Position numbers and translations under genes: made by a program | Assembly (NCBI GenBank): GCA_023242925.1 | Contig: CP096134.1 | Span: forward strand, 1,389,944-1,453,943 | Length of the DNA stretch: 64,000 bases | Reading direction: 5' to 3' | DNA from: Hyphomonadaceae bacterium JAD_PAG50586_4 | GTDB lineage: Bacteria; Pseudomonadota; Alphaproteobacteria; Caulobacterales; Aquidulcibacteraceae | Shown: positions 1 to 64,000 of the stretch, in pieces | How the letters are laid out: each line of letters opens with the position of its first letter | Numbering within the stretch: position 1 is the stretch's first letter | The notes under the pieces: model-generated | The model's database searches: none | Told to the model about the DNA's origin: nothing | The model's input: the letters and a program-made list of their open reading frames with translations, nothing else

Positions 1-366
1 GCACCACGCGCGGCTTCGAGTGCGCGGCTTCCAGGCTTTGCGCGAGCTTGCCGTCTGGTGTGCGATCGAACGGCACGCCGAGCGCAATCAGATCCATCAC
101 CCGCGCCGGCCCTTCGCGCGCGATCAACGCCGCGATCTCGGGATCAACCAAGCCGGCGCCCGCGGCGATCGTGTCTTGCGCGTGGAGTGTCGGATCGTCT
201 TCCGGCGACAGCGCCGCCGCCAATCCCCTTGCGCCCAAGCGGAGGAGGAAGCTTGGCCGAGCGGCGCTTGGCTCAACACCGTGACGCGACGTGGCGCGAG
301 CTTGAGGGCGAGGAAAAGGCCCGCGAGGCCCGCGCCGACGATGAGGACGTTGTCACGCGCGCTCAT
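1..366 (-). CDS. nadB: L-aspartate oxidase NadB, N-terminal part (runs off window; one frameshift)
   Basis: FAD enzyme that oxidises L-aspartate to iminoaspartate, the substrate of NadA in de novo NAD synthesis. Residues 8-16 form the dinucleotide-binding strand and GxGxxG (VGAGLAG). They are followed by SSSAWAQG, the family's flavin-contact segment, and further on by [10 protein letters not shown] near the window edge. The frame breaks at the four-C run at 225-228: adding one base gives AWAQGGLAAAL and then an uninterrupted NadB-like frame to base 1. The start ATG at 366 lies just after the secreted-protein gene, and nadA is upstream on the same strand, so an operon nadA-X-nadB is likely. 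The frameshift is probably a sequence error. Confidence 0.9.
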
Positions 367-379
367 GCGCGCGCTCCGG

Positions 380-814
380 TCACCGCACGCGGTTGAACGT
401 CACTTGCGCGCTGGCGGCTGATGCGAGCACGCCTTGCAATTGCGTGGGCGAACTGCGTTGCAGTACGAAATTGTCCGGCTGGTAGCCTTCCACCGGCTCC
501 GCTAGTTCGCAGTCGATATTGATCTGGCCGTCTTCCACGACGCCCGTGCAATTCTGCCTCGCGCTCACAAGACTGGATCGCGCGGTCTGACGCTCGATGA
601 TGATCTCGTTCGACAACAATTGGATTTGATAGCGATTGCGGCCCGACGATTGCACGATCGCCGCGCCGCTCATCAGCACGCCGAATTGCTCGTCGCCATA
701 GGGTTCGGTCTGGAACGCCCATGTGCCCGAATAATCGTCGCCGCTTTGCGCCAGCGCCGGCGCCGCCATCGCGCTCATCAAGCCAAACGCCGCCGCAGCC
801 ATTATCGCACGCAT
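380..814 (-). CDS. Small secreted protein of unknown function between nadA and nadB
   Basis: 144-residue protein. Residues 1-21 form a signal peptide (hydrophobic stretch ending APALA before QSG), so it should be exported to the periplasm. The mature part has two cysteines (in QNCTGV and NIDCEL) that could form a disulfide, and alternating strand-like segments. I do not recognise the family. The start at ATG 814 is preferred because it begins the signal peptide and has an AGAGG-type ribosome-binding site; an in-frame start at 934 would add 40 basic residues before the signal peptide. It lies 79 bp downstream of nadA and 13 bp before nadB, so it is probably co-transcribed with them. Confidence 0.75.
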
Positions 815-893
815 GCTCAACCTCTTCTCGACCACGAGTTTCGGGGCGCTTCGTGGTCGGTGAAAGGGGCGGCAATGGGGCGAACGCGAACGC

Positions 894-2059
894 TTAAACC
901 ACTTCCACCGCAGCCAGCGGCAGGCCCGTCGCAAAAGCCCGCGGCTTTTCCTTTGGCAGCGCCAGCATGCGGTCGATCGCCAGCTTCGCGCGCACGCGCA
1001 CGTCTTCCGGGATCGTCACTTCTGTCTTCATCTCGGCCAGCGCATCGTAGATCGCCTCGAGCGTGATGCGCTTCATGTGCGGGCAGAGATTGCACGGGCG
1101 AATGAAATCGACGTCCGGGGCGTTGGCCGCGACGTTGTCGCTCATCGAGCATTCTGTGAGCAGCACGACTTTACCGGGGCGTTTCTCTTCGACGTAGCTT
1201 TGCAGCGCCGCCGTCGAGCCGGCGAAATCCGCCGCCGCCATCACGTCTGGCGGGCATTCCGGGTGCGCGAGCACGACGAGGCCCGGGTGTGCGGCGCGCA
1301 ATTCGCTGATGTCTTGGGCGGTGAAGCGCTCGTGCACTTCGCAGCGGCCGTGCCAAGCGATGATCTTGATGCCGGTTTGCGCCGCGACGTTCTTGGCCAA
1401 ATATTCGTCCGGCAGAAGGATCACACGATCGACGCCCCATTCGCGCGCGGCCCATTCGACCACGGCGGCCGCGTTCGAGGAGGTGCAGCACACATCGCTT
1501 TCGGCCTTCACGTCAGCCGAGGTGTTGACGTAGGTGACGACCGGCAGGCCGGGGAAGCGCGCTTTGATCAAGCGTACGTCGCCGCCCGTGATCGATGCCG
1601 CGAGCGAGCAGCCGGCGCGCATGTCCGGGATCAGCACGGTTTTTCCGGCGCGAGGATCTTCGACGTCTCCGCCATGAAGTGCACGCCGGCTTGGACGATC
1701 ACTTCGGCGTCAGTCTCTGCCGCTTCGCGCGCCAATTGGAGCGAGTCGCCTTTGAAATCGCCGACGCAGTGGAAAATCTCGGCGGTCATGTAATTGTGCG
1801 CGAGGATCACCGCGTTCTTCTCGCGCTTCATCTTGTTGATGGCCGAGATCAGCGGCGCGTAGGCGGGCCATTCCACTTGAGGGATGACGTGCTTCACGCG
1901 CTCATAAAGCGGAGCGGTCTGCGCCTGAACTTCAGGCGTGTAGGTCAAGCCACGGGCGGCGGCGGCGTTGAGCGCGCCCCATTGGCCGTGGATAGCGCGC
2001 GGGTCGCAACCCGAGCCTTCGCCGGCGCTGGTGAGCGGAGCGTCAATAATGCGGGCCAT
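894..2059 (-). CDS. nadA: Quinolinate synthase NadA (one frameshift)
   Basis: [4Fe-4S] enzyme that condenses iminoaspartate with dihydroxyacetone phosphate to quinolinate in NAD synthesis. The repaired protein is about 388 residues, slightly longer than E. coli NadA. Family signatures: AHNYMT, then [14 protein letters not shown], then [15 protein letters not shown] and PCNLCPHMK, which carry the cluster cysteines and substrate residues. The frame breaks at the five-T run 1640-1644: a sixth T restores [16 protein letters not shown] across the join. The start is ATG 2059, with an excellent AAGGAGG site just upstream. The promoter region carries two related inverted repeats that fit control by NadQ. 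The frameshift in such a gene is probably a sequence error. Confidence 0.93.
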
Positions 2060-2090
2060 CTGGGGCCTCCTTGCGCCCGGGATGGGCGGC

Positions 2091-2113
2091 ATATACTCAA
2101 TTGGAGCATATAT
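2091..2113. promoter_or_regulatory. Inverted repeat, candidate NadQ operator 1 at nadA
   Basis: A 23-bp imperfect palindrome with half sites ATATACTC and GAGCATAT around AATTG, starting 32 bp upstream of the nadA ATG. On the minus strand it contains a TATATA sequence that could be the -10 box, so a bound protein would block transcription. A second copy with the same layout is at 2153-2173. A NadQ-family regulator is encoded 3.6 kb away. The assignment to NadQ is inference. Confidence 0.6.
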
Positions 2114-2152
2114 AGGGTGTGAAAAATGGTCGGAAAGGGCTCCGACCCACCC

Positions 2153-2173
2153 TTATGCTTCATTTGAGCATAA
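2153..2173. promoter_or_regulatory. Inverted repeat, candidate NadQ operator 2
   Basis: A 21-bp palindrome with perfect 7-bp arms TTATGCT and AGCATAA around TCATTTG. Aligned on GAGCAT, it matches the first repeat at most positions and has the same arm spacing. It lies 94 bp upstream of nadA and 131 bp upstream of mltA, so it could act on either promoter; pairing with the first copy favours nadA. Confidence 0.55.
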
Positions 2174-2221
2174 CTCGGGTACGTTACTCCCAGGGGAATC
2201 GCTGCGCAAGCACGAATTATC

Positions 2222-2287
2222 TCAGCCGCGTGACAGTGTTCCGCGGCTGAAGCGCGCGCCGAGGCGAGGTAGAAGGCGGGACCTCGC
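2222..2287 (+). other. Two consecutive stem-loops in the mltA leader
   Basis: First hairpin: arms TCAGCCGCG (2222-2230) and CGCGGCTGA (2242-2250), perfect over 9 bp with an 11-nt loop. Second: arms GCGAGGT (2264-2270) and ACCTCGC (2281-2287), perfect over 7 bp with a 10-nt loop. The second ends 16 nt before the mltA ATG and would sit close to its ribosome-binding site. No U-run follows, so these are not simple terminators. Confidence 0.4.
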
Positions 2288-2303
2288 TTTCTGGGAGAAG
2301 CCC

Positions 2304-3491
2304 ATGCTCGGCCGCCTCGCACTCGTTTGCGTCTCGCTTGCTTTGTCCGCCTGCGCCACGACACCGCGCCAAGAGGGGCCTGGCCCGCGTCGCGAACCCG
2401 AAGTCGCGTTCGCGCTACAGCCGGGGGACTTCTCCGACATTCCCGATTGGACGAGCGCCGATCTCGCACCTGCGCTCACCGCCTTCCGTCGCGCCTGCGA
2501 TGGACGCCGCGCGCGTACGCCAGATGCGAGCTTGCCTGGCGGCGGTCGCTACGGCGGCACGGTAAGCGATTGGGCGCCAGCGTGTGCTGCAGCGCAAGGC
2601 GTGTCGCCCGGGGCCGAGCGCGCATTCTTCGAAGCGAACTTCCGTCCGTTCTTCGTGCGCGGCCCAGGCGAAGCACGGCTCACCGCCTATTACGAACCGA
2701 TCATCGAAGCGCGGCGCACGCCTGACGCGCAATTCTCAGCGCCCTTGCTGCGTAAACCGGGCGACATGATCAGCGTCAACCTCGCGGCGTTCGCCGAGGC
2801 GTACGACAATGAGGCGTTGCGCGGCGCGCCGCGTGCGTTGACGGGCGTGATCGTCGGCAACGAAGTGCGTCCGTATCCGCGTCGCGATCAGATCAATCCA
2901 AATTCCGATCAAGCATTTGCGTACGCGCATCCAGTGGATGTTTACAATCTGCAGATCCAAGGCTCGGGCCGCATCGCCTTTCCGGATGGCACACAATCGC
3001 GCGCAGCGTTCGCAGCGCAGAACGGCTATCGCTGGCGCTCAGCGCTCGGCGCTTTGCGTGACAGCGGCGAACTGCAAGGTGGCGCGACGTGGGCGAATTT
3101 CAAAGCCTGGAGCGAGCAGCGCGGCCATGACGCGACGCGCCAAGCGCTGAACGCCGATCCGTCCTACGTGTTCTTCCAAGAGGAAGTGATCAGCGATCCA
3201 AACGCTGGCCCAAATGGCGCCTCCGGTGTGCCGCTCACAGCGCTCGGCTCGATCGCGGTTGATCCCGCCTACCATCCGTACGGCGCCATCGTGTTCGTGG
3301 ACGGCGAATACGAAGGCCAACCCTTTCGCCGCTTGCTCGTCGCGCAAGATACGGGCGGCGCAATCCGGCGCGGGCCGTTGCGCGGCGATGTGTTCTTCGG
3401 CTCTGGCCCGCAAGCCGGGCAGGGCGCCGAGCGCATGAACGCGCCGGCGCGCTGGTGGACGTTGCTGCCGCGCAATGCGCCGGTGGCGTGA
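2304..3491 (+). CDS. mltA: Membrane-bound lytic murein transglycosylase A (MltA)
   Basis: Cleaves peptidoglycan glycan strands with formation of 1,6-anhydro ends; anchored in the outer membrane as a lipoprotein. 395 residues; the signal peptide ends in the lipobox LSAC with Cys17. Family segments in order: LTAYYEP near 130, YPRRDQI near 195, VDVYNLQIQGSGR near 215, GASGVPLTALGSIAVDP near 310 and the C-terminal 3D domain VAQDTGGAI ... GDVFFG near 348, which carries the catalytic aspartate. ATG 2304 is chosen because it starts the lipoprotein signal; in-frame upstream codons have no signal character. GGGAGAAG lies just before it. Divergent from nadA; the M23 peptidase gene follows in the same direction. 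Confidence 0.95.
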   Translation: MLGRLALVCVSLALSACATTPRQEGPGPRREPEVAFALQPGDFSDIPDWTSADLAPALTAFRRACDGRRARTPDASLPGGGRYGGTVSDWAPACAAAQGVSPGAERAFFEANFRPFFVRGPGEARLTAYYEPIIEARRTPDAQFSAPLLRKPGDMISVNLAAFAEAYDNEALRGAPRALTGVIVGNEVRPYPRRDQINPNSDQAFAYAHPVDVYNLQIQGSGRIAFPDGTQSRAAFAAQNGYRWRSALGALRDSGELQGGATWANFKAWSEQRGHDATRQALNADPSYVFFQEEVISDPNAGPNGASGVPLTALGSIAVDPAYHPYGAIVFVDGEYEGQPFRRLLVAQDTGGAIRRGPLRGDVFFGSGPQAGQGAERMNAPARWWTLLPRNAPVA

Positions 3492-3560
3492 GCGTTCAGC
3501 TGTCGTTCATGCTCGCGGGTCAAACTGGGCGCGGGGGCGTCTGAGCTTTTGGGTTCGAAG

Positions 3561-4225
3561 ATGCTGCGGAATTTTGCATTGGGCGTGCTGGGCGCATCGG
3601 CGCTGGCTGGTTGCGCGGTCACCAACACGCCGTATCCGCGCGACGTGTACGGCGCGCAGCCCCTGCGCCCGCCGGGCCGAGCATATACACCAATGCGCCG
3701 AGTGTTGCGCTGCATAGCGAGTTGTTCGCGTGCGGCAATTGGGGTTCGAACATCGGCGAGATCGGCTCGCGCGGCGAGACGACGCTCTACACGCCTTACA
3801 TCTACACGCCCGCAGGCGCGCTGCTGCGCAATCCAACGGAAGTCGCATGCCTGTCTTCCGGGTTCGGCTGGCGCGGCAGCGCAACAGGCGGCGGCCGCCT
3901 GCACAACGGTCTCGATCTCGCCAATCGCGAAGGCGGCTTCATCTATGCTGCGGGAGAGGGGCGCATCACCGAAGCCGGCCCGCGCGGCGGCTACGGCAAT
4001 GTCGTCGAGATCGATCACGGCCACGACGTACGTACGCTCTACGCGCATTTAGATGACATCAATCCGCGCTTGCGCCGTGGCGCGCGCGTCGAGGCCGGCG
4101 AACCGATTGGCCGCATGGGCATGACCGGCAACGCCACAGGCGTGCATTTGCATTATGAAGTGAGTGTTGACGGCTTACTGGTCGACCCGCTGCAATATGG
4201 CCGCGAAGCGCCGGCGATTTTCTAA
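3561..4225 (+). CDS. M23-family peptidoglycan endopeptidase, lipoprotein (one frameshift)
   Basis: Predicted zinc metallopeptidase that cuts peptidoglycan cross-links, about 221 residues after repair. It starts with the lipoprotein signal MLRNFALGVLGASALAGC (Cys18). The LytM/M23 domain fills the C-terminal half: GFGWRG, then RLHNGLDLA with ligands His and Asp of the HxxxD motif, and HLHYEV with the HxH ligand near the end. The active-site set is complete, so it should be catalytic rather than a regulatory LytM. The frame is lost in the GC-rich stretch 3665-3678: one added base joins LRPPG to PSIYTNAPS. It follows mltA by 69 bp. Its stop overlaps that of the convergent kinase gene by 4 bp. Confidence 0.85.
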
Positions 4226-5611
4226 ACCGCGCCTGCGTCAATCGAGAGCACGAATTTGGAGCCCTTGCCGGGTTCGCTCGTGCACGTCACGTCGCCACCC
4301 ATCAGCCGCGCCAAGCGCTGCACCAGCGTCAAGCCCAGGCCTGCGCCCTCATAAGAGCGATCTGCGTCCGCTTGCACTTGCGTGAACGGGTCGAAGATGC
4401 GTGTTTGTTGTTCGGGCGAGATGCCGATGCCGGAATCTGTCACTTCGAACACCAAGTGCGCGCGCCCGCCGATCTGTTCGCGCGTCGCAAGCACGCGTAT
4501 ATAGCCGTTCTTCGTGAATTTGGCGGCGTTGGAGATGAGCTGCATCAGGCATTGATGCAGCCGCACGTGATCGATCTCGGCTTCCCCAGGGGCCCAGCTT
4601 GCTCGATCGCGAGCACGTTGGCGTTGATCTCCGCCAACGGCGCAGCCGCCGTGCGCAGATTGGTCAGCACAGCCGTGACGTCGAAGCGATCGCGCTCCAG
4701 CACGGTCGCGCCAGTTTCGAGTTTGGAGAGGTCAAGGATGACGTCGATCACCGACAACAATTGCCGCGCCGAGCCATGAATCTTGCGCGCGTCGTCGGCC
4801 ACTTCAGCCTGTGCGCTCGCCATCTCTTCTTCGATCAGCTCTGCATAGCCGATGACCGCGTTGAGCGGCGTGCGCAATTCGTGGCTCATCGTCGCCAGAA
4901 ACTGCGACTTGGCGGTGTTGGCTTGCTCGGCCGCGACACGCGCGGCGAAATTTTTCGCCAGTACGCCAAGCAGGAGGCGGCGGTCATAGCCGAACAGCCC
5001 GGCGGCGGTCAGCAGGCAAAGCATCGCCATCACGCTGAAGATCGCGGTCGATGTAAAGCCGTGCGTGAGCAGCGGCGCGCCCACTGCACAGGCGAGGATC
5101 GGCACGGCGCTTGAGAGCAGCAGCCCGCGTTCGCTGAAGAAATAGACGAAGGCGTGATTGGCGGCGCCGGAGACCCAAGCCGTCGCCAGCACCATGCCGA
5201 GCGCATCGCCGGTCATCCAGGTTGCGGCGGGCAAGACCATGTAGGCGATGGCGCCAACCCAATGGATAGCCGCCAGCGCGGTGAAGCCGTTTTTTGTGAG
5301 CGCGTCGCGATCGGCAAAAACACATGATCCTCAAGCCAAATGCGGACCACGAATTCCCACGCGATCATGAAGCCGCACCAGAGTGCGGCGACCAGCGGTG
5401 AGAGAATGGTGCTTGCGCCGATGGCGAGGAAGACCGCGAAGCTCACGCGCGGCCACGTGCCTTTGCGTATGGCGCCGGCGACGTCGCGCACCGAGAGCGT
5501 GCCGCCCATCGCGCTCGCCCGGAATGCGCTTAGAGCGGGGTCTGCATCATGGAGGGCTGGGTGCGCGCCGAAGGGCGGGATTGGCGCCAGTTTGGCGGTA
5601 GCGATAGTCAT
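4222..5611 (-). CDS. Membrane sensor histidine kinase (two frameshifts)
   Basis: Two-component sensor kinase, about 463 residues after repair. The N-terminal third is a multi-pass membrane region. It is followed by a HisKA domain with the phospho-acceptor His in MSHELRTPLN and a HATPase_c domain with N box NAAKFTKNG, G1 box DSGIGI and G2 box GAGLGLTL. No receiver domain is fused and no response regulator is adjacent, so its partner is unknown. Two single-base deletions break it: at the five-A run 5316-5320 (repair gives DHVFFADRDALTKNG) and at the four-C run 4584-4587 (repair gives PLGEAEIDHVRLHQC). Both are homopolymer losses typical of sequencing error. Confidence 0.88.
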
Positions 5612-5701
5612 GGTGTCGCGAACGTCCCCAGTCCGACCGAATCTCGTAGCGAAGAATACGCTTCGAAGACGCGGACTCGGTTAACGTAGCTTCAGGCGAA
5701 C

Positions 5702-6691
5702 TCAATCGCCACGCGGGGCTGGTACGTGCACACCGCCGACGGGCCGCTCGCGCAAAGTTTCACGTCGCGTGCGGAAAAGTTCGGCAGGGCGTCCCCCTGC
5801 GCTGGTGTCGAACTCGCCCGTGCCCTCGACCAAACCGGTGCGATCGAGCAGGCGGCGGAAATTTTGCTTGTGCAGCTCGAGCCCGGCAATCGCCTCCACG
5901 ACGCGCTGCAGATTGAGCAGGGTGAACCGCTCCGGCGCGAGCTCGAAGACGACGGGCCGGTATTTGATCTTGGCCCGCAGCCGGCCGATTGCGGTGGCGA
6001 GGATGCGGCGGTGATCCGATTGCATCGGCTCGCCTAAGCCGTGCGCTGCGCTGATTGCGGGGGTGGGCTTGCCGTCGAAGCGTGCGCCGTCGCGCGCGGA
6101 TTCCGGCGCCAAGCCCGCTTCGTACAAGAGCTCGTAGCGATCAAGTGCGCGCTCTTCATTCCAGATCGCGCCTTCGAGCGCGAACGCGAGCCTCGCGCGT
6201 GCGCGCCGTTGCGCCTGAGTGGAGGCCTCTGGCGCGCTTTGCGCCCAGTCGCGGAGTTTTGGCGCGATCACGTCATCGATCAGCGCCGGCCGACCGTCGC
6301 GCCAATCCTCCCACGGAAAGAAATCGTACCAGCTGCGCCAACGCGCGCTGACCCGATCCAGGGCGGCGCGGGACGGCGTAAGCGCGAGATACGAGATCGA
6401 GATGACGCGGTCCGGCCCCGCGCCCTTCATGTCGGCCAGTGGCGCTTCGCGGCCGCGATCGCCGAACGTGTAGAGCTGTTCAACGTAGCCGATGTCGAAG
6501 CCTGTCTGCTCATGCACCCAGCCGCGCAGCGAAAGCTCGAGCGTGCGATCGCCCGCCGGATCGAACGGGCCGAACGGCAGGCCCGGCACATCTTCACCGG
6601 CCTCGCGCGTCACCAGCACAAACGGCGCATCTTCCGTCACCGCGACGATGACGGCGGAGAGGCCAATGGCGATGCGCGGCGTGTCGCTCAT
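5702..6691 (-). CDS. nadQ: NadQ-family transcriptional regulator of NAD synthesis (Nudix-like plus winged helix)
   Basis: 329 residues. The N-terminal about 150 residues resemble a Nudix-like ligand-sensing domain (VLVTREAGEDVPGLPFGPF, LRGWVHEQTGFDIGYVEQLYTF). The C-terminal part (GRLRAKIKYRPVVFELAPE, LLNLQRVVEAIAGLELHKQNF, RRLLDRTGLVEGTGE) is the winged-helix region of COG4111, the family described by comparative genomics as the alphaproteobacterial NAD-synthesis regulator NadQ. A catalytic Nudix box (GX5EX7REUXEEXGU) is not evident, which fits a sensor role. Its ATG overlaps the stop of the phosphatase-like gene (ATGA), so it is the last gene of an operon. Likely targets are the inverted repeats upstream of nadA in this window. 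Confidence 0.82.
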   Translation of the reverse strand: MSDTPRIAIGLSAVIVAVTEDAPFVLVTREAGEDVPGLPFGPFDPAGDRTLELSLRGWVHEQTGFDIGYVEQLYTFGDRGREAPLADMKGAGPDRVISISYLALTPSRAALDRVSARWRSWYDFFPWEDWRDGRPALIDDVIAPKLRDWAQSAPEASTQAQRRARARLAFALEGAIWNEERALDRYELLYEAGLAPESARDGARFDGKPTPAISAAHGLGEPMQSDHRRILATAIGRLRAKIKYRPVVFELAPERFTLLNLQRVVEAIAGLELHKQNFRRLLDRTGLVEGTGEFDTSAGGRPAELFRTRRETLRERPVGGVHVPAPRGD

Positions 6692-7212
6692 GCGCCGAAT
6701 TGCGCGGCGATCGAGAAGGGCGTGGCCTCGCCCACTTCATACCAAGGCGGCCCGCGACCGATCTTGTCTATGGCCCGGCTCATGCGTCCGCCGCGGCCAA
6801 GCTCGGCGTCCGCGAGCGCGATGAAGCGACGATTGGGGCTCGCCGTTGACGATGCTGCGCGCAACGCCAATGCGATCTCTTCCTCGTCCGCGTTTGGATT
6901 GTGAGCGCAGGCTGTGATGAAGGCGGTCGCCGTTGAGCGGCTGATGCCTGCGTAGCAATGGATCAGGATCGGCACGTCGCGGCCCCATTGGCCAACGAAG
7001 TCCAGGATCGTGCGCATACGCTTGTCGCAGAGCGCGTGCTGGCCTTCGATCTCCTGTTCGATGTCATGGATCGGCAAGCGCAGATGGCGATCATTATAGC
7101 CGTCGAGCGTGGGAAACGCGGAGCCCGGATCGAGCAGGCTGACGACGTGAGACGGCTTGCGTTCGCGCGCGATTTCCGGCGCACGGGAGAGAGGGCAGAC
7201 GATGATGGCCAT
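6688..7212 (-). CDS. Protein tyrosine phosphatase-like protein
   Basis: 174 residues. The P-loop signature of cysteine phosphatases is present as HCYAGISRSTA near residues 88-98: nucleophile Cys, then five residues, then the phosphate-binding Arg, followed by Ser. The segment GRDVPILIHCYAG and the general-acid region upstream fit the compact dual-specificity phosphatases of bacteria (COG5350-like). The substrate is unknown. It lies 9 bp after the HD-domain gene and overlaps nadQ by 4 bp, so the three are probably one transcript; whether the phosphatase acts on a nucleotide, a protein or an inositol phosphate cannot be told from sequence. Confidence 0.8.
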   Translation of the reverse strand: MAIIVCPLSRAPEIARERKPSHVVSLLDPGSAFPTLDGYNDRHLRLPIHDIEQEIEGQHALCDKRMRTILDFVGQWGRDVPILIHCYAGISRSTATAFITACAHNPNADEEEIALALRAASSTASPNRRFIALADAELGRGGRMSRAIDKIGRGPPWYEVGEATPFSIAAQFGA

Positions 7213-7221
7213 GACCGCCTT

Positions 7222-7842
7222 TTAAGCCGGATCGATGAGCGAACGAAAGCGCTTTAAGAAGGCCTCTTGCACCTGCCCAGTCGGCAATGGCGTCAATTTC
7301 AAGCGGATTGTGCGCGGCGGTGCGCCAAAGAAGCGCTTCCCTTCGGCTTGGGTGAACCCCGCCAGCTGGATCGCTTCGAAATAGGCGCAGATGATGTCCG
7401 CCCGCTTGATGACGCCCTTCACCGCCGCAGAGGGATGCGCAGGCAGGCCAAAGCGCAGATGCACCGCCGCTTCGAGCTTGGCTTCGAAGGCTTTGTAATC
7501 GATGCCGAGTGCGGCCTTGAACGGGCTGATCATGTCGCCGATCACGTATTCCGGCGCATCGTGCAGCAGCGCCATCAAGCGCTTTGGCTTGTCCCATTCG
7601 GGCGCGAGCTTGCGGCAGATGTCTTCCACGATCAGCGAATGCTGCGCCACCGAGAAGGCATGCGCGCCGATCGTTTGCCCGTTCCAGCGCGCGACACGCG
7701 CCAGTCCGTGCGCGATGTCCTCGATCTCGACATCAAGCGGCGAGGGATCGAGCAGATCGAGCCGCCGGCCCGAGAGCATGCGTTGCCAAGCGCGCGGCGC
7801 GTCAGTGGCTCTGGGGGCGGCAATCTTTGGCGCGCGGGCCAT
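7222..7842 (-). CDS. HD-domain phosphohydrolase, YfbR-like
   Basis: 206 residues. Resembles the YfbR-type 5'-nucleotidase group of the HD superfamily (COG1896), which removes phosphate from deoxynucleoside monophosphates. Metal-binding residues are visible as His in SVAQHSLIVED near residue 68 and the paired His-Asp in ALLHDAPEYVIGDM near 93, with a later Asp in KRADIICAYFEA. It starts at ATG 7842 and is the first gene of the run HD - phosphatase - nadQ. The promoter must lie in the 79 bp shared with the divergent 128-residue gene. A role in nucleotide turnover next to NAD control is plausible but inferred. Confidence 0.82.
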   Translation of the reverse strand: MARAPKIAAPRATDAPRAWQRMLSGRRLDLLDPSPLDVEIEDIAHGLARVARWNGQTIGAHAFSVAQHSLIVEDICRKLAPEWDKPKRLMALLHDAPEYVIGDMISPFKAALGIDYKAFEAKLEAAVHLRFGLPAHPSAAVKGVIKRADIICAYFEAIQLAGFTQAEGKRFFGAPPRTIRLKLTPLPTGQVQEAFLKRFRSLIDPA

Positions 7843-7921
7843 GGAACCTCTTATCTTTGCGCGGGCTCAATGTAGGTTGTGTCGGGGGCGGACATAAGCG
7901 GCTTCGCGTAAGGAGCATTCG

Positions 7922-8308
7922 ATGACCGGCCAAAAACTGGGTCTGACCCGCATCATACTTCGCCTGGGGCGCAATCCGGACGCCGGATTCCCCGATGGCA
8001 ATGACGATTATGGCTACGTCATCAATGCGCCGCTCGATGCGCACGGCAAACTCGACGCAGCGCTTTGGCGCGAGACGAAGGAGCAATGCACGGTTCGCCG
8101 CTTTCAGCCGAACGAAACACCGGCCGACGGTTGGCTCCGCCATCGGGGCGATAATTGGTATTTCTGGTACGACGAAGCCGACGAAGGCCCAGAAGAACCG
8201 CTCGTCAAACTCGGCGCCCACGAACTCCGCCCGGGCGAGTACATCACCATCCGCGAAGGCGATGGCGACGTGCTGACTTTCCGCGTCGCCGAGGCGGTGC
8301 GCGTCTAG
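7922..8308 (+). CDS. Conserved-looking hypothetical protein, 128 aa
   Basis: Acidic soluble protein without signal peptide or membrane segment. It is rich in aromatic residues (DNWYFWYDEADEGPEEPLVKLGAHELRPGEYITI), which suggests a small beta-rich fold. An ideal AAGGAG site lies 7 bp before ATG 7922. No family is recognised. It is divergent from the HD/phosphatase/nadQ operon. Its TAG stop overlaps the stop of the convergent regulator gene by 4 bp (CTAG), leaving no room for a terminator between them. Confidence 0.7.
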   Translation: MTGQKLGLTRIILRLGRNPDAGFPDGNDDYGYVINAPLDAHGKLDAALWRETKEQCTVRRFQPNETPADGWLRHRGDNWYFWYDEADEGPEEPLVKLGAHELRPGEYITIREGDGDVLTFRVAEAVRV

Positions 8309-10227
8309 GCGCAGCTGAAATCCCCAGCACCCACTGGCCGGCATTGCGGCGGGAAACCGTGCGCGCGCCAATAATCGTCCAGGTTCATTTCGCGCACGAA
8401 GTCGTGGAAGGCCTCTGAGCGTCTATAATCGGGCGCCTCTGGAATCCAGAGCGGAAAGGTCGAGGCTTGGCCGGTGAACACCATATCGTATGCGCCTAGC
8501 GCCAGTGTGATCGAGAACACTTTGCGCTTGTTGAAATTCGACGTGCGCAGCCATTCGCGCATAGCGTTCTGCGCGGCGATGCGATCGGTGTGGCGCGGAT
8601 CGCGCAGCGCCTGAAGTACGATTGGCGGCAATGGCTCATTGTGTTCCAATGAATTCACAATGTGGCGCACCGCCGTTTCATCGCGCCGCCGGATGAATTC
8701 GAGCAAGAGCACAGCGTCGTTGAACTCGGCGTCATTACGCACCAACGTCCGATAGTGCGCCACCGCGCGATCTGTTTGCCCGCGCGCATGCAGCACCCAC
8801 ACCAGATGCTGACGACAGCGGTCGTAAGCGGAATCCAGCGCGACGCAACGCTCCAGCAGCGTCTGCGCGCGGTCGAGATAGCCAAGCTTGTGCATCTGCA
8901 GTCCAAGCCAGAAGATCGCCGTCGTGTTCGACGGATCGAGCGTGATCGCGTGCTCAAGTTCGGCGATGCTGGTCTCCCAATCATAGGGCGCGCCATATTG
9001 CGCCAGCACGCCGCGCAGCGCATGCGCCAGCGAGAGATTGGCATTGAGCTGCAGCGCACGTTCGGTGGCTGTGATCGCTTCCGGCGTGGGGCGCCCCGAC
9101 TTGGCGAAGCTCGCGGCGGCCAGCAATTCCCAGCCGTGTGCGAAGCGCGGATCGGCGACGACGGCTTCCCTTGCGAGCGAAATGCTGCGTTCCAGATCCG
9201 AGCGCGTCACAAACAGCGACCGCGCATGCAGGTAAAGCTCGTACGCTTCAAAGTTCTCCGTGCCGGAGGCCGCGCTGCGCTCGTTCGTGTTCTGCGCCGA
9301 AGCTGAGGCATTGAGTTCGTCGCGAAGCTCTGCGGCGACAGCGCCGGCGATCTCAACCTGGATCGCCAGCAAATTGCGCATTGAAAGCGCGCGTTCGTAA
9401 GTGCGCGTCCAGCGCGTGCGGCCATCTTCGGCGCCGATCAGCCGGACATTGACGCGGACATGCGTCTCTGTGCTGCGTACCGAGCCTTCCAGCACGTGCC
9501 CCACGCCCAATTCGTGTGCGATCGCCGTGGTCGTCACATCGGTGCGGTCGCGATAAGCGAATGAGGACGTGCGCGACACCACCGCCAAACCTTCGACGCC
9601 TTGCAGCACGTTCAAAATCTCTTCCGCCAGCCCGTCGGCGAAGTAGGCGCGGTCGCCAGCCGCCGAGAGATCTTCGAACGGGAGCACCGCGATCCCGGCT
9701 TCCGGCGACGCGGGACTTACGGCGGGCGCGCGTTCCGCTGTCCACAGGCCGCATGCAAGGATCACGAACATCAGCGCGACAGCTGCGAACGGCCGCCATG
9801 ACCGCCGTCGCGGCGTTGGCAGAGCGGGCGCCGTTTCCGAACTCGCAGACACTTCCGGCAAGGGCGGCGGCTCCTGCGGCTGTGCTGCCGCTAAGTCTGT
9901 GTCTTTCGTGCAGAGCGGCAGCATGAAGCGATAACCGCGGCCATGCGCGGTCTCGATATAGGTCGGGTGGCGCGCGTCGTCGCCCAAAGCGCGACGTAGA
10001 TCGCGGATAGTGGTGGTCAGCACCGCTTCTGAGACGAAACGGCCCTCCCAGACTTGATCAAATAATTCTTCCTTACTGACGAGCCGTTGCGCCGCGCGCA
10101 TCAGCGTCACGAGCAAGCAGAACGGCTTCGGTCCAAGCTCGACCAGCCCGCCACTTAGCCACACACGCTGGTCATCTAGATCCACCGAGAGGTGGCCTGC
10201 GCGTAGAATGGTATCCCCGCTCGTCAT
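8305..10227 (-). CDS. CadC-like membrane transcription regulator with FlgO-like and TPR domains
   Basis: 640 residues from ATG 10227 (a GTG at 10269 in the same frame is an alternative; neither has a strong ribosome-binding site). Order: OmpR-type winged helix at about 10-100 (LGPKPFCLLVTLMRAAQRLVS, IRDLRRALGDD, IETAHGRGYRF); proline-rich linker; one membrane helix near 155-175; then a periplasmic FlgO/TolB-N-like domain (IAVLPFEDLSAAGDRAYFAD, SRTSSFAYRDR); then TPR repeats (AITLDPSNTTAIFWLG, RAQTLLERCVALDS). This architecture belongs to the membrane one-component regulators that sense in the periplasm and bind DNA while membrane-bound. Signal and targets are unknown. The preceding 200 bp hold no other gene. 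Confidence 0.85.
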   Translation of the reverse strand: MTSGDTILRAGHLSVDLDDQRVWLSGGLVELGPKPFCLLVTLMRAAQRLVSKEELFDQVWEGRFVSEAVLTTTIRDLRRALGDDARHPTYIETAHGRGYRFMLPLCTKDTDLAAAQPQEPPPLPEVSASSETAPALPTPRRRSWRPFAAVALMFVILACGLWTAERAPAVSPASPEAGIAVLPFEDLSAAGDRAYFADGLAEEILNVLQGVEGLAVVSRTSSFAYRDRTDVTTTAIAHELGVGHVLEGSVRSTETHVRVNVRLIGAEDGRTRWTRTYERALSMRNLLAIQVEIAGAVAAELRDELNASASAQNTNERSAASGTENFEAYELYLHARSLFVTRSDLERSISLAREAVVADPRFAHGWELLAAASFAKSGRPTPEAITATERALQLNANLSLAHALRGVLAQYGAPYDWETSIAELEHAITLDPSNTTAIFWLGLQMHKLGYLDRAQTLLERCVALDSAYDRCRQHLVWVLHARGQTDRAVAHYRTLVRNDAEFNDAVLLLEFIRRRDETAVRHIVNSLEHNEPLPPIVLQALRDPRHTDRIAAQNAMREWLRTSNFNKRKVFSITLALGAYDMVFTGQASTFPLWIPEAPDYRRSEAFHDFVREMNLDDYWRAHGFPPQCRPVGAGDFSCA

Positions 10228-10471
10228 TGGTGGTCGCGTACCATGCGGCTGCACGCAATCTAAAATCACAAGCTCGCAATCAGACTTATCTCAGAACTTT
10301 CTCAGAAGTCTGCCGCGCTGCCGTAAGGGCTTGTTATGGCGCATATATTCGAGCCGCACGCATTTCCTATGCGCGCCTCAGAGCGTTCTCAAGACCATTC
10401 GCCTTCGCTGACGCAGCATCAACGCACGGCTTGCCGCGAGCCGTGGATGCGCGGCGTTCACGGAGGATCTC

Positions 10472-10762
10472 ATGGGGAAAGAAATATGCGTTGCGGTGTT
10501 GGCCTTGGCCTATTTCGGCTTGAGCGCTGGGGAAAGCTTTGCTCTGCCTGCGCCCCAGGAGGAAGCGCCGTTTCGCTTCGTCTACACAGAGGCGGACGTG
10601 AGCACGGCTATTGCACGTCGAGCGCTCGACACGCGGCTGCGGCGTGAAGCGGCGGATTTCTGCCGCACGAGCGTTGGCGGCTCGCCGGTGCTGTTGATGG
10701 GCTGCCGTAGCGCCGTGGTAAGCGCGGCGCGTGCACAACTGCGCCTGCGCATTGGCGACTGA
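10472..10762 (+). CDS. UrcA-family secreted small protein
   Basis: 96 residues with a signal peptide (about 1-25, ending SFALP). The mature part carries the pattern of the UrcA family: FVYTEADVSTAIARRALDTRLRREAADFC, with a second cysteine later (LLMGC), so a disulfide is likely. The role of UrcA proteins is not established; they are common in Caulobacterales and Sphingomonadales. A GGAGG site precedes ATG 10472. A strong hairpin follows the stop, so it is transcribed alone. Confidence 0.78.
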   Translation: MGKEICVAVLALAYFGLSAGESFALPAPQEEAPFRFVYTEADVSTAIARRALDTRLRREAADFCRTSVGGSPVLLMGCRSAVVSAARAQLRLRIGD

Positions 10763-10770
10763 GCATGCTG

Positions 10771-10800
10771 AGGGCCTCGGGGATTGTGGGGAGGCCCTTT
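10771..10800 (+). terminator. Intrinsic terminator after the UrcA gene
   Basis: Arms AGGGCCTC (10771-10778) and GAGGCCCT (10791-10798) form a perfect 8-bp stem with a 12-nt loop that can extend by G-rich pairing, followed by a short T run. It lies 8 bp after the UrcA stop and before the convergent LytTR gene. Confidence 0.75.
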
Positions 10801-10815
10801 CATGTTCTGTCGTCT

Positions 10816-11655
10816 TCATGCTTTGACCGCGTCGCTCTCCAACGCATCGCGATAACGGCGGCTGCCGGCGATGGTGCGCCCGTCCTTTAGGGTGATCTCC
10901 ACGTCGCCCGAAGCCGTCGGCTTGATCGCTGTGATGTTTGACCGGTTCACCAGCCGCGAGCGATGCACGCGCACGAAGCCGCGCGCGGTGAGACGCGCCT
11001 CCCATGCGGCCAGGGTGGCGCGCACGAGATGCGTGCGCCCGGCGGTGTGGAATTCGACGTAATTACCGGCCGCTTCGACGAAGAGGATATCCACAGGGGC
11101 CAGGAACAGCGCCGTGGCGCCGTCGCGGATTTCGATGCGGTCGTCGCCCGCATTCGGGGCGGGGATCGGCTTGCGCGCGGCGATGTAGTCGAAAATCCAA
11201 TAGGTGGCGGCGATGACGGCGTAGGTCAGCACATCCTTGCGCCATTCATAGAACAGCACCGAGCCGACACCTTCGTCGAAGAAGCCGTAATGCGCCTTCG
11301 CCAGCCAGTAGATCGACTCCCGCATCATGAAGATGCCGGCCACGTGGACGATCGCGAATGGGATGGTCAGGCCGAAATGGATCAGGCCCGGGCGGATGAG
11401 ATTGTCCTGCGTCGGCGGCCAGCGCCGGACGGCCATCCCGATCAAGGGCGCCATCGCCACGATCACGAGGGCGCTGGTGACTTCCCAAAGCAGGGGCTCC
11501 CACCAATGGAAGTCGAACCCGGCGCGCCGCATCTCAAGAAAGTCCGACGAGGCGTTCACGGCCACTACCGCGAGCGACACCAGGGCGATGAACGTCCAGG
11601 GCCGCCACTCAAACCGGGCCCAGCCGCTCGTCCCGCTTGTCCCGCCGCTCGTCAC
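10816..11655 (-). CDS. LytTR-domain membrane transcription regulator
   Basis: 279 residues. The N-terminal part has four predicted membrane helices (FIALVSLAVVAVNASS, LLWEVTSALVIVAMAPL, LIHFGLTIPFAIVHVAGIFMM, VLTYAVIAATYWIFDYI). The C-terminal 100 residues are a LytTR DNA-binding domain: VDILFVEAAGNYVEFHT, ATLAAWEARLTARGFVRVH, RSRLVNRSNITAIKP and DVEITLKDGRTIAGSRRYRDAL. Such membrane LytTR proteins act without a kinase; the signal is unknown. The start is GTG 11655; no better start is visible. It is divergent from the acyltransferase gene with 104 bp between them. Confidence 0.88.
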   Translation of the reverse strand: MTSGGTSGTSGWARFEWRPWTFIALVSLAVVAVNASSDFLEMRRAGFDFHWWEPLLWEVTSALVIVAMAPLIGMAVRRWPPTQDNLIRPGLIHFGLTIPFAIVHVAGIFMMRESIYWLAKAHYGFFDEGVGSVLFYEWRKDVLTYAVIAATYWIFDYIAARKPIPAPNAGDDRIEIRDGATALFLAPVDILFVEAAGNYVEFHTAGRTHLVRATLAAWEARLTARGFVRVHRSRLVNRSNITAIKPTASGDVEITLKDGRTIAGSRRYRDALESDAVKA

Positions 11656-11759
11656 CGAGGCTTCTCCGCTGGTCCCGGCTCGCCGCCGGGTGCGGCGCCA
11701 AACTAGCGGGCCGGGGCCGCGCGCGAAAGAAGCAGGGGCTTTTGGAGACGACCTGCCCC

Positions 11760-12958
11760 ATGAACGACCGCCGCTACGACCTCGATTGGCTCCGCATCAT
11801 CGCCTTCGGTCTGCTCATTCTCTACCATTGCGGGATGTTTTACGTGACCTGGGATTGGCACGTGAAATCGAGCCGCGCGAGCGACGCGATCGAGCCGCTC
11901 ATGCTGCTCACCAATCCTTGGCGGCTCTCCTTGCTCTTCCTTGTCGCCGGCGCGGCCTCGCGCTTCATGGTCGATAAGATGAGCGCCTGGCGCTTCACCA
12001 GCGCGCGGATGGGCCGGCTCTGGCCGCCGCTTTTGCTGGCCGTGTTTGTGATCGTGCCGCCTCAGGCCTATTACGAAGTGCTTGAGGCGATCCAACACAA
12101 CCCGCCAGCGGAAGCGGCGCAGTTTCCACTGTCGGTCGAGAACTTCTACCAGCGCTACGTCACCGCCTCGGGCCATTGGTGCGATTCCGACGGCTGCCTG
12201 ACGACGCCGACCTACAATCATATGTGGTTCGTCGCCTACCTCATCCTCTACACGCTGGCGCTCGTGCTGGCGGCGCCGCTGCTTCGCCGCGTGCCGAAGA
12301 TCTTTCTGTGCTGATTGGCGGCCCTGGCCTCATTGTCACGCCTTGGTTCATCATGGCGACGCTGCGCGTGACGCTTTTCCCGATCTTCGGCGAAAGCCAC
12401 GATTTCCGCGAAGATTGGTATCTGCACGCGCTCTATCTCAGCATCTTCCTGTTCGGGTTCGCCATCGCCAAGCACGAGCCATTCTTCGAGCGCTGCGTGA
12501 AATTGCGCTGGTTCGCATTGGGCATTGCGCTCGCATGCTGGGCAGCGCTGGCGACGTATTTTGCGCTTGCGCCAGAGACGCCGCCGGAATGGATGCGCGC
12601 GACGTTCCGCGCTGTGCGCGAACTCGACGCTTGGTGCGCGATCGTCGCCTGCATCGGTTTTGCGCATCGCCATCTGCGCAACGCAGACGGGCCTATGCGG
12701 CGCCTGCTCACACAAGCGATCTTTCCGTTCTATCTCATCCACCAGACCATCATTGTCGTTGCCGGCCATTATCTCGATCCGCTTCAGCTGCCGCTCTGGA
12801 TCGAAGCTCCGCTGCTGGTTGGAACCACCGCGCTCGGCTGTTGGCTTTTCTTCGATTTGGGGCGCCGGGTTCCGTGGCTGCGCGTATGGATCGGTTTACC
12901 CTCGAACGGGGGGCACGCGTGCTACGATTCAGAAAGTCTTATAGGGGAGGCGCGCTAA
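11760..12958 (+). CDS. Acyltransferase 3 family membrane protein (one frameshift)
   Basis: Repaired length about 399 residues. It begins MNDRRYDLDWLRIIAFGLLILYHC, the N-terminal signature of the acyltransferase-3 (OpgC/OafA-like) family with the conserved R and H, and has about ten hydrophobic helices in total (e.g. LYLSIFLFGFAIA, TQAIFPFYLIHQTIIVVAG). The family moves acyl groups onto sugars, glucans or antibiotics at the membrane; the substrate here is unknown. The frame is lost near 12295-12306 by what looks like one missing base between LLRRVPKIF and SVLIGGPGLIV. An inverted repeat follows the stop. Confidence 0.82.
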
Positions 12959-12964
12959 GCCTCT

Positions 12965-12984
12965 GGCGGGCCGAAAAGCCCGCC
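12965..12984 (+). other. Short stem-loop between acyltransferase and 41-aa gene
   Basis: Arms GGCGGGC (12965-12971) and GCCCGCC (12978-12984) with a 6-nt loop CGAAAA. No T run follows, so it may attenuate or protect mRNA rather than terminate. It lies 14 bp before the start of the small membrane-protein gene. Confidence 0.4.
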
Positions 12985-12998
12985 GCCCGGAGCAAGAA

Positions 12999-13124
12999 AT
13001 GTTCTTCTGGTTCCTTGTCGCAGTTGGCATCGTTGTCGGCCTCACGTTGTTGGGCGCCTTTCTTTCACGGCGTGACAGCGGCTGGGGCGACGACGGCCCG
13101 ATGGGCCCGTGGGCGGACCACTAA
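12999..13124 (+). CDS. 41-aa single-pass membrane protein
   Basis: The frame ATG 12999 to TAA 13124 encodes one strongly hydrophobic helix (FFWFLVAVGIVVGLTLLGAF) followed by SRRDSGWGDDGPMGPWADH. A GGAG sequence lies 7 bp upstream of the ATG. The positive residues directly after the helix and the negative tail suggest an N-out or hairpin-free small membrane protein. No family is recognised. Codon choice is like that of its neighbours, which supports real coding. Confidence 0.55.
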   Translation: MFFWFLVAVGIVVGLTLLGAFLSRRDSGWGDDGPMGPWADH

Positions 13125-13185
13125 GTGCGAGCACTAGGTTTCGCTTGCCAGCAGCGCGCGCCAGCGTCTTACATGACGAAGACGC

Positions 13186-13671
13186 ATGAATTCGGTCTTC
13201 CAAATCCGCCGCGCCGTGTCGCGCGATGCCGAAGCGATCGCCAAGCTGGCGACGGCGGCGGCGGCCGAGGAGGGCGCCTCCGCGCTCGAGGTCGATCGCA
13301 TCAAGGCGCACGCGTTCGGCTCGAGCCCGCTCTTCGAAGCTTGGGTCGCGCAAGAGCGCCGCAACAGCCCGCTCGTCGCCCACGCTATCATCACCAAAAG
13401 CTATGACATGCGCCGCGCCTGTCCAAGCCTCGTGCTCTGCGAGCTTTACGTCGCACCTGAGTTCCGCCGCTCGGGCCTCGCCCGCAAGATGATGTCGGCT
13501 GTGGCGCAGCGTGCGCGCGATTTGGGCGCGCGCGAGCTTGCGATCACGACAGGGGTTGAAAACGAAGTCGCACAGCGCTTCTTCGCCGCTATAGGGGCGC
13601 ATCCGCGCCAGGCGGCTGTCTTCATGATGTCGGCTGACGGCATCGAATGGCTGGCCGCTGAAGGTCTTTAA
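13186..13671 (+). CDS. GNAT-family N-acetyltransferase
   Basis: 161 residues. The GNAT core is visible: strand CELYVAPEFRR followed by SGLARKMMSAVAQRARDLGA, matching the acetyl-CoA pyrophosphate loop (R/Q-x-x-G-x-G/A, here RRSGLA) and the following helix, then LAITTGVENEVAQRFFAAIGA as the C-terminal strand-helix. The acceptor cannot be predicted. The gene stands alone between the 41-aa gene and the M2 peptidase gene, which begins 18 bp after it. Confidence 0.8.
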   Translation: MNSVFQIRRAVSRDAEAIAKLATAAAAEEGASALEVDRIKAHAFGSSPLFEAWVAQERRNSPLVAHAIITKSYDMRRACPSLVLCELYVAPEFRRSGLARKMMSAVAQRARDLGARELAITTGVENEVAQRFFAAIGAHPRQAAVFMMSADGIEWLAAEGL

Positions 13672-13689
13672 GTCACGAGAGGGGATAAG

Positions 13690-15529
13690 ATGATCGCGAA
13701 ACCGTTGTTGAAGGCGGCGGCGTCCTGGATTGCCATTGCCGCGTTCGCGGCCGCATGTGCGACCACGCCCACCCAACAAGCCGCCACGACGCCCGCTGCA
13801 ACGCCCGAAGCCGCGCAAGCCTTCGTGGATAACTCAGAGCGCGAACTGATGGCGCGCTCCGAATACGAGGGCCGCATCGCTTGGGTGTATAGCACCAATA
13901 TCAATTACGACACTGAATGGCTGCTGCAACGCGCCGACGCCGAAGGCACCGAGACCCGCGTTCGTATCGCCAGCGAAGCGGCGCGCTATCAGGGCCTGAA
14001 CCTCTCGCCCGAAACGCAGCGCAAGCTCAACATGCTGCGCCTGGGCCTCACGCTGCCCGCGCCGCAACGGGAAGGCGCCGCCGATGAGCTTTCGCAAATC
14101 ACGACGCGCTTGGCTTCGACCTACTCGACCGGCCGCATCGATTACCAGGGCCGCCAAGTCACGCTCGACGACCTCGAAACCCTGATGGGCGCCGAGCGCA
14201 ATCCGGCACGTCTGCAAGAAATGTGGACCGAATGGCATGACGTCGCTGCTCCCATGCATGACGATTACGCGCGCATGGTCGAAATCGCCAACGAGGGCGC
14301 GCGCGACCTGGGCTACGAGAACGTCGCGCAAATGTGGCTCTCGAAATACGACATGCCGGCCGACGATATGGAGCAGGAGGTCGAGCGCCTCTGGGGCCAG
14401 ATGGAGCCCTTCTACGAGCAGCTGCACTGCTTCGTGCGCAATCGCTTGAGCGCCAATTACGGCGAAGCGGTCCAGCCGCGCACCGGCCCGATCCGCGCCG
14501 ATCTACTCGGCAATATGTGGGCGCAGGATTGGTCGGCTTTGATGCCGATCGTACGTCCGCGCGGGAGTGCGGCGACTTACGACACCACGCAATTGCTCAC
14601 GCGCGCCGGCTACACGCCGGTGACGATGACGGAGGCGGCCGAGCGCTTCTACACCTCGCTCGGCATGGCTGAATTGCCGGACACGTTCTGGCAGCGCTCG
14701 CTGCTCACGCGCCCGCGTGACCGCGATGTCGTCTGCCACGCGTCAGCCTGGGACATCGACAACGTCGAGGATCTGCGCGTGAAGCAATGTATCCAGATCA
14801 ACGCCGAGCATTTCCAAACCATCCACCACGAACTCGGCCACAATTTCTATCAGCGCGCCTACAATCAGCAGCCTTTCCTCTTCCGTGACGGCGCGCATGA
14901 CGGCTTCCACGAAGCGATTGGCGATTTCATCGCGTTGAACATCACGCCGGACTATCTGGTCGATATCGGTTTGCTTCGCCAAAATCAGGTGCCGTCAGCC
15001 GCCGCCGACACGAGATCTCTTGCTCGAACAAGCGCTCGGCAAGATTTCGTTCCTGCCGTTCGCGCTGGCGATGGACCAATGGCGTTGGCAAGTGTTCGAC
15101 GGCCGCATCACGCCGGAGCAATACAACACGGCCTGGTGGGAGATGCGTGAGCGCTACCAGGGCATCCGTCCGCCGGTCGAGCGTTCGGCCGCGGGCTTCG
15201 ATCCGGGCGCCAAATATCACATCGCCAACAACGTGCCGTATCTGCGCTACTTCTTGTCGTACGTGCTGCAATTCCAATTCTACGAGGCGGCCTGCCAACA
15301 AGCCGGCTGGGAAGGCCCGCTGCATCGCTGCACGGTTTATGGCAATCGCGAAGTCGGCGCGCGTTTCAACCGAATGCTGGAAATGGGCTCCTCGCAGCCT
15401 TGGCCGGATGCGCTCGAAGCCTTCACAGGTACGCGGCAAATGGATGGCGGCTCAATGGTCCGATACTTCCAGCCCTTGATGACCTACATGGAAGAACAAA
15501 ACCGAGGTCAAGATTGCGGATGGGATTGA
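13690..15529 (+). CDS. M2-family peptidyl-dipeptidase (ACE-like), lipoprotein (one frameshift)
   Basis: Repaired length about 612 residues, normal for bacterial homologues of angiotensin-converting enzyme, which release dipeptides from C-termini. An N-terminal lipoprotein-type signal ends AAFAAAC. The zinc site is [10 protein letters not shown] (HExxH) with the downstream glutamate in HEAIGDF. Late conserved segments are [12 protein letters not shown] and the C-terminal region [14 protein letters not shown]. The frame shifts near 15010-15016 by one extra base (or two missing): removing one joins PSAAADT to [17 protein letters not shown] strong bidirectional terminator follows the stop. Confidence 0.9.
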
Positions 15530-15535
15530 TCAAAG

Positions 15536-15566
15536 AAACGGGCGCTCTCTGGAGCGCCCGTTTTTC
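15536..15566. terminator. Strong intrinsic terminator between convergent genes
   Basis: Perfect 12-bp stem AAACGGGCGCTC (15536-15547) with GAGCGCCCGTTT (15552-15563), 4-nt loop TCTG, and a T run on the plus strand. The A run before the stem gives a weaker terminator on the minus strand. It separates the M2 peptidase gene from the convergent KASIII gene, which ends at 15567. Confidence 0.9.
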
Positions 15567-16685
15567 TTAAGCGCTCTTCTGCACGAAGATCGAGCCTGCG
15601 CTGTAGCCGGCGCCGAACGAGCAGATGAGGCCGCGATCGCCGGTTTTGAAATCGTTGGAATGCAGGTGGAACGCTATGATGGAACCGGCGCCGGCCGTGT
15701 TGCCGTAGGTGTCGAGCACCGTGGGCGCTTCGTCTTGGCTGGCTTCGTGGCCCAACACGCGCTCGGCAATCAGCCGGTTCATGTTGGAATTGGCCTGATG
15801 CAGCCACAAGCGCTTCAGATCGCTCGGCTTTAGATCAAGTTCCGCCATGTGTTGGAGGATCATCTCCGACACCATTGGCACGACTTCCTTGAACACTTTG
15901 CGGCCTTGCTGCGTGATCAGCTTGTCTGCATCATCGCGATGGGCCTCGTCGCCGCGATTGAGGAAGCCAAAATTGTTGCGGATATTGTTGGAAAAGCGCG
16001 TCTGCAGCTTTGAGCCCAAAATCGCCCACGCGCCGCGCGGCGCGAGGTCGGCGCGCTCCACCAGTATCGCCACGGCCGCGTCGCCAAAAATGAAATGCGT
16101 ATCGCGATCGCGCAGGTTGAGGTGGCCAGTGCAGAGCTCCGGGTTCACGACCAACACTGAACGCGCATGCCCCGCGCGAATAATGTCGCTCGCGTTCTGG
16201 ATCGCGAACGTCGCCGATGAGCAGGCGACGTTCATGTCGTAGCCAAAGCCGCCCGCGCCCAACGCGTTCTGCACCTCGATCGCCAGCGCCGGGTAGGGCC
16301 GTTGCAGCGACGAGCACGAACAGATCACGGCGTCTACATCCATCGCATCGCGCTCGGCGCGCTCCAAAGCTTGCTTGGCCGCGAGCACGGAAACTTCCGC
16401 CTGCAGCGAGAGCGCCTCGTTTGGCCGCTCCGGAATGATCGGGACCATCCGGTCGACATCGAGCATGCCGTCCTTCTCCAGCACGAAGCGATGCTTGATG
16501 CCGGAGGCTTTCTCGATGAATTCCACGCTCGAAGGCAGCAGCGCCTGCGTCTCGCCAGCCGCGATCGCGGCCGCATGTTCGGCGTTGAAGCGCTCAACGT
16601 AAGCGTTGAACGAGGCCACCAATTCGGCGTTGGAGATCGTGAACGGCGGCGTGTAGAGGCCGGTTGCGGAGATGACGACGGTCAA
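15567..16685 (-). CDS. Beta-ketoacyl-ACP synthase III-type thiolase-fold enzyme
   Basis: 372 residues, longer than typical FabH (about 317) because of an extended N-terminal region ([20 protein letters not shown] ... [15 protein letters not shown]). The catalytic triad is complete: Cys in NVACSSATF, His in WLHQAN and Asn in YGNTAGAGS. The long form resembles the group in Pseudomonas that feeds beta-oxidation products into fatty-acid synthesis rather than the initiating FabH; that subgroup call is from memory of sequence and is tentative. It is transcribed alone, facing the M2 peptidase gene across a terminator. Confidence 0.88.
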
Positions 16686-16753
16686 AGCTCTATCCCACCT
16701 CGCGGCCGAGCCGCCCTGCGGCCTTCGGCGTTAGCCCGTGGGGCCAAGTTCCG

Positions 16754-17576
16754 TCAATCACCCGCCCCAGCGGCAGGGGGTAGAAGCAGCCAATCGGGGG
16801 GATCGAGCCTGATTTCCTTGCCGCCGGCGGTCAGCGGCGCCTCTGCCGCCAGCGCCCGGTCCAGCCGGAGCAGGGCGAGCGCCCGGCCGTCCGCGCCCGT
16901 TCGCACGCTCCCTAATTCGGCCGCGCCCGCCAGCACCGGGGTCCCAAACGCTGGCGCTTTGCCCTCGAACACGATTGCGCAGAATTTCTTCCGCGTCGTC
17001 GCCCGCCGCTTCATCCGGCTGACGTTCTCCTGGCCGACAAAGCAGCCCTTGTTGAAGGCGACGCCGTTGAGCTCATCGAGCAGCGCCTCCAAGGCGAACA
17101 CCTCATCGGCGCCAGCGTCCCGCGCCAAATCCGGCACGCCGAGCGCGATGCGTTTTGCTTTAAACGCAGCAGCGCCATCGACGATTGCCGAGATCCCTTG
17201 GCGCAATTTTCCGCCAACCCAGTGTTGCCAAGCGAGGATCAGGCGTCGCGCCTTCAAACGCTGTGTTGCTCACAACCACATCAAACTGCGCGCTCAAATC
17301 TTCCAGCGTCGCGTCCGCGCGTAATTTGTACATCGAGAGCCGGCGGAAGAGATCTTCGCTGCGCGCGGGATCTATATCCAGCAGCACGCCATCGGCCTCG
17401 GCCCAGACGAACATATCCGCCAGCACCTTGCCCTGTGGGGTAAGGAGGGCTGAATGTACCACAGGCGCCTGGTCCAGTCGGTCCAGTTCCTGCGTCAGCA
17501 CGTTGTTCAAGAATTTGCGCGCGTCCGGCCCGGAAACGCGGATCAGGGTGCGGTCGAGGCGGGTGGGGCCGGTCAT
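16754..17576 (-). CDS. ygfZ: Folate-binding protein YgfZ / CAF17-like (one frameshift)
   Basis: Tetrahydrofolate-dependent factor needed for repair or maturation of certain Fe-S enzymes. Repaired length about 273 residues. The N-terminal part has LIRVSGPDARKFLNNVLTQ and LLTPQGKVLADMFVW; the C-terminal part has the family signature KGCFVGQE, containing the conserved Cys. The two halves are in different frames: removing one base in 17165-17215 (for example in CCAAGG) joins LGWRKIAP to GISAIVDGAAAFKAKR. The start ATG 17576 is 91 bp from the divergent GT9 gene. The frameshift is likely a sequence error. Confidence 0.88.
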
Positions 17577-17667
17577 GGCGACCACTTGGCCCGCCAGCCA
17601 AGCGGCTGCAACCCTTCGGCTTGTTGACTTGGCTTTTACCAGGGGCGCCCCTAACCCCCGCATACAC

Positions 17668-18590
17668 ATGGCCAACGTGCTCTTCCTCGCCCCCGCCGAT
17701 CTCGGCGAAACCGTGCTCGCCACAGGCGCGCTGGCGCATGAGCTGCGCGACGGGGATAAACTTACCGTCGTCTGCGCACCGGACGCCGCGCCGCTCTTCC
17801 GCGCCGCGCCCGGCTTGGTCGCCCTGCATCAAAGTGAGGGCTTTGCCCTCTGGCTCAGCCTCATGCGCGCGCGCTTCGATGTGCTGATCGATGCACGCAA
17901 CGGCTTGCGCGGCCGCACGCTCAAAGCCGCGCGCCGTCTTATCCTCAAACCGCCGGAGCGCCTGCGCCATCGCGCCGAAGATTGGGCTGAACTCGTCGGC
18001 GCCGAACGCGGCCTTGAGCCCAAACTCTGGCTCGATGACAGGGCGCGTCAGCGCGCCGCTGAGATCGCGTCCGATGCGACGCCTCTCATTATCCTCGCGC
18101 CCGGTGGCGCATCGAGCGCCAAACGCTGGCCACATGAGCGCTTCGCCGCCGCCGCGCGTCGTCTCGCCACCGGCGCAATCGCCAATGCGCGCGTGCTCTC
18201 GATCGGCGCAGCCCCCGCGACGCTGAGATTACCCGCTCCATCAGCTCAAGCCTTGACGCCGACGGCGTCCCCGCCGCCGATCTCGGCGCCGGCGTTGATC
18301 TGCTGGCGGCCGCAGCGCTTATGGAGCGCGCCACGCTCTGCCTCGGCAACGACAATGCACTCACCCACATCGCCGCGGCCGTCGGCGCGCCGACGCTGAC
18401 GCTGTTCGGCCCCACCGACGAACGCGTCCGCGCGCCCTATGGCCCACGCACGCGCACGCTGCGCGGTCGTTCTTTGGAACAGATCGCCGCGCAGCCGGAG
18501 CTAGACGGGCGCGGCGCAATGGAGGATGTCAGCATCGACGCGGTGGAAGCAGCCGCGCTCGATCTTTTGCACGCCGGAGGGCTAAGATGA
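17668..18590 (+). CDS. Glycosyltransferase family 9 (heptosyltransferase-like; one frameshift)
   Basis: About 307 residues after repair. N-terminal ANVLFLAPADLGETVLATGAL replaces the usual phosphate-contact loop of GT9; the C-terminal half has LAPGGASSAKRWPHERFAAAA and then LGNDNALTHIAAAVGAPTLTLFGPTDE, the family's sugar-nucleotide motif. Probably adds a sugar to lipopolysaccharide core or a similar glycolipid. A missing C in the five-C run 18212-18216 breaks the frame; restoring it gives IGAAPRDAEITRSI. The stop TGA overlaps the pyrC ATG (ATGA), so the two are translationally coupled. Confidence 0.85.
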
Positions 18591-19648
18591 GCACATTCAT
18601 GATGCGCCGGCCCGACGACTGGCATGTCCACCTGAGAGACGGCCCGATGCTCGCGGGCGTGGTCAATTTCACCGCGCGGCAATTCGCGCGCGCCATCGTC
18701 ATGCCCAACCTCAATCCGCCAGTCACCACGGTTGCGGCGGCCGAGGCTTACAGATCGCGCATTCTAGCCGCGCTTGCGCCGGGGCATTCTTTCACGCCGC
18801 TGATGACCTGCTACCTGACGGACAATATCGATGCTGGCGAGATCGAGCGCGGGTTCGCCGCTGGCGTCTTTACCGCGTGCAAACTCTATCCCGCGCACGC
18901 GACGACCAATTCCAGCCACGGCGTGACGGACATCAAGAATATTCACGCCGCCTTGGAGGCGATGCAGCGCATCGGCATGCCGTTGCTGTTGCACGGCGAG
19001 GTCACTGAAAAACACGTCGACATCTTCGACCGCGAAGCCGTCTTCATCGACCGCATCTTGTCCAAGCTCGTGGGCGATTTTCCCGCGCTCAAGATCGTGC
19101 TCGAGCACATCACGACGGAAGAGGCGGCGAATTTTGTCGCGGAAGGCCCGGCCACACTCGCGGCGACGATCACGCCGCATCATTTGGACTATAATCGCAA
19201 CGCCATGTTTGAGGGCGGCATACGCCCGCATTTTTACTGTCTCCCCGTCGCCAAACGCGAACATCACCGCTTGGCGCTGCGCAAAGCCGCAATTTCTGGC
19301 TCGCCCAAGTTTTTCCTCGGCACCGATTCAGCGCCGCACGCCGCCAGCGCCAAGGAAGCGGCTTGCGGCTGCGCCGGTGTTTTCTGCGCCCCGCACGCGC
19401 TCGAAAGCTACGCGAAGGTGTTCGACGAAGAGGGCGCGATGGATCGCTTTGAGGCTTTCGCATCGGAGAACGGACCGCGCTTTTATGGGCTGGCTCTCAA
19501 CGAAGAGCGCATAACGCTCGCGCGCGACTCTCAATCCATACCCGACCGCATCAGCGCTGGCGGCACGCAGATCGTGCCCTTCCACGCAGGCGCAGAGCTC
19601 GGGTGGCGCTTCTTGGAAACGCTTCAGCCTTCAAACGCAGCGCGATAG
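18587..19648 (+). CDS. pyrC: Dihydroorotase, PyrC type
   Basis: Closes N-carbamoyl-aspartate to dihydroorotate in pyrimidine synthesis. 353 residues. Metal ligands are visible: DWHVHLRDG near residue 12, the lysine that is carboxylated in FTACKLYPAHATTN near 103, His in LLLHGEVTE and LEHITTEEA, and the catalytic Asp in FLGTDSAPH. This is the type II dihydroorotase of Gram-negative bacteria. The start overlaps the GT9 stop by 4 bp. The 3' end overlaps the convergent macro-domain gene by 25 bp. Confidence 0.97.
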   Translation: MSTFMMRRPDDWHVHLRDGPMLAGVVNFTARQFARAIVMPNLNPPVTTVAAAEAYRSRILAALAPGHSFTPLMTCYLTDNIDAGEIERGFAAGVFTACKLYPAHATTNSSHGVTDIKNIHAALEAMQRIGMPLLLHGEVTEKHVDIFDREAVFIDRILSKLVGDFPALKIVLEHITTEEAANFVAEGPATLAATITPHHLDYNRNAMFEGGIRPHFYCLPVAKREHHRLALRKAAISGSPKFFLGTDSAPHAASAKEAACGCAGVFCAPHALESYAKVFDEEGAMDRFEAFASENGPRFYGLALNEERITLARDSQSIPDRISAGGTQIVPFHAGAELGWRFLETLQPSNAAR

Positions 19649-20139
19649 AGCGATGCGTCAGATTCAGTAAAGCAGCAGAAGATTACGCGCGTGAGTGAAG
19701 GCGCTTGCGGCAGCGCTTGTTCGCACGCCGCGATCGCAATGCCGCAGGCAAAGCCGCGCGGCCAACCGTAATTGCCGGTGCCGATGCTCGGAAACGCGAT
19801 CGACGTGAGGTCGTGCTGTGCGGCGAGTGCGATCGATTGCATGTAGCAGCGCGCAAGCCCCGCGACCTTCTCACCCTCGGGGCCAGGATTAGTCCAAACG
19901 GGCGCCGCCGTATGGATCACGTGTTGCGCCGGCAAATTAAATCCTGGCGTTAGCACCGCGCCGCCCACATCGAGCGGTGGCAGCGTCGCGGTGTAGCGCG
20001 TGAGTTCCGGTCCCGCCGCTTGGCGCAATGCGCCATCGACGCCGCTGCCCGGCATGAGTTGGCGATTGGCGGCGTTTACCACGGCGTCCACCGCCAAGGT
20101 CTCGATACGGCCCACCACAATTTCGAACGGCGCACTCAT
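19624..20139 (-). CDS. Macro-domain protein (ADP-ribose binding/deacylating)
   Basis: 171 residues, one complete macro domain of the YmdB/MacroD type, which binds ADP-ribose and removes O-acetyl or mono-ADP-ribosyl groups. Motifs: DAVVNAANRQLMPGSGVDGALRQAAG (catalytic Asn and the glycine loop), GGAVLTPGFNLPAQHVIHTAAP, and SIAFPSIGTGNYGWP (phosphate loop). The start ATG 20139 begins the domain without extra sequence. Linked in theme to NAD turnover but 13 kb away from nadQ. Confidence 0.92.
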   Translation of the reverse strand: MSAPFEIVVGRIETLAVDAVVNAANRQLMPGSGVDGALRQAAGPELTRYTATLPPLDVGGAVLTPGFNLPAQHVIHTAAPVWTNPGPEGEKVAGLARCYMQSIALAAQHDLTSIAFPSIGTGNYGWPRGFACGIAIAACEQALPQAPSLTRVIFCCFTESDASLYRAAFEG

Positions 20140-20239
20140 GTCCGCGAGGTTAGCCGCTTTTACCCAAAAAGTCGCGACGGGTTTGGCGCTGTCGCCCGTT
20201 TGAGAAACAGCGAGGACATTGCTTACCGGAGAGGGACAC

Positions 20240-21079
20240 ATGCTCCTGAACAAGAATTTCGCGGCCATCGCCGCCATCGCCATGACGGCGCTCACCATTT
20301 CAGCGGCATACGATGACACCGACGCCCGTACACGCCGCGCGCAGGGCCAAGTCGCCACCCAACGCGGCACGTTTACGGGCGCGTCCGAAACCGTGCGCGA
20401 ACGCGGCTCACGCTCGCGCGACAGCAGCGTCACTGGCCCGAACGGCCGCACACGCTCCACCCAAGACGATCGCGCCTGGAGCCGCGAGAACGGCACGTAT
20501 ACCCACGACCGCACCACGACCTACGCCAACGGCTCACAACGCAGCGTCGATACGGACGTATTGCGCACAGGCGAGGGCGCCTATTCCGCCTCGCGTGAAG
20601 TCACCGGCCGCAACGGCGAAACCCGCATCCAAACCGGCGATTTCATCGCTGCCCAGACCGAAACTGGCCGCACCATCAGCGGCGACATCAACACCACGCA
20701 CGCCGGCCAGATCGATTATCAACGTGACGTTTCGCGCCAAGACGGCGTGCGCAGCGTGAATTCATCCGCCACGTTCGAGAACGGCACGTCAATCAATCGC
20801 GCCTCGAACGCATCGTGCGGCGATGGTTCGTGCTCATCGTCCGGCGTGATCACCAATCGCGATGGCGGCCAAACCAGCTGGGATCAAACCCGCACGCGCA
20901 CCGAGAGCGGCGCTATGCGCTCCCGCGATGTGACTTACGCCGACGGCACGACCCGTTCGGTCGATCAAGAGCGCGTCGGCAATGGCGACGGCACGGGCGT
21001 CGTCTCACGCACCATCACCGGCCGCGACGGCGAAACCCGCACGCAAACCGGCGAATACCAAGTCAGCCGCGAACCCTAA
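20240..21079 (+). CDS. Secreted low-complexity repeat protein
   Basis: 279 residues from ATG 20240, which follows a CGGAGAGGGA ribosome-binding site. A short signal-like N-terminus (FAAIAAIAMTALTISAA) is followed by about 250 polar residues made of degenerate repeats: the unit TGRNGETRIQTGDF recurs as TGRDGETRTQTGEY, and units with xGxxRSVxxE/D (NGSQRSVDTD, DGTTRSVDQE, DGVRSVN) alternate with them. Arg, Thr, Gly, Asp and Asn dominate; one CGDGSC pair could be a disulfide. The pattern recalls YD/RHS-like beta repeats but without the canonical tyrosine. Function unknown. Confidence 0.75.
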   Translation: MLLNKNFAAIAAIAMTALTISAAYDDTDARTRRAQGQVATQRGTFTGASETVRERGSRSRDSSVTGPNGRTRSTQDDRAWSRENGTYTHDRTTTYANGSQRSVDTDVLRTGEGAYSASREVTGRNGETRIQTGDFIAAQTETGRTISGDINTTHAGQIDYQRDVSRQDGVRSVNSSATFENGTSINRASNASCGDGSCSSSGVITNRDGGQTSWDQTRTRTESGAMRSRDVTYADGTTRSVDQERVGNGDGTGVVSRTITGRDGETRTQTGEYQVSREP

Positions 21080-21185
21080 CCTAGCCCCGGCGCGCCCTCC
21101 CGCTCCCAAATGCGCGCCTTTGAGCGGCCCGGCCCCATCAGCCGGGCCGCTTCTTTCGCCATGCTTGCGCGCACAATCGCGGGCG

Positions 21186-21653
21186 ATGGCGGACTTCATG
21201 CCCACCTGGGGCCGGCGCGCCTTGACGCCCGGCGAAATCAAACTCGGCCGCACCATGTTCGGCGACGAGATCGATTGGCCGCGTGTGCGCGTGCTGCAAG
21301 CGGCGCGCGCTTTGGGCTTCGGCGCAATGGTGCCACGTGGCCATACGATCGTGTTTGCGCGCTGGCGCGCGCGTCGCGATTTCGCACACGCCTCGATCGA
21401 TGAGCAGGGCTGGTTCGTGCACGAGCTCACACACGTCTGGCAGGCCGCCAAAGGCGTGGTGCTCGCAGGCGCCAAGCTCCGCGCGCTCGGCAAGCGCGCC
21501 TATCGCTACAGGCCGCTGTCGCAGAAGTTCGGCAAGTACAACATCGAACGCCAAGCCGAAATCGCCCGGCATCTCTTCCTTGCGCGTAATGGCTATCGTG
21601 AGCCGGGTATGCCGGACGCGGCATGGTTGGAAGATGTGTGGGCCCAGCGCTGA
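21186..21653 (+). CDS. Small HExxH-motif protein (vgr-related type)
   Basis: 155 residues, no signal peptide. Contains WFVHELTHVWQ near residue 77, an HExxH zinc-binding motif as in the DUF4157-like putative metallopeptidases. The N-terminal RRALTPGEIKLGRTMFGDEIDWPRVRV segment is like that of short alphaproteobacterial proteins annotated as vgr-related; that name is from memory and implies no proven function. Start ATG 21186 chosen because the preceding in-frame sequence is the tail region of the repeat-protein gene. Stands alone. Confidence 0.65.
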   Translation: MADFMPTWGRRALTPGEIKLGRTMFGDEIDWPRVRVLQAARALGFGAMVPRGHTIVFARWRARRDFAHASIDEQGWFVHELTHVWQAAKGVVLAGAKLRALGKRAYRYRPLSQKFGKYNIERQAEIARHLFLARNGYREPGMPDAAWLEDVWAQR

Positions 21654-21677
21654 TGAATGGAGCGCTGGCGTTGCGTA

Positions 21678-21899
21678 TTATTTCAGCGTGAATTCACCCG
21701 CGCGGGCGCGCGCCGGCAGGGTTTCGCAAAAGCCTGCAACCGCGTCCGCGCCATGCCGATCTACCATATCCGCCAGCGCCGCATAAATCGCGACCGAGGC
21801 AATCACTTCAGGCTCCGCGCCTTCGGCTAACGCCGCCTCCCACGCGTCGAGGATCAGCGCCAGCGCGCGGCCCTTCTTATCAGGATCGACGTCGCTCAT
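21678..21899 (-). CDS. Hypothetical protein, 73 aa
   Basis: Starts MSDVDPDKKGRALALILDAW, an amphipathic helical protein with alanine-rich helices and no signal peptide. Its ATG at 21899 overlaps the stop codon of the TIGR02301 gene by one base (TAATG), so it is translationally coupled to it. Family not recognised; the coupling suggests a cytoplasmic partner or an unrelated passenger of that gene. Confidence 0.65.
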   Translation of the reverse strand: MSDVDPDKKGRALALILDAWEAALAEGAEPEVIASVAIYAALADMVDRHGADAVAGFCETLPARARAGEFTLK

Positions 21900-22303
21900 T
21901 AGTTTGAATGCCGTGCGCGCAGGCCCTGCGCCACGCGCACGCCGCGCGCGCGCAACTCGGCCTCCATCTGCCGCGTGGTTTGATCGCACGTCGGGAAGCG
22001 CGCTTCCTCGTTGCGATAGCCGCGATTGAAACCCTCTACGAGCAGCGCGTTATAGCTCGGCTCGCGCTCGATCACGCCGCGCATGTAGTCGCGCCAGCGT
22101 TGGTCGCCGCGCCCGTCGCAGAGGATGCGCAGATAATGCGAGCCGCCCAGCACCTCGGACAATTCCACCAGCTGGCCGCGATACCATTCCTCGCCGCGCA
22201 CCGGCTCACCTGGACGTGGTTGCGCCGGTTGGGGCTGCGCGAACGCCGGCGCGGCGATGGCGGCGGCGAGCACGAGCGCGCAAGCGAGGGAACGGAGTTT
22301 CAT
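21899..22303 (-). CDS. TIGR02301-family secreted protein
   Basis: 134 residues with a signal peptide (MKLRSLACALVLAAAIAAPAFA). The mature part matches the alphaproteobacterial TIGR02301 family: LVELSEVLGGSHYLRILCDG, QRWRDYMRGVIEREP, LLVEGFNRGYRNEEARFPTCDQTTR, with two cysteines positioned for a disulfide. The role of the family is unknown. The start is ATG 22303, with GGGAAG just upstream. It lies 58 bp after the amidase gene and is coupled to the 73-aa gene behind it. Confidence 0.82.
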   Translation of the reverse strand: MKLRSLACALVLAAAIAAPAFAQPQPAQPRPGEPVRGEEWYRGQLVELSEVLGGSHYLRILCDGRGDQRWRDYMRGVIEREPSYNALLVEGFNRGYRNEEARFPTCDQTTRQMEAELRARGVRVAQGLRARHSN

Positions 22304-22361
22304 TGGCTTCCCGGTAAAATCCAATCGGGGCGGGAGTATGGAATTCAAACTCAGCCCGCGT

Positions 22362-23846
22362 TCACCCCAGGCGCCGGCTGGCCCAAGGTCTAGCTTGTTC
22401 CAGCTCATACGCCAGTTCCAAAAGGCGTCGCTCCTGGCCCCTGGCGGCCGAGAAATGCGACCCGATCGGCAACCCGGCCGAAGACCACGAGAGCGGCACG
22501 CTCATCGCTGGCGCGCCGGCCACGTTCTGCAGCGGCGTGTAGCCGACATAATCGGGCAGCGTCTCGAACACGGCGATGCCGCGCGGGCCCCCGATCTGGC
22601 CGAGCGGCACGGGCGGCTTGCCCAATACCGGCGTCAGCATCACGTCCACATCCGCGAACATGGCCGCGTACTGCGCTTCCACTGCGCGTAGGCGCACGAT
22701 CGCCGCTTCCAGCGCCGCCGGTCCTTGCTGGCGGAAATGGTTGGCCAGATCGATCGTCAGCGGCTCCAGCAATTGATCGAGCGGTGCGTCGGGCGCCTGG
22801 CTTTGCACTAGCGCCACGACTTCCGCTGCACCTGCAGCCCAGAGCAGGGTGAAGTCGTCGCTGAACTGGCGCCCGTTCACGCCGGCGCGCTGTTCGCGCA
22901 CGTGGTGGCCAAGAGAGCGGCAAAGTTCGGCCACGTCCTCGATTGCGGCGCGCACTTCGGGATCGGGCTCGTTGCCGAGTGCGTTCGGAATATCGACGAT
23001 GATGCGCAAACGCTGCGTGCTCGGCCCCGCGACCACGCCAATCGGGGAGAAACTCGCACCCGCGCCGGTCTGCTCGGTCGCCGCCAGCCAACCTGCGCTG
23101 TCGCGCACGCTGATCGCTTCGCAGCCGTTCACCGAGATATCGATGCCGCTATCCGGGCGTCCGCCCAACACGCTGCGCCCGCGTGAGGCTTTCAAGCCAA
23201 ACAAGCCATTGCACGACGCGGGAATGCGGATCGAGCCGCCGCCATCGCTGGCGTGCGCGATCGGCACAACGCGCGCCGCCACGGCCACAGCCGCGCCGCC
23301 CGATGAGCCGCCCGACGAGCGCATCACATCCCAAGGATTGTGCGTGTCGCCGCTGATCAGTGTTTCGGTGGTGGCGGTGAGGCCAAACTCAGGCGTGGTC
23401 GATTTACCGAACGGCACGAGGCCCGCAGTCAGGAGCGCATCCATGTACGGCGGTTGCTCGGCGGCGACGTTGTTGGCGAAGGCGCGGCTGCCGTACTTGG
23501 TCGGCTGGCCGGTCATCGGCATCAGATCTTTGATCAAGGTCGGCACGCCGGCGAACGGCCCGGCCAAACGCCCTCCCGCGCGCGTCCGGCCATACTCAAG
23601 CATGGGCGTGGCGATGAAATTCAGCTGCCCGTTCACCCGTTCGCTGCGCGCGATCGCGGCTTCGAGCGCTTCCTGCGGCGTGATCTCGCCAGCCCGGATG
23701 CGCGCTGCAATGCCCGTGGCGTCGCTATCGGCGAGCGCATCATTCGAAACCGAGGAGGCCATCGGTGTGTCTTCGCTGGCGCAGGCCGCAACCATCGCGC
23801 TCAAAGCGGCAGCGTTCGCCATCAAGGCGCGGCGTGAAAATCTCAT
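22362..23846 (-). CDS. Amidase-signature enzyme, exported
   Basis: 494 residues. N-terminus MRFSRRALMANAAALSAMVAAC has a twin-arginine pair and a lipobox-like end, so it is exported, possibly by Tat and then lipidated. The amidase-signature Ser-cisSer-Lys triad is present: Lys in GVPTLIKDLMPM, then SSGGSSGGAAVAVAA, and Ser in SDGGGSIRIPASCNG. These enzymes hydrolyse amides or esters; the substrate is unknown. Start ATG 23846 begins the signal; in-frame upstream sequence has no signal. A second exported amidase is at 29953-31581. Confidence 0.9.
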   Translation of the reverse strand: MRFSRRALMANAAALSAMVAACASEDTPMASSVSNDALADSDATGIAARIRAGEITPQEALEAAIARSERVNGQLNFIATPMLEYGRTRAGGRLAGPFAGVPTLIKDLMPMTGQPTKYGSRAFANNVAAEQPPYMDALLTAGLVPFGKSTTPEFGLTATTETLISGDTHNPWDVMRSSGGSSGGAAVAVAARVVPIAHASDGGGSIRIPASCNGLFGLKASRGRSVLGGRPDSGIDISVNGCEAISVRDSAGWLAATEQTGAGASFSPIGVVAGPSTQRLRIIVDIPNALGNEPDPEVRAAIEDVAELCRSLGHHVREQRAGVNGRQFSDDFTLLWAAGAAEVVALVQSQAPDAPLDQLLEPLTIDLANHFRQQGPAALEAAIVRLRAVEAQYAAMFADVDVMLTPVLGKPPVPLGQIGGPRGIAVFETLPDYVGYTPLQNVAGAPAMSVPLSWSSAGLPIGSHFSAARGQERRLLELAYELEQARPWASRRLG

Positions 23847-23959
23847 AATGGGCTCCCTCGCGCCGCGCTCGTCTCGGCGCGGCTTGGGCTGCAGACTTGC
23901 CCGTACGGCGCCGCCGATCAAGGCTTGCCTCGACGGCAAGTGCGCGTCACGAGAGCGCC

Positions 23960-24681
23960 ATGACCCGGATGCGCGCCGATTTGCTGCTTGTCGCGCGCGG
24001 CCTCGCCGAGAGCCGCGCCAAAGCGCGCGCCGCGATCGAGGCGGGCGGCGTCACCGCCAATGGCGTGTCTGTGGAAAAGCCCGCCGACCAGATCGCCGAA
24101 GATGCCGCACTCGAACTCATTGCGCCGCACCCCTGGGTGTCGCGCGGCGGTGTGAAACTGGTGGCGGCTTTGGAGGCGTTCGGCATCGATCCCGCTGGGC
24201 GCATCTGTCTCGACGTCGGCGCCTCAACTGGCGGCTTCACCCACGTTCTGCTCACGCGTGGCGCGGCCAAGGTATACGCCGTCGATGTCGGGCAGGGCCA
24301 ATTGCACGCGAGCTTGCGCGACGATCCGCGCGTCGTGAATCTTGAACGCACCGACGCGCGCACGCTCACAAGCGACATCATTGCAGAGGCGCCCACACTC
24401 ATCGTCTGCGACGCCAGCTTCATCAGCGCCGCCAAAGTGCTGGCGACACCACTCTCACTGGCCGCCGAGCATGCCGATCTCGTCACACTCATCAAACCGC
24501 AATTCGAAACCGGCCCCGGCCACGGTGGCTTTCCCAGCGAAGAGATCGCCCGCGCCGCCGCACAAAACGCGATCGATGCGCTCTATGGTTTGCACGGCTT
24601 CCGCATCACAAACGTGATCGATTCACCTATCCGCGGCGGCGAGGGCAATCTCGAATTGCTCGCCCACGCCACAAAAATTGA
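23960..24681 (+). CDS. tlyA: TlyA-family rRNA 2'-O-methyltransferase (stop codon lost by one-base deletion)
   Basis: N-terminal S4 RNA-binding domain (RADLLLVARGLAESRAKARAAIEAGGVTA pattern) followed by an FtsJ/RrmJ-type methyltransferase: HPWVSRGGVKL, CLDVGASTGGFTHVLL, YAVDVGQGQL, and IKPQFETGPGH. Family members methylate 2'-OH of cytidine in rRNA; some are annotated as hemolysins. As read, the frame runs on to 24811 and ends in an unrelated tail. Adding one A to the five-A run 24673-24677 creates AAT TGA at once, giving about 240 residues, the family length, just before a hairpin. I therefore end it at 24681. Confidence 0.9.
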
Positions 24682-24704
24682 CCCCGGCGCTTTCGCGTCC
24701 GGGG
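24682..24704. terminator. Hairpin after tlyA
   Basis: Stem CCCCGGCGC (24682-24690) with GCG-CCGGGG (24695-24704, one bulged T), loop TTTC. It lies right after the inferred TlyA stop and before the 3' end of the convergent glycine-zipper gene. No clear T run follows, so efficiency is uncertain. Confidence 0.5.
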
Positions 24705-24738
24705 CCAGTGATTTGTACGAGGGTTCGTACTATGGAGA

Positions 24739-25287
24739 TCAGTATTCCGGGCGCCACACGCCGTCCGAGCCGCGGCACATCATGACTTCTTCGCGATACT
24801 CGCGGCCATAGGGGTCGCGCGTGATTTGTTCGCCGGTGCGGCAGTCGCGGTTGTAATCGCCGCGATAATTCGATTCCCGATATGGGCCGCCATAGAGGCC
24901 GCTATCATCGCCCGAGCGATAGGGGTCGTTTTGATTGTACTGGTTCGACTGGCCGTAATAGGGGTCGTAATCGCCTTGCGGGACTTGGCCGCACTGGGCC
25001 GATGTCCGCCCGATCGCGCCGCCGGCGGTCGCGCCGACCACGGCGCCCACGAGCGCGCCTTCGCCACGCACGCCGCGATCCGCGACCTCGCGCCCGAGCA
25101 GGGCGCCGGCGATGCCGCCGATCAGCGCGCCGGTGACGGTGCGGTTATTGCGAGATTGCTGGCACTGTTGCTGGTTGGCGACGTGCGCATCGTGATAGGT
25201 GGGGTATTGCTGCGCGGCGGCGGGCTGAACTGCGCCCATGAGGGCGACCGCCATAGCCGATGCGGCGAAGAAAGCTTGACCTCGCAT
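24739..25287 (-). CDS. Glycine-zipper exported protein
   Basis: 182 residues. Signal peptide 1-25 (AVALMGAVQPAAAQQ). A glycine-zipper double helix follows: TVTGALIGGIAGALLGREV ... GEGALVGAVVGATAGGAIG. The second half is rich in Tyr, Asn, Asp and Gln (DYDPYYGQSNQYNQNDPYR) and ends with a cysteine-containing RDCRTGEQ ... VMMCRGSDG module, often seen in envelope proteins of this class. Probably an envelope or outer-membrane-associated protein; function unknown. Start ATG 25287 has a GGAGC site. Confidence 0.8.
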   Translation of the reverse strand: MRGQAFFAASAMAVALMGAVQPAAAQQYPTYHDAHVANQQQCQQSRNNRTVTGALIGGIAGALLGREVADRGVRGEGALVGAVVGATAGGAIGRTSAQCGQVPQGDYDPYYGQSNQYNQNDPYRSGDDSGLYGGPYRESNYRGDYNRDCRTGEQITRDPYGREYREEVMMCRGSDGVWRPEY

Positions 25288-25340
25288 GATGCGCTCCTGT
25301 CTGTCGGCCCGGAAATAAGCAGAGGCTACCTGAACGGCGC

Positions 25341-26651
25341 ATGAAGCGAGTCCACCGTATGTCGAGGAGCCGGCCAGCCCAGGCCGGGGGCCGCGCGCCG
25401 CCTGCGCCCGAGGAGCAGATCCTGGAGGTGTCGGCTATTGGCGCGCGCGGCGACGCCACCGCGGAGGGCGGGGCGGGCCTGATTTATGCGCCGTTCGCTT
25501 TGCCTGGGGAGAAAGTCCGGGCCCGCGTCGTTGGTGATCGCGCCGAGGTGCTGGAGGTGCTGGAGCCCAGCGCCGAACGCCAGACGCCCGTGTGCCGGCA
25601 TTTCGGCCGCTGCGGCGGCTGCCAGCTGCAGCATTGGCAGGACGCGCCTTATCTCGAATGGAAGCGCCAGCAAGTGGTGGACGCGCTGACCAAGCGCGGC
25701 TTTGGCGCGGTGCAGGTCGAGCCCACCATCGCCGCGTGGGGCGCAGGCCGCCGTCGCGCTGCGTTCCACGCCGCACGTTTGGGCGGGCAAGTGCGCATCG
25801 GCTTCATCGAACGCGGCGGCGCTAAGCTCACACCGATCAGCCAATGCCCGGTGCTCGCAACCCCGCTCGAAGCGCTGGCGCTGAAGCTCGGCCCGCTCGC
25901 GGAAATGACGCTGCCCCAGCGCGGCGAGATCACCATCCATTGCACGCTCACCGACACCGGCATCGATGTCGCCATAAAGGGCGCAGGTCGCGCCGAGCTG
26001 CTGCACCGCGCGGCGCTTGAAGCGCTGAGTGCGCTCGCCACCGATCTCGACCTTGCGCGCCTTTCGATCGACGGCGAGCCAATCGTCGAACGCAAAAAGC
26101 CGCTGCTGCGTATGGGCAAAGCGCTGGTAGCGCCGCCACCCGGCGCATTCTTGCAGCCCACGGCGCTGGGTGAAGAAACGCTGGCGCGCCTCGCGCTCGA
26201 CGCCGTGAAGGGCTCGAACCGGGTGATCGATCTTTTCTCCGGCATCGGCACATTCGCGCTGCGCGTCGCCGAGCATGCCGAAGTGGTCGCGGCCGAGACT
26301 GACAACGAAATGTTGATTGCGTTGAAGAAGGCCGCCGACGCGGCGGGCGGTGCGTTGAAAGAAGTGAACACCTTGCGCCGCGATCTGCTGCGCACGCCGA
26401 TTTCCGCGCTCGAAATGAAGAAATTCGACGGGGCCATCATCGACCCACCGCGTTCGGGCGCACGTTTGCAGGCCGAACAGATCGCCCGTGCGCCGATCCG
26501 CAAGCTTGCCTACGTCTCCTGCGAGCCGGCCTCGTTCGCGCGCGACATCAAAGTGCTGATCGAGCATGGCTTCACGCTGACGCACGTCACGCCGGTCGAT
26601 CAATTCCGCTGGAGTCCGCACACAGAAGTTGTGGGGGCCTTCGAACGATGA
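25341..26651 (+). CDS. Class I 23S rRNA/tRNA m5U methyltransferase (RumA/TrmA family)
   Basis: 436 residues. Order: TRAM-like N-terminal barrel; an Fe-S cysteine motif (VCRHFGRCGGCQLQHW near 95); and a Rossmann methyltransferase domain with VIDLFSGIGTFALRVAE, the IIDPPRSGA motif and LAYVSCEPASFARDIK, which holds the catalytic Cys. These features fit the RlmC/RlmD-type 5-methyluridine enzymes of 23S rRNA; which uridine is modified cannot be told. Start could be ATG 25341 or ATG 25359. Its TGA overlaps the ATG of the following YcgN-like gene (ATGA). Confidence 0.9.
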   Translation: MKRVHRMSRSRPAQAGGRAPPAPEEQILEVSAIGARGDATAEGGAGLIYAPFALPGEKVRARVVGDRAEVLEVLEPSAERQTPVCRHFGRCGGCQLQHWQDAPYLEWKRQQVVDALTKRGFGAVQVEPTIAAWGAGRRRAAFHAARLGGQVRIGFIERGGAKLTPISQCPVLATPLEALALKLGPLAEMTLPQRGEITIHCTLTDTGIDVAIKGAGRAELLHRAALEALSALATDLDLARLSIDGEPIVERKKPLLRMGKALVAPPPGAFLQPTALGEETLARLALDAVKGSNRVIDLFSGIGTFALRVAEHAEVVAAETDNEMLIALKKAADAAGGALKEVNTLRRDLLRTPISALEMKKFDGAIIDPPRSGARLQAEQIARAPIRKLAYVSCEPASFARDIKVLIEHGFTLTHVTPVDQFRWSPHTEVVGAFER

Positions 26652-27211
26652 AAAAGATCACGCTGCTCGATGGCCGCAAGACGGCGAAAGAGCCCGACGT
26701 CATCGCGCCGGAATTCTGGCGGACCAAAACGCTGGCGCAGATGAACGAGGCCGAGTGGGAAGCGCTTTGTGATCGCTGCTCCAAGTGCTGCGTCATCAGC
26801 TTGGAGGACGCTGACACCGGCGAACTCTATCGTACCGACGTGTCGTGCAAGCTGTTCGACACCGCCGCGTGCCAATGCAGCGATTACGAGAACCGCAAAA
26901 AATACGTGCCCGATTGCGTGAAGCTTACGCCCAAAAGCGTACCGAAACTCGATTGGCTGCCGCCGACCTGCGCTTATCGGCTCGTCGCGGACGGGCGCGA
27001 CCTCTACTGGTGGCACCCGCTGATCTCAGGCACGTTTGAAAGTGTGCACGCGGCGGGCGCCTCTGCGAAAAACAAAACCCGCCCCGAAGGACGGCTCAAA
27101 ACGCCCGGCCTGATGAAACGCATCATCAAATGGCCCGAACCTCTGGAAAAGCCGCCCAAAGGCTGGCGCCGGGCCAAATCGTCGCCTCGACGCAGCGGCG
27201 CAGGCGACTAA
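26648..27211 (+). CDS. YcgN-family cysteine-cluster protein (UPF0260)
   Basis: 187 residues. The UPF0260 pattern is clear: APEFWRTKTLAQMNEAEWE, LCDRCSKCCVISLEDADTGE, DVSCKLFDTAACQCSDYENR and YVPDCVKLTP. The clustered cysteines suggest zinc or Fe-S binding. The C-terminal 40 residues are basic and lie beyond the conserved domain. Function unknown. Translationally coupled to the rRNA methyltransferase gene by a 4-bp overlap; the next methyltransferase gene begins 10 bp later. Confidence 0.88.
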   Translation: MKKITLLDGRKTAKEPDVIAPEFWRTKTLAQMNEAEWEALCDRCSKCCVISLEDADTGELYRTDVSCKLFDTAACQCSDYENRKKYVPDCVKLTPKSVPKLDWLPPTCAYRLVADGRDLYWWHPLISGTFESVHAAGASAKNKTRPEGRLKTPGLMKRIIKWPEPLEKPPKGWRRAKSSPRRSGAGD

Positions 27212-27221
27212 TATTCGGTCC

Positions 27222-28277
27222 ATGAGCTTGATGCGCGACATTGGCCGCGCGCGCTACGCTGCTGCTCAAGGCGCGCGCGTGACCTGGTATCTCAGCCAGT
27301 ATCTGCTGGCGCGCCGTATATCGGGCCCGTTCGATCGGCCCGGGGAACCCAAATTCAAACCGCAATCTGAGAGCGGCGATCCCACGCGTATCCGCGCGGC
27401 GTTCCTCGAACTGTTCGCCAAAGACCGCGCCAATATCGAAGCCGGGCTTTATCCCGCGCCGCAGGATGTCCGTCTCGAACGCGCCATCAGCGCGTTGCGC
27501 AATTCCGCGAACTTCTTCCGCGATCTACCGAAGGTCGATCAGCGGCGGCTCGAGCGTGATGGCACACAGGTGCGCGAGCAAGCCAAGGGCGAGGGCCGCT
27601 ACCCGACTTATTATTTGCAGAACTTCCACTACCAGACCGACGGTTGGCTCAGCGCCGATAGCGCCAAGCTCTACGACACCCAGGTCGAAATCCTGTTCGG
27701 CGGCGCGGCGGATGCGATGCGCCGCATCGCCATAGGCTCACTCGCACAAGCCATTCGCGGCACGGACCAGCGGCGCGTAAAGCTGGTCGATCTCGCCTGC
27801 GGCAATGGCCGCTTCCTGCGCCAGATACTCGACGCATACCCACGCATCAACGCAACCGGCCTCGATCTTTCGCCCGCCTATTGCGAAGAGGCGCGCAAGC
27901 GCTTGGCGTCGTGGTCGCAAGTGGAGGTCGTCAACGGCGCTGCAGAGCAAGCGCCGTTCGAAGACGCGAGCTTTGACGCCGCCACCTGCGTCTACCTTTT
28001 CCACGAATTGCCGCCACGCGTGCGCCGCGATGTTGCGCGTGAGATCGGGCGCCTGCTCAAGCCAGGCGGCGTGTTTGTATTGGCGGATTCAATTCAAACC
28101 GGCGACAGCGCCGATCTCGACCAAATGCTCGAATACTTCCCGATCGGCTTTCACGAGCCGTATTTCAGCACATACCTGAATGAAGATTTCGCGGCGATGT
28201 TCGAGGAGCAGGGCTTCGACGTCGAAGAGGTCGAAAACGCCTTCCTCACCAAGGTGACGCGTTTGCGTAAGCGCTAG
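27222..28277 (+). CDS. SAM-dependent class I methyltransferase
   Basis: 351 residues. An N-terminal region of about 180 residues without a known domain (PTYYLQNFHYQTDGWLSADS) is followed by a Rossmann methyltransferase: VKLVDLACGNGRFLRQIL (motif I), ATGLDLSPAYCEEAR, DAATCVYLFHELPP and IGRLLKPGGVFVLADSI. The fold and LKPGG motif resemble the UbiE-like group acting on small molecules. Substrate unknown. Third gene of the run rRNA methyltransferase - YcgN - this gene. Its TAG overlaps the convergent gene's stop by 4 bp (CTAG). Confidence 0.82.
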   Translation: MSLMRDIGRARYAAAQGARVTWYLSQYLLARRISGPFDRPGEPKFKPQSESGDPTRIRAAFLELFAKDRANIEAGLYPAPQDVRLERAISALRNSANFFRDLPKVDQRRLERDGTQVREQAKGEGRYPTYYLQNFHYQTDGWLSADSAKLYDTQVEILFGGAADAMRRIAIGSLAQAIRGTDQRRVKLVDLACGNGRFLRQILDAYPRINATGLDLSPAYCEEARKRLASWSQVEVVNGAAEQAPFEDASFDAATCVYLFHELPPRVRRDVAREIGRLLKPGGVFVLADSIQTGDSADLDQMLEYFPIGFHEPYFSTYLNEDFAAMFEEQGFDVEEVENAFLTKVTRLRKR

Positions 28278-28762
28278 CGTTTGCCTTCTGGTAAGGGTGA
28301 GGGCCCTGCATACGCGGCCTCGTCGTAGCTGTCTTCTGCGTATGCATCGTCCGCGTACGCGCCATCGTCCGAAGCGCTTGGCAAGGCTGCATACATCTCA
28401 GCGATCTCGCGCCGTAGCTCCACTTCAGTCGAGCCTTGGTACTGGCTGAAGCTTGCATCCGGATCGTCGGCCGCGCCAACCAATGTCTCGGCCTCGTAAG
28501 ATGCGTAATCCGCGTCCAAGGGCCGAGCTTCATTCCACGCCATATCCTGCACATGCGCGTCCGGATTCATCCGCTCGGACCAAGTTTCAGCCGCGATCTG
28601 GAAATAGTTCGGCGTGTCGGCGTGGGCGCCGCGCTCGGTGGACGGCAAATCGAACCCGCCCGTCACCATCACATCAGATGCGGCGAGCACGCCGATCCCA
28701 AGTGCGCCAAACACGGCGCAGGCGAGCAGACGTTCTTTCAAAACAGGGCGATGTTCGAGCAT
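28274..28762 (-). CDS. Small membrane-anchored acidic protein A
   Basis: 162 residues. A basic start (MLEHRPVLKER) and one hydrophobic helix (LLACAVFGALGIGVLAASDVMV) are followed by VTGGFDL and a strongly acidic, Ala/Asp/Tyr-rich tail (DDGAYADDAYAEDSYDEAAY). Same layout as the next gene, including helix then VTGG then FD/PDW, so they look like diverged tandem copies. No known family. Likely anchored in the inner membrane with the tail in the periplasm. Confidence 0.65.
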   Translation of the reverse strand: MLEHRPVLKERLLACAVFGALGIGVLAASDVMVTGGFDLPSTERGAHADTPNYFQIAAETWSERMNPDAHVQDMAWNEARPLDADYASYEAETLVGAADDPDASFSQYQGSTEVELRREIAEMYAALPSASDDGAYADDAYAEDSYDEAAYAGPSPLPEGKR

Positions 28763-28822
28763 GGCCGGAGCCTCCGGCCGACAAACGGAGCAGAGCGCCA
28801 GCAGTTCCGCGCTGAACTGAGA

Positions 28823-29308
28823 TTAGAGCGGCTGCGCCTTGCCGGACTGAGTGTCCAGCGCCGCGGCCAGCGCATCCGGCTTGTCCGCATTGCGGGTGAT
28901 CCCGTCGGCGAACGGCTCATACGAAGCCAGCACCGTGTCCGGGCCGCCGAGCAGCGTTTCCGTGGTGAAACTGTAATCGATCAATCCGATCTCGATCCAG
29001 GCGTCTTCCTCTGTGGTCTGCGTCGGCGCAAGCGGGCCGGCGCGAACGACGAGATCACCACGAGTCTGTGTTTGGCTGATCTCCATCGCGTACGCCACGC
29101 CGCCCGGATTCCAATCCGGGCCGCCAGTGACCACGTAATCGACACCCACAGCGGTGAACGCAAAGATGGCGGCGAACACTGCCGAGGCTTTGCTGCGCTC
29201 ACGATTGGCCGGAACTGCCCAGAACGCGCGCGCGTGGCGTCCCAATCGCCGCGCGACCGCACGGGCTCGCACAAGCGGTTTGCGCGGGAGGCTGATACGC
29301 TCGAACAT
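28823..29308 (-). CDS. Small membrane-anchored protein B (paralogue-like of A)
   Basis: 161 residues from ATG 29308, preceded by CCGGAG; a GTG 192 bp upstream is in frame but lies inside the decayed transporter gene. Basic N-terminus (MFERISLPRKPLVRARAVARR), one helix (ASAVFAAIFAFTAVGVDYVV), then TGGPDWNPGG, then a polar domain ending DALAAALDTQSGKAQPL. Shares the helix-VTGG arrangement with its neighbour 60 bp downstream. Function unknown. Confidence 0.62.
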   Translation of the reverse strand: MFERISLPRKPLVRARAVARRLGRHARAFWAVPANRERSKASAVFAAIFAFTAVGVDYVVTGGPDWNPGGVAYAMEISQTQTRGDLVVRAGPLAPTQTTEEDAWIEIGLIDYSFTTETLLGGPDTVLASYEPFADGITRNADKPDALAAALDTQSGKAQPL

Positions 29309-29421
29309 GGATGGCTCCGGCGGCTCAAACCGTTTCGCCGCCGCACGCATTTCGCGCGGCGCGTGATTTTTCTTACGCGCATTCGCGCGCCAAGCCAAGA
29401 AGCGACGGATTATGTCCCTGT

Positions 29422-29455
29422 AACGGTGGGTTCGCTTTATTGCGAACCCACCGTT
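29422..29455. terminator. Perfect 14-bp hairpin at the end of the AbgT remnant
   Basis: Arms AACGGTGGGTTCGC (29422-29435) and GCGAACCCACCGTT (29442-29455), 6-nt AT-rich loop. It overlaps the last codons of the repaired AbgT frame. There is no T run on either strand, so it may be an mRNA-end stabiliser or a factor-dependent terminator. Confidence 0.5.
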
Positions 29456-29922
29456 TGGGAGCTTACGGAGCCGGCGTTTGGACAGCGTGTAGTCGGCCAC
29501 GGGGCGCCCGGGCCGAGCGGCAGGTCAATATAGACCCCCGCGAAGGTGAGGCCGATCCCAACAATCAGAATCCACATCGAATAGGGCAGCATTGGTCGCG
29601 GTTAGGCTGCCGAGGCCGAAATCGGTGCGCCAGCGCTGGCAGAAGGTCACCACGAGCGGGAAATAGACTGTCAGCGCGTGATGATGTTGGTGGCCCCGTC
29701 GCCGACGCGACAGGCGGCCGTGGTCATTTCCGGGCTGACGCCCAGCAGCATTATCATCGGCGCCGGCACCGGCGCCATCAGCGCCCATTTCGCACTGGCG
29801 GAGCCGGCGATCAAAATACCGATCAGCCAGAAGAAGATGAGAACCGGATCGGGCAGTTTATTGCCCGCGCGTTTGATCAGGCCAAGAATGCCCTTCTGTC
29901 GCTCTTGCGTCGCTTCCGCCAT
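29437..29922 (-). pseudogene. AbgT-family transporter remnant with large internal deletion
   Basis: AbgT proteins (about 500 residues) carry p-aminobenzoyl-glutamate or export sulfonamides. Here the start is intact: MAEATQERQKGILGLIKRAG, NKLPDPVLIFFWLIGILIAG, with a good ribosome-binding site. After about 43 residues it jumps to the C-terminal region KWALMAPVPAPMIMLLGVSPEM and RVGDGATNIIT, so roughly 400 residues are missing. The rest (VYFPLVVTFCQRW, TATMLPYSMWILIVGIG, PLGPGAP) is recognisable only after adding one base near 29680 and removing one near 29590. The family C-terminal signature G-x-PLGPGAP marks its end. Unlike the single-indel genes nearby, this one is truly degenerate. Confidence 0.82.
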
Positions 29923-29952
29923 GGACCTCTCCCACGAGCGAGCGCTGCGCGC

Positions 29953-31581
29953 TCAGCCGTCTCTTGGGCTAGGGAATTGGCGTATTCCTTGTCCCGCTAG
30001 GGCGGGCGCAATGTGCTCGGCTTGATTGAGCGTCGGCAAATAGCCTGGCGGCGTCCGTGGCTGAGCGCTCTGCTCGTAGGCGTAGGCGTAGGAGAGCAAA
30101 TGCGCTTCCGTCCAGGCGCCGCCGACAAAGGAGAGTCCGACCGGCAACCCATCCACCAGGCCCATTGGTACGGTAACGTGCGGATAGCCGGACACCGCCG
30201 GAAGCATGCTCGCGCCGCCGCCGACATAATGGTCGCCGTTAACGACATCTGTGGTCCAGGCGGGCCCCGTTGTCGGCGCGATCAACGCATCGACGCGATT
30301 GCTCTGCAGCATTGCATCGATAGCGGAGGAGGCCGCAGCGACTGCGCGCCGTTGCGCTGCCTGGTAATCGGGGCTGCTCACCCCGCCGGTTGCTTGCGCC
30401 GCTTCGAACAATTCCTGGCCGAAGAACACGGTTTCCGCCTGCGTATTGACGTTGAAGGCGATTACATCCGCGAGCGTGCGCGTCTCGACGCTGCCGGGCG
30501 TTGTCGCGAGATAGGCGTCCAAGTCTGAGCGAAGCTCGGCCAGTAGCACCGTGAACTCGTCTTGGCCGATGCTGTCCCAGCCGGCTGGCGCCGTTTCGAT
30601 CTCGATGATTTCGGCGCCGGCCGCCCGCAGTTCGCCAAGTGCTGCTTCAAAGCGGCGATCGACGCCGGCGTGGAAGCCAGCGGCAAAGCGCATCACGCCC
30701 AAACGCCGCCCGCGCAGTGCGTTGGCGTTGAGTGCGGCGCTATAGTCTTGGCGTAGATTATCGGACTGCGCCGTAGCGGCGTCATTTGGATCCGTGCCCG
30801 CCATGGCGGTCAGGAGGAGCGCGACGTCGGCGACGGAACGGCCCATCGGGCCGGCTGTGTCCTGCGTGCGGCTGATCGGCACGATATGGGTGCGTGAAAC
30901 CAGGCCGACCGTCGGTTTGATGCCGACAAGTCCGTTGACGGAAGACGGGCAAACAATCGAACCGTCCGTCTCGGTGCCGACGGCGATGGCTGCAAGGCTT
31001 GCAGCGATTGCCGCGCCTGCGCCGGCAGATGAACCGCAGGTGTTGCGATCGAGCGCGTAGGGATTGCGTGTCAGGCCGCCGACGGCGCTCCATCCGCTGA
31101 CGGATGCGGGGGAGCGAATGTTGGCCCATTCCGACAAATTTGTTTTGCCGAGAATGATCGCGCCGGCCGCGCGCAACCGGGCCACGAGCGGTGCGTCGCG
31201 ATTGGTGAAATTGTTGATGAGCGCCAACGAACCGGCCGTTGTCGGCATCGGATCGGCGCTTTCGATATTGTCCTTCAGCAGGATCGGGACGCCGTGCAGG
31301 GGCCCGCGAATACGGCCAGCGGCGCGCTCGGCGTCGAGCACACGCGCTTGTTCAAGCGCCCGCGGGTTGAGCGCGATTACGCTGTTGAGTGTGGGACCCG
31401 CATCGTCAATCGCAGCGATGCGATCGAGATAAGCGTGGACGAGTTGCTCACTCGTGACGGCGCCGGACTCTAAGTCAGCGCGCAGTTGCGCGATCGACCG
31501 CTCTTCGACATTGTAGCTGGGCGCTGGCGGCGTACATGCTGCGAAAAATAAGGCGGCGCAGACCGTCAGCAGCTTATGCAT
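29953..31581 (-). CDS. Amidase-signature lipoprotein
   Basis: 542 residues. Lipoprotein signal MHKLLTVCAALFFAAC. Catalytic triad of the amidase-signature family: Lys in HGVPILLKDNIESA, Ser-Ser in NTCGSSAGAGAAIAAS, and Ser in GTETDGSIVCPSSVNG. Later conserved segments are IVPISRTQDTAGPMGRSVAD and the C-terminal VPMGLVDGLPVGLSFVG. Predicted to hydrolyse an amide in the periplasm. It lies 12 bp downstream of aroC, so it may be read from the aroC promoter, although the link is not functional in any obvious way. Confidence 0.9.
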   Translation of the reverse strand: MHKLLTVCAALFFAACTPPAPSYNVEERSIAQLRADLESGAVTSEQLVHAYLDRIAAIDDAGPTLNSVIALNPRALEQARVLDAERAAGRIRGPLHGVPILLKDNIESADPMPTTAGSLALINNFTNRDAPLVARLRAAGAIILGKTNLSEWANIRSPASVSGWSAVGGLTRNPYALDRNTCGSSAGAGAAIAASLAAIAVGTETDGSIVCPSSVNGLVGIKPTVGLVSRTHIVPISRTQDTAGPMGRSVADVALLLTAMAGTDPNDAATAQSDNLRQDYSAALNANALRGRRLGVMRFAAGFHAGVDRRFEAALGELRAAGAEIIEIETAPAGWDSIGQDEFTVLLAELRSDLDAYLATTPGSVETRTLADVIAFNVNTQAETVFFGQELFEAAQATGGVSSPDYQAAQRRAVAAASSAIDAMLQSNRVDALIAPTTGPAWTTDVVNGDHYVGGGASMLPAVSGYPHVTVPMGLVDGLPVGLSFVGGAWTEAHLLSYAYAYEQSAQPRTPPGYLPTLNQAEHIAPALAGQGIRQFPSPRDG

Positions 31582-31593
31582 AAACTTCCCCGA

Positions 31594-32688
31594 TTAGCCG
31601 CCAGTCTGTCCGCGATGGCGCAGTTTCGCATCCGCCAGCACGCAGGCGAGCATCGCCTCCGCCACTGGCGCCGCACGAATGCCGACGCACGGATCGTGGC
31701 GGCCCTTCGTCATCACTTCGGTGTTCTGGCCGTCCTTCGTGACCGAGAGACGCGGCGTGAGAATGGAGGAGGTGGGCTTGATCGCGATCCGCGCCACGAT
31801 CGGCTGACCGGTCGAAATGCCGCCCAGCACGCCGCCGGCGCGGTTCGACAAGAACACCGGCTTGCCCTCATTGCCCGCGCGCATTTCGTCGGCGTTCTCG
31901 ACGCCGGTCAGTTCAGCCGCTTCAAAGCCCGCGCCGATCTCGACGCCTTTGACGGCGTTGATGCTCATCATTGCGCCGGCGATCTCAGCGTCGATCTTGC
32001 CATAAATCGGCGCGCCCCAACCAGCCGGCACGCCGGTCGCTTCAACTTCGAGAATGGCGCCGACGGAATTGGCGCCCTTGCGCGTCTCGTCGAGCAGTTT
32101 TTCCCAGGCGCTCGCCGCTTGCGCGTCGGGCGACCAAAACGGGTTGTTCTCAACCTCGTTCCAATCCCAGCGCGCGCGATCGATCTTCACTTTGCCGATC
32201 TGCACGAGGGCCGCGCGGATCACGACCTCGTCGCCCAGAATGCGCCGCGCCACAGCGCCCGCGGCCACACGCGCCGCTGTCTCACGCGCGGACGATCGCC
32301 CGCCGCCGCGATAATCGCGCACGCCATACTTGGCGTCGTAAACATAATCGGCGTGACCAGGCCGATACGTATCGCGAATGTCGCCGTAATCCTTGCTGCG
32401 CTGATCGGTGTTTTCGATCAGCAGCGAAATCGGGGCGCCTGTTGTGACGGGCCCTTCGGTGCGATCATCCTCAAACACGCCGGAGAGGATTTTCACTTCA
32501 TCGGCTTCTTGGCGCTGCGTGACGAAGCGGCTGGTGCCGGGTTTGCGTCGGTTCAGCCAATACTGAATGTCGGCAACAGACAAAGGCAGACCGGGCGGGC
32601 AGCCATCGACCACGCAGCCCAACGCCGGCCCGTGGCTTTCGCCCCAGGTGGTGACGCGGAAAAGGTGGCCGAACGTGTTGTGGGACAT
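31594..32688 (-). CDS. aroC: Chorismate synthase
   Basis: Last step of the shikimate pathway: EPSP to chorismate, using reduced FMN. 364 residues, normal length. Signatures: [20 protein letters not shown] with [10 protein letters not shown], the [21 protein letters not shown] segment ([21 protein letters not shown]), [17 protein letters not shown] and [18 protein letters not shown]. The start ATG 32688 is the standard one. It is downstream of the DUF4180 gene by 44 bp. Confidence 0.97.
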
Positions 32689-32732
32689 CGCGTCCCGTCA
32701 GTGACACAAGCCGCCTGCGCGGGCAACGCCGC

Positions 32733-33099
32733 TCACTTCGCCGGCGCCAGCCGCGTGCCCAATTCGTTGCTGTCGCGCACGAACCAGACGTCCCGCCCAC
32801 GATTGGATTCTGCGCACGAAATCCGCCAGCGGCGCCGATTGTTCGACATGGTGCGAGATGTCGCCAAGAATGGCGATGCGCAGGCGATAATTAACGAACT
32901 TCTGGATGAAGTGGCCGGCCTTGCGCGTACTGAGCTGGAAGAAGTCCGAACTCAGCCGCTCTGCCGGAATGGCGACCAAGCGCGCATCCGAGCTCATCGC
33001 TTCGGCGATTAAATCCGTCGCATCGCGCTCGCTCTCAAGCGGTCCGCCGCGATGGCTGATCTCGGCGACCCGCTCGCCGTGCAGAGAATAGACGATCAT
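32733..33099 (-). CDS. DUF4180 protein (one frameshift)
   Basis: About 121 residues after repair. The N-terminal two thirds (GGPLESERDATDLIAEAM, VAIPAERLSSDFFQL, HFIQKFVNYRLRIAILGDIS) match DUF4180. As read, the last third is foreign and runs to 32698. Removing one base near 32811 changes it to FVRESNRGRDVWFVRDSNEL and a stop at 32733, exactly the family C-terminus, so the extra base is probably an error. Function unknown. Its ATG overlaps the stop of the upstream zincin gene (TAATG). Confidence 0.85.
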
Positions 33100-34031
33100 T
33101 ACCCCTCACATCGCGCCAACCGCGCGAGCGCCGCCTCAACCACAGGGCGGGCGGCCGCCGCGTCGAGACGCGCTAAATCCTGTACTGAATGTCTGCGCCC
33201 CGCTTCGCGTGCGACCAGGTAGCCGACATAATACCCAAATCGGGGCGGCAAGCGCTCATTCAAGCGGCTGAAGCTAAAAAGTGCGGCAAGGTCGGCGCTG
33301 GCGCTGGAATCGAGGCGCGCGCGCACTGTGCAGACGGCCTCGATTAGATTGGCGTTCACGGCGGCCGGGATGTCTTCCGGCGTCGTCAATAGCAATTGCG
33401 CGTCCGTGGCGTCGCGATTGAGTTCCCGCGAAACATGCACGGCCAGGCCTTCACTCCAGAGCGAGCACCACACTTGCGCGCACTCCTGGAAGGTCCGCTG
33501 ATGGTAGATGTGAAAGAGCTCGTGGTGAAAGAATGCCTCCACGTCGTCATTGGGGTGAACGCGGCCCATCACGTCGGCGCCGAAGATCAGAACGATTGCG
33601 TTGCTGAAACTGCGCGTGCCGCCGTCCATTTCACCTAGGGAATGCAGCAGATAGACGTCGCCGAATTCGCCCATGTCGGGGAAGGCGCGCGTGAAGCTCG
33701 CATAGGCCGGGTCAAGCAGCGCGACGAACGAAGTGGAGCGGCTGAGATAGGCTTCGCGCTCGGCGGGAAAGCGCTCGATCGCGCGCCCGATGCGCGCATC
33801 GTATTGGGCCTGTGTGATCGTGCTGAAGCGCGCACGCCCGTAAAAATCTGGAAACAGCGGCGCCACGTCGGTTTTGAACGCCTTGATACGCAGCTCAAGC
33901 GGCATGCCCTCGGTGCGATCGTAGGCGGCGACAAATTCGTCGGTGAGATCGGTCAATCGGTAAGGCTGCGCGGCGGCCGTCGCACCGGCAAGAGCGACGA
34001 TGGCGCACAGCGCCGATAAGAACCATTTCAT
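33099..34031 (-). CDS. Exported HExxH zincin-like protein
   Basis: 310 residues from ATG 34031, with AGGGAGGGA just upstream. Signal peptide about 1-21 (LCAIVALAGATAAAQ). The motif HHELFHIYHQR near residue 156 is an HExxH zinc site, followed by SEGLAVHVSREL, in which the glutamate is positioned as the third ligand. This layout resembles the predicted Zn-dependent proteases of the DUF2268 type. Substrate unknown. Translationally coupled to the DUF4180 gene. Confidence 0.75.
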   Translation of the reverse strand: MKWFLSALCAIVALAGATAAAQPYRLTDLTDEFVAAYDRTEGMPLELRIKAFKTDVAPLFPDFYGRARFSTITQAQYDARIGRAIERFPAEREAYLSRSTSFVALLDPAYASFTRAFPDMGEFGDVYLLHSLGEMDGGTRSFSNAIVLIFGADVMGRVHPNDDVEAFFHHELFHIYHQRTFQECAQVWCSLWSEGLAVHVSRELNRDATDAQLLLTTPEDIPAAVNANLIEAVCTVRARLDSSASADLAALFSFSRLNERLPPRFGYYVGYLVAREAGRRHSVQDLARLDAAAARPVVEAALARLARCEG

Positions 34032-34118
34032 GGAAATCCCTCCCTCCACTTTGGGATGCGGCGCTAGGCGCATTCGGATGCGCGCGTGGGCGTGCTAAGA
34101 GAGGCGCAGGAGCCGCCC

Positions 34119-34781
34119 TTGTCCAACGACCTGATCCCGCCGTCACCGAAATACGACCCAGCCGCCCAGCCGCCGCCGGACGACGCGACCTTGTTCGCAG
34201 AAAGCGAGCCGTTTGATTTGTTCGCGCGCTGGTTCAAGGAAGCCAAGGACAAGGAGCCCAACGATCCGAACGGCATGGCGCTCGCCACCGCCGACGCAGC
34301 GGGCTTCCCTGATGTGCGCATGGTCCTCTTGAAGGATTTCGACAATCGCGGCTTCGCCTTCTACTCGAACGCCGAAAGCGCCAAGGGCCGCCAGCTTGAA
34401 GCCAATCCGCGCGCGGCTGTTGTGTTTCATTGGAAAAGCCTGCGCCGCCAAGTGCGTGTGCGCGGCCTCATCGAGCGCGTGACGGGCGAGGAGGCGGACG
34501 CCTACTTCCAAAGCCGTGACCGCGGCGCGCGCCTGGGCGCGTGGGCCAGCCAACAATCGGCCCCGCTCCAAGATCGTCTTGCGCTGGAAAAGCGCATCGC
34601 CGCGTTCGCAGCGAAATATGGCCTGGGCGAGGTGCCGCGCCCAGAATTCTGGGGCGGCTACAGGCTCGTTCCGCTGGCGATCGAATTTTGGCGCGACCGG
34701 CCGTTCCGCTTGCATGATCGGCTCGTGTTCACGCGCGACGCCGCCAACAGCCTTTGGTCCAAATCTCGCCTCTACCCTTAA
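34119..34781 (+). CDS. pdxH: Pyridoxamine/pyridoxine 5'-phosphate oxidase
   Basis: Makes pyridoxal 5'-phosphate with FMN and oxygen. 220 residues from TTG 34119, which has AGGAG six bases upstream and starts the conserved [11 protein letters not shown] region. Motifs: [35 protein letters not shown] (FMN site), [31 protein letters not shown] and [11 protein letters not shown]. Divergent from the zincin gene with 87 bp between. Good overall match to the family. Confidence 0.95.
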
Positions 34782-34841
34782 CGCTTCTTTCAACCGCGCG
34801 CGCCGAGTTTGGGTCATTCCCAGACTCAAGGAGGCGCTGGC

Positions 34842-35209
34842 GTGCGTGGGTTCGACAGGGCGGTGGCGGCGTTGATGCTGCGGGCGATGCCGACCAAGCC
34901 GCCCACGCATGAAAAGCGCCTCGTGCCCGCAATCGACGACGCCCATCGCGCCCAGCTCGACCGCAACACCATCTCGCACCAGCGCGCCGCTTTGATCGCC
35001 TCGCTTTGGCCGGAGCCGACGCGCCAGTGCGTGGCGCGACCAGCCTTTGTGCAATTCTCCGCACCGGCGATCTTTGGCCTGGTGTTTCACTTCGGCGCGC
35101 CGCACCGGGTCGATGCGCGGGCGCTGCAGGCGCGGCTCGACGCCGTTTTCGGTGCGGTGAAAGCGCCGCCGGAAGCGCCCCCAGAGCAGAAAACCGCCAA
35201 GGCCGCCTG
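34842..35209 (+). CDS. Hypothetical protein, about 122 aa
   Basis: GTG 34842 is preferred because AAGGAGG lies 6 bp before it. The protein begins MRGFDRAVAALMLRAMPTKP and contains PEPTRQCVARPAFVQFSAPAIF and a Pro/Ala/Lys-rich end. No signal peptide or clear membrane helix. No family recognised. It lies between pdxH and the acyl-CoA synthetase gene, same strand. Confidence 0.5.
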
Positions 35210-35282
35210 ACGCAGCGTTTGCGTTGCGCCGCCTGGATTGCTTTAGTGCCTCCAAACAGAAGTGTAGGGAGGCGTGAAGGCA

Positions 35283-36938
35283 ATGCTCGGGCTCATGCAG
35301 AATTGGCCGCTGACGGTCGACAAGGTTCTTGACCACGCGAAAGCCAATTTCCCGCGCCGCGAAGTCGTCACGCGCAGCGTCGAAGGCCCAATCTCGCGCA
35401 CCACCTACGGCAATATCTGGCGCCGGGCCAAACAGGTGACCAACGCGCTGCAAGAGCGCGGCGTGCAGATGGGCGACCGCGTCGCCACGCTGGCCTGGAA
35501 CACCGAGCGCCATATCGAAGCCTGGTACGGTGCGATGGGCATGGGCGCGGTGTTGCACACGGTGAACCCAAGGCTTTTCCCCGAGCAGATCGCCTGGATC
35601 ATCAATCACGCCGAAGACAAGATCCTCTTCTTCGACACCACGTTTGCGCCGCTCGTGGAAAAGATCGCGCCGCTCTTGAAGACGGTGCAGACCTACGTTG
35701 CGTTCACCGATCGCGAACACACGCCAAAATCGTCAGTGACCCATTTCGTCGCGTACGAGGATTTCATCCATGGCCATGCCCAAGACGCGACGTGGGGCGG
35801 CTTCGACGAAAACACCGCCGCCGGGCTTTGCTATACGTCTGGCACGACCGGCGATCCCAAGGGCGTGCTCTATTCGCACCGCTCCAACGTGCTGCACGCG
35901 ATGGCCGCCAATTCCACCGACGTGTTCGGCTGCGGCGCCAGCGACGTCGTCATGCCGATCGTGCCGATGTTCCACGCCAACGCTTGGGCGATCTCATTCG
36001 TCGGTCCGATGTGCGGCGCGAAGCTCGTGATGCCGGGCGCAAAGCTCGATGGCCCGAGCGTCTATGAATTGCTCGAGACCGAAGGCGTTACCTTCACCGC
36101 CGCGGTGCCCACCGTGTGGCTCGGCCTCTTGGCCTTCCTGCGCGAGAACAATTTGAAGCCGACGACTTTGAAGCGCGTCGTCATTGGCGGTTCGGCTGTG
36201 CCGGAAGCGGTGCTGCGTGCGTTTGAAGAGGATTACGGCGTCGAAGTGCTGCACGGCTGGGGCATGACCGAAATGAGCCCGATGGGCACGGTCGGCAAAT
36301 TGCTGCCCGATCACGCCGCAATGGATCATGAAGCGCAGATCAAGACCAAGCTGAAGCAAGGCCGCACGCCGTTCACCGTCGAGATGAAAATCGTCGACGA
36401 TGCGGGTGTCGAGAAGCCGCATGACGGCAAGACCTTCGGCCGTTTGCTGGTGCGCGGCCCGTCCGTCGCGCGCGCTTACTTCAAGAACGCCGGCGCCAAG
36501 AATGAGAAGGGCGAATGCCTGGAGACCTGCGGCTTCTTCGATACGGGCGATGTCGCCACCATCGATGAGCTCGGCATCATGCAGATCACCGATCGCGCCA
36601 AGGACGTCATCAAATCTGGCGGCGAATGGATCAGCTCGATCGACATCGAAAACATTGCCGTCGGCGCCGAAGGCGTTGCCAACGCGGCCGTGATCGGCGT
36701 GCTGCACCCCAAATGGGATGAGCGCCCGCTGCTCATCATCGAGCCCAAGCCCGGCGCAGAGCCGACGCGCGAACAATTGCTCGCGTTCCTCGAAGGCAAG
36801 ATCGCCAAATGGTGGACGCCCGACGACGTCGTGTTCGTGGAGAAAATCCCGCTCGGCGCCACCGGCAAGATCAACAAGTTGGCGCTGCGCGAGATCTTCA
36901 AGGATTACAAGCTGCCGAGCGCACAGGCGGCCGAGTGA
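35283..36938 (+). CDS. Long-chain fatty-acid/acyl-CoA synthetase
   Basis: 551 residues. AMP-forming adenylate enzyme that activates a carboxylic acid to its CoA thioester. Motifs: CYTSGTTGDPKGVLYSHRS (P-loop), PMFHANAWAISF, HGWGMTEMSPMGT (A5), FFDTGDVATID (A7) and DRAKDVIKSGGEWISS (A8), and the C-terminal lysine in GATGKINKLALR. The start ATG 35283 is used (a GTG 9 bp earlier sits too close to GGGAGG). The family handles medium or long chains, but specificity is not readable. Alone in its transcript. Confidence 0.93.
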   Translation: MLGLMQNWPLTVDKVLDHAKANFPRREVVTRSVEGPISRTTYGNIWRRAKQVTNALQERGVQMGDRVATLAWNTERHIEAWYGAMGMGAVLHTVNPRLFPEQIAWIINHAEDKILFFDTTFAPLVEKIAPLLKTVQTYVAFTDREHTPKSSVTHFVAYEDFIHGHAQDATWGGFDENTAAGLCYTSGTTGDPKGVLYSHRSNVLHAMAANSTDVFGCGASDVVMPIVPMFHANAWAISFVGPMCGAKLVMPGAKLDGPSVYELLETEGVTFTAAVPTVWLGLLAFLRENNLKPTTLKRVVIGGSAVPEAVLRAFEEDYGVEVLHGWGMTEMSPMGTVGKLLPDHAAMDHEAQIKTKLKQGRTPFTVEMKIVDDAGVEKPHDGKTFGRLLVRGPSVARAYFKNAGAKNEKGECLETCGFFDTGDVATIDELGIMQITDRAKDVIKSGGEWISSIDIENIAVGAEGVANAAVIGVLHPKWDERPLLIIEPKPGAEPTREQLLAFLEGKIAKWWTPDDVVFVEKIPLGATGKINKLALREIFKDYKLPSAQAAE

Positions 36939-37007
36939 CCGCGCGCTAACTGCGAATTGTTCCGTGCATAAGACTTCTTGCAGCATAGCGACCCCATATA
37001 GGGTCGT

Positions 37008-37127
37008 ATGCGTATGCGTTATCTGCTTTGGCGTGGGCTTGGCGGCGCGGTGGGCGTGAGTGTGCTGATCAGCCTGGCCGCTGCGATCGGCATGTTTGTC
37101 ACGCGCTTCGACTTGATGCCGCGCTAA
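37008..37127 (+). CDS. 39-aa single-helix membrane protein
   Basis: Frame ATG 37008 to TAA 37127 (a second ATG at 37014). After a basic start (MRMRYLLWRG) comes one hydrophobic helix (LGGAVGVSVLISLAAAIGMFV) and TRFDLMPR. A strong terminator begins 4 bp after its stop, which supports an independent transcript. Ribosome-binding site weak. Family not recognised. Confidence 0.5.
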   Translation: MRMRYLLWRGLGGAVGVSVLISLAAAIGMFVTRFDLMPR

Positions 37128-37130
37128 AAA

Positions 37131-37160
37131 AACGGCTCCGATTGCTCGGAGCCGTTTCTT
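37131..37160 (+). terminator. Intrinsic terminator after the 39-aa gene
   Basis: Arms AACGGCTCCGA (37131-37141) and TCGGAGCCGTT (37146-37156), perfect 11-bp stem with loop TTGC, followed by TCTT and preceded by an A run. Probably ends the 39-aa gene and any readthrough from the acyl-CoA synthetase gene. Confidence 0.85.
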
Positions 37161-37326
37161 ACCCTTGCGTCCGGCATTGCTGCTTTCTGCTTAGGTTAGA
37201 AGTGAACGCAAGAGCCACGCTTTCGTTCCCACGAAAAGTGAAAGTTTCTACGCCTTTTCGCCTAGCGCGCCTTGGCGATGTTCGGGCCGCCAGGCGCGGC
37301 GCATATTTTGCAGTACGGAGGCTGCA

Positions 37327-37557
37327 ATGCGTTACCAGATCGAATTTCTGCGCCGGCCTAGTGACGAAGATTCCGTGTGCCTCACGCGCGAGCCGGGCGC
37401 TCGTGATCTGCGCATCGCCGAGTTCCAAGCCCAAGCCTGGTCTGCCCAAGCCCAAGCTGCGCACGGCGCCCGCGCCTGGCAAATCCGCGACCTCGATAAG
37501 AACGGCCGCATCGTCAGCGTCGAATTGTTCGACGGCGCAATGCAGCGCGTCTACTAA
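37327..37557 (+). CDS. Hypothetical protein, 76 aa
   Basis: Soluble small protein with alternating charged segments (MRYQIEFLRRPSDEDSVCLT, ARAWQIRDLDKNGRIVSVEL) that suggest a small alpha/beta fold. GGAGG lies 6 bp before ATG 37327, so translation is well supported. No family recognised. Its TAA overlaps the stop of the convergent MBL gene by 4 bp. Confidence 0.68.
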   Translation: MRYQIEFLRRPSDEDSVCLTREPGARDLRIAEFQAQAWSAQAQAAHGARAWQIRDLDKNGRIVSVELFDGAMQRVY

Positions 37558-38462
37558 GCGCGCGTCAGCCAATATTCGCTATCGACGCAGGGCGGGCCTT
37601 CAACACCGACGCGGCCCAACTCGACCAGACGGATCATATGGGCCAGTACCGAGTGACACGCCGCCGGATGCAGCCGCTTGTCCACGTCGGCATACATTTC
37701 CGTGACCATATCCTTGATCAGTCGCTTGCCGCCCTCGAGCTGCGCGATCACCTGCGCCTCGCGCGCTAGACGATGCGTCAGATACGCTTCGACAAACGGC
37801 CGCACATCGCGCACGGGCGGGCCGTGCGTGGGCCAGAGCGTATCGTAATTGCGATCGCGCACTTTCTCGATGCTGGCAAAATAGGCGCTCATGTCGCCGT
37901 CCGGCGGGCCGATCACGGTAGTTGACCAGCCCATAATGTGATCGCCAGGGAAGAGCGCGTTCTCTTCGATCAAAGCATACGCCATATGGTTCGACGTGTG
38001 GCCCGGCGTTGAGACGGCTTCGATCGTCCAGCCTGGGCTGGAGAAGCGCTCTCCATCTTTCACGTCGATGTCGGGCATGAAGATGTGATCGTCGCCAGCT
38101 TCCAGGCGTAGCTCGTCGCAATCACTCGGCAGCGGCATTTCGCTACTCGCGTAAACTTTCGCGCCCGTAGCGCGCGCCAGCGGATGTGCAGCGGGGCTGT
38201 GATCCATGTGGCGATGCGTAACGAAGATGTGCGTCACGCGCTCGCCTTCAACGGCGCGCAGCAACGCTTCGATATGTTCGGGATTGTCCGGGCCTGGATC
38301 GATGACCGCCACATCGCCGCACCCGATGATGTAAACGCCGGTGCCGAAATAGGTGAAGGGGCCGGGATTGTTCGCAACCAAGCGCCGGATCAGCGGGCTG
38401 ACTTGTTGCGCTTCCTCGTAGGTGAATTCCATCTCGCGGACAAAAGGGATCTTGGCCGCCAT
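37554..38462 (-). CDS. Metallo-beta-lactamase-fold hydrolase
   Basis: 302 residues. Zinc ligands: THRHMDHSPAAHPLA (HxHxDH-type), GHTSNHMAYAL and LFPGDHIMGWST. A winged-helix C-terminus (GGKRLIKDMVTEMYADVDKR, HSVLAHMIRLVELGRV) is as in the LACTB2-like/endoribonuclease-like group of MBL proteins. Substrate unknown; nearest groups act on RNA, glyoxalase-type thioesters or acyl compounds. Same strand as the following ATP-grasp-like gene, which lies downstream of none of its regulatory sites; spacing to that gene is 12 bp. Confidence 0.85.
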   Translation of the reverse strand: MAAKIPFVREMEFTYEEAQQVSPLIRRLVANNPGPFTYFGTGVYIIGCGDVAVIDPGPDNPEHIEALLRAVEGERVTHIFVTHRHMDHSPAAHPLARATGAKVYASSEMPLPSDCDELRLEAGDDHIFMPDIDVKDGERFSSPGWTIEAVSTPGHTSNHMAYALIEENALFPGDHIMGWSTTVIGPPDGDMSAYFASIEKVRDRNYDTLWPTHGPPVRDVRPFVEAYLTHRLAREAQVIAQLEGGKRLIKDMVTEMYADVDKRLHPAACHSVLAHMIRLVELGRVGVEGPPCVDSEYWLTRA

Positions 38463-38474
38463 GTATGCATCACC

Positions 38475-39433
38475 TCAATTGCCAGCGCCCCGCACAAACT
38501 CGCGGAACGCCTTCGATAACCTACGTGTAGCTACGATCTTGTCGGGCAAGTTCAAGCCGATCGGGGGCCCATATCCGTCTTGTTTGCATCGACGATATAG
38601 AGCTTGCCGTCGTTGCGGTCGCGGAGCACGTCCACGCCGCCCCATTGCAAACCGATCTCGCGCGTAAACGCTGAAATCTGTTCGAGTTCCTCGGCTGTGA
38701 ACATTTCCTCCGGGGTGCGTAGCTGCACATCCACGTTCGTATTGAGGAAGCGCTTGGTTACTTCGCGCCGTTTAATGAACACCACCACCGGTTTGCCGCC
38801 CACGGTGGAGGTGCGCAAATCCTCGACCAGGTTGAGATCGGACGGCATGCGATTGTCCACGACGCGCTGGTAAACCCGGCCCGGCACGGGCGCTGTCGGG
38901 CATTGCACGATGCGCCCGTCATGCGCCGCGTTGATCTCGGATTTCTCCACCGCCAATCCGGTAAACGTCACCGGATCGACGGCGAGCACGTTGCCGAACG
39001 CCGCCTTGCATGCGCGCGCGACGTTCGTTTTCGACACATCGCGGCAGGTGAAATTCACCAATTTCGCGCCGGGCTTCAATTTCGTGGGCGGATCGTTGGG
39101 GCTATACGTCGCGTCCTCAAAGTGCATCACGACGTCGGCGTCAGCGGCGTCCTTAACGTACTTGGCGCCGGCCGCACGCGAGACGGCCCAAATCAAATAC
39201 CAGGGCCGCGCACGCTCCGGCGCGAAGGTGATTTTGAAATGCGGCTGCATCCGTTCGATGCGTTGGGCTGCAAAGAAATAGCGAAACCACGCTGTGACCT
39301 GGGCGATCACCGATGGTGAATAGGGCACGAGCGCGCCGGTTTTGCGCACCTTCAAGCCGGTTAACCCGAACTCGAAATCCTTCAGCCAGACCTTTCCCGA
39401 GGTCTGGAAGACGCGTGGCGTGGCGTCCGTCAC
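38475..39433 (-). CDS. ATP-grasp-like protein of unknown substrate (one frameshift)
   Basis: About 319 residues after repair, taking GTG 39433 as start (weak ribosome-binding site, so uncertain). The C-terminal third looks like an ATP-grasp core: GKPVVVFIKRREVTKRFLNT, then LQWGGVDVLRDRNDGKLYIV and DANKTDMGPP, with the metal-binding Asn/Asp cluster at the usual place. N-terminal half: QPHFKITFAPERARPWYLIW and VVMHFEDATYSP. The frame breaks in the five-G run 38563-38567: one more G extends DMGPP to IGLNLPDKIVATRRLSKAFR and a stop at 38475. ATP-grasp enzymes ligate acids to amines; here the substrate is unknown. Confidence 0.68.
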
Positions 39434-39466
39434 GAGCGCGGCCCGTGCTTTGCTTGGGAAAGCGCC

Positions 39467-39589
39467 ATGGAAGCCGCCATCGCCCTTTGCCTGTTCGCGT
39501 TGGATCGCGTGCGCACTGTGCTGCTCGCCCTGTCCCTGATCGTATTGATGAAACTTGCCTGGGTAATACTTACGCCGCCGCCGGCCTAA
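39467..39589 (+). CDS. Possible 40-aa membrane protein
   Basis: Frame ATG 39467 to TAA 39589, encoding MEAAIALCLFALDRVRTVLL, then ALSLIVLMKLAWVILTPPPA. It has two hydrophobic stretches around a basic patch; a GGGA sequence precedes it. It is antisense to an unlikely upstream extension of the ATP-grasp-like gene and does not conflict with the start chosen there. Only weakly supported. Confidence 0.35.
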   Translation: MEAAIALCLFALDRVRTVLLALSLIVLMKLAWVILTPPPA

Positions 39590-39599
39590 GGTTTCGGCG

Positions 39600-40019
39600 C
39601 TAATGTATCGAGCGCCCCCGCGCCCCAACCAAGTCGTATCCTGCCTTTGTCGCCGCGGCGATGATCTCGTCCGGATTCATGTCCCCGGCCAGAGCCTGCG
39701 CCATTGCCCACGCCATTATTGAGCGGCGGCCGGTTCGGCAATAGGCCAGCACAGGGCCGGGGGCCCGTTCCAGGATTTCGGCCGTTTGCCCCACGGCGGC
39801 AGGCGGGGGCGGGCCGGTAAAGGGCAGGGCGTGGAATTGGAGGCCAGCCGCCTCGGCCGCGGCCCGAATTTCCGCAAGCTTAGGTTGATCCGGGTCCTCG
39901 CCCTCGGGCCGATTGATCACCAGCACCTTGTATCCTTCGGCGCCGGCGCGGGCGATATCGTCCAAAGTCACCTGTCCGGCGACGGCGAAGTGCGGTGTAA
40001 CGCGATGGAACTCTGTCAT
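39600..40019 (-). CDS. TIGR01244/DUF442 phosphatase-like sulfur-transferase domain protein
   Basis: 139 residues. Begins MTEFHRVTPHFAVAGQVTLDD, then VLVINRPEGEDPDQP and the active-site loop LAYCRTGRRSIMAWAMA: Cys, four residues, then the loop Arg and Ser, of the tyrosine-phosphatase fold used by the DUF442 group. Members occur as N-terminal domains of sulfide-oxidising MBL enzymes (persulfide dioxygenase relatives). A role in sulfur handling is suggested by family only. Start ATG 40019; divergent from oppB with 89 bp between. Confidence 0.82.
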   Translation of the reverse strand: MTEFHRVTPHFAVAGQVTLDDIARAGAEGYKVLVINRPEGEDPDQPKLAEIRAAAEAAGLQFHALPFTGPPPPAAVGQTAEILERAPGPVLAYCRTGRRSIMAWAMAQALAGDMNPDEIIAAATKAGYDLVGARGRSIH

Positions 40020-40108
40020 GTCGCACACACGTTGACATGGCTTGCCCGGGAAGCAAGGTTTCGCGCACTTCACGTAGCCGCTGCTTCGGCGCTTGTCAGG
40101 ACTTTGGG

Positions 40109-41035
40109 ATGCTCGCACAAGCCGTCAGGCGCCTTCTGTTCGCGATCCCCACGCTTCTCGTCATCATCGCCGCGGCGTTCACATTGATGCACATGGCGCC
40201 CGGCGGCCCGTTCACGAAGGAACGCCAGATGCCGCCCGAGATCGAGCGGCGTTTGTTGGCCGAATACAATCTCGACAAGCCGATCCACGAGCAATTAGGG
40301 CTTTACATCGCCGGCCTCGCGCAAGGCGATCTCGGCCCGTCGATGGCCTACAAGGACAAGGACGTCATCGACATCATCGCCGAAGGCGCGCCAATGAGCG
40401 CGCTGCTCGGCTTCAGCGCCATGTTTCTGGCGTTGTTCGTCGGTGGTTCGCTGGGCGTGTTGGCCGCACTCAGGCAAAACAAGGTGCAAGATTACGCCGT
40501 CATGGCGATCGCCATTGGCGGGGTCTGCTTGCCGCCGCTTGTGGTCGGCCCAGTGCTGCAATTGGTGCTCGGCGTGCAGCTGCAATGGCTGCCAACCGCG
40601 GGGCTCTACCGCGACCAATACGCCATCCAATACCTCTTCTTGCCTGTGTTCACCCTGTCGCTGCCGCTGATCGCGGTGATCTCGCGCCTGATGCGCGCCT
40701 CCATGATCGAAGCGTTGCGCTCCAATGCCATCCGCACCGCGCGCGCCAAGGGCCTGCCGGAGGCGCAAGTCATCCTCAAACACGCGCTGCCGATCGCGCT
40801 TTTGCCGATCGTCTCTTACGCTGGCCCAGCGCTTGCCGGCGTCATGGCCGGGTCGTTCGTTATCGAAACTGTTTTCCAGCTGCCGGGCATCGGCAAGCAA
40901 TTCGTCATCGCCGCCCAGCAGCGCGACTACACGATGGTGATGGGCGTGGTGCTCATCTACTCGTTCCTGATCATCGTGCTGAATCTGGCCGCTGACCTGC
41001 TTTATCGGGTGCTCGATCCGAGGTCCCGCTCATGA
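40109..41035 (+). CDS. oppB: Peptide/nickel-type ABC transporter permease, OppB/DppB
   Basis: 308 residues. First inner-membrane permease of an oligopeptide-type ABC importer. N-terminus MLAQAVRRLLFAIPTLLVII and APGGPF, then six helices; the EAA loop with ARAKGLPEAQVILKHALPIAL contacts the ATPase; the end LPGIGKQFVIAAQQRDY is typical. Start ATG 40109 with CAGGA ahead. Its TGA overlaps the oppC ATG (ATGA). The substrate cannot be read from the permease. Confidence 0.93.
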   Translation: MLAQAVRRLLFAIPTLLVIIAAAFTLMHMAPGGPFTKERQMPPEIERRLLAEYNLDKPIHEQLGLYIAGLAQGDLGPSMAYKDKDVIDIIAEGAPMSALLGFSAMFLALFVGGSLGVLAALRQNKVQDYAVMAIAIGGVCLPPLVVGPVLQLVLGVQLQWLPTAGLYRDQYAIQYLFLPVFTLSLPLIAVISRLMRASMIEALRSNAIRTARAKGLPEAQVILKHALPIALLPIVSYAGPALAGVMAGSFVIETVFQLPGIGKQFVIAAQQRDYTMVMGVVLIYSFLIIVLNLAADLLYRVLDPRSRS

Positions 41036-41937
41036 CCGATTTCCTCGTCGAAGACGCACCAGCGCCGCGCGCGGTCAAGGGCCGTTCGCTTTGGGAAGAC
41101 GCGCGACGTCGCCTCATGCGCAATCCAGCGGCTGTGGTGAGCCTCTATGTTGTCGCACTACTGGTTATGATCGCAATCTTTGGCCCGTTCTTGTGGGTGC
41201 ATAAGTACGATCAGATTTTCCGTGACAGCGTCGGCATCGCGCCGACGTTCGAAAACATGCACATCTTCGGCACTGACACCGAGGGCCGCGACATGGTGGC
41301 GCGCGTGATGTTCGGCTTGCGTATCTCGTTGCTCGTTGGTTTCGCCGCAACCGTGGTGGCGCTCACGATCGGCGTGCTCTATGGCGCCATTGCCGGATTC
41401 GCCGGCGGCCTCATCGACGATCTGATGATGCGGTTCGTTGATGTGATGTACTCGATCCCGTTCGTGTTCTTCGTTATCGTGCTGATGACGGTGGTGCAGT
41501 TCGACAGCCCCGTTTTGAACCTCGTGCTCGTGTTCTGCGCCATCGGGGCGGTGGAATGGCTGACCATGTCTCGGATTGTGCGAGGTCAGACGATATCGTT
41601 GCGCCGCAAGGAATTCGTGGAAGCTGCGCGCGCCTCGGGCGCCAAGCCGCTTGAGATCGTGCTGCGCCACATCGTGCCCAACGTGCTGGGCCCCGTGGTC
41701 GTGTTCGCCACGCTCAACATCCCTGTGATCATCCTGGCCGAGAGCTTTCTGTCCTTCATTGGCCTTGGCGTGCAGGAGCCGCTGAGTTCGCTCGGCAGCT
41801 TGCTGGCGCGCGGCACAGGCCAGATGCAGGCGCCGTGGATGTTGATCGCGCCATCCGTGACCATGCTGATCACGCTGCTGGCGCTCAACTTCCTGGGCGA
41901 CGGCCTGCGCGACGCGCTCGATCCGAAGGAGCGTTGA
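41032..41937 (+). CDS. oppC: Peptide-type ABC transporter permease, OppC/DppC
   Basis: 301 residues. N-terminal cytoplasmic stretch, then the OppC_N helix (MRNPAAVVSLYVVALLVMIA), periplasmic GTDTEGRDMVARVMFGLRIS, and the binding-protein-dependent permease domain with EAARASGAKPLEIVLRHIVPN (ATPase-contact loop) and FLSFIGLGVQEP. Couples with OppB as the membrane part. Followed after 1 bp by the binding-protein gene; the three form one operon. No ATPase gene follows in the window. Confidence 0.93.
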   Translation: MTDFLVEDAPAPRAVKGRSLWEDARRRLMRNPAAVVSLYVVALLVMIAIFGPFLWVHKYDQIFRDSVGIAPTFENMHIFGTDTEGRDMVARVMFGLRISLLVGFAATVVALTIGVLYGAIAGFAGGLIDDLMMRFVDVMYSIPFVFFVIVLMTVVQFDSPVLNLVLVFCAIGAVEWLTMSRIVRGQTISLRRKEFVEAARASGAKPLEIVLRHIVPNVLGPVVVFATLNIPVIILAESFLSFIGLGVQEPLSSLGSLLARGTGQMQAPWMLIAPSVTMLITLLALNFLGDGLRDALDPKER

Positions 41938-41938
41938 G

Positions 41939-43576
41939 ATGACTTCCAAACCCTTCTGGACCAGCCGCCGCTCGCTTCTGGCCAGCGCTGGCGGTCTAAC
42001 AGCGGCAGCCTCGCTCGGCGCGTGCGGCGCCACGCGCATTATCGGCTTCGATAAAGCCACGCGCACGCTCGACATTTGCAATCAGGGCGAGCCCTTGTCG
42101 CTTGATCCCCACAAGGCCTCCGGCCAGTGGGAGAACAATATTATCGGCAACATGTTTGTCGGCCTCACCACCGAGAACGCAAAGGCCGAACCGATTCCCG
42201 GCATGGCCGAGCGCTGGGAGGTCAGCGAGGACGGCCGCACCTGGACGTTCTTCCTGCGCCAGGCGACATGGTCCGATGGCGAGCCGTGCGACGCGCACGA
42301 TTTCGAGTACGCCTACAAGCGCATCCTCAACCCAGAGAATTTGGCTGAGTACGCCTCGATCCTCTATCCGATCAAGAATGCGGAGAAGGTGAACTCAGGC
42401 GAGATGTCGCCCGATCAAGTCGGCGTCCGCGCCGTCGATGATCTCACGCTTGAAATTCAGCTCGAACACCCGGCGCCGTATCTGCCGGAAATGCTGATGC
42501 ACTACACCTCGTATCCGGTGCCGAAGCACATCGTGGAGCGCCATGGCGACGATTGGGTGCAGCCGGATCACATCGCCGTCAACGGCGCCTTCAAGCTGGT
42601 CAAATGGTGGTCGAACTACATCGTCCACCTGGAGCGCAACCCGGCCTTCTTCGACGCCGAAAACGTCGCGATGGAAAATCTCTATTTCTATCCGGGCAAC
42701 GATGTCAGCGCCTCCGCGCGCAAAGTGATGAGCGGCGAGGCGGGGTGGTCGACGCGCTTCCCGTCAAACCAGGTTGAGGAATTGCGGCGGGCGTTGCCGG
42801 GGTTTGTGCGCGTCGCGCCCTATCTCACATGCAATTATTTCTCGTTCAACATGACGAAGCAGCCGTTCAACGACGTGCGCGTGCGTCAGGCGTTGGCGAT
42901 GGCGTACGATCGTGATTGGGTCGCCAATAACATTTATCGCACAGGCGAGCGGGCGGCCTACAAATTCGTGCCGCCAGGGATCGCCAATTATCCGGGCACG
43001 GCGCGCTATCGCTGGGCCGATCAACCAATCGAGCAGCGCCGAGAAGAAGCGCGCCGTCTGCTCACCGAGGCCGGCTATGGCCCCAATAATCCATTGCGCT
43101 TCGAGTTTTCGCATCGCAACACCAGCGACAACCCGCGCGTCGCCGTCATCGTGCAAAGCAATTGGCGCGAGATCGCGCCGTGGGTGACGGTGGAATTACG
43201 CGGCGTCGAAACCCAGGTCCACTACGCCAATCTGCGCGCCAAGAATTTCGATGTCGGCGACGGCGGCTGGATCGCCGATTACAACGACGCGAAAATCTAT
43301 CTCTATCTTCTGGAAACGCGCACCGGCTATCAAAACTATCCTGGCTATTCCAATCCGGAATTTGATCGCCTCGTGCACCAATCTGATTTCGAGATGGACG
43401 CCGCTCGCCGCGGCGAGATCATGGCGCAAGCCGAGCAATTGGCTCTCGATGAAGCGCCCATCTGCATGAGCGTCTTCATCAACTCGACCAATCTCGTGCA
43501 CCCCGATCTCACCGGCTACGAGGACAATCTCGGCGACTACCACCGCGCTCGCTGGTTCGGGATTCGCGACGCTTAG
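41939..43576 (+). CDS. oppA: Peptide-binding protein of an Opp-type importer (SBP family 5)
   Basis: 545 residues. The N-terminal signal has twin arginines (SRRSLLASAGGLTAAASLGAC) and a lipobox-like Cys, so Tat export or lipid anchoring is possible. The SBP_bac_5 pattern is clear: CNQGEPLSLDPHKASG, MAERWEVSEDGRTWTFFLRQ, VRAVDDLTLEIQLEHPAPYL, PFNDVRVRQALAMAYDRDWV, and an end with FGIRDA. Member of the OppA/MppA group, binding oligopeptides or murein peptides. The gene closes the operon; a palindromic repeat element follows directly. Confidence 0.92.
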   Translation: MTSKPFWTSRRSLLASAGGLTAAASLGACGATRIIGFDKATRTLDICNQGEPLSLDPHKASGQWENNIIGNMFVGLTTENAKAEPIPGMAERWEVSEDGRTWTFFLRQATWSDGEPCDAHDFEYAYKRILNPENLAEYASILYPIKNAEKVNSGEMSPDQVGVRAVDDLTLEIQLEHPAPYLPEMLMHYTSYPVPKHIVERHGDDWVQPDHIAVNGAFKLVKWWSNYIVHLERNPAFFDAENVAMENLYFYPGNDVSASARKVMSGEAGWSTRFPSNQVEELRRALPGFVRVAPYLTCNYFSFNMTKQPFNDVRVRQALAMAYDRDWVANNIYRTGERAAYKFVPPGIANYPGTARYRWADQPIEQRREEARRLLTEAGYGPNNPLRFEFSHRNTSDNPRVAVIVQSNWREIAPWVTVELRGVETQVHYANLRAKNFDVGDGGWIADYNDAKIYLYLLETRTGYQNYPGYSNPEFDRLVHQSDFEMDAARRGEIMAQAEQLALDEAPICMSVFINSTNLVHPDLTGYEDNLGDYHRARWFGIRDA

Positions 43577-43585
43577 GCGCTATAT

Positions 43586-43706
43586 CCTCCCCGCGATGCG
43601 GGGAGGTGCTGAGCGTAACGAAGCGCAGGGGCGCGTTTGGCTTGTTGATCGCTTGCCCCTCAGTCTCGCGCTGCGCGCGCGGCAGCTCCCCACTCAGTGG
43701 GGAGCA
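43586..43706. repeat. Dispersed palindromic element, copy 1 (intergenic)
   Basis: Starts with the hairpin CCTCCCCGC-GAT-GCGGGGAGG and ends with GCTCCCCACTCAGTGGGGAGC. Between them lies a variable core with AACGAAGCGCAGGGG and GCCCCTCAGTC. It fills the whole gap between oppA and the convergent S9 peptidase gene. Related copies are at 52991, 56554 and, as a left-end fragment, 49617. Confidence 0.8.
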
Positions 43707-45882
43707 TCAGAACCCGCCGCCGGCTTCTTCCGCGCCAATTGCTTTGATCGCGAACGCGTAATCGTGCGCCAGTTCAAGCAAGAACTCGAACCGGCCCGCT
43801 GAGCCCGCGTGGCCTGCGCCCATGTTCATCTTGAGCAGCACAGGCCGGCCGCTGGTCGTGTGTGGGCGCAGCTTGGCCACCCACTTCATCGGCTCCCAAT
43901 AGGTGACGCGCGGATCGGTCAAACCGCCCGTCGCCAACACGGCCGGATACGCTTTCGCTTCCACGTTCGTGTAAGGACAGTAGGAGGCGATGTAATCGTA
44001 CGCCTCCGTGCTCTCTAGCGGATTGCCCCATTCGGGCCATTCCGGCGGCGTCAGTGGCAGAGACGTATCGCTCATTGTGTTGACGACATCCACGAACGGT
44101 ACGCCGCCAATCACGCCAGCCCAAAGATCAGGCCGCAAATTGTTGATCGCACCCATCAGCAAACCGCCGGCCGAGCGGCCTTCGCACACGATATTTCCCG
44201 CGCGCCCGTAGCCGCGTGAAATCAACTCCTCCGCGCACGACACGAAATCCGTATATGTGTTGCGTTTGGTGAATCGTCGGCCATCCTGGAACCAGCCGAA
44301 GCCCATTTCCGATCCGCCGCGCACATGCGCGATCGCATACACCCAACCGCGATCGACCAAGCTGAAACGACGGGTCGAGAAATCCGCGTCCATCGAGATG
44401 CCGTACGAACCGTAGCCGTAAAGATAGAGCGGGGCCGAGCCGTCGAGCGGCGTGCCGCGTTTCATCAGCACAGTGATCGGCACGCGCTTGCCGTCGCTGG
44501 CCGTGGCGAAGAAGCGCCGCGCTTCGTATGCCGCCGGATCGTGACCGCTCGGAATTTCCTGCGTCTTGCGCAACACGCGCGTGCGCGCGGCGAGATCGTA
44601 ATCGTAGGTCTGCAGCGGCGTCGTAGGTGAATCATAGACGAAGCGCTGATTGGTCGTATCGTATTCGTAGCCGCCGACGAGTTCGAGATTATAGGCCTCT
44701 TCCTCCATGGCGATCGTGTGTTCTTCGCCAGCCTTGTGACGCACGACGATGCGCGGCAGCGCGTTGGTGCGTTCAGCGCGGACGAGATAATCCTTCGTCG
44801 CGCCCAGGCCCAGAAGGTAGCGGCCTTCCTGGTGCGGGATGAAATCGCGCCATTGCGCGCGCGCCGTACGGCCCGGTTCGGCAATCATCACTTTGAAGTC
44901 AACCGCGCCATCGGCATTGGTCAGGACGTACCAACGGCCATTCCAATGCGTCGGCGTATAGAGGTGATCGTCCTCGCGCGCGGCGAACAAGGTCGGCGCA
45001 GCTGTCGGGTTCGAAGCCGGGATCGTGTAGATTTCCGATTGGCTGCCGTTGCCGGCATAGAGCACGATGAATTCGCCGCTCTCAGTGTTACCGACACTCA
45101 GGAAGAAGCCGTCATCCGGCTCGTCATAAACGAGCGTGTCTTCATCCGCGCGCGCTGGGCGGCGGAAGATGCGGGCGGGGCGGCCGTTATCATCGCGGAA
45201 GGTCCAGAAGATAAAGCGCAGAATCCGGCGACCAGCTAAAATCGCCGGTGCAATTCGTGATCGGGCTCGCCAGCGTCTCACCGCTCGCCAGATCCTTCAC
45301 GAACACCGTGTAGATTTCCGAGCCTTGCTCATCGACAGCGTACGCATAATAGGCGTGATCCGGTGAGTGTTCGCCGGCAAGCACTTTGTAGAACGTCTTG
45401 CCGCGCGCTTGCTCATCGACATTGATGAGAATTTGTTCGGGGCCCTCAGCGCCACGCGGACGTCGCGCATGAATCGGGTGCTGCGCACCGGTCTCGAAGC
45501 GGCGATAATATTCCCACGGGCCATCAGCGGCCGGCACGGTGGAATCATCTTCCTTCACGCGCCCGCGCATCTCTTGATAGAGTCGCTCTTGCAGCGCCGC
45601 CGTCGGCGCCATCGCCTGCTCGCGATACGCATTCTCCGCATCGAGATGTTCGCGAATATCGGCGCGCAGCAATGACGGATCGCGCATCACCTCCTGCCAA
45701 TTGTCGTCCTTCATCCAGGCGTAATCATCGACGCGCACGCGGCCCAATTGTTCGATGCGCTTGGGGTCGCGACGGGCGATCGGTGGTGTGAGGCTCATTG
45801 CGGCATCCGTGGTTGCGCAAGCGGGGAGGAGAGCGAGGGCCGGCAGAGCGGCGCTGGCTTGGAGGAGTTCACGTCTATTCAT
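43707..45882 (-). CDS. S9A prolyl oligopeptidase / oligopeptidase B-like (one frameshift)
   Basis: About 724 residues after repair. An N-terminal Tat- or lipoprotein-like signal (MNRRELLQASAALPALALLPAC) precedes a beta-propeller part (DDYAWMKDDNWQEVMRDP, KTFYKVLAGEHSPDHAYYAY) and an alpha/beta hydrolase domain with the catalytic Ser in CEGRSAGGLLMGA, Asp in GGLTDPRVTYWEP and His in MGAGHAGSAGR. Cleaves short peptides after basic or prolyl residues, depending on subtype. One extra base near 45219 (or two missing) breaks the frame; removal joins FSWSPDS to RFIFWTFRDDNG. It lies 42 bp upstream of nothing else on its strand and faces oppA across the repeat element. Confidence 0.9.
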
Positions 45883-45923
45883 GTCCGCCAGTTCGGGGAA
45901 GCCTGATGGCGGCGTCAAGATTA

Positions 45924-46754
45924 TTACGACAAACGCAGCAACAGCGCGGTCGCATCATCGCTCTTCTTGAAGCGCGGATGCAGCTTCCCGCCCAGATCCT
46001 GAGCTTCAATCGCCCGCAATTCGCGCCCAAGTTCCTGTAGGCCCTTGTCCAGCGCCGCAACCACGAGGCCGGCGGCGTCATAGGCCTCATATTGATCCGT
46101 CAGTGCGGCGAACCCGTCTGTCATCAGCAAAACATGCGCGGGCCGCGAGAGCTTGAACGACCATGCTCGCGCGTGATCGGCGCACTTTGGATCAATTCCG
46201 AACGTCCAATGAGCGCCGTCTTGGTTCAGCGCCGAACGCCCGCGCCGCAGTATCTCAATCGTCGCTTTGCGCTCCAGCAACGGCTTGTCGCCATCCGTCT
46301 GCTGCGCCGCCGCGCGCGTCTCAGCTTCGCGGCCCGTCGTCGGCCCGCCCGCAACCTGAACACCGCCATCAGCGTCGCGTACAAAGATACGACTGTCGCC
46401 AAGATCGATGCCGGCGACGCCGTCGGCGGTTTCCTCAACCATCAACAGCGACGAGATCGGCGATTGCCACCGTTCAATGGTGCGCCCATTTAGCAGCGTG
46501 CTAAACGCGTCCTTCGCCGCAACACTTGCGTCTCGCGTTACGTCACCCATGTCGCCGCCATCGGCCGTGTACAAACGCGCATTGGCGAAATGCGCGATCC
46601 AGCTCGCGTCGGACTTCCAGCCCGTCAGCGGCGCGCCGTGCAAATCCGTCGCGCCATCCAGCACCCAGGCGCGCGCACCACGAAACCCACACGCATCGTC
46701 ATTCTGCTTGGCGCGATCGCCCGCGAGCGAGATGCTTTCGACGAAGGTCAGCAT
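45924..46754 (-). CDS. PP2C-type serine/threonine phosphatase
   Basis: 276 residues. Catalytic metal-binding aspartates: near residue 33 in AWVLDGATDLHG, near 117 in GIDLGDSRIFVRD, near 214 in LLMTDGFAALTD and near 267 in FKKSDDATALLL. The compact PP2C domain has no sensory attachment. Natural partners would be Ser/Thr kinases or a stress regulator; none is adjacent. The ATG at 46754 overlaps the stop of the MaoC gene (TAATG), so it is co-transcribed with it. Confidence 0.87.
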   Translation of the reverse strand: MLTFVESISLAGDRAKQNDDACGFRGARAWVLDGATDLHGAPLTGWKSDASWIAHFANARLYTADGGDMGDVTRDASVAAKDAFSTLLNGRTIERWQSPISSLLMVEETADGVAGIDLGDSRIFVRDADGGVQVAGGPTTGREAETRAAAQQTDGDKPLLERKATIEILRRGRSALNQDGAHWTFGIDPKCADHARAWSFKLSRPAHVLLMTDGFAALTDQYEAYDAAGLVVAALDKGLQELGRELRAIEAQDLGGKLHPRFKKSDDATALLLRLS

Positions 46755-47203
46755 CAGCCGGCGTAAAGCAGCGAGACCGTCTCGGCGACGCAGGCCGGGC
46801 GTTCCTGGCCCTCAACCTCGATCGTGCATTGATTGATCAGCTGGTAGGCGCCCGCACGCATCTCGCACGCTTCGAGCTTCACCCGCATCCGCACCCGCGC
46901 GCCAACCGGCACCATGTTGGTGAAGCGCACCTTGTTGCACCCGTAATTGATGCCGCGGCTGACGCCAGTGTAGGTCACGATGTTCTTTGAGAGTAGCGGG
47001 ATCAGCGACAGCACCAGATAGCCATGCGCGATCGGCGAGCCCAATTCCTTGGTCGCGCGCTCAACGTCGATGTGAATCCATTGATGGTCGCCCGTGGCGT
47101 CGGCGAAACGATTCACCCGGTCCTGGGTGATCTCCAGCCATTCCGACACGCCGATTTCCTGGCCCACCAGGCCCGGCAATTCCGACAACGCCATTTCGCG
47201 CAT
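46754..47203 (-). CDS. MaoC-like (R)-enoyl-CoA hydratase
   Basis: 149 residues. Hot-dog fold hydratase acting on enoyl-CoA. Residues [20 protein letters not shown], then the catalytic Asp-His segment [20 protein letters not shown], and [20 protein letters not shown] fit the NodN/MaoC group. Start either ATG 47203 or, better placed before the conserved start of the family, ATG 47191. Convergent with nothing; divergent from purL. Coupled to the PP2C gene downstream. Confidence 0.85.
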
Positions 47204-47371
47204 AAGTTCGTCTCCTCCGTCGGGCCGATGGGTAAAGCCGGGGGCGGGCCTTGTCGAGTTGCCGTCACGTTCTCCTGGCCGGGGTGTGCAGCTTCTGTCG
47301 CAGCCGCCCTTGGCCCTCTAGGCCAAGCGCCCCAATTGCCCCCTTTGGCGACACAGGTTATCCGCTCCCCC

Positions 47372-49603
47372 ATGTCCCTAGACCCGCTCGCGCCAGGCAC
47401 ACTGGCTCTCGCCGAAGAATTCGGTCTCTCCCGCGACGAATACGACCTCGTCCTGGAAAAACTCGGCCGCACCCCGAACGTCACCGAACTCGGCATCTTC
47501 TCGGTGATGTGGAGCGAGCATTGCTCCTACAAATCGACCCGCGTCCATCTGGCTAAATTCCCGACCAAGGCGGCGCACGTGATCTACGGCCCGGGCGAGA
47601 ACGCGGGGGCCATCGATATCGGCGAAGGGCTCGCCGCCATCTTCAAGATGGAAAGCCACAACCATCCAAGCTTTATCGAGCCATTCCAGGGTGCGGCCAC
47701 CGGCGTCGGCGGTATCCTGCGCGATGTGTTCACCATGGGGGCGCGCCCGGTCGCGATCATGAACGCGCTGCGCTTTGGCGAGCCGGATCATCCGAAGACA
47801 CGCAAGCTGGTCGATGGCGTCGTCAGCGGTATCAGCTTCTACGGCAATTGCGTGGGCGTGCCCACTGTCGGCGGGGAGACCAATTTCGACGCGCGCTACA
47901 ACGGCAACATCCTCGTCAACGTGTTCTGTCTGGGCATCGCCGATAAGAACAAGATTTTCACCAGCGCCGCCAAAGGCGCGAACAATCCGGTTGTGTATGT
48001 CGGCGCCAAGACGGGCCGCGACGGCATTCACGGCGCGACGATGGCGTCTGCAGAATTCGTTGAGGGTGAAGATGGATTGCGCCCGACCGTGCAAGTCGGC
48101 GACCCCTTCCTCGAAAAGCTGCTCATCGAAGCGTGCCTCGAATTGATGGCCACCGACGCCATCATCGGCATCCAAGACATGGGTGCGGCGGGCCTCACGT
48201 CATCGTCGGTGGAAATGGCTTCCAAGGGCGAAGCCGGCATCGAGCTTGATCTCGACCAAGTGCCTGCGCGCGAAGAGGGCATGACGCCCTACGAATTCAT
48301 GCTCTCGGAAAGCCAAGAGCGCATGCTGATGACGCTGAAGCCGGGCCGCGAAGTCGAAGCCAAGCGCATCTTCGAAAAATGGGGCTTGGACGCCGCCGTG
48401 ATCGGCAAGACCACCGACACCGGCAACCTCACGCTCAAATGGCGCGGCCAGATCGTGTGCGATATTCCGCTTGGGCCTCTCGCTGACGAGGCGCCGAAGT
48501 ATGAGCGCCCTTACGTACAGCCGCTCAAAGCCATCCCGCTCACCGAAGGCGAACAAAAGCGCCTGAGCGCGGACTATCCAGGCTTTGCCGCATCGCTTTC
48601 ATCGCTGCTCTCGCAACCCGATCAAGCCTCCAAGCGCTGGATTTGGGAGCAATACGACCGTCACGTCCAAGGCGACACGTTGGCCGATAGCGGCAGCGAC
48701 GCGGCCATCGTGCGCCTCTATGGCTCACGCCGCGCGCTCGCGATGACCTGCGATGTCACGCCGCGTTACGTTGAAGCCGACGCCTACGAAGGCGGCAAGC
48801 AGGCCGTCGCCGAGGCCTGGCGCAATCTGAGCGCCGTCGGCGCGCGCCCGCTCGCCGTCACCGACAATCTCAATTTCGGCAACCCGCAGCGCCCGGAAAT
48901 CATGGGCCAGATCGTGCACGCCATCGAAGGCATGGCCGAGGCTTGTCGCGCACTCGCGTTCCCTGTGATCAGCGGCAACGTATCGCTCTACAATGAGACC
49001 AACGGCCAAGCCATTCTGCCGACCCCGGCGATCGGCGGCGTCGGCATCATCGACAACCTCGAGCGCCGCGCCACCGCCGATGCGCTGAAGGCCGGCGACT
49101 CGCTCGTGCTGATCGGCGATACCAAGGGCCATCTCGGCCAATCGATTTACGCGCGCGATCTCTTCAAGCTCGGCGGCGCAGCGCCCCGCGTCGATCTCGC
49201 ACTTGAAAAGAAGAATGGAGATTTCGTCCGCGGGCTTATCGCGGACGGCACAGTCCGCGCCGCGCACGATCTTTCCGACGGCGGCGTCGCACTTGCGGCC
49301 GCTGAAATGGCGCTCGGCGCCGATGTCGGCGTGCAACTCGGCTACCAAGGCGATCTCACCGACGCGCAATTCCTCTTCGCCGAGGATCAAGCGCGTTATC
49401 TGATCGCGTTGCCCTCGCAAAAGATCGACGATCTCGACCGCCGCGCGCGTGCGGCTGGCGTTGAATATCTCATCGTCGGCGAAGCCGGCGGCCGCGAGAT
49501 ATCCTATCTCGGCGCCAGCGGCCAACGCGAACACGTCAACATCGCCGAACTCCGCCACACCCACGAAAGCTGGCTGCCCACCTATATGAAGAAGGCGGGC
49601 TAA
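47372..49603 (+). CDS. purL: Phosphoribosylformylglycinamidine synthase subunit PurL
   Basis: Purine step 4: FGAR to FGAM, using ammonia from PurQ. 743 residues, the small PurL that works with PurS and PurQ. Motifs: [26 protein letters not shown] (HNHPS), [13 protein letters not shown]-type segment with FTMGARP, and in the repeated half [17 protein letters not shown]. The frame could start further upstream, but ATG 47372 gives the family length. Single transcript, followed by the short TTG-start gene. Confidence 0.96.
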
Positions 49604-49616
49604 GCTCTATCCTATA

Positions 49617-49642
49617 CTCCCCGAAAGCGGGAGGAGGTGAGC
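49617..49642. repeat. Left-end fragment of the dispersed palindromic element
   Basis: CTCCCCGAAAGCGGGAGGAG followed by GTGAGC, preceded by CTATCCTATA as in copy 1 (CTATATCCTCCCC). Only the left hairpin is kept. Its AGGAGGT (49632-49638) is positioned as the ribosome-binding site for the TTG start at 49644, so the repeat appears to provide a gene's translation signal. Confidence 0.6.
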
Positions 49643-49643
49643 A

Positions 49644-50048
49644 TTGGCCTATCACCATCGCCTGCAGCTTCGAGGGTCCAAGCGAAGATTGGCCGTCGCA
49701 GATTTCGCCGCGCTCGGTCTAAAGATCGTTGCTCACGATGGCCGAGCAACCGTATGCACGCCAGCGGGCTTTGACATTCACGAAGCGGACGAATGGTTCG
49801 CAGAGCGCCTGAGCGAGCCACAGATCATTGCATTGGTGCAGATTGCCGAACGCCTGGGCGCGGATGTGGTCGGCGACGAAGACGAGACCTGCACCGTTGT
49901 GAATGGCGCGCTCGTAGAGCGTAATTCGGCCAAAGCGCAGCCGCCGCGCTCACTCTGGTTGCAACGCAATCGTTGGACCATCATCTATGCATTGATTTTG
50001 GCGGTGATATTGCTGATCGCCTTGCTCCGCCGCTGGCCGCTGTTTTAG
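49644..50048 (+). CDS. Hypothetical protein with C-terminal membrane helix, 134 aa
   Basis: TTG start 49644 with AGGAGGT 5 bp ahead. Soluble part of about 105 residues (RLAVADFAALGLKIVAHDGR, LVQIAERLGADVVGDEDETC) is followed by a C-terminal hydrophobic helix WTIIYALILAVILLIALL and RRWPLF, i.e. a tail-anchored membrane protein. No known family. It ends 11 bp before gor, so the two may be co-transcribed. Confidence 0.62.
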   Translation: MAYHHRLQLRGSKRRLAVADFAALGLKIVAHDGRATVCTPAGFDIHEADEWFAERLSEPQIIALVQIAERLGADVVGDEDETCTVVNGALVERNSAKAQPPRSLWLQRNRWTIIYALILAVILLIALLRRWPLF

Positions 50049-50059
50049 CCGAGAGACGC

Positions 50060-51445
50060 ATGCCCCAATACGACTACGACCTCATCGTCATCGGCGCGGG
50101 CTCGGGCGGGGTGCGGGCGGCGCGCCTGGCCTCCAACAGCGGCGCGAAGGTCGCCATCATCGAGCAGGTGCAAGTGGGCGGCACGTGCGTGCTGCGCGGA
50201 TGCGTCCCGAAGAAATTCCTCGTCTATGCGTCGGAATATTCTCAAGCCTTCCGCGACGCCAAAGGCTTCGGCTGGACCGTGGATTGGGCGCGCTTCGATT
50301 GGCCGACGCTGCGCGATTCCGTGCAATCGGAAGTGAACCGGCTTTCCGGCATCTACATCAAAAACCTCGACGCCGCCGGCGTGCGCATCATTGAAGATCG
50401 CGCCGTCCTCACCGATCCCAACACCATCCGCCTCACGCGCGAAGGCCGCTATCTCACGGCGCAACGCATTCTCGTCGCCACAGGCGGCCACACCTATCGC
50501 CCCGAGGAAACGCCCGGCCAAGAACTCGCCATCACCTCGACCGACGCGTTCGTGCTCGACTCCTTGCCCTCCAGCATCGTCATCGCCGGCGGCGGTTTCA
50601 TCGCGCTCGAATTCGCCACTATCTTCTCTGGGCTCGGCGTCGAAACCACGATCGTCTATCGCGGAGAGCGCTTATTGCGCGGCTTTGATCATGATGTGCG
50701 CATACACGTGCAAGCCGATCTCGAACGCACCGGTGTTAAAGTCATTTGCGGCTCCACCATCAGCGAAATCGCGTCGCTGAGTGACAATCGCAAGCTCGTC
50801 ACGCTTTCCAACACGATGCGCCTTGAGGCCGATCAGGTGATGTGGGCCGTGGGCCGCGCGCCGAACACGCATGGGCTGGGGCTGGAAGCCGCCGGCGTGA
50901 AGCTCAGCGAGCGCGGCGGCGTGATCGTCGATGAATATTCGCGCTCATCCGTGCCCTCGATCTGGGCGGTGGGGGACGTCACCGACCGCATCAATCTCAC
51001 GCCCGTGGCTATTCGCGAGGCGATGGCGTTCGTGGAAACCGAGTTTCACAATCGCCCCACTGCGTTCGATCATGCCGACGTCGCCAGCGCCGTGTTTTCG
51101 CGCCCGCCCGTCGGCGTTGTGGGCCTAAGCGAGCAGGACGCGCGCATGAAGGGCCATAAGCTCAAAGTGTTCCGCACCAGCTTCCGGCTGATGAAAAACA
51201 TCCTCGCCGGCAATGAGCAACGCGCGATGATGAAGCTCGTGGTCGATGCGAAAACCGATCGTGTGCTCGGCGTGCATATCGCCAGCGTCGATGCGCCCGA
51301 GATGATTCAGCTCGCCGCTATCGCCGTCAAAGCCGGCCTCACCAAAGCGCAATGGGACATGACCTGTGCGGTCCATCCCACCGCCGCCGAAGAACTCGTC
51401 CTCATGGGCGAACCCGTGAGCCACGACAACGAAGCGCCGGCTTGA
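50060..51445 (+). CDS. gor: Glutathione-disulfide reductase
   Basis: 461 residues. FAD flavoprotein that reduces oxidised glutathione with NADPH. Motifs: GAGSGGVRAARLASNSGA (FAD), the redox pair GGTCVLRGCVPKK, ATGGHTYRP, GGGFIALEFATIFSGLG (NADPH), IWAVGDVTDRINLTPVAI, and the C-terminal His-Glu pair in CAVHPTAAEELV. The CVLRGCVPKK form separates glutathione reductase from dihydrolipoamide dehydrogenase. Start ATG 50060. Alone or with the preceding small gene. Confidence 0.94.
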   Translation: MPQYDYDLIVIGAGSGGVRAARLASNSGAKVAIIEQVQVGGTCVLRGCVPKKFLVYASEYSQAFRDAKGFGWTVDWARFDWPTLRDSVQSEVNRLSGIYIKNLDAAGVRIIEDRAVLTDPNTIRLTREGRYLTAQRILVATGGHTYRPEETPGQELAITSTDAFVLDSLPSSIVIAGGGFIALEFATIFSGLGVETTIVYRGERLLRGFDHDVRIHVQADLERTGVKVICGSTISEIASLSDNRKLVTLSNTMRLEADQVMWAVGRAPNTHGLGLEAAGVKLSERGGVIVDEYSRSSVPSIWAVGDVTDRINLTPVAIREAMAFVETEFHNRPTAFDHADVASAVFSRPPVGVVGLSEQDARMKGHKLKVFRTSFRLMKNILAGNEQRAMMKLVVDAKTDRVLGVHIASVDAPEMIQLAAIAVKAGLTKAQWDMTCAVHPTAAEELVLMGEPVSHDNEAPA

Positions 51446-51961
51446 AGGGGGCGGCGCCAGAGCGTCAGCAGTCGCCTTGAAGGGTGCTTCAACTGGCGCC
51501 CCGGTGATCAATAAGTATGGTATCGCAAGCCCGAGGGCGGCAAACACCAGACGCCGCGTCAGCGAATTAAATGCTGGCAAGCGCCAGCTGAGCGGGTTGA
51601 GAGCAACGGCTGCGAAAAGGCGCCCAGAATAAATCGCGAGTGTTGTGATCCACGCGATGGAGCGGCAAGGCGACAAGTACGTTGCCGTAACGCGTGAGAG
51701 CCCAGCGCGTACAAGACTATCCCGAGGCTTCCCAAACAGCCAGCAAGTCTGCCGATTTTGGGGAGGCTTTGCCTGGCGGCAGTGTTGCTCACTTTAAGGC
51801 GTCCTCAAAACCGCCCCCGCAACAATCCAGCAAAACCAAGCTTCTCCACACGCGCATCGTCGCTTTGTGCATCGTTCACTTGATCCAAATTTACCAAAAA
51901 CTAACCATCCCGGCCGACCGTCCGGCGTTCGGAAACGGATTAAGTGAAGAGGGGCCAGAAT
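51446..51961. other. 516-bp gap with a decayed or frameshifted minus-strand frame
   Basis: No clear gene. On the minus strand a GTG near 51792 starts a frame with one hydrophobic helix (AGCLGSLGIVLYALGSHA); after a frame change near 51700 it continues as IAWITTLAIYSGRLFAAVA and LVFAALGLAIPYLLITGAPV, the hydrophobic pattern of a small membrane protein, and then runs into the gor antisense strand. This may be a broken gene or chance. The part next to parA (51830-51960) is AT-richer and probably holds the parA promoter. Confidence 0.3.
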
Positions 51962-52834
51962 ATGCCCGCGCGTTTGGTTTCAGTGATCAACATGAAGGGC
52001 GGCGTGGGCAAGTCCACGACGACGGTTTCGCTTGCTGAAACGCTTGCTCTGCATCAGCGCCGCCGCGTGCTGGTGATCGATCTCGATCCGCAAACCAACG
52101 CTTCGATCATGGTCGCCGGTCCCGACAAGTGGAACGCGATGCGCGAGGCCGAGCGCACGCTCGATTTCTATTTTGAATCCTATATCGTCCAGCAGCGCCC
52201 AAAACCGTTCAAGCAATTGATCGAGCTCAAGGTCAGCGACCTCAAAGGCAAGCCGGACGTTTCGCTCTGCGCTTCGGCGCCGGAATTCCGCATCGTCGAA
52301 CGCGACATGATCGAAAGTTTCGTCAAGCGCGGCTTCCAGATCGATCAAATCCAAAAATGGATTTGCGAGCGCTTCGCCAACGGCATCAAGAACGTCGTCA
52401 ACGAATACGATTACATCCTGATCGATTGCCCGCCCGGCATTTCGCTGTTCGCGGAGGCGGCTTTGATCGCGGCCGATGCGATCCTTGTGCCCTCGATCCC
52501 GGATTACGTGTCGCGCTTGGGCCTCATCACTTTCCGCAAACGCGCGCTCCGCCTCATCAATGAGCGTCGCGGCGGCCCGTCGCAGCTCATGGTGCTGGCC
52601 ACCAAATACGACGAGACCTTCTCGCTGCACCGCTCGGAAGCCTCGCTGCTGAAGGACAATCTCGGCGAAGCCATGTTCGATGTGCGCATTCCCCAGCACG
52701 TTGATATCGCCAAGGCGGCCGAATGGTCGGAAACGCCGCGCACGTTCGAACAAAAGTACGGCGCGATGGCGCCGATCGTCGCCAAGCTCGGCGAGGAATT
52801 CGTCTCCAAAGTGGAAGTCGCGCAGGCCCTATGA
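51962..52834 (+). CDS. Orphan ParA-family ATPase
   Basis: 290 residues. Deviant Walker A MKGGVGKSTTTVSLAETLA near 11-29, Walker A' region DLDPQTNASIMVAG, Walker B YILIDCPPGISLF. No ParB gene and no parS-like site are visible nearby, so it is probably not the chromosome segregation ParA; MipZ, plasmid-type and cargo-positioning ParAs share this fold. A distinctive insert (MREAERTLDFYFESYIVQQR, VERDMIESFVKRGFQID) could specify its cargo. The start ATG 51962 has AGAGGGG ahead. Its TGA overlaps the following ATG (ATGA). Confidence 0.85.
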   Translation: MPARLVSVINMKGGVGKSTTTVSLAETLALHQRRRVLVIDLDPQTNASIMVAGPDKWNAMREAERTLDFYFESYIVQQRPKPFKQLIELKVSDLKGKPDVSLCASAPEFRIVERDMIESFVKRGFQIDQIQKWICERFANGIKNVVNEYDYILIDCPPGISLFAEAALIAADAILVPSIPDYVSRLGLITFRKRALRLINERRGGPSQLMVLATKYDETFSLHRSEASLLKDNLGEAMFDVRIPQHVDIAKAAEWSETPRTFEQKYGAMAPIVAKLGEEFVSKVEVAQAL

Positions 52835-53340
52835 GTCTGAATAAGACGCTCGACCGTTTCTTCGACGAAATTCGCCGCGAGGCGAAACGCAATCCCGACT
52901 TCGCCAACCGCCTAGACGCGGTGCTCCAACGCCACGACTCGCGCCGCGACGTGCCAGACGAGGTGTTGGAAGTAGCAGCGCGCGACGAAACTCCTCCCCG
53001 CAAGCGGGGGAGGTCCGAGCGAAGCGAGGGGAGGGGACGTTCCGTCCAAGCGTCGCGCACCGCCCCCTCAGCCGGCTGCGCCGATAGCTCCCGCGCGTGC
53101 GGGGAGCACAAAAAAGCCCCCGCGATCAACCCGGCCGGCCTCTACAAGCGCGAAGGCGAAGACGCGCTTCGCAAAGCGCTCGAGGGCCAAGAACTCAGCG
53201 CGCTCCGCGCCCTCGTCGCCGAGCACAATCTCGACCCCAGCGGCGTCACGCCCTCGCTCACCCGCGACGAAATCGCCGCCCACATCCTCGCCCAAGCCAA
53301 ACGCCGCGCCGAACGCGACGAGAAAATGTTCGACTACTAG
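52831..53340 (+). CDS. ParA-linked partner protein with in-frame repeat insertion
   Basis: 169 residues from ATG 52831, overlapping the parA stop by 4 bp. Two conserved-looking ends frame a foreign middle: the N-terminal helix TLDRFFDEIRREAKRNPDFA, and the C-terminal NPAGLYKREGEDALRKALEG, LSALRALVAEHNLDPSG, TRDEIAAHILAQAKRRAERD, which looks like a helical SAP-like or Rho-N-like module. Residues about 54-94 (PPRKRGRSERSEGRGRS, then QASRTAPSAGC) are encoded by a copy of the dispersed palindromic element and are basic and Ser/Arg-rich, unlike the rest. Function unknown; candidate cargo adaptor or ParA regulator. Confidence 0.72.
   Translation: MSLNKTLDRFFDEIRREAKRNPDFANRLDAVLQRHDSRRDVPDEVLEVAARDETPPRKRGRSERSEGRGRSVQASRTAPSAGCADSSRACGEHKKAPAINPAGLYKREGEDALRKALEGQELSALRALVAEHNLDPSGVTPSLTRDEIAAHILAQAKRRAERDEKMFDY
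52991..53110. repeat. Dispersed palindromic element, copy 2 (inside a coding region)
   Basis: Left hairpin CCTCCCCGC-AA-GCGGGGGAGG, right hairpin GCTCCCGCG-CGT-GCGGGGAGC, core with GAGCGAAGCGAGGGGAGGGG and CGCCCCCTCAGCCGGCTGCG. It is read in frame with no stop codon and adds about 40 residues. It lies in the linker between the N- and C-terminal parts of the ParA partner, where an insertion can be tolerated. Resembles in principle the protein-coding palindromic elements of Rickettsia. Confidence 0.75.
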
Positions 53341-53584
53341 GTCGGTGATCGACAGACTGGGCAGATCTTGAAGAGTCCCCAGCCCAAATGGCCATTCTGG
53401 CTATCGTTTGCCTTAAATATTGGCGTAGTGGTTACCTGTGTCGGGCTGCTGGTTTACCGACTGCAGGGCGGTCGTTTCTGACGTTTGAGGTTCGGATCGC
53501 GCCCAACCCAGCCAAGCATCTTGTCCATCCTGCCGCATGGGGACAGGGTGACGTGCGCGTAAATCCTGGCTAACACCGCCTGCC

Positions 53585-55578
53585 ATGTTCGAAAAAATCC
53601 TGATCGCCAATCGCGGCGAAGTCGCCGTCCGCATCATCCGCACCGCCCGCCGCTTGGGCATCAAGACGGTGGTGGTCTATTCCGAAGCCGACCGCGACAG
53701 CCTTGCGGTCGATATGGCCGATGAGACCGTGTTCATTGGCCCCGCACCCGCGGCGCAGAGCTATCTCGTCATCGATAAGATCGTGGACGCCGCCAAACAA
53801 ACCGGCGCGCAAGCGATCCACCCAGGCTTCGGCTTCCTCTCGGAGAAAGCCGAGTTCGCCGATCGCTTGCTCGCGGAGAAAATCACCTTCATCGGCCCGA
53901 ACCCGAACGCCATCCGCGCGATGGGCGACAAGATTGAATCGAAGAAGAGCGCTCAAGCCGCGGGCGTCTCATGCGTGCCGGGCTTCATCGGCGAAATCGA
54001 GGGCGTCGACCACGCCGTGCAGATCTCCGAGGAGATCGGCTATCCGGTGATGATCAAGGCCAGCGCCGGCGGTGGCGGCAAAGGCATCCGCGTCGCCTAC
54101 AATCGCAAAGAGGTCGAAGAGGGCTTCCCGGCCGTGCGCGCGGAGGCCAAAGGCGCCTTCGGCGACGACCGCATCTTCATCGAAAAATTCGTGACCGCGC
54201 CCCGCCACATCGAAATCCAAGTGATGGGCGACAAGCACGGCAACGTCATCCATCTGTTCGAGCGCGAATGCTCGATCCAGCGCCGCAATCAGAAAGTCAT
54301 CGAAGAAGCGCCGTCGCCGCTGCTCGATGAAAAGACGCGCATGGCGATGGGCGAACAAGCCTGCGCTCTCGCGCGCGCAGTGAGCTATGACAGCGCCGGC
54401 ACGGTCGAGTTCGTGGCCTCCGGCGCCGACAAGAGCTTCTACTTTCTCGAGATGAATACACGTCTCCAGGTGGAGCACCCGGTCTCGGAGATGATCACCG
54501 GGCTTGATCTGGTCGAGCAAATGATTCGCGTCGCTGCCGGCGAGCCGCTGAAGTTCAAGCAGAAGGATCTCAAGATCAAAGGCTGGGCGATCGAAAGCCG
54601 CATCTACGCCGAAGACCCGTACCGCAACTTCCTGCCGTCGATCGGCCGTCTGCGCACCTATCGCACGCCCGAAGAAGGCAAAACCGGCGACCTCACATTG
54701 CGCAACGAAACTGGCGTCCGCGAGGGCGACGAGATTTCCATGTTCTACGATCCGATGATCGCCAAGCTCGTCACGCACGGCCCCACGCGCATCGCCGCGA
54801 TCGACGCCCAAGCCCGCGCGCTCGATCAATTCCTGATCGAAGGCATCGCCGACAACATCCCGTTCCTGGGCGCGGTGATGGAGGAGGCGGAATTCCGCTC
54901 CGGCGACATCACCACCGCCTACATCAAGAAGCATTTCCCCGAAGGCTTCGAAGGCGTTGCGCCCACGAAGGACCAGGAAAAGCTGCTCTTGAGCGTCGCC
55001 GCCTATGCGCGCGCCTTCACCGCCAAGCGCGCGGCCCAAACCAGCGGCCAAGCCAATGGCGCACATGGCCGTCGCGATTGGGTCGTGATCCTCGATAAGC
55101 AACACCACGCCGCTGACGTCGCGCTTGATGAGAAGGGCGCCACCGTCAGTCTCGACGGCAAAGCCCATCGCCTCGATACTGACGCCCGTCCCGGCGCGCG
55201 CATCATCGAAGGCAAGTTCGACGGCAAGCCCTTTGCCGTGAAGATCAAGTCGGAGCCGCAAGGCTACCAGCTACGCCATCGCGGCGTCACCGCGCGCGCC
55301 ATTGTCGCCAGCCCGCGCGCAGCCGAGCTTTACAAAAGATCCCGGAAAAGCAGAAAGCCGACACCTCCAAGCTCATCGTGTCGCCCATGCCCGGCCTCGT
55401 CATCTCAATCGACGTGAAGCCCGGCCAAGAGGTGAAGGCTGGCGAGGGCGTGGCCATCGTCGAAGCGATGAAGATGCAAAACATCATCCGCGCCGAACGC
55501 GACGGAACGATCGCCAAAGTCAACGTCGCCGCCGGCGCCTCCGTGGCGGCCGACGAGGTGATGATTGAACTGGGTTAG
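53585..55578 (+). CDS. pccA: Propionyl-CoA (or acetyl-CoA-type) carboxylase alpha subunit, biotin-containing (one frameshift)
   Basis: About 664 residues after repair. Biotin carboxylase domain (MFEKILIANRGEVAVRIIRT, KASAGGGGKGIRVAYNRKEV with the ATP-grasp glycine loop, FLEMNTRLQVEHPVSEMITG), a BT/linker region, and a C-terminal biotinyl domain with biotin-Lys in EAMKMQN near the end. With the carboxyltransferase subunit encoded elsewhere it carboxylates propionyl-CoA to methylmalonyl-CoA. The four-A run 55334-55337 lacks one A: adding it joins AELYKK to IPEKQKADTSKLIVSPMPGL. The frameshift is probably a sequence error. The DUF805 gene overlaps its end by 14 bp. Confidence 0.92.
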
Positions 55579-56014
55579 GTTCCTCTTCAGCTTCAAAGGT
55601 CGGATTAATCGCCTGCAAGCTTTGCTCGGGCTCTATGGATTCGGCGTGCTGTGCATGCTCGCGCCAATCCTTCTGACGCTGATCTTGGGTCAAACTGGCG
55701 GCGGCATTCTTCTCGCCAGCGCATTCGGCGCGCTCTTTATGGTGAGCTTTGCCTTTATGGTCGTGTCGCAGATCGCGATCGCGGTGCGACGCGCCCATGA
55801 CGTCGGCTTGTCTGGCTGGGCTGTCATCTGGTGGTTTGCCCTCGTTTGTGCGCTGGTCGCCGCCAAACAAATCTGGCCAAGCATCGAAGCGTCGTGGCTC
55901 GGACTGGTGCTGATTGCACCAACGGCCCTCGCTGCGTTTTCGTTGTTCGTCGTACCCGGCCAACCACTCGCTCATCGCTTCGGCGACCCACCGCGTGCAG
56001 GCTGGTTGCCTTAA
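55565..56014 (+). CDS. DUF805 membrane protein
   Basis: 149 residues. TTG start 55565 inside the end of pccA, giving the family start NWVRFLFSFKGRINRLQ. Four hydrophobic helices (LLGLYGFGVLCMLAPILLTLI, ILLASAFGALFMVSFAFMVV, GLSGWAVIWWFALVCALVAA, SWLGLVLIAPTALAAFSLFVV) and the signature RRAHDVGLSGW of DUF805. Function unknown, usually in the inner membrane. A hairpin follows its stop. The overlap with pccA suggests co-expression. Confidence 0.82.
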   Translation: MNWVRFLFSFKGRINRLQALLGLYGFGVLCMLAPILLTLILGQTGGGILLASAFGALFMVSFAFMVVSQIAIAVRRAHDVGLSGWAVIWWFALVCALVAAKQIWPSIEASWLGLVLIAPTALAAFSLFVVPGQPLAHRFGDPPRAGWLP

Positions 56015-56018
56015 ATAC

Positions 56019-56046
56019 GAAGGCCGCGCTTCGCAGCGCGGCCTTC
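56019..56046. terminator. Hairpin between DUF805 and DUF6249-like genes
   Basis: Arms GAAGGCCGCGCT (56019-56030) and AGCGCGGCCTTC (56035-56046), perfect 12-bp stem, loop TCGC. There is no T run on either strand. Its position right after the DUF805 stop and after the inferred stop of the convergent gene (56069) fits a shared terminator. Confidence 0.6.
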
Positions 56047-56068
56047 TAGGTGTCGAGGGTGAGCGGCG

Positions 56069-56466
56069 TTAGGCCGTCTTCTTTTTGTCGAATAATCGAT
56101 GATCGCGAGCGCCAGATAGGCGAGGCCGACTGAGGCGAGGATGATCGCCGGCACGGCCATGCCGCGCACCACGTCGCCATCATTGTCGTAGCCCTCGATC
56201 ACGAAGCCCGCGGCGAAGAAGCCGCCAGCCAGAGCCAGCAACACCACCGCATTGCCCAAGCTCTTGCGGGCGCGATTGCCTTCTTCGAGCATGTTTTCGG
56301 TGAGCTGCGATACAAGAGCCGGATCGAGCGGCTGGCCGCGCTCCATCGCGCGGGAAACCAAATCATGCGCCGAACGCTTGGTGCGCTCCTTGGCGAGCTT
56401 CGGCACCAGAATGATGGCCGCCAAGAAGCCAAAAAACACAAACGGCACAAAGATATCCGCATCCAT
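56069..56466 (-). CDS. DUF6249-like membrane protein (stop lost by frameshift)
   Basis: About 132 residues after repair. N-terminal helix MDADIFVPFVFFGFLAAIIL, then a helical soluble part (LAKERTKRSAHDLVSRAMER, DPALVSQLTENMLEEGNRAR), then two helices (LGNAVVLLALAGGFFAAGFV, GMAVPAIILASVGLAYLALA). As read, the frame runs to 56011 and would pass through the hairpin at 56019-56046. Adding one T to the five-T run 56082-56086 ends it at once as DYSTKKKTA and stop at 56069. The start ATG 56466 is the first methionine of the helix. Confidence 0.7.
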
Positions 56467-56553
56467 CGTCGCATCTCCATAAGCGGGGACTGCCGCCCCA
56501 TTGCTGACATAGATGCGGGTCCCGACAGGTTTGGACGCATAGCGTTGGAAAAA

Positions 56554-56680
56554 CTCCTTCCCCGCAAGCGGGGAGGGCCGGCGCGCAGCGACGGGGAGGA
56601 GGCAAGTCCGTTGGACCCATCCGCGCGTCAACACCCCCTTAGTCGCTTACGCGACAGCGCCCCCGTAGACGGGTGAGCAT
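56554..56680. repeat. Dispersed palindromic element, copy 3 (intergenic)
   Basis: Left part CTCCTTCCCCGC-AA-GCGGGGAGGG, core with GCGCGCAGCGACGGGGAGGAG and CACCCCCTTAGTCGCTTACG, right part GCGCCCCCGTAGACGGGTGAGC. It shares the left hairpin with copy 2 almost exactly and the CCCCCTTAGTCGCTTACGCGACAGC region with the CCCCCTCAG-C-GGCTGCG-CGATAGC region of copy 2. Confidence 0.72.
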
Positions 56681-56690
56681 GCGCGCAAAC

Positions 56691-56717
56691 AAAAGGCGCG
56701 CCGGGAGAGCGCGCCTT
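56691..56717 (-). terminator. Intrinsic terminator after the 49-aa gene
   Basis: Arms AAGGCGCGC (56693-56701) and GCGCGCCTT (56709-56717), perfect 9-bp stem. Read on the minus strand the stem is followed by TT and TGTTT, a T-rich tail. It lies 27 bp beyond the stop of the small minus-strand gene, supporting that gene as a real transcription unit. Confidence 0.65.
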
Positions 56718-56744
56718 GAGTGAGTTTTACAGGGGTAAGAAAAC

Positions 56745-56894
56745 CTATGCGCGGACCGCCACTCGATCACCCGGCGGGCGTTGCATGGGCGGCGGCGCGC
56801 GCTTCGGCATCGCCACCACGACGCCATCGTAGCGCGCAAACCATTCGTCAGCGCTCAAGCGCTTGGCGGTTTTGTCTGCGGGCTGCTTCATCAT
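56745..56894 (-). CDS. 49-aa hypothetical protein
   Basis: Double ATG at 56894 and 56891 with GGAG upstream; encodes MMKQPADKTAKRLSADEWFA, then RYDGVVVAMPKRAPPPMQ, then RPPGDRVAVRA and TAG at 56745. Soluble, basic, no signal peptide. A terminator with a T-rich tail follows 27 bp later. No family recognised; the pattern DEWFARYDGVVVAMP looks like a short strand-helix module, not random sequence. Confidence 0.55.
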   Translation of the reverse strand: MMKQPADKTAKRLSADEWFARYDGVVVAMPKRAPPPMQRPPGDRVAVRA

Positions 56895-56962
56895 GGCGTC
56901 ATCTCCGATATGACGCCTAACGCTCTCTCACATCGCGCGCACGTGCAATTAGCACTCGCGCA

Positions 56963-57648
56963 CTAGATCGGAGGCGTAGTGTGTTCTGTTTGCCCGAACA
57001 CATTTTCAAACGATGCACGCAACGCAGCGTCCGCATCATGCATGCTGATGGGCAAACCAAGATCAACCAAGCTCGTCACGCCGAATTGCGGCGCACTGAT
57101 TCCACACGGCGTGATGCCGGAGAAATGTTCGAGGTTGGGTTCCACGTTCAGCGCGATGCCGTGAAAACTAATCCATTTGCGCAGGCGCACGCCGATTGCA
57201 GCAATCTTGTCCTCGCGCCGCCAGCCCGGACCTTTGCGTTCCACCCACACCCCGACTCGGCCGTCGCGAATCTCGCCAACGACATTGAAACGATCCAACG
57301 CGCCGATGATCCAGCGCTCCAAATCGGCGACAAATCGCGTCACGTCGCGCCCGCGTTCACGCAGGTCGAGCATCACGTACCCAACACGCTGCCCCGGTCC
57401 GTGATAAGTGAATTGCCCGCCACGCCCCGTCTTGAACACAGGAAATCGATCCGGCGACAAAAGGTCGTCGGCCTTGGCGCTCACGCCCGCTGTGTAGAGC
57501 GGGGGTGCTCCAGCAGCCACACCAACTCGCCCGCTTGGCCCGCCGCGATCGCCGCCGCGCGCTCTTCCATGGCCGCGACCGCGGCCTCGTACTCCACGAG
57601 CCCTGGCGACACCGCCCAGCCAATGCGTTTCGCAACCGCGTCGTTCAC
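56963..57648 (-). CDS. lipB: Octanoyl-ACP:protein N-octanoyltransferase LipB (one frameshift)
   Basis: Transfers octanoate from ACP to lipoyl domains, first step of lipoate assembly. About 228 residues after repair, from GTG 57648 ([20 protein letters not shown]). Motifs: [17 protein letters not shown] (LipB signature), [17 protein letters not shown] with the catalytic Lys, and [12 protein letters not shown] with the catalytic Cys. The five-G run at 57501-57505 lacks one base: repair changes HPRSTQRA to [17 protein letters not shown]. Divergent from the FliN-like gene with 53 bp between. Confidence 0.92.
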
Positions 57649-57701
57649 GTCCAAGCAACCCTTTCAGGTTCGACTAGAGCAGAATCAAATGGGAAGCGCG
57701 C

Positions 57702-57959
57702 GTGTCAGATAGAACCCAGGTCCATCGTGTCGATATCGAGCTTTCGGTCGTGCTCGGCCGCTCCAAGATGCCGATGCACCATCTCCTGAAAATGGGCCGG
57801 GGCGCGGTGATCCCGCTCGACACCAAAGAAACGGACCAACTCTGGATCTTGGCCAACGGCCATCCGATCGCGCGGGGCGAGATCACGATCCAAGGCGATC
57901 GCCTCTGCATCACCGTGACCGAACCGGCCGACGTGCACGAATTCAACGCGGCCGCCTAA
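57702..57959 (+). CDS. FliN-like flagellar motor switch (SpoA) domain protein
   Basis: 85 residues from GTG 57702, with GGGAAG ahead. Matches the C-terminal SpoA domain of FliN/FliM: VDIELSVVLGRSKMPMHHLL, KMGRGAVIPLDTKETDQLWI, LANGHPIARGEITIQGDRLC, ITVTEP. FliN forms the C-ring of the flagellar motor. No other flagellar gene is in the window, so it is either a detached FliN or a paralogue. Confidence 0.85.
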   Translation: MSDRTQVHRVDIELSVVLGRSKMPMHHLLKMGRGAVIPLDTKETDQLWILANGHPIARGEITIQGDRLCITVTEPADVHEFNAAA

Positions 57960-58108
57960 GGGGTGAAATTCGAGCTCCGACCCCTTCATTTGGGGGTATT
58001 CCAATTCTTACGAACGTGTTCATGTGCGCTTCAGGCGCGGGACGCCATAATACGTTCGTTCTAGGGTGCGTCAGAGCCTGACACGCTCATCTTCCGGGGA
58101 AATCCATC

Positions 58109-58582
58109 ATGTCGCCAATCGCTCGTATGTTCGCCGCTGGTGCGGCTCTGGTCGCCGTCGCTAGCGGCGCCGCCTACGCTCAGAATTACAGCCTCAACCC
58201 GCTCTACGGCACAGTGAACCTGACGGCCGGCTACACGCCCGATCCGTACGTCGTTAACGTGACCTCGGGTGGCCAGCGCAACGCCGCCAACGTCAGCCCG
58301 TCCTGCCGCGGCTCCATCGCCGAAGCGCCGGACTTCCGCGTCAATTACCAAGCGGGCTCGTTCCCGCTGATCATCTCCGTCAATTCCAGCGCCGACACGA
58401 CCCTGGTCGTCAATGGCCCGGACGGCTCCTGGTATTGCGACGATGACAGCGGCAACGCCGGCATGAACCCGTCGCTCCGCTTCGGTTCGCCCCAATCTGG
58501 CCAGTACGACATCTGGGTGGGCGATTACGGCGGCGGCAACAATGCCGCCCAGCTCCACATTTCCGAGCTCTACACCCAATAA
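58109..58582 (+). CDS. Secreted beta-domain protein (PPC-like)
   Basis: 157 residues; signal peptide about 1-24 (AAGAALVAVASGAAYAQ). The mature part is beta-rich (LYGTVNLTAGYTPDPYVVNV, SFPLIISVNSSADTTLVVNG) with the pattern DGSWYCDDDSGNAG and PQSGQYDIWVGDYGGGNNAA, as in the bacterial pre-peptidase C-terminal domains and related carbohydrate-contact beta sandwiches. One Cys pair (SPSCRG, WYCDDD) is possible. Probably periplasmic or surface-exposed; function unknown. A terminator follows. Confidence 0.72.
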   Translation: MSPIARMFAAGAALVAVASGAAYAQNYSLNPLYGTVNLTAGYTPDPYVVNVTSGGQRNAANVSPSCRGSIAEAPDFRVNYQAGSFPLIISVNSSADTTLVVNGPDGSWYCDDDSGNAGMNPSLRFGSPQSGQYDIWVGDYGGGNNAAQLHISELYTQ

Positions 58583-58611
58583 TCCGCATCCCGCCAAAGG
58601 GCTGTGAAAGG

Positions 58612-58640
58612 CAAGGGCCGGAGCGACGCTCCGGCCCTTG
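58612..58640 (+). terminator. Hairpin terminator after the secreted protein
   Basis: Arms CAAGGGCCGGAGC (58612-58624) and GCTCCGGCCCTTG (58628-58640), perfect 13-bp stem, 3-nt loop GAC, followed by TTCGTT. It ends the secreted-protein gene and insulates the tRNA. Confidence 0.75.
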
Positions 58641-58710
58641 TTCGTTGGCGGCGGGTCTGCTACGGCCACGCCCTCACGGCGAAGGGCCCCTAGGGGCGTC
58701 GCCAGAAGAT

Positions 58711-58795
58711 GCGCTCGTGGCGGAATTGGTAGACGCACTGCCTTGAGGTGGCAGCGAGTAACATCGTGGAGGTTCGAGTCCTCTCGAGCGCACCA
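58711..58795 (+). tRNA. tRNA-Leu (anticodon GAG)
   Basis: 85 nt. Acceptor arms GCGCTCG (58711-58717) and CGAGCGC (58785-58791) pair fully, discriminator A, encoded CCA. Anticodon stem CTGCC/GGCAG around loop TTGAGGT with anticodon GAG at 58745-58747, which reads CUC and CUU. The long variable arm (about 58755-58770) is as in class II Leu tRNAs, and the T loop GGTTCGAGTC is canonical. Confidence 0.97.
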
Positions 58796-58875
58796 GCCCT
58801 TCGTGCTTGGCTGGCTTTGCAAAACGCGAAACGGCCGCCCCGCTAAGGGCGGCCGTTCGTGTTTGTGGTCAACGC

Positions 58876-59847
58876 TTAGAAGGTCTCGCCAACCCACGCT
58901 TGGCTCTTGGCCCACAGCGCTTTCGCGCGTTCGCCATCAAGCGCGTAGGGGCGCACGCCAGAACTGAGATCCATCATCCCCGCTTCGGTCAGCGCGGCGA
59001 CGTGGCAGTCTTCGCAATATTTGCCGCCAACCTCGTCGGCGGCAGCTACCACGCCGGCCCACACCGAAGTCGCTGCGCCCTGCGGAATGCTTTTGAACTG
59101 GAACGCAGCGCGGCCTTGTGCTTGCGCCTGCTTGTTCAGTTGCGCCGCAAGCGCCTCCAGATCGCCGGGTTTCATGTGACGGCCCAGCTCGGTGCGAATC
59201 CCACCCGGATGCACGGCCGCCCCGCGAATGCCGCGATCACGCCAACGCCGATCGAACTCCACCGCGAAGAGCACGTTCGCCGTCTTCGCGCGCCCATACG
59301 CCACCCACGGATCGTATTCGGTGCGCTCGAAATTCGGGTCTTCGAGATCAACATCGCTGCGGCGATGGCCGGAGGAGGCGAGGCTCACGAAGCGGCCGCC
59401 TTCGCGCAACAGCGGCGCAACGCGGTTCACGAACACGAAATGCCCGATGTGGTTGGTGCCGAATTGCGTCTCGAACCCGTCTTCCGTTTTTCCGAACGGC
59501 GTCGCCATCACGCCTGCGTTGGCGATGATGATCTCCAGCGGCTTGCCCTCGGCGCGCAACTTGTCCGCCGCCGCACGCGCGCTCTTCAACGACGCCAGAT
59601 CGAGCGCAATCAACTCAAACCCGCCGCCGCCTTGAGCCGCCGCTTCACGCACCTCTGCCGTTGCAGCCTCGGCTTTCGCCAAATCACGCGCCGCGCCGAT
59701 CACGTAAGCGCCATGCGCCGCAAGCGCCCGCGCTGTCTCCACGCCCAGCCCCGCCGAAACACCGGTCACCAAAACGCGCTTGCCGGAAAGGTTGACGCCG
59801 TCGAGCACCTCGTCGGTGGTCGATGTCGCGCCAAATGTCTTGGCCAT
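58876..59847 (-). CDS. Short-chain dehydrogenase/reductase (retinol-dehydrogenase/WWOX-like)
   Basis: 323 residues from ATG 59847, with AGGAGA ahead. NAD(P)-binding TGVSAGLGVETARALAAHGA (GxxxGxG), DLASLKSARAAADKL, ANAGVMATPFGKTEDG, the catalytic Ser in SLASSGHRRSD and the YxxxK motif YGRAKTANVLF. Long-form oxidoreductase acting on lipids, retinoids or aromatic alcohols in related proteins. Divergent from a TetR gene, with a double operator in the 144-bp gap, so it is probably under TetR control. Confidence 0.92.
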   Translation of the reverse strand: MAKTFGATSTTDEVLDGVNLSGKRVLVTGVSAGLGVETARALAAHGAYVIGAARDLAKAEAATAEVREAAAQGGGGFELIALDLASLKSARAAADKLRAEGKPLEIIIANAGVMATPFGKTEDGFETQFGTNHIGHFVFVNRVAPLLREGGRFVSLASSGHRRSDVDLEDPNFERTEYDPWVAYGRAKTANVLFAVEFDRRWRDRGIRGAAVHPGGIRTELGRHMKPGDLEALAAQLNKQAQAQGRAAFQFKSIPQGAATSVWAGVVAAADEVGGKYCEDCHVAALTEAGMMDLSSGVRPYALDGERAKALWAKSQAWVGETF

Positions 59848-59926
59848 GTCAATTCTCCTGATTTGAACTTTGTGGCGTCCCGCCGCTTTGACCGGATTGC
59901 GTGGCCACCGCATATCCGGCATAAAA

Positions 59927-59964
59927 GGAGGGCGCCTCCGGTTATATACGGAGGGGGCCTCCGT
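59927..59964. promoter_or_regulatory. Paired TetR-type operators between SDR and TetR genes
   Basis: Two palindromes with the same arms. Site 1: GGAGG-GCG-CCTCC (59927-59939). Site 2: ACGGAGG-GGG-CCTCCGT (59948-59964), perfect 7-bp arms. Centres are 23 bp apart, about two helical turns, so two dimers could bind cooperatively on one face. They lie 27 bp upstream of the TetR ATG and 80 bp upstream of the SDR ATG. Confidence 0.68.
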
Positions 59965-59991
59965 TTAGCAAGCGGCAAATTCGATTACTTC

Positions 59992-60561
59992 ATGACAAGC
60001 AAGAAAGCCCTCGCCCGCAAGCCGCGCGCCGACGCCGAACACAACCGCGCCTTGCTGCTGGAAACGGCCAAGGCGGCGTTCGCCGAGAAGGGGGCCAATG
60101 TCGCACTTGAGGAAATCGCGCGCACCGCCGGTGTCGGCATCGGCACGCTCTATCGCCACTTCCCGAACCGTGAAGCGCTGTTGCAGGAAGTCTATCGCGA
60201 CGAATCTGAAAAACTCGCCGCCGCCGCTGAGCGCTTGATCGCCGACGAAGAGCCTCTCGAAGCCTTGCGCAAATGGTTGCGCTTGTTCGTGCGTTATTTC
60301 GCGACCAAGCAACTCGTCAAAGGCGCGCTCGATGCGCTGGTCGGCCCGGAAGCCAAGCTGCAAGCTTCAGGCGCGCACGTCGAAGTTGCGCTGACCACAC
60401 TCGCGCGCAACGCCGAAAAGAATGGCGACATCAAGCTTGATGTCCCACCGATGGATATTCTGCGCGCCGTGGTCGGGCTCTCAGCCTACGCCAGCCCCGG
60501 CTGGGAGAAGAACGCGACCAAGATGATCGACATTCTCCTCACCGGCATGGCCAAGGACTAA
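59992..60561 (+). CDS. TetR-family transcriptional repressor
   Basis: 189 residues. N-terminal helix-turn-helix: NRALLLETAKAAFAEKGANV, LEEIARTAGVGIGTLYRHFP, NREALLQEVY, the canonical TetR pattern. The variable C-terminal ligand domain (EPLEALRKWLRLFVRYFATK) is of the TetR_C type seen next to SDR genes. Start ATG 59992. Expected to repress itself and the divergent SDR gene; the inducer is unknown. Confidence 0.9.
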   Translation: MTSKKALARKPRADAEHNRALLLETAKAAFAEKGANVALEEIARTAGVGIGTLYRHFPNREALLQEVYRDESEKLAAAAERLIADEEPLEALRKWLRLFVRYFATKQLVKGALDALVGPEAKLQASGAHVEVALTTLARNAEKNGDIKLDVPPMDILRAVVGLSAYASPGWEKNATKMIDILLTGMAKD

Positions 60562-60577
60562 GCGTCGCTGCGCCCAA

Positions 60578-60630
60578 GGAAACAGCGCCTGCAGCTTTTC
60601 ATCGCGCAGTCACAAACCGCCCCACATGAT
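60578..60630 (-). repeat. Remnant copy of the DoxX gene 3' end
   Basis: 53 bp that match 63037-63089 with only four mismatches (GGAAACAGCGC, GCAGCTTTTCATCGCGCAG, CCGCCCCACATGAT are shared). In the intact copy this is the 3' end of the DoxX gene (LWLRDEKLRALFPW on the minus strand). Here it stands alone between the TetR and the GGDEF-EAL genes, in the same orientation as the intact copy, so it is a duplication relic. Confidence 0.75.
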
Positions 60631-60668
60631 CTATCGCGACCTTGCACACTCGTCCGTTTGAAGCGCGA

Positions 60669-62870
60669 TCAGGCTTGCGCGTGTGCAGTAGAATACGGCG
60701 TCGACGTCATCAGGCGTTCACTCAAGTCCGCCGCCGCCATGGGCCTGGCGGCGACGAAACCTTGGATCTCGGCGCAGCCAACGGCCTGCAGCCGCAGCCA
60801 TTGTTCGTTGGTCTCGACCCCTTCAGCCAATACAGAAAGCCTCAAAGCTCGCGCCAATTTGACGATCGCACCAATAATTTCGTCCGCCTCGTGGCCAATC
60901 CCAAGATTGGTCACAAAGGAGCGGTCGATTTTGATCTTGTTGATGGGGAAATGCTGAAGGTAGCTCAGGCTTGAATAGCCGGTGCCAAAATCGTCCAGCG
61001 CCAAGCTGAAGCCACGTCTGCGCAGAGCCTGCAATTTGTCGCGCGTATGGCCGCTTTCGTCGAGCAGCACGCTTTCCGTCAATTCAAGTTCAAAGCGCTG
61101 GGGGTCGATGCCGGTCTCGTCGATCAGTCGGTCAAGACGTGGTATGAAATTCGGCGACTGCAATTGTGTCGATGAGACGTTCACGGCGATTTTGAGATTT
61201 GGCCATTTGCGGCTGTCCTCAAACACGCGCTTCAGTGCGAAATCGCCAAGGGCGTTGATGAGTCCGCTCTCCTCGGCAAGCGGCACGAAAAGCGCCGGTG
61301 AGATTGAACCTTTCACGGGGTGGGTCCAGCGCGCCAACGCCTCCACGCCGACGATTGCGCCCATCTTATTGACCTGGGGCTGATAGACCATGTCGAGATC
61401 GCCTTGCGCCAGGGCCGCCTCCAGATCGTCGCGCAGCAGGCTTCGCTCCCGCGTCGCGGCGTCCATGCTAGGGTCGAAGAAGCGGAAGCAGGCGCGGCCA
61501 GCGTTCTTGGCCGCATAAAGCGCCAGATCGGCGCGTCGTAGCCATTCAAGGGCTTCGCCGCCTGGGTCGCTGGACAGCGTGACGCCGACACTTGCGCCCA
61601 GATGGCGCGCGCCGATGCTGAGGCCGAAGGGGCGATCGAGGGTCGCCACGATGCGTTCGGCGAGAGCGGCTGCGCGCTCTAGGTCAGCGTCGAGCTGCAG
61701 AATGGCGAATTCATCGCCGCCAAGGCGGGCGCAGAGGTCGCCCTCGCGGCACAGCGATTGAAGTCGTCCGGCGACCGCGCGCAGTAATTCATCGCCAGCG
61801 GCGTGTCCAAAGGTGTCATTGAGTTCTTTAAATCGATCGAGATCGATCACGTGCAGTGCAAAAGTCTGCGACTCATGTTGCACCTCGCCTTGGGTGAGAC
61901 GTTGTTCGACCCGGACTCGATTGGCGAGGCCGGTTAAGCTGTCGTGGAAGGCAAGGTGAAGCGTACGCGCCTCGCTCTCGGCGTGACCTCGCGCATAACG
62001 GCGCGCGCGCAGAAAGAACGCAAACGCAAGCCCTGCAAGCGAACAAAGAACAAGCACCAAGATCGGCAGCATATCGACAAGGAGGGATGTGCCCGGTCGT
62101 TGCGGCGTCCAGACGTAATAGGCGAGCGTTTGATTGCGTTCGTCGCCAATAGCGACGAACGCCTGGTTGCTCTGCAAGTGATCGAGCGTGCGCACGAGCG
62201 CGACATTGTCGAGCAGCAATTCCTGAGCGACTTGAGAGGTAAACGCGATGTCCAGTTCTCGGCCCGACACCACGATAGGCGCGCGCGTGTTGCGAATGCG
62301 CACGCGGCCGAAATCTGGCTGAACCAGGGTCGCTGTGACGACGATCAGGCGACCGTCGATGTCGCGCAAAGCCGTGGATTGAATACGGTTGCGTAACGCC
62401 TCAAGCGGCAGTGCGCCGCCCTGGGACACACGCTGAGCTTCAGCGTGGCGAACCTCTGTGATCAACGGTTGGGCAAGAGATTCAAGCCGGGCATAAGTGT
62501 TCGGGCGAACTTCAACGCCCTCTGACATGGCGTAACGGGGCGCATTCTCGCTATCGAGCACATAGGCGAATTCGAAGCCCTCGGCTGCGTGAAAGAATTG
62601 GCCGATATTGCGATGCGCCCAAGTGCGGTCGAAGCGGTTGTCGAGATGACGCACGGCGTCATCCCAAATCACGTTGGGGACCGAACTCGCAATGAAGGCG
62701 ATATTGTCGTCCACACCTTGGGCGATAACAGCTGCGTCGCGCGCTTGCGCTGCGGCGTCGGCGCGCTCGGCGAATTGCAGAAGAGAAGTGAGCAACGCAA
62801 TGATGGCGACGGCCGCGACCAGTGCGATCGCCGCGTACAGGCTCAGTTTCTTCTTAACAACCGATCGCAT
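60669..62870 (-). CDS. Membrane GGDEF-EAL cyclic-di-GMP protein with CHASE4-like sensor
   Basis: 733 residues. N-terminal helix (LYAAIALVAAVAIIALLTSL), a periplasmic CHASE4-like domain (about 45-250: FIASSVPNVIWDDAVRHLDN, AYVLDSENAPRYAMSEG), a second helix (MLPILVLVLCSLAGLAFAFF), then a GGDEF domain with intact active loop RLGGDEFAIL and an EAL domain with VGVEALARWTHP, NVSSTQLQSP, ELTESVLL and DDFGTGYSSLSYL. Both active sites look complete, so synthase and phosphodiesterase activities are possible; tandem proteins often act mainly as phosphodiesterases. It is flanked by the two copies of a 53-bp repeat. Confidence 0.94.
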   Translation of the reverse strand: MRSVVKKKLSLYAAIALVAAVAIIALLTSLLQFAERADAAAQARDAAVIAQGVDDNIAFIASSVPNVIWDDAVRHLDNRFDRTWAHRNIGQFFHAAEGFEFAYVLDSENAPRYAMSEGVEVRPNTYARLESLAQPLITEVRHAEAQRVSQGGALPLEALRNRIQSTALRDIDGRLIVVTATLVQPDFGRVRIRNTRAPIVVSGRELDIAFTSQVAQELLLDNVALVRTLDHLQSNQAFVAIGDERNQTLAYYVWTPQRPGTSLLVDMLPILVLVLCSLAGLAFAFFLRARRYARGHAESEARTLHLAFHDSLTGLANRVRVEQRLTQGEVQHESQTFALHVIDLDRFKELNDTFGHAAGDELLRAVAGRLQSLCREGDLCARLGGDEFAILQLDADLERAAALAERIVATLDRPFGLSIGARHLGASVGVTLSSDPGGEALEWLRRADLALYAAKNAGRACFRFFDPSMDAATRERSLLRDDLEAALAQGDLDMVYQPQVNKMGAIVGVEALARWTHPVKGSISPALFVPLAEESGLINALGDFALKRVFEDSRKWPNLKIAVNVSSTQLQSPNFIPRLDRLIDETGIDPQRFELELTESVLLDESGHTRDKLQALRRRGFSLALDDFGTGYSSLSYLQHFPINKIKIDRSFVTNLGIGHEADEIIGAIVKLARALRLSVLAEGVETNEQWLRLQAVGCAEIQGFVAARPMAAADLSERLMTSTPYSTAHAQA

Positions 62871-63017
62871 TCTGCCGTCCCGCCCACAAATGAGTGGGAC
62901 GGAGCATGCATAAGCAAACGTAAATTGCGGTAACGCCGCATGGTGAACGCGGACTAATTACAGTTGCGTGTAACTGAAGTTTCGTTGGCGCTCTGACGTG
63001 TGTACGCGCTGGATCGA

Positions 63018-63410
63018 TCAATCGGCCCGTCGCCACGGAAACAGCGCGCGCAGCTTTTCATCGCGCAGCCACAAGCCGCCCCACATGATGAGCCCGAGAT
63101 AGAGACTAAACAGCGTGTGGCTGAAGAGCGGCTGATCCGCACGCAAATTCGTCGCCATCGCGCCGCCGAGCAAACCCATGAACAGCACCGCGCCCAGAAC
63201 GCTCGTAGGCCGATAGGCGTAAAGCAGCGTCAGCACCAGTTCGAGAATGCCAATCGCCAGCACATAATCGCGCCGCCAACCCAGTCCTTCCAGAATGTCG
63301 CCGGCGATCGGCATGCCCATCAGCTTTGGCGTCACCGACGCGCCCAGCATGAACAGCACAAACAAGCCGCTCAGCACGCGGCCAATCCAAACACTCGCAC
63401 TCGCCTTCAT
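63018..63410 (-). CDS. DoxX-like membrane protein
   Basis: 130 residues with four hydrophobic helices (VLSGLFVLFMLGASVTPKLM, YVLAIGILELVLTLLYAY, VLGAVLFMGLLGGAMATNLR, LFSLYLGLIMWGGLWL). The signature of the DoxX/DUF417 group (GILELVLTLLYAYRPTSVLG) is present. Inner-membrane protein of unclear role; relatives take part in quinol or thiosulfate metabolism. Its last 53 bp are duplicated at 60578-60630. Confidence 0.78.
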   Translation of the reverse strand: MKASASVWIGRVLSGLFVLFMLGASVTPKLMGMPIAGDILEGLGWRRDYVLAIGILELVLTLLYAYRPTSVLGAVLFMGLLGGAMATNLRADQPLFSHTLFSLYLGLIMWGGLWLRDEKLRALFPWRRAD

Positions 63411-63470
63411 CGGGGCGTCTCCCTGGTTTCTGTCCTAAAGACGACCCAAGCAGACCTCGCCCGACAAGGG

Positions 63471-64000
63471 CTAGCCAATTTTTAGCCGGATGAACCCGAG
63501 CGCCCCGGCCGGGTCGCCGTCATAGCTGGCCTCCAGTCCATCTGGTGCGAAATGGGCTTGCGCCACTGCGCCTACGCCGAACACGACGTTCTGATTGATC
63601 CGGAAATCGCGCACTGCGCCCAGGCTCAGACGCTGCACATTCTCCAACGGCCCATGATGGGCGCCGAGTTCATCGGTCTCCACCGCCTCGCCGCGCGCAA
63701 AGAACGTCCAGCGATCGTTCGGATGCCAGGCCGCTTCCGCCAGCCACGCATCCAGCGACACGCCATCGCTGCGCTCTTTGTTGGAGAAGGCGAGGGTGCT
63801 CGACCACCAGCCCGCATCGCCCAAACGGCGCGTATAAATTCCGCTCACCGACCAGCGCTCTTCGTCGTCATCCGGATGCAGCGCTTCGGGGCTCTCGATG
63901 GCCGCCCACGAAGTTTGCAGCGAAAGATTCTCCGTCGGATTCCACGAGAGCCGCACCGAGGTCGAATCCAGATCGCCGGTCTCGATGTCGTAGCGTTCCT
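63471..64000 (-). CDS. C-terminal part of an outer-membrane-like beta-barrel protein (runs off window)
   Basis: At least 176 residues visible, from the right edge to TAA 63471. The frame begins ERYDIETGDLDSTSVRLSWN and continues with alternating beta strands, each ending in aromatic or charged turns (RWSVSGIYTRRLGDAGWWSS, WLAEAAWHPNDRWTFFARGE, VFGVGAVAQAHFAPDGLEAS), and stops in RLKIG. The pattern is of a porin- or DUF-type beta-barrel of alphaproteobacteria; function unknown. Upstream part lies beyond 64000. Confidence 0.65.
   Translation of the reverse strand, partial: ERYDIETGDLDSTSVRLSWNPTENLSLQTSWAAIESPEALHPDDDEERWSVSGIYTRRLGDAGWWSSTLAFSNKERSDGVSLDAWLAEAAWHPNDRWTFFARGEAVETDELGAHHGPLENVQRLSLGAVRDFRINQNVVFGVGAVAQAHFAPDGLEASYDGDPAGALGFIRLKIG

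Follow-up and report, generated by a model that had tools for sequence, protein, structure and literature searches.

Short palindromic repeats appear to be rewriting the disordered loops of a few proteins in a genus of Hyphomonadaceae-like bacteria. We put at roughly 80% the probability that such mobile palindromes repeatedly land in a few disordered loops, survive there only when they are read through, and then erode. The case at hand is a copy of a GC-rich palindromic element, here called family A, that lies in frame within a gene overlapping a parA-like gene, in a 64,000-nucleotide stretch of the genome of Hyphomonadaceae bacterium JAD_PAG50586_4 (hereafter the window; contig CP096134.1, positions 1,389,944 to 1,453,943). 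The genomes of the genus are referred to by number, G000 being the 4.18-Mb genome that holds the window; its relatives are mostly represented by metagenome assemblies.

The parA-like ATPase gene (51944..52834, forward strand, GTG start as listed) matches AAA_31 (PF13614, E 4.3e-30), and its product scores under every NCBIfam equivalog cut-off. The gene for its putative partner (52831..53340, forward strand), which has orthologues in 28 genus genomes, overlaps the parA stop by four bases (ATGA) and encodes 169 residues (MSLNK...MFDY), laid out as conserved N-terminal helices (residues 1-41), a linker (42-98) and a conserved C-terminal helical part (99-169). AlphaFold2 predicted helices at residues 3-39 and 101-165, with residues 46-95 structureless at a pLDDT below 50. 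Neither Pfam nor NCBIfam has a family that the protein matched; the sequence had led us to suspect a SAP- or Rho-N-like C-terminus, but a Foldseek search against the PDB, where nothing scored below E 1, lent this no support. Proteins of this kind were seen in the genus and in a few related Hyphomonadaceae or alphaproteobacterial MAGs only, and the gene adjoins parA and accC. To judge from its sequence, the partner protein is probably made, and the insert with it translated.

The family A copy in this gene occupies 52990..53108 on the forward strand, with a core of 119 nt, and its codon-by-codon reading is T-PPRKRGRSERSEGRGRSVQASRTAPSAGCADSSRACGEH. A covariance model built from 12 copies, several of them from the window and from partner linkers, gave it 93.7 bits (E 1.4e-18 in the window); the scores of the copies that went into the model are inflated. 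Two checks are free of this circularity: copies outside the model (those of G011, G012 and others) and a BLAST search with the raw 120 bp, which recovered from its own genome many dispersed partial and full copies with E values of 1e-14 to 1e-5. Over the whole of G000, about 22 distinct strong family A places were found. Two dispersed copies in the window, both on the forward strand, are at 43583..43706, found with the covariance model within no convincing gene, and at 56554..56679, the top-scoring copy of the window, found with both BLAST and the model and spanned by no ORF. The original prediction of a dispersed palindrome with both terminal hairpins, running without a stop through the 169-residue gene, is confirmed by these BLAST copies and by the open frame.

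Family A consists of four hairpins and a central GGAGGGG/CCCCCTC stem, which joins two hairpin arms. The order is hairpin A (CCTCCCCGCAAGCGGGGAGG), hairpin B, central stem, hairpin C and hairpin D ending GGGGAGCA. In the partner gene, on the forward strand, the 5′ terminal hairpin A (CCTCCCC-GCAAGC-GGGGGAGG) is at 52993..53013, the central stem with its enclosed loop at 53030..53069, and the 3′ terminal hairpin D (GCTCCCGCGCGTGCGGGGAGC) at 53087..53107. The element strand folds at -68.8 kcal/mol (z -2.6), better than 199 of 200 shuffles, and hairpin B exists in three base-paired versions (CC..GG, GG..CC and CT..AG), that is, with compensatory changes. Full copies measure about 105-138 nt, and all three length classes modulo three are present; the multiple-of-three length first given for the insert therefore depended on the ends that were chosen.

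To what class of element does family A belong? For one choice of core ends, 76 copies had no flanking direct repeats of at least four bases, leaving family A without the target site duplication of a classical MITE. Mobilisation in the RAYT/REPIN manner was rejected, given that G000 has no Y1_Tnp (RAYT) gene and that none of the eight RAYT loci examined elsewhere in the genus carries the element. Rfam gave no match above the gathering score. The GTAG/CGTC REPs are defined by an unpaired tag, an 8-9 bp stem starting with A-T pairs, a CCA tail and a 20-40 bp unit (PMC3733652), whereas family A has the ends CTCCTCCCC.. and ..GGGGAGCA, a CCTC that pairs within the stem, a multi-hairpin unit of about 120 bp, and no CCA tail. 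The CIR elements of Caulobacter and Brucella (Chen and Shapiro 2003, via PMC2229807) resemble it in having two hairpin arms and a linker, a length of about 110 bp and hosts among related alphaproteobacteria; the summary consulted describes them as carrying GANTC sites and lists them without a reading frame. GANTC was found in 6 of 77 family A copies, near or below the background expectation of 0.16 per copy, and membership of CIR was rejected on this point, although the two are set apart by description and not by sequence comparison. Family A, for which no linked transposase was found, probably moves by transposition or gene conversion, and, our coverage of the literature being partial, it may already have been described.

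Across the genus, both ends of the partner protein are kept and its linker is not. A linker-less query was searched against 30 genus genomes and matched all but one; the match in G016 was weak and to another gene, and its exclusion left 28 orthologues, in all of which conservation covers the first 41 residues and the last ~70, as the original prediction had supposed from the appearance of the two ends. Family A is found in 12 of these 28 linkers, an eroded copy in one and none in 15. Both arms, or nearly so, are present in nine (full in G000, G005, G006, G007, G011, G012, G020 and G023; 3′-truncated in G043), only the 5′ part in G019 and G021, and a contig-broken copy in G009. The eroded copy belongs to G001, the 100%-supported sister of G011, and is recognisable as a remnant of its sister's element. 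In the 15 element-free orthologues, a different linker, non-repeat and Ala/Pro/Lys-rich (36-56 residues, mean 45), takes the place of the expected direct join of residue about 53 to 95, and the element-bearing linkers measure 50-70 residues (mean 58). The net gain is thus about 13 residues, which indicates that, for the most part, the element substitutes for linker sequence; the addition of about 40 residues proposed initially is not borne out. Homologues with the same residues and no similarity to the repeat were not found.

The same repeat is read in three codon phases in G000, G019 and G005. The 5′ arm reads PPRKRGRSERSEGRGR in G000; in G019, which shares the junction of G000, one extra C in hairpin A changes the reading to PPPQAGEVRAKRGEGE; in G005, a different subtype with a junction about ten bases off is read in the phase SSPASGGG. 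The insert is basic and Ser/Arg-rich in G000, as described at the outset, but not in its closest relatives, which read the repeat in other phases (PPPQAGEV.., SSPASGGG..). In G005, moreover, a spare 3′ hairpin lies beside AAAAAAGCC, at the end position of the element of G000. The likeliest account of this linker is that a newer element has overlaid an older one, and a local duplication of the hairpin is a possible alternative. Two further observations were made at this locus: G019, besides its half element in the linker, has a further full family A copy that lies about 10 nt beyond the stop codon of the partner gene (L227, G019:C5:265114-265232), and in G009 two contigs break in the partner linker at the element (L058 and L053; end of C2 and start of C3), likely an assembly break at the repeat and possibly a rearrangement.

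The partner gene is one of several such hosts. The search for other in-gene copies in G000 that the original prediction had called for yielded a second in-frame copy, in uvrC, which is the only other convincing one in that genome. This insert replaces three residues that separate the flanking segments in solved UvrC, and it is absent from the UvrC of other genera in the family and order. AlphaFold2 modelled UvrC poorly (mean pLDDT 54), with residues 471-536 among the lowest and free of secondary structure. By labels assigned by eye, the uvrC linker holds family A in G000, G019, G003, G006, G023 and G017; a second family, B, in G005, G018, G007, G014, G009 and G011; a third, C, in G021, G044, G022, G041, G008 and G013; and none or a remnant in G004, G024, G020, G016, G002, G045 and G010. 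Families B and C are themselves dispersed, with 12-36 matches in most of the genomes that bear them; family B has no match in G000. All three sit at nearly the same residues, each in a near-constant phase. Sister or near-sister species, with uvrC DNA identities of 85-91%, nevertheless differ in family: G019 has A and G005 B, G007 B and G003 A, G013 C and G014 B, and G018 B and G008 C. The uvrC labels require a minimum of 16 changes, against 16.4 for shuffled labels, from which it follows that turnover erases the phylogenetic signal at this depth. Some uvrC loci have peculiarities of their own. In the element of G023 (L150), a second palindrome, GTCATCCCGGATCAAGTCCGGGATGAC, which encodes VIPDQVRDD and resembles a CGTC-type REP, is nested in hairpin C. 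The uvrC match of G015 (G015:C5:129129-131162) is in three pieces, the middle one in another frame around an element at 130526, and a real or a sequencing frameshift is possible there.

A comparable picture is seen in mnmA, where the loop between RVRSTRPPVAGKL and LDAPEEGVAPGQ holds family A in G012, its 5′ part in G009, and a fourth palindrome (D), a candidate repeat family, in G005, G007, G018 and G023. It is empty in G045, G022, G019, G006, G008, G021 and G000, the first two of which belong to the clade of G012. The putA loop contains A in G023, C in G018 and G008, and neither in G005 and G021. In a survey of the 60 top-scoring copies outside the partner gene, six were in frame in real genes; the in-gene counts rest on these 60 fetched copies and on about 20 copies of G000 itself. 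Single in-frame family A copies were noted in the lipoyl-bearing linker of an E2 acyltransferase (G019), in priA (G009, reverse) and in an AMP-binding acyl-CoA synthetase (G005) (L174, L206 and L226). The original prediction overlooked this larger pattern in uvrC, mnmA, putA and other genes, as well as the intragenic REPs already known from free-living bacteria (PMC3733652).

How might this distribution have arisen? We propose that a GC-rich family A palindrome spreads through the genomes of the genus, landing widely, so that some copies would fall in coding regions. Such copies would be kept only in disordered, length-tolerant loops, where the downstream domain stays in frame and no stop occurs in the frame read. 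Only a small set of loops may qualify (the partner linker and those of uvrC, mnmA and putA, with priA, the E2 acyltransferase and the acyl-CoA synthetase as single cases), and these would be occupied repeatedly and independently by the families that happen to be active in a given species. After insertion, the repeat peptide would drift, through paired-indel phase shifts, loss of an arm and point changes, towards an ordinary Ala/Pro/Lys-rich linker. The reading frames are consistent with this filter. Among 71 copies outside genes, any one frame is open in 15-48% (mean about 35%), which means that read-through is not automatic; every whole partner orthologue is open through the linker, and no frameshift was found in any partner orthologue where the gene is whole. 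As far as sequence can tell, then, only copies that let the conserved C-terminal part be translated would have survived, and it does not follow that the insert is useful.

Are the elements merely tolerated in these loops, or do they seek them out? As a refinement of the proposed model, and not as its opposite, we tentatively consider the possibility that the elements or their copying machinery prefer loops that already hold an element or a GC-rich palindrome, with gene conversion refreshing the docking sites. Such targeting would account for the near-identical positions and repeated replacement of A, B and C in uvrC, for the G005 subtype that sits beside a 3′ hairpin remnant where the element of G000 lies, and for the palindrome GTCATCCCGG..CCGGGATGAC nested in the uvrC element of G023. 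In addition, the three bases just outside the core are AT-rich and complementary at 57/51/46%, against about 30% in shuffled pairs, an excess that emerged once the 3′ A was included, the first register having looked random. These pairs are of types such as TCA with TGA, AAC with GTT and TTT with AAA (dispersed copies L107-L228). They hint at a palindromic target or at variable terminal repeats, and we treat them as a lead only. However, tolerance and frame selection also concentrate survivors in disordered loops, the complementary bases may belong to the element rather than to the target, and no enzyme is known. More speculative still is a stronger version, in which the partner, UvrC, MnmA and PutA loops would be standing docking sites for distinct families, a new element landing on or converting the old one so that the loop is rewritten about once per speciation, and coding copies would become the best-kept reservoir as the intergenic ones decay. 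In G011 and G020, the best-scoring family A copy is that of the partner gene, the G020 copy having been part of the model.

Could the partner elements instead descend from one ancient insertion, passed down by vertical descent, decaying repeatedly and recombining now and then, with no re-invasion? The decay seen in G001 fits this idea, as does the likeness of partner copies across species (G020-G007 0.88, G007-G006 0.86), the copies of G020 and G006 being closer to other species' partner copies than to those of their own genomes. On a tree built from parA, the partner ends, accC and uvrC, presence of the partner element needs a minimum of 7 changes against 9.6 for shuffled labels, with 6% of shuffles as low, a slight phylogenetic clumping. 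Against it stands G007, which bears the element yet is nested in the clade {G041,(G024,G004),(G044,(G007,G003))}, a placement with which a uvrC-only tree agrees; the other readable members (G041, G024, G004 and G044) have in common a homologous linker free of the element (SKRNKPNAVVPSAPQPPEPVAPPVGLAP and variants). The flanks of the G007 linker belong with this clade: its N-terminal DNA is nearest G044 (0.92), its distal C-terminal DNA nearest G041/G004 (0.93) and its ParA nearest G044 (0.98). The closest match to the element itself is a dispersed copy from the G007 genome (0.89). Immediately 3′ of the linker, 105 nt have no clear affinity, and a short recombination tract is possible there. 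On these sequences, G007 is the clearest gain, and there would have been at least one independent gain in the partner linker. Moreover, sister species differ in subtype and junction (G005 versus G000 and G019), and one insertion cannot give the unrelated families in the uvrC, mnmA and putA loops. We therefore find a single insertion unlikely; for most lineages of the partner gene taken alone, an old insertion with many losses and recombination could still suffice.

A function of the inserted peptide, for instance as an Arg-rich segment that aids DNA binding or ParA regulation, would agree with the basic reading of the insert in G000 (PPRKRGRSERSEGRGR). It seems to us improbable, given that other species use neutral Gly/Ser/Pro/Ala-rich phases or lack the insert while both protein ends stay conserved, and that the region is predicted to be disordered; the repeat-derived peptide is probably neutral or nearly so. 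An assembly artefact, in which a mis-assembled repeat or a homopolymer error made the in-frame element, is hardly credible: the G000 assembly is a single contig of 92.8% estimated completeness whose 5′ hairpin is one C short relative to G019, and the G009 contigs break in this linker, but 11 other independent assemblies have the element in the same linker, those with a whole gene all keeping the frame, the four-C stem recurs in other G000 copies, and an uncompensated indel error would break the conserved C-terminal part.

Repeated landing, read-through and erosion would resemble, in mode of action, two systems already described. First, the Rickettsia palindromic elements (RPEs; Ogata et al. 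2000, 2002) are, as summarised in PMC2229807, palindromes of 105-146 bp, dispersed and also in frame within protein genes, and tolerated by the host. Like them, family A is a dispersed palindrome found both within and between genes, its in-gene copies keep the frame, and element-free homologues exist, so the comparison with Rickettsia drawn originally was apt. The RPE host, however, is a reduced intracellular parasite, whereas the family A hosts are GC-rich Hyphomonadaceae-like bacteria with genomes of 2-4 Mb in which, unlike in the RPE case as described (the comparison being by description only), several families re-occupy the same loops in sister species. Second, intragenic GTAG/CGTC REPs of free-living bacteria, alphaproteobacteria included, encode 20-80 residues (Di Nocera et al. 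2013, PMC3733652). According to that study, their hosts are often DNA repair genes (uvrA, uvrB, recB and dnaE2), CGTC repeats, too, have no dedicated transposase, and in Xanthomonas two recB genes carry different REPs at nearly the same position. What distinguishes the present case is that recurrent sites in four genes (partner, uvrC, mnmA and putA) can be traced over up to 28 species, with families swapping. ERIC/RU-1, RU-2 and RU-3 are small mobile repeats that have likewise been fused in frame to enterobacterial ORFs (Delihas 2007, PMC2759123), but these are other elements in other bacteria, mostly in small hypothetical ORFs and not in the same loops of core enzymes again and again.

Evidence that short repeats create protein sequence has so far come mostly from Rickettsia and from scattered single genes. 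Here, one genus offers a natural time series, spanning at least four genes and as many as 28 species, in which a loop is empty, freshly occupied in frame, phase-shifted, halved, eroded, or taken over by another family. Length variants of UvrC, MnmA and PutA in such genomes should accordingly be read with the warning that they reflect repeats. The series also brings two questions within reach of a test: do the elements choose their sites or does tolerance alone filter them, and at what rate does a translated repeat become ordinary linker?
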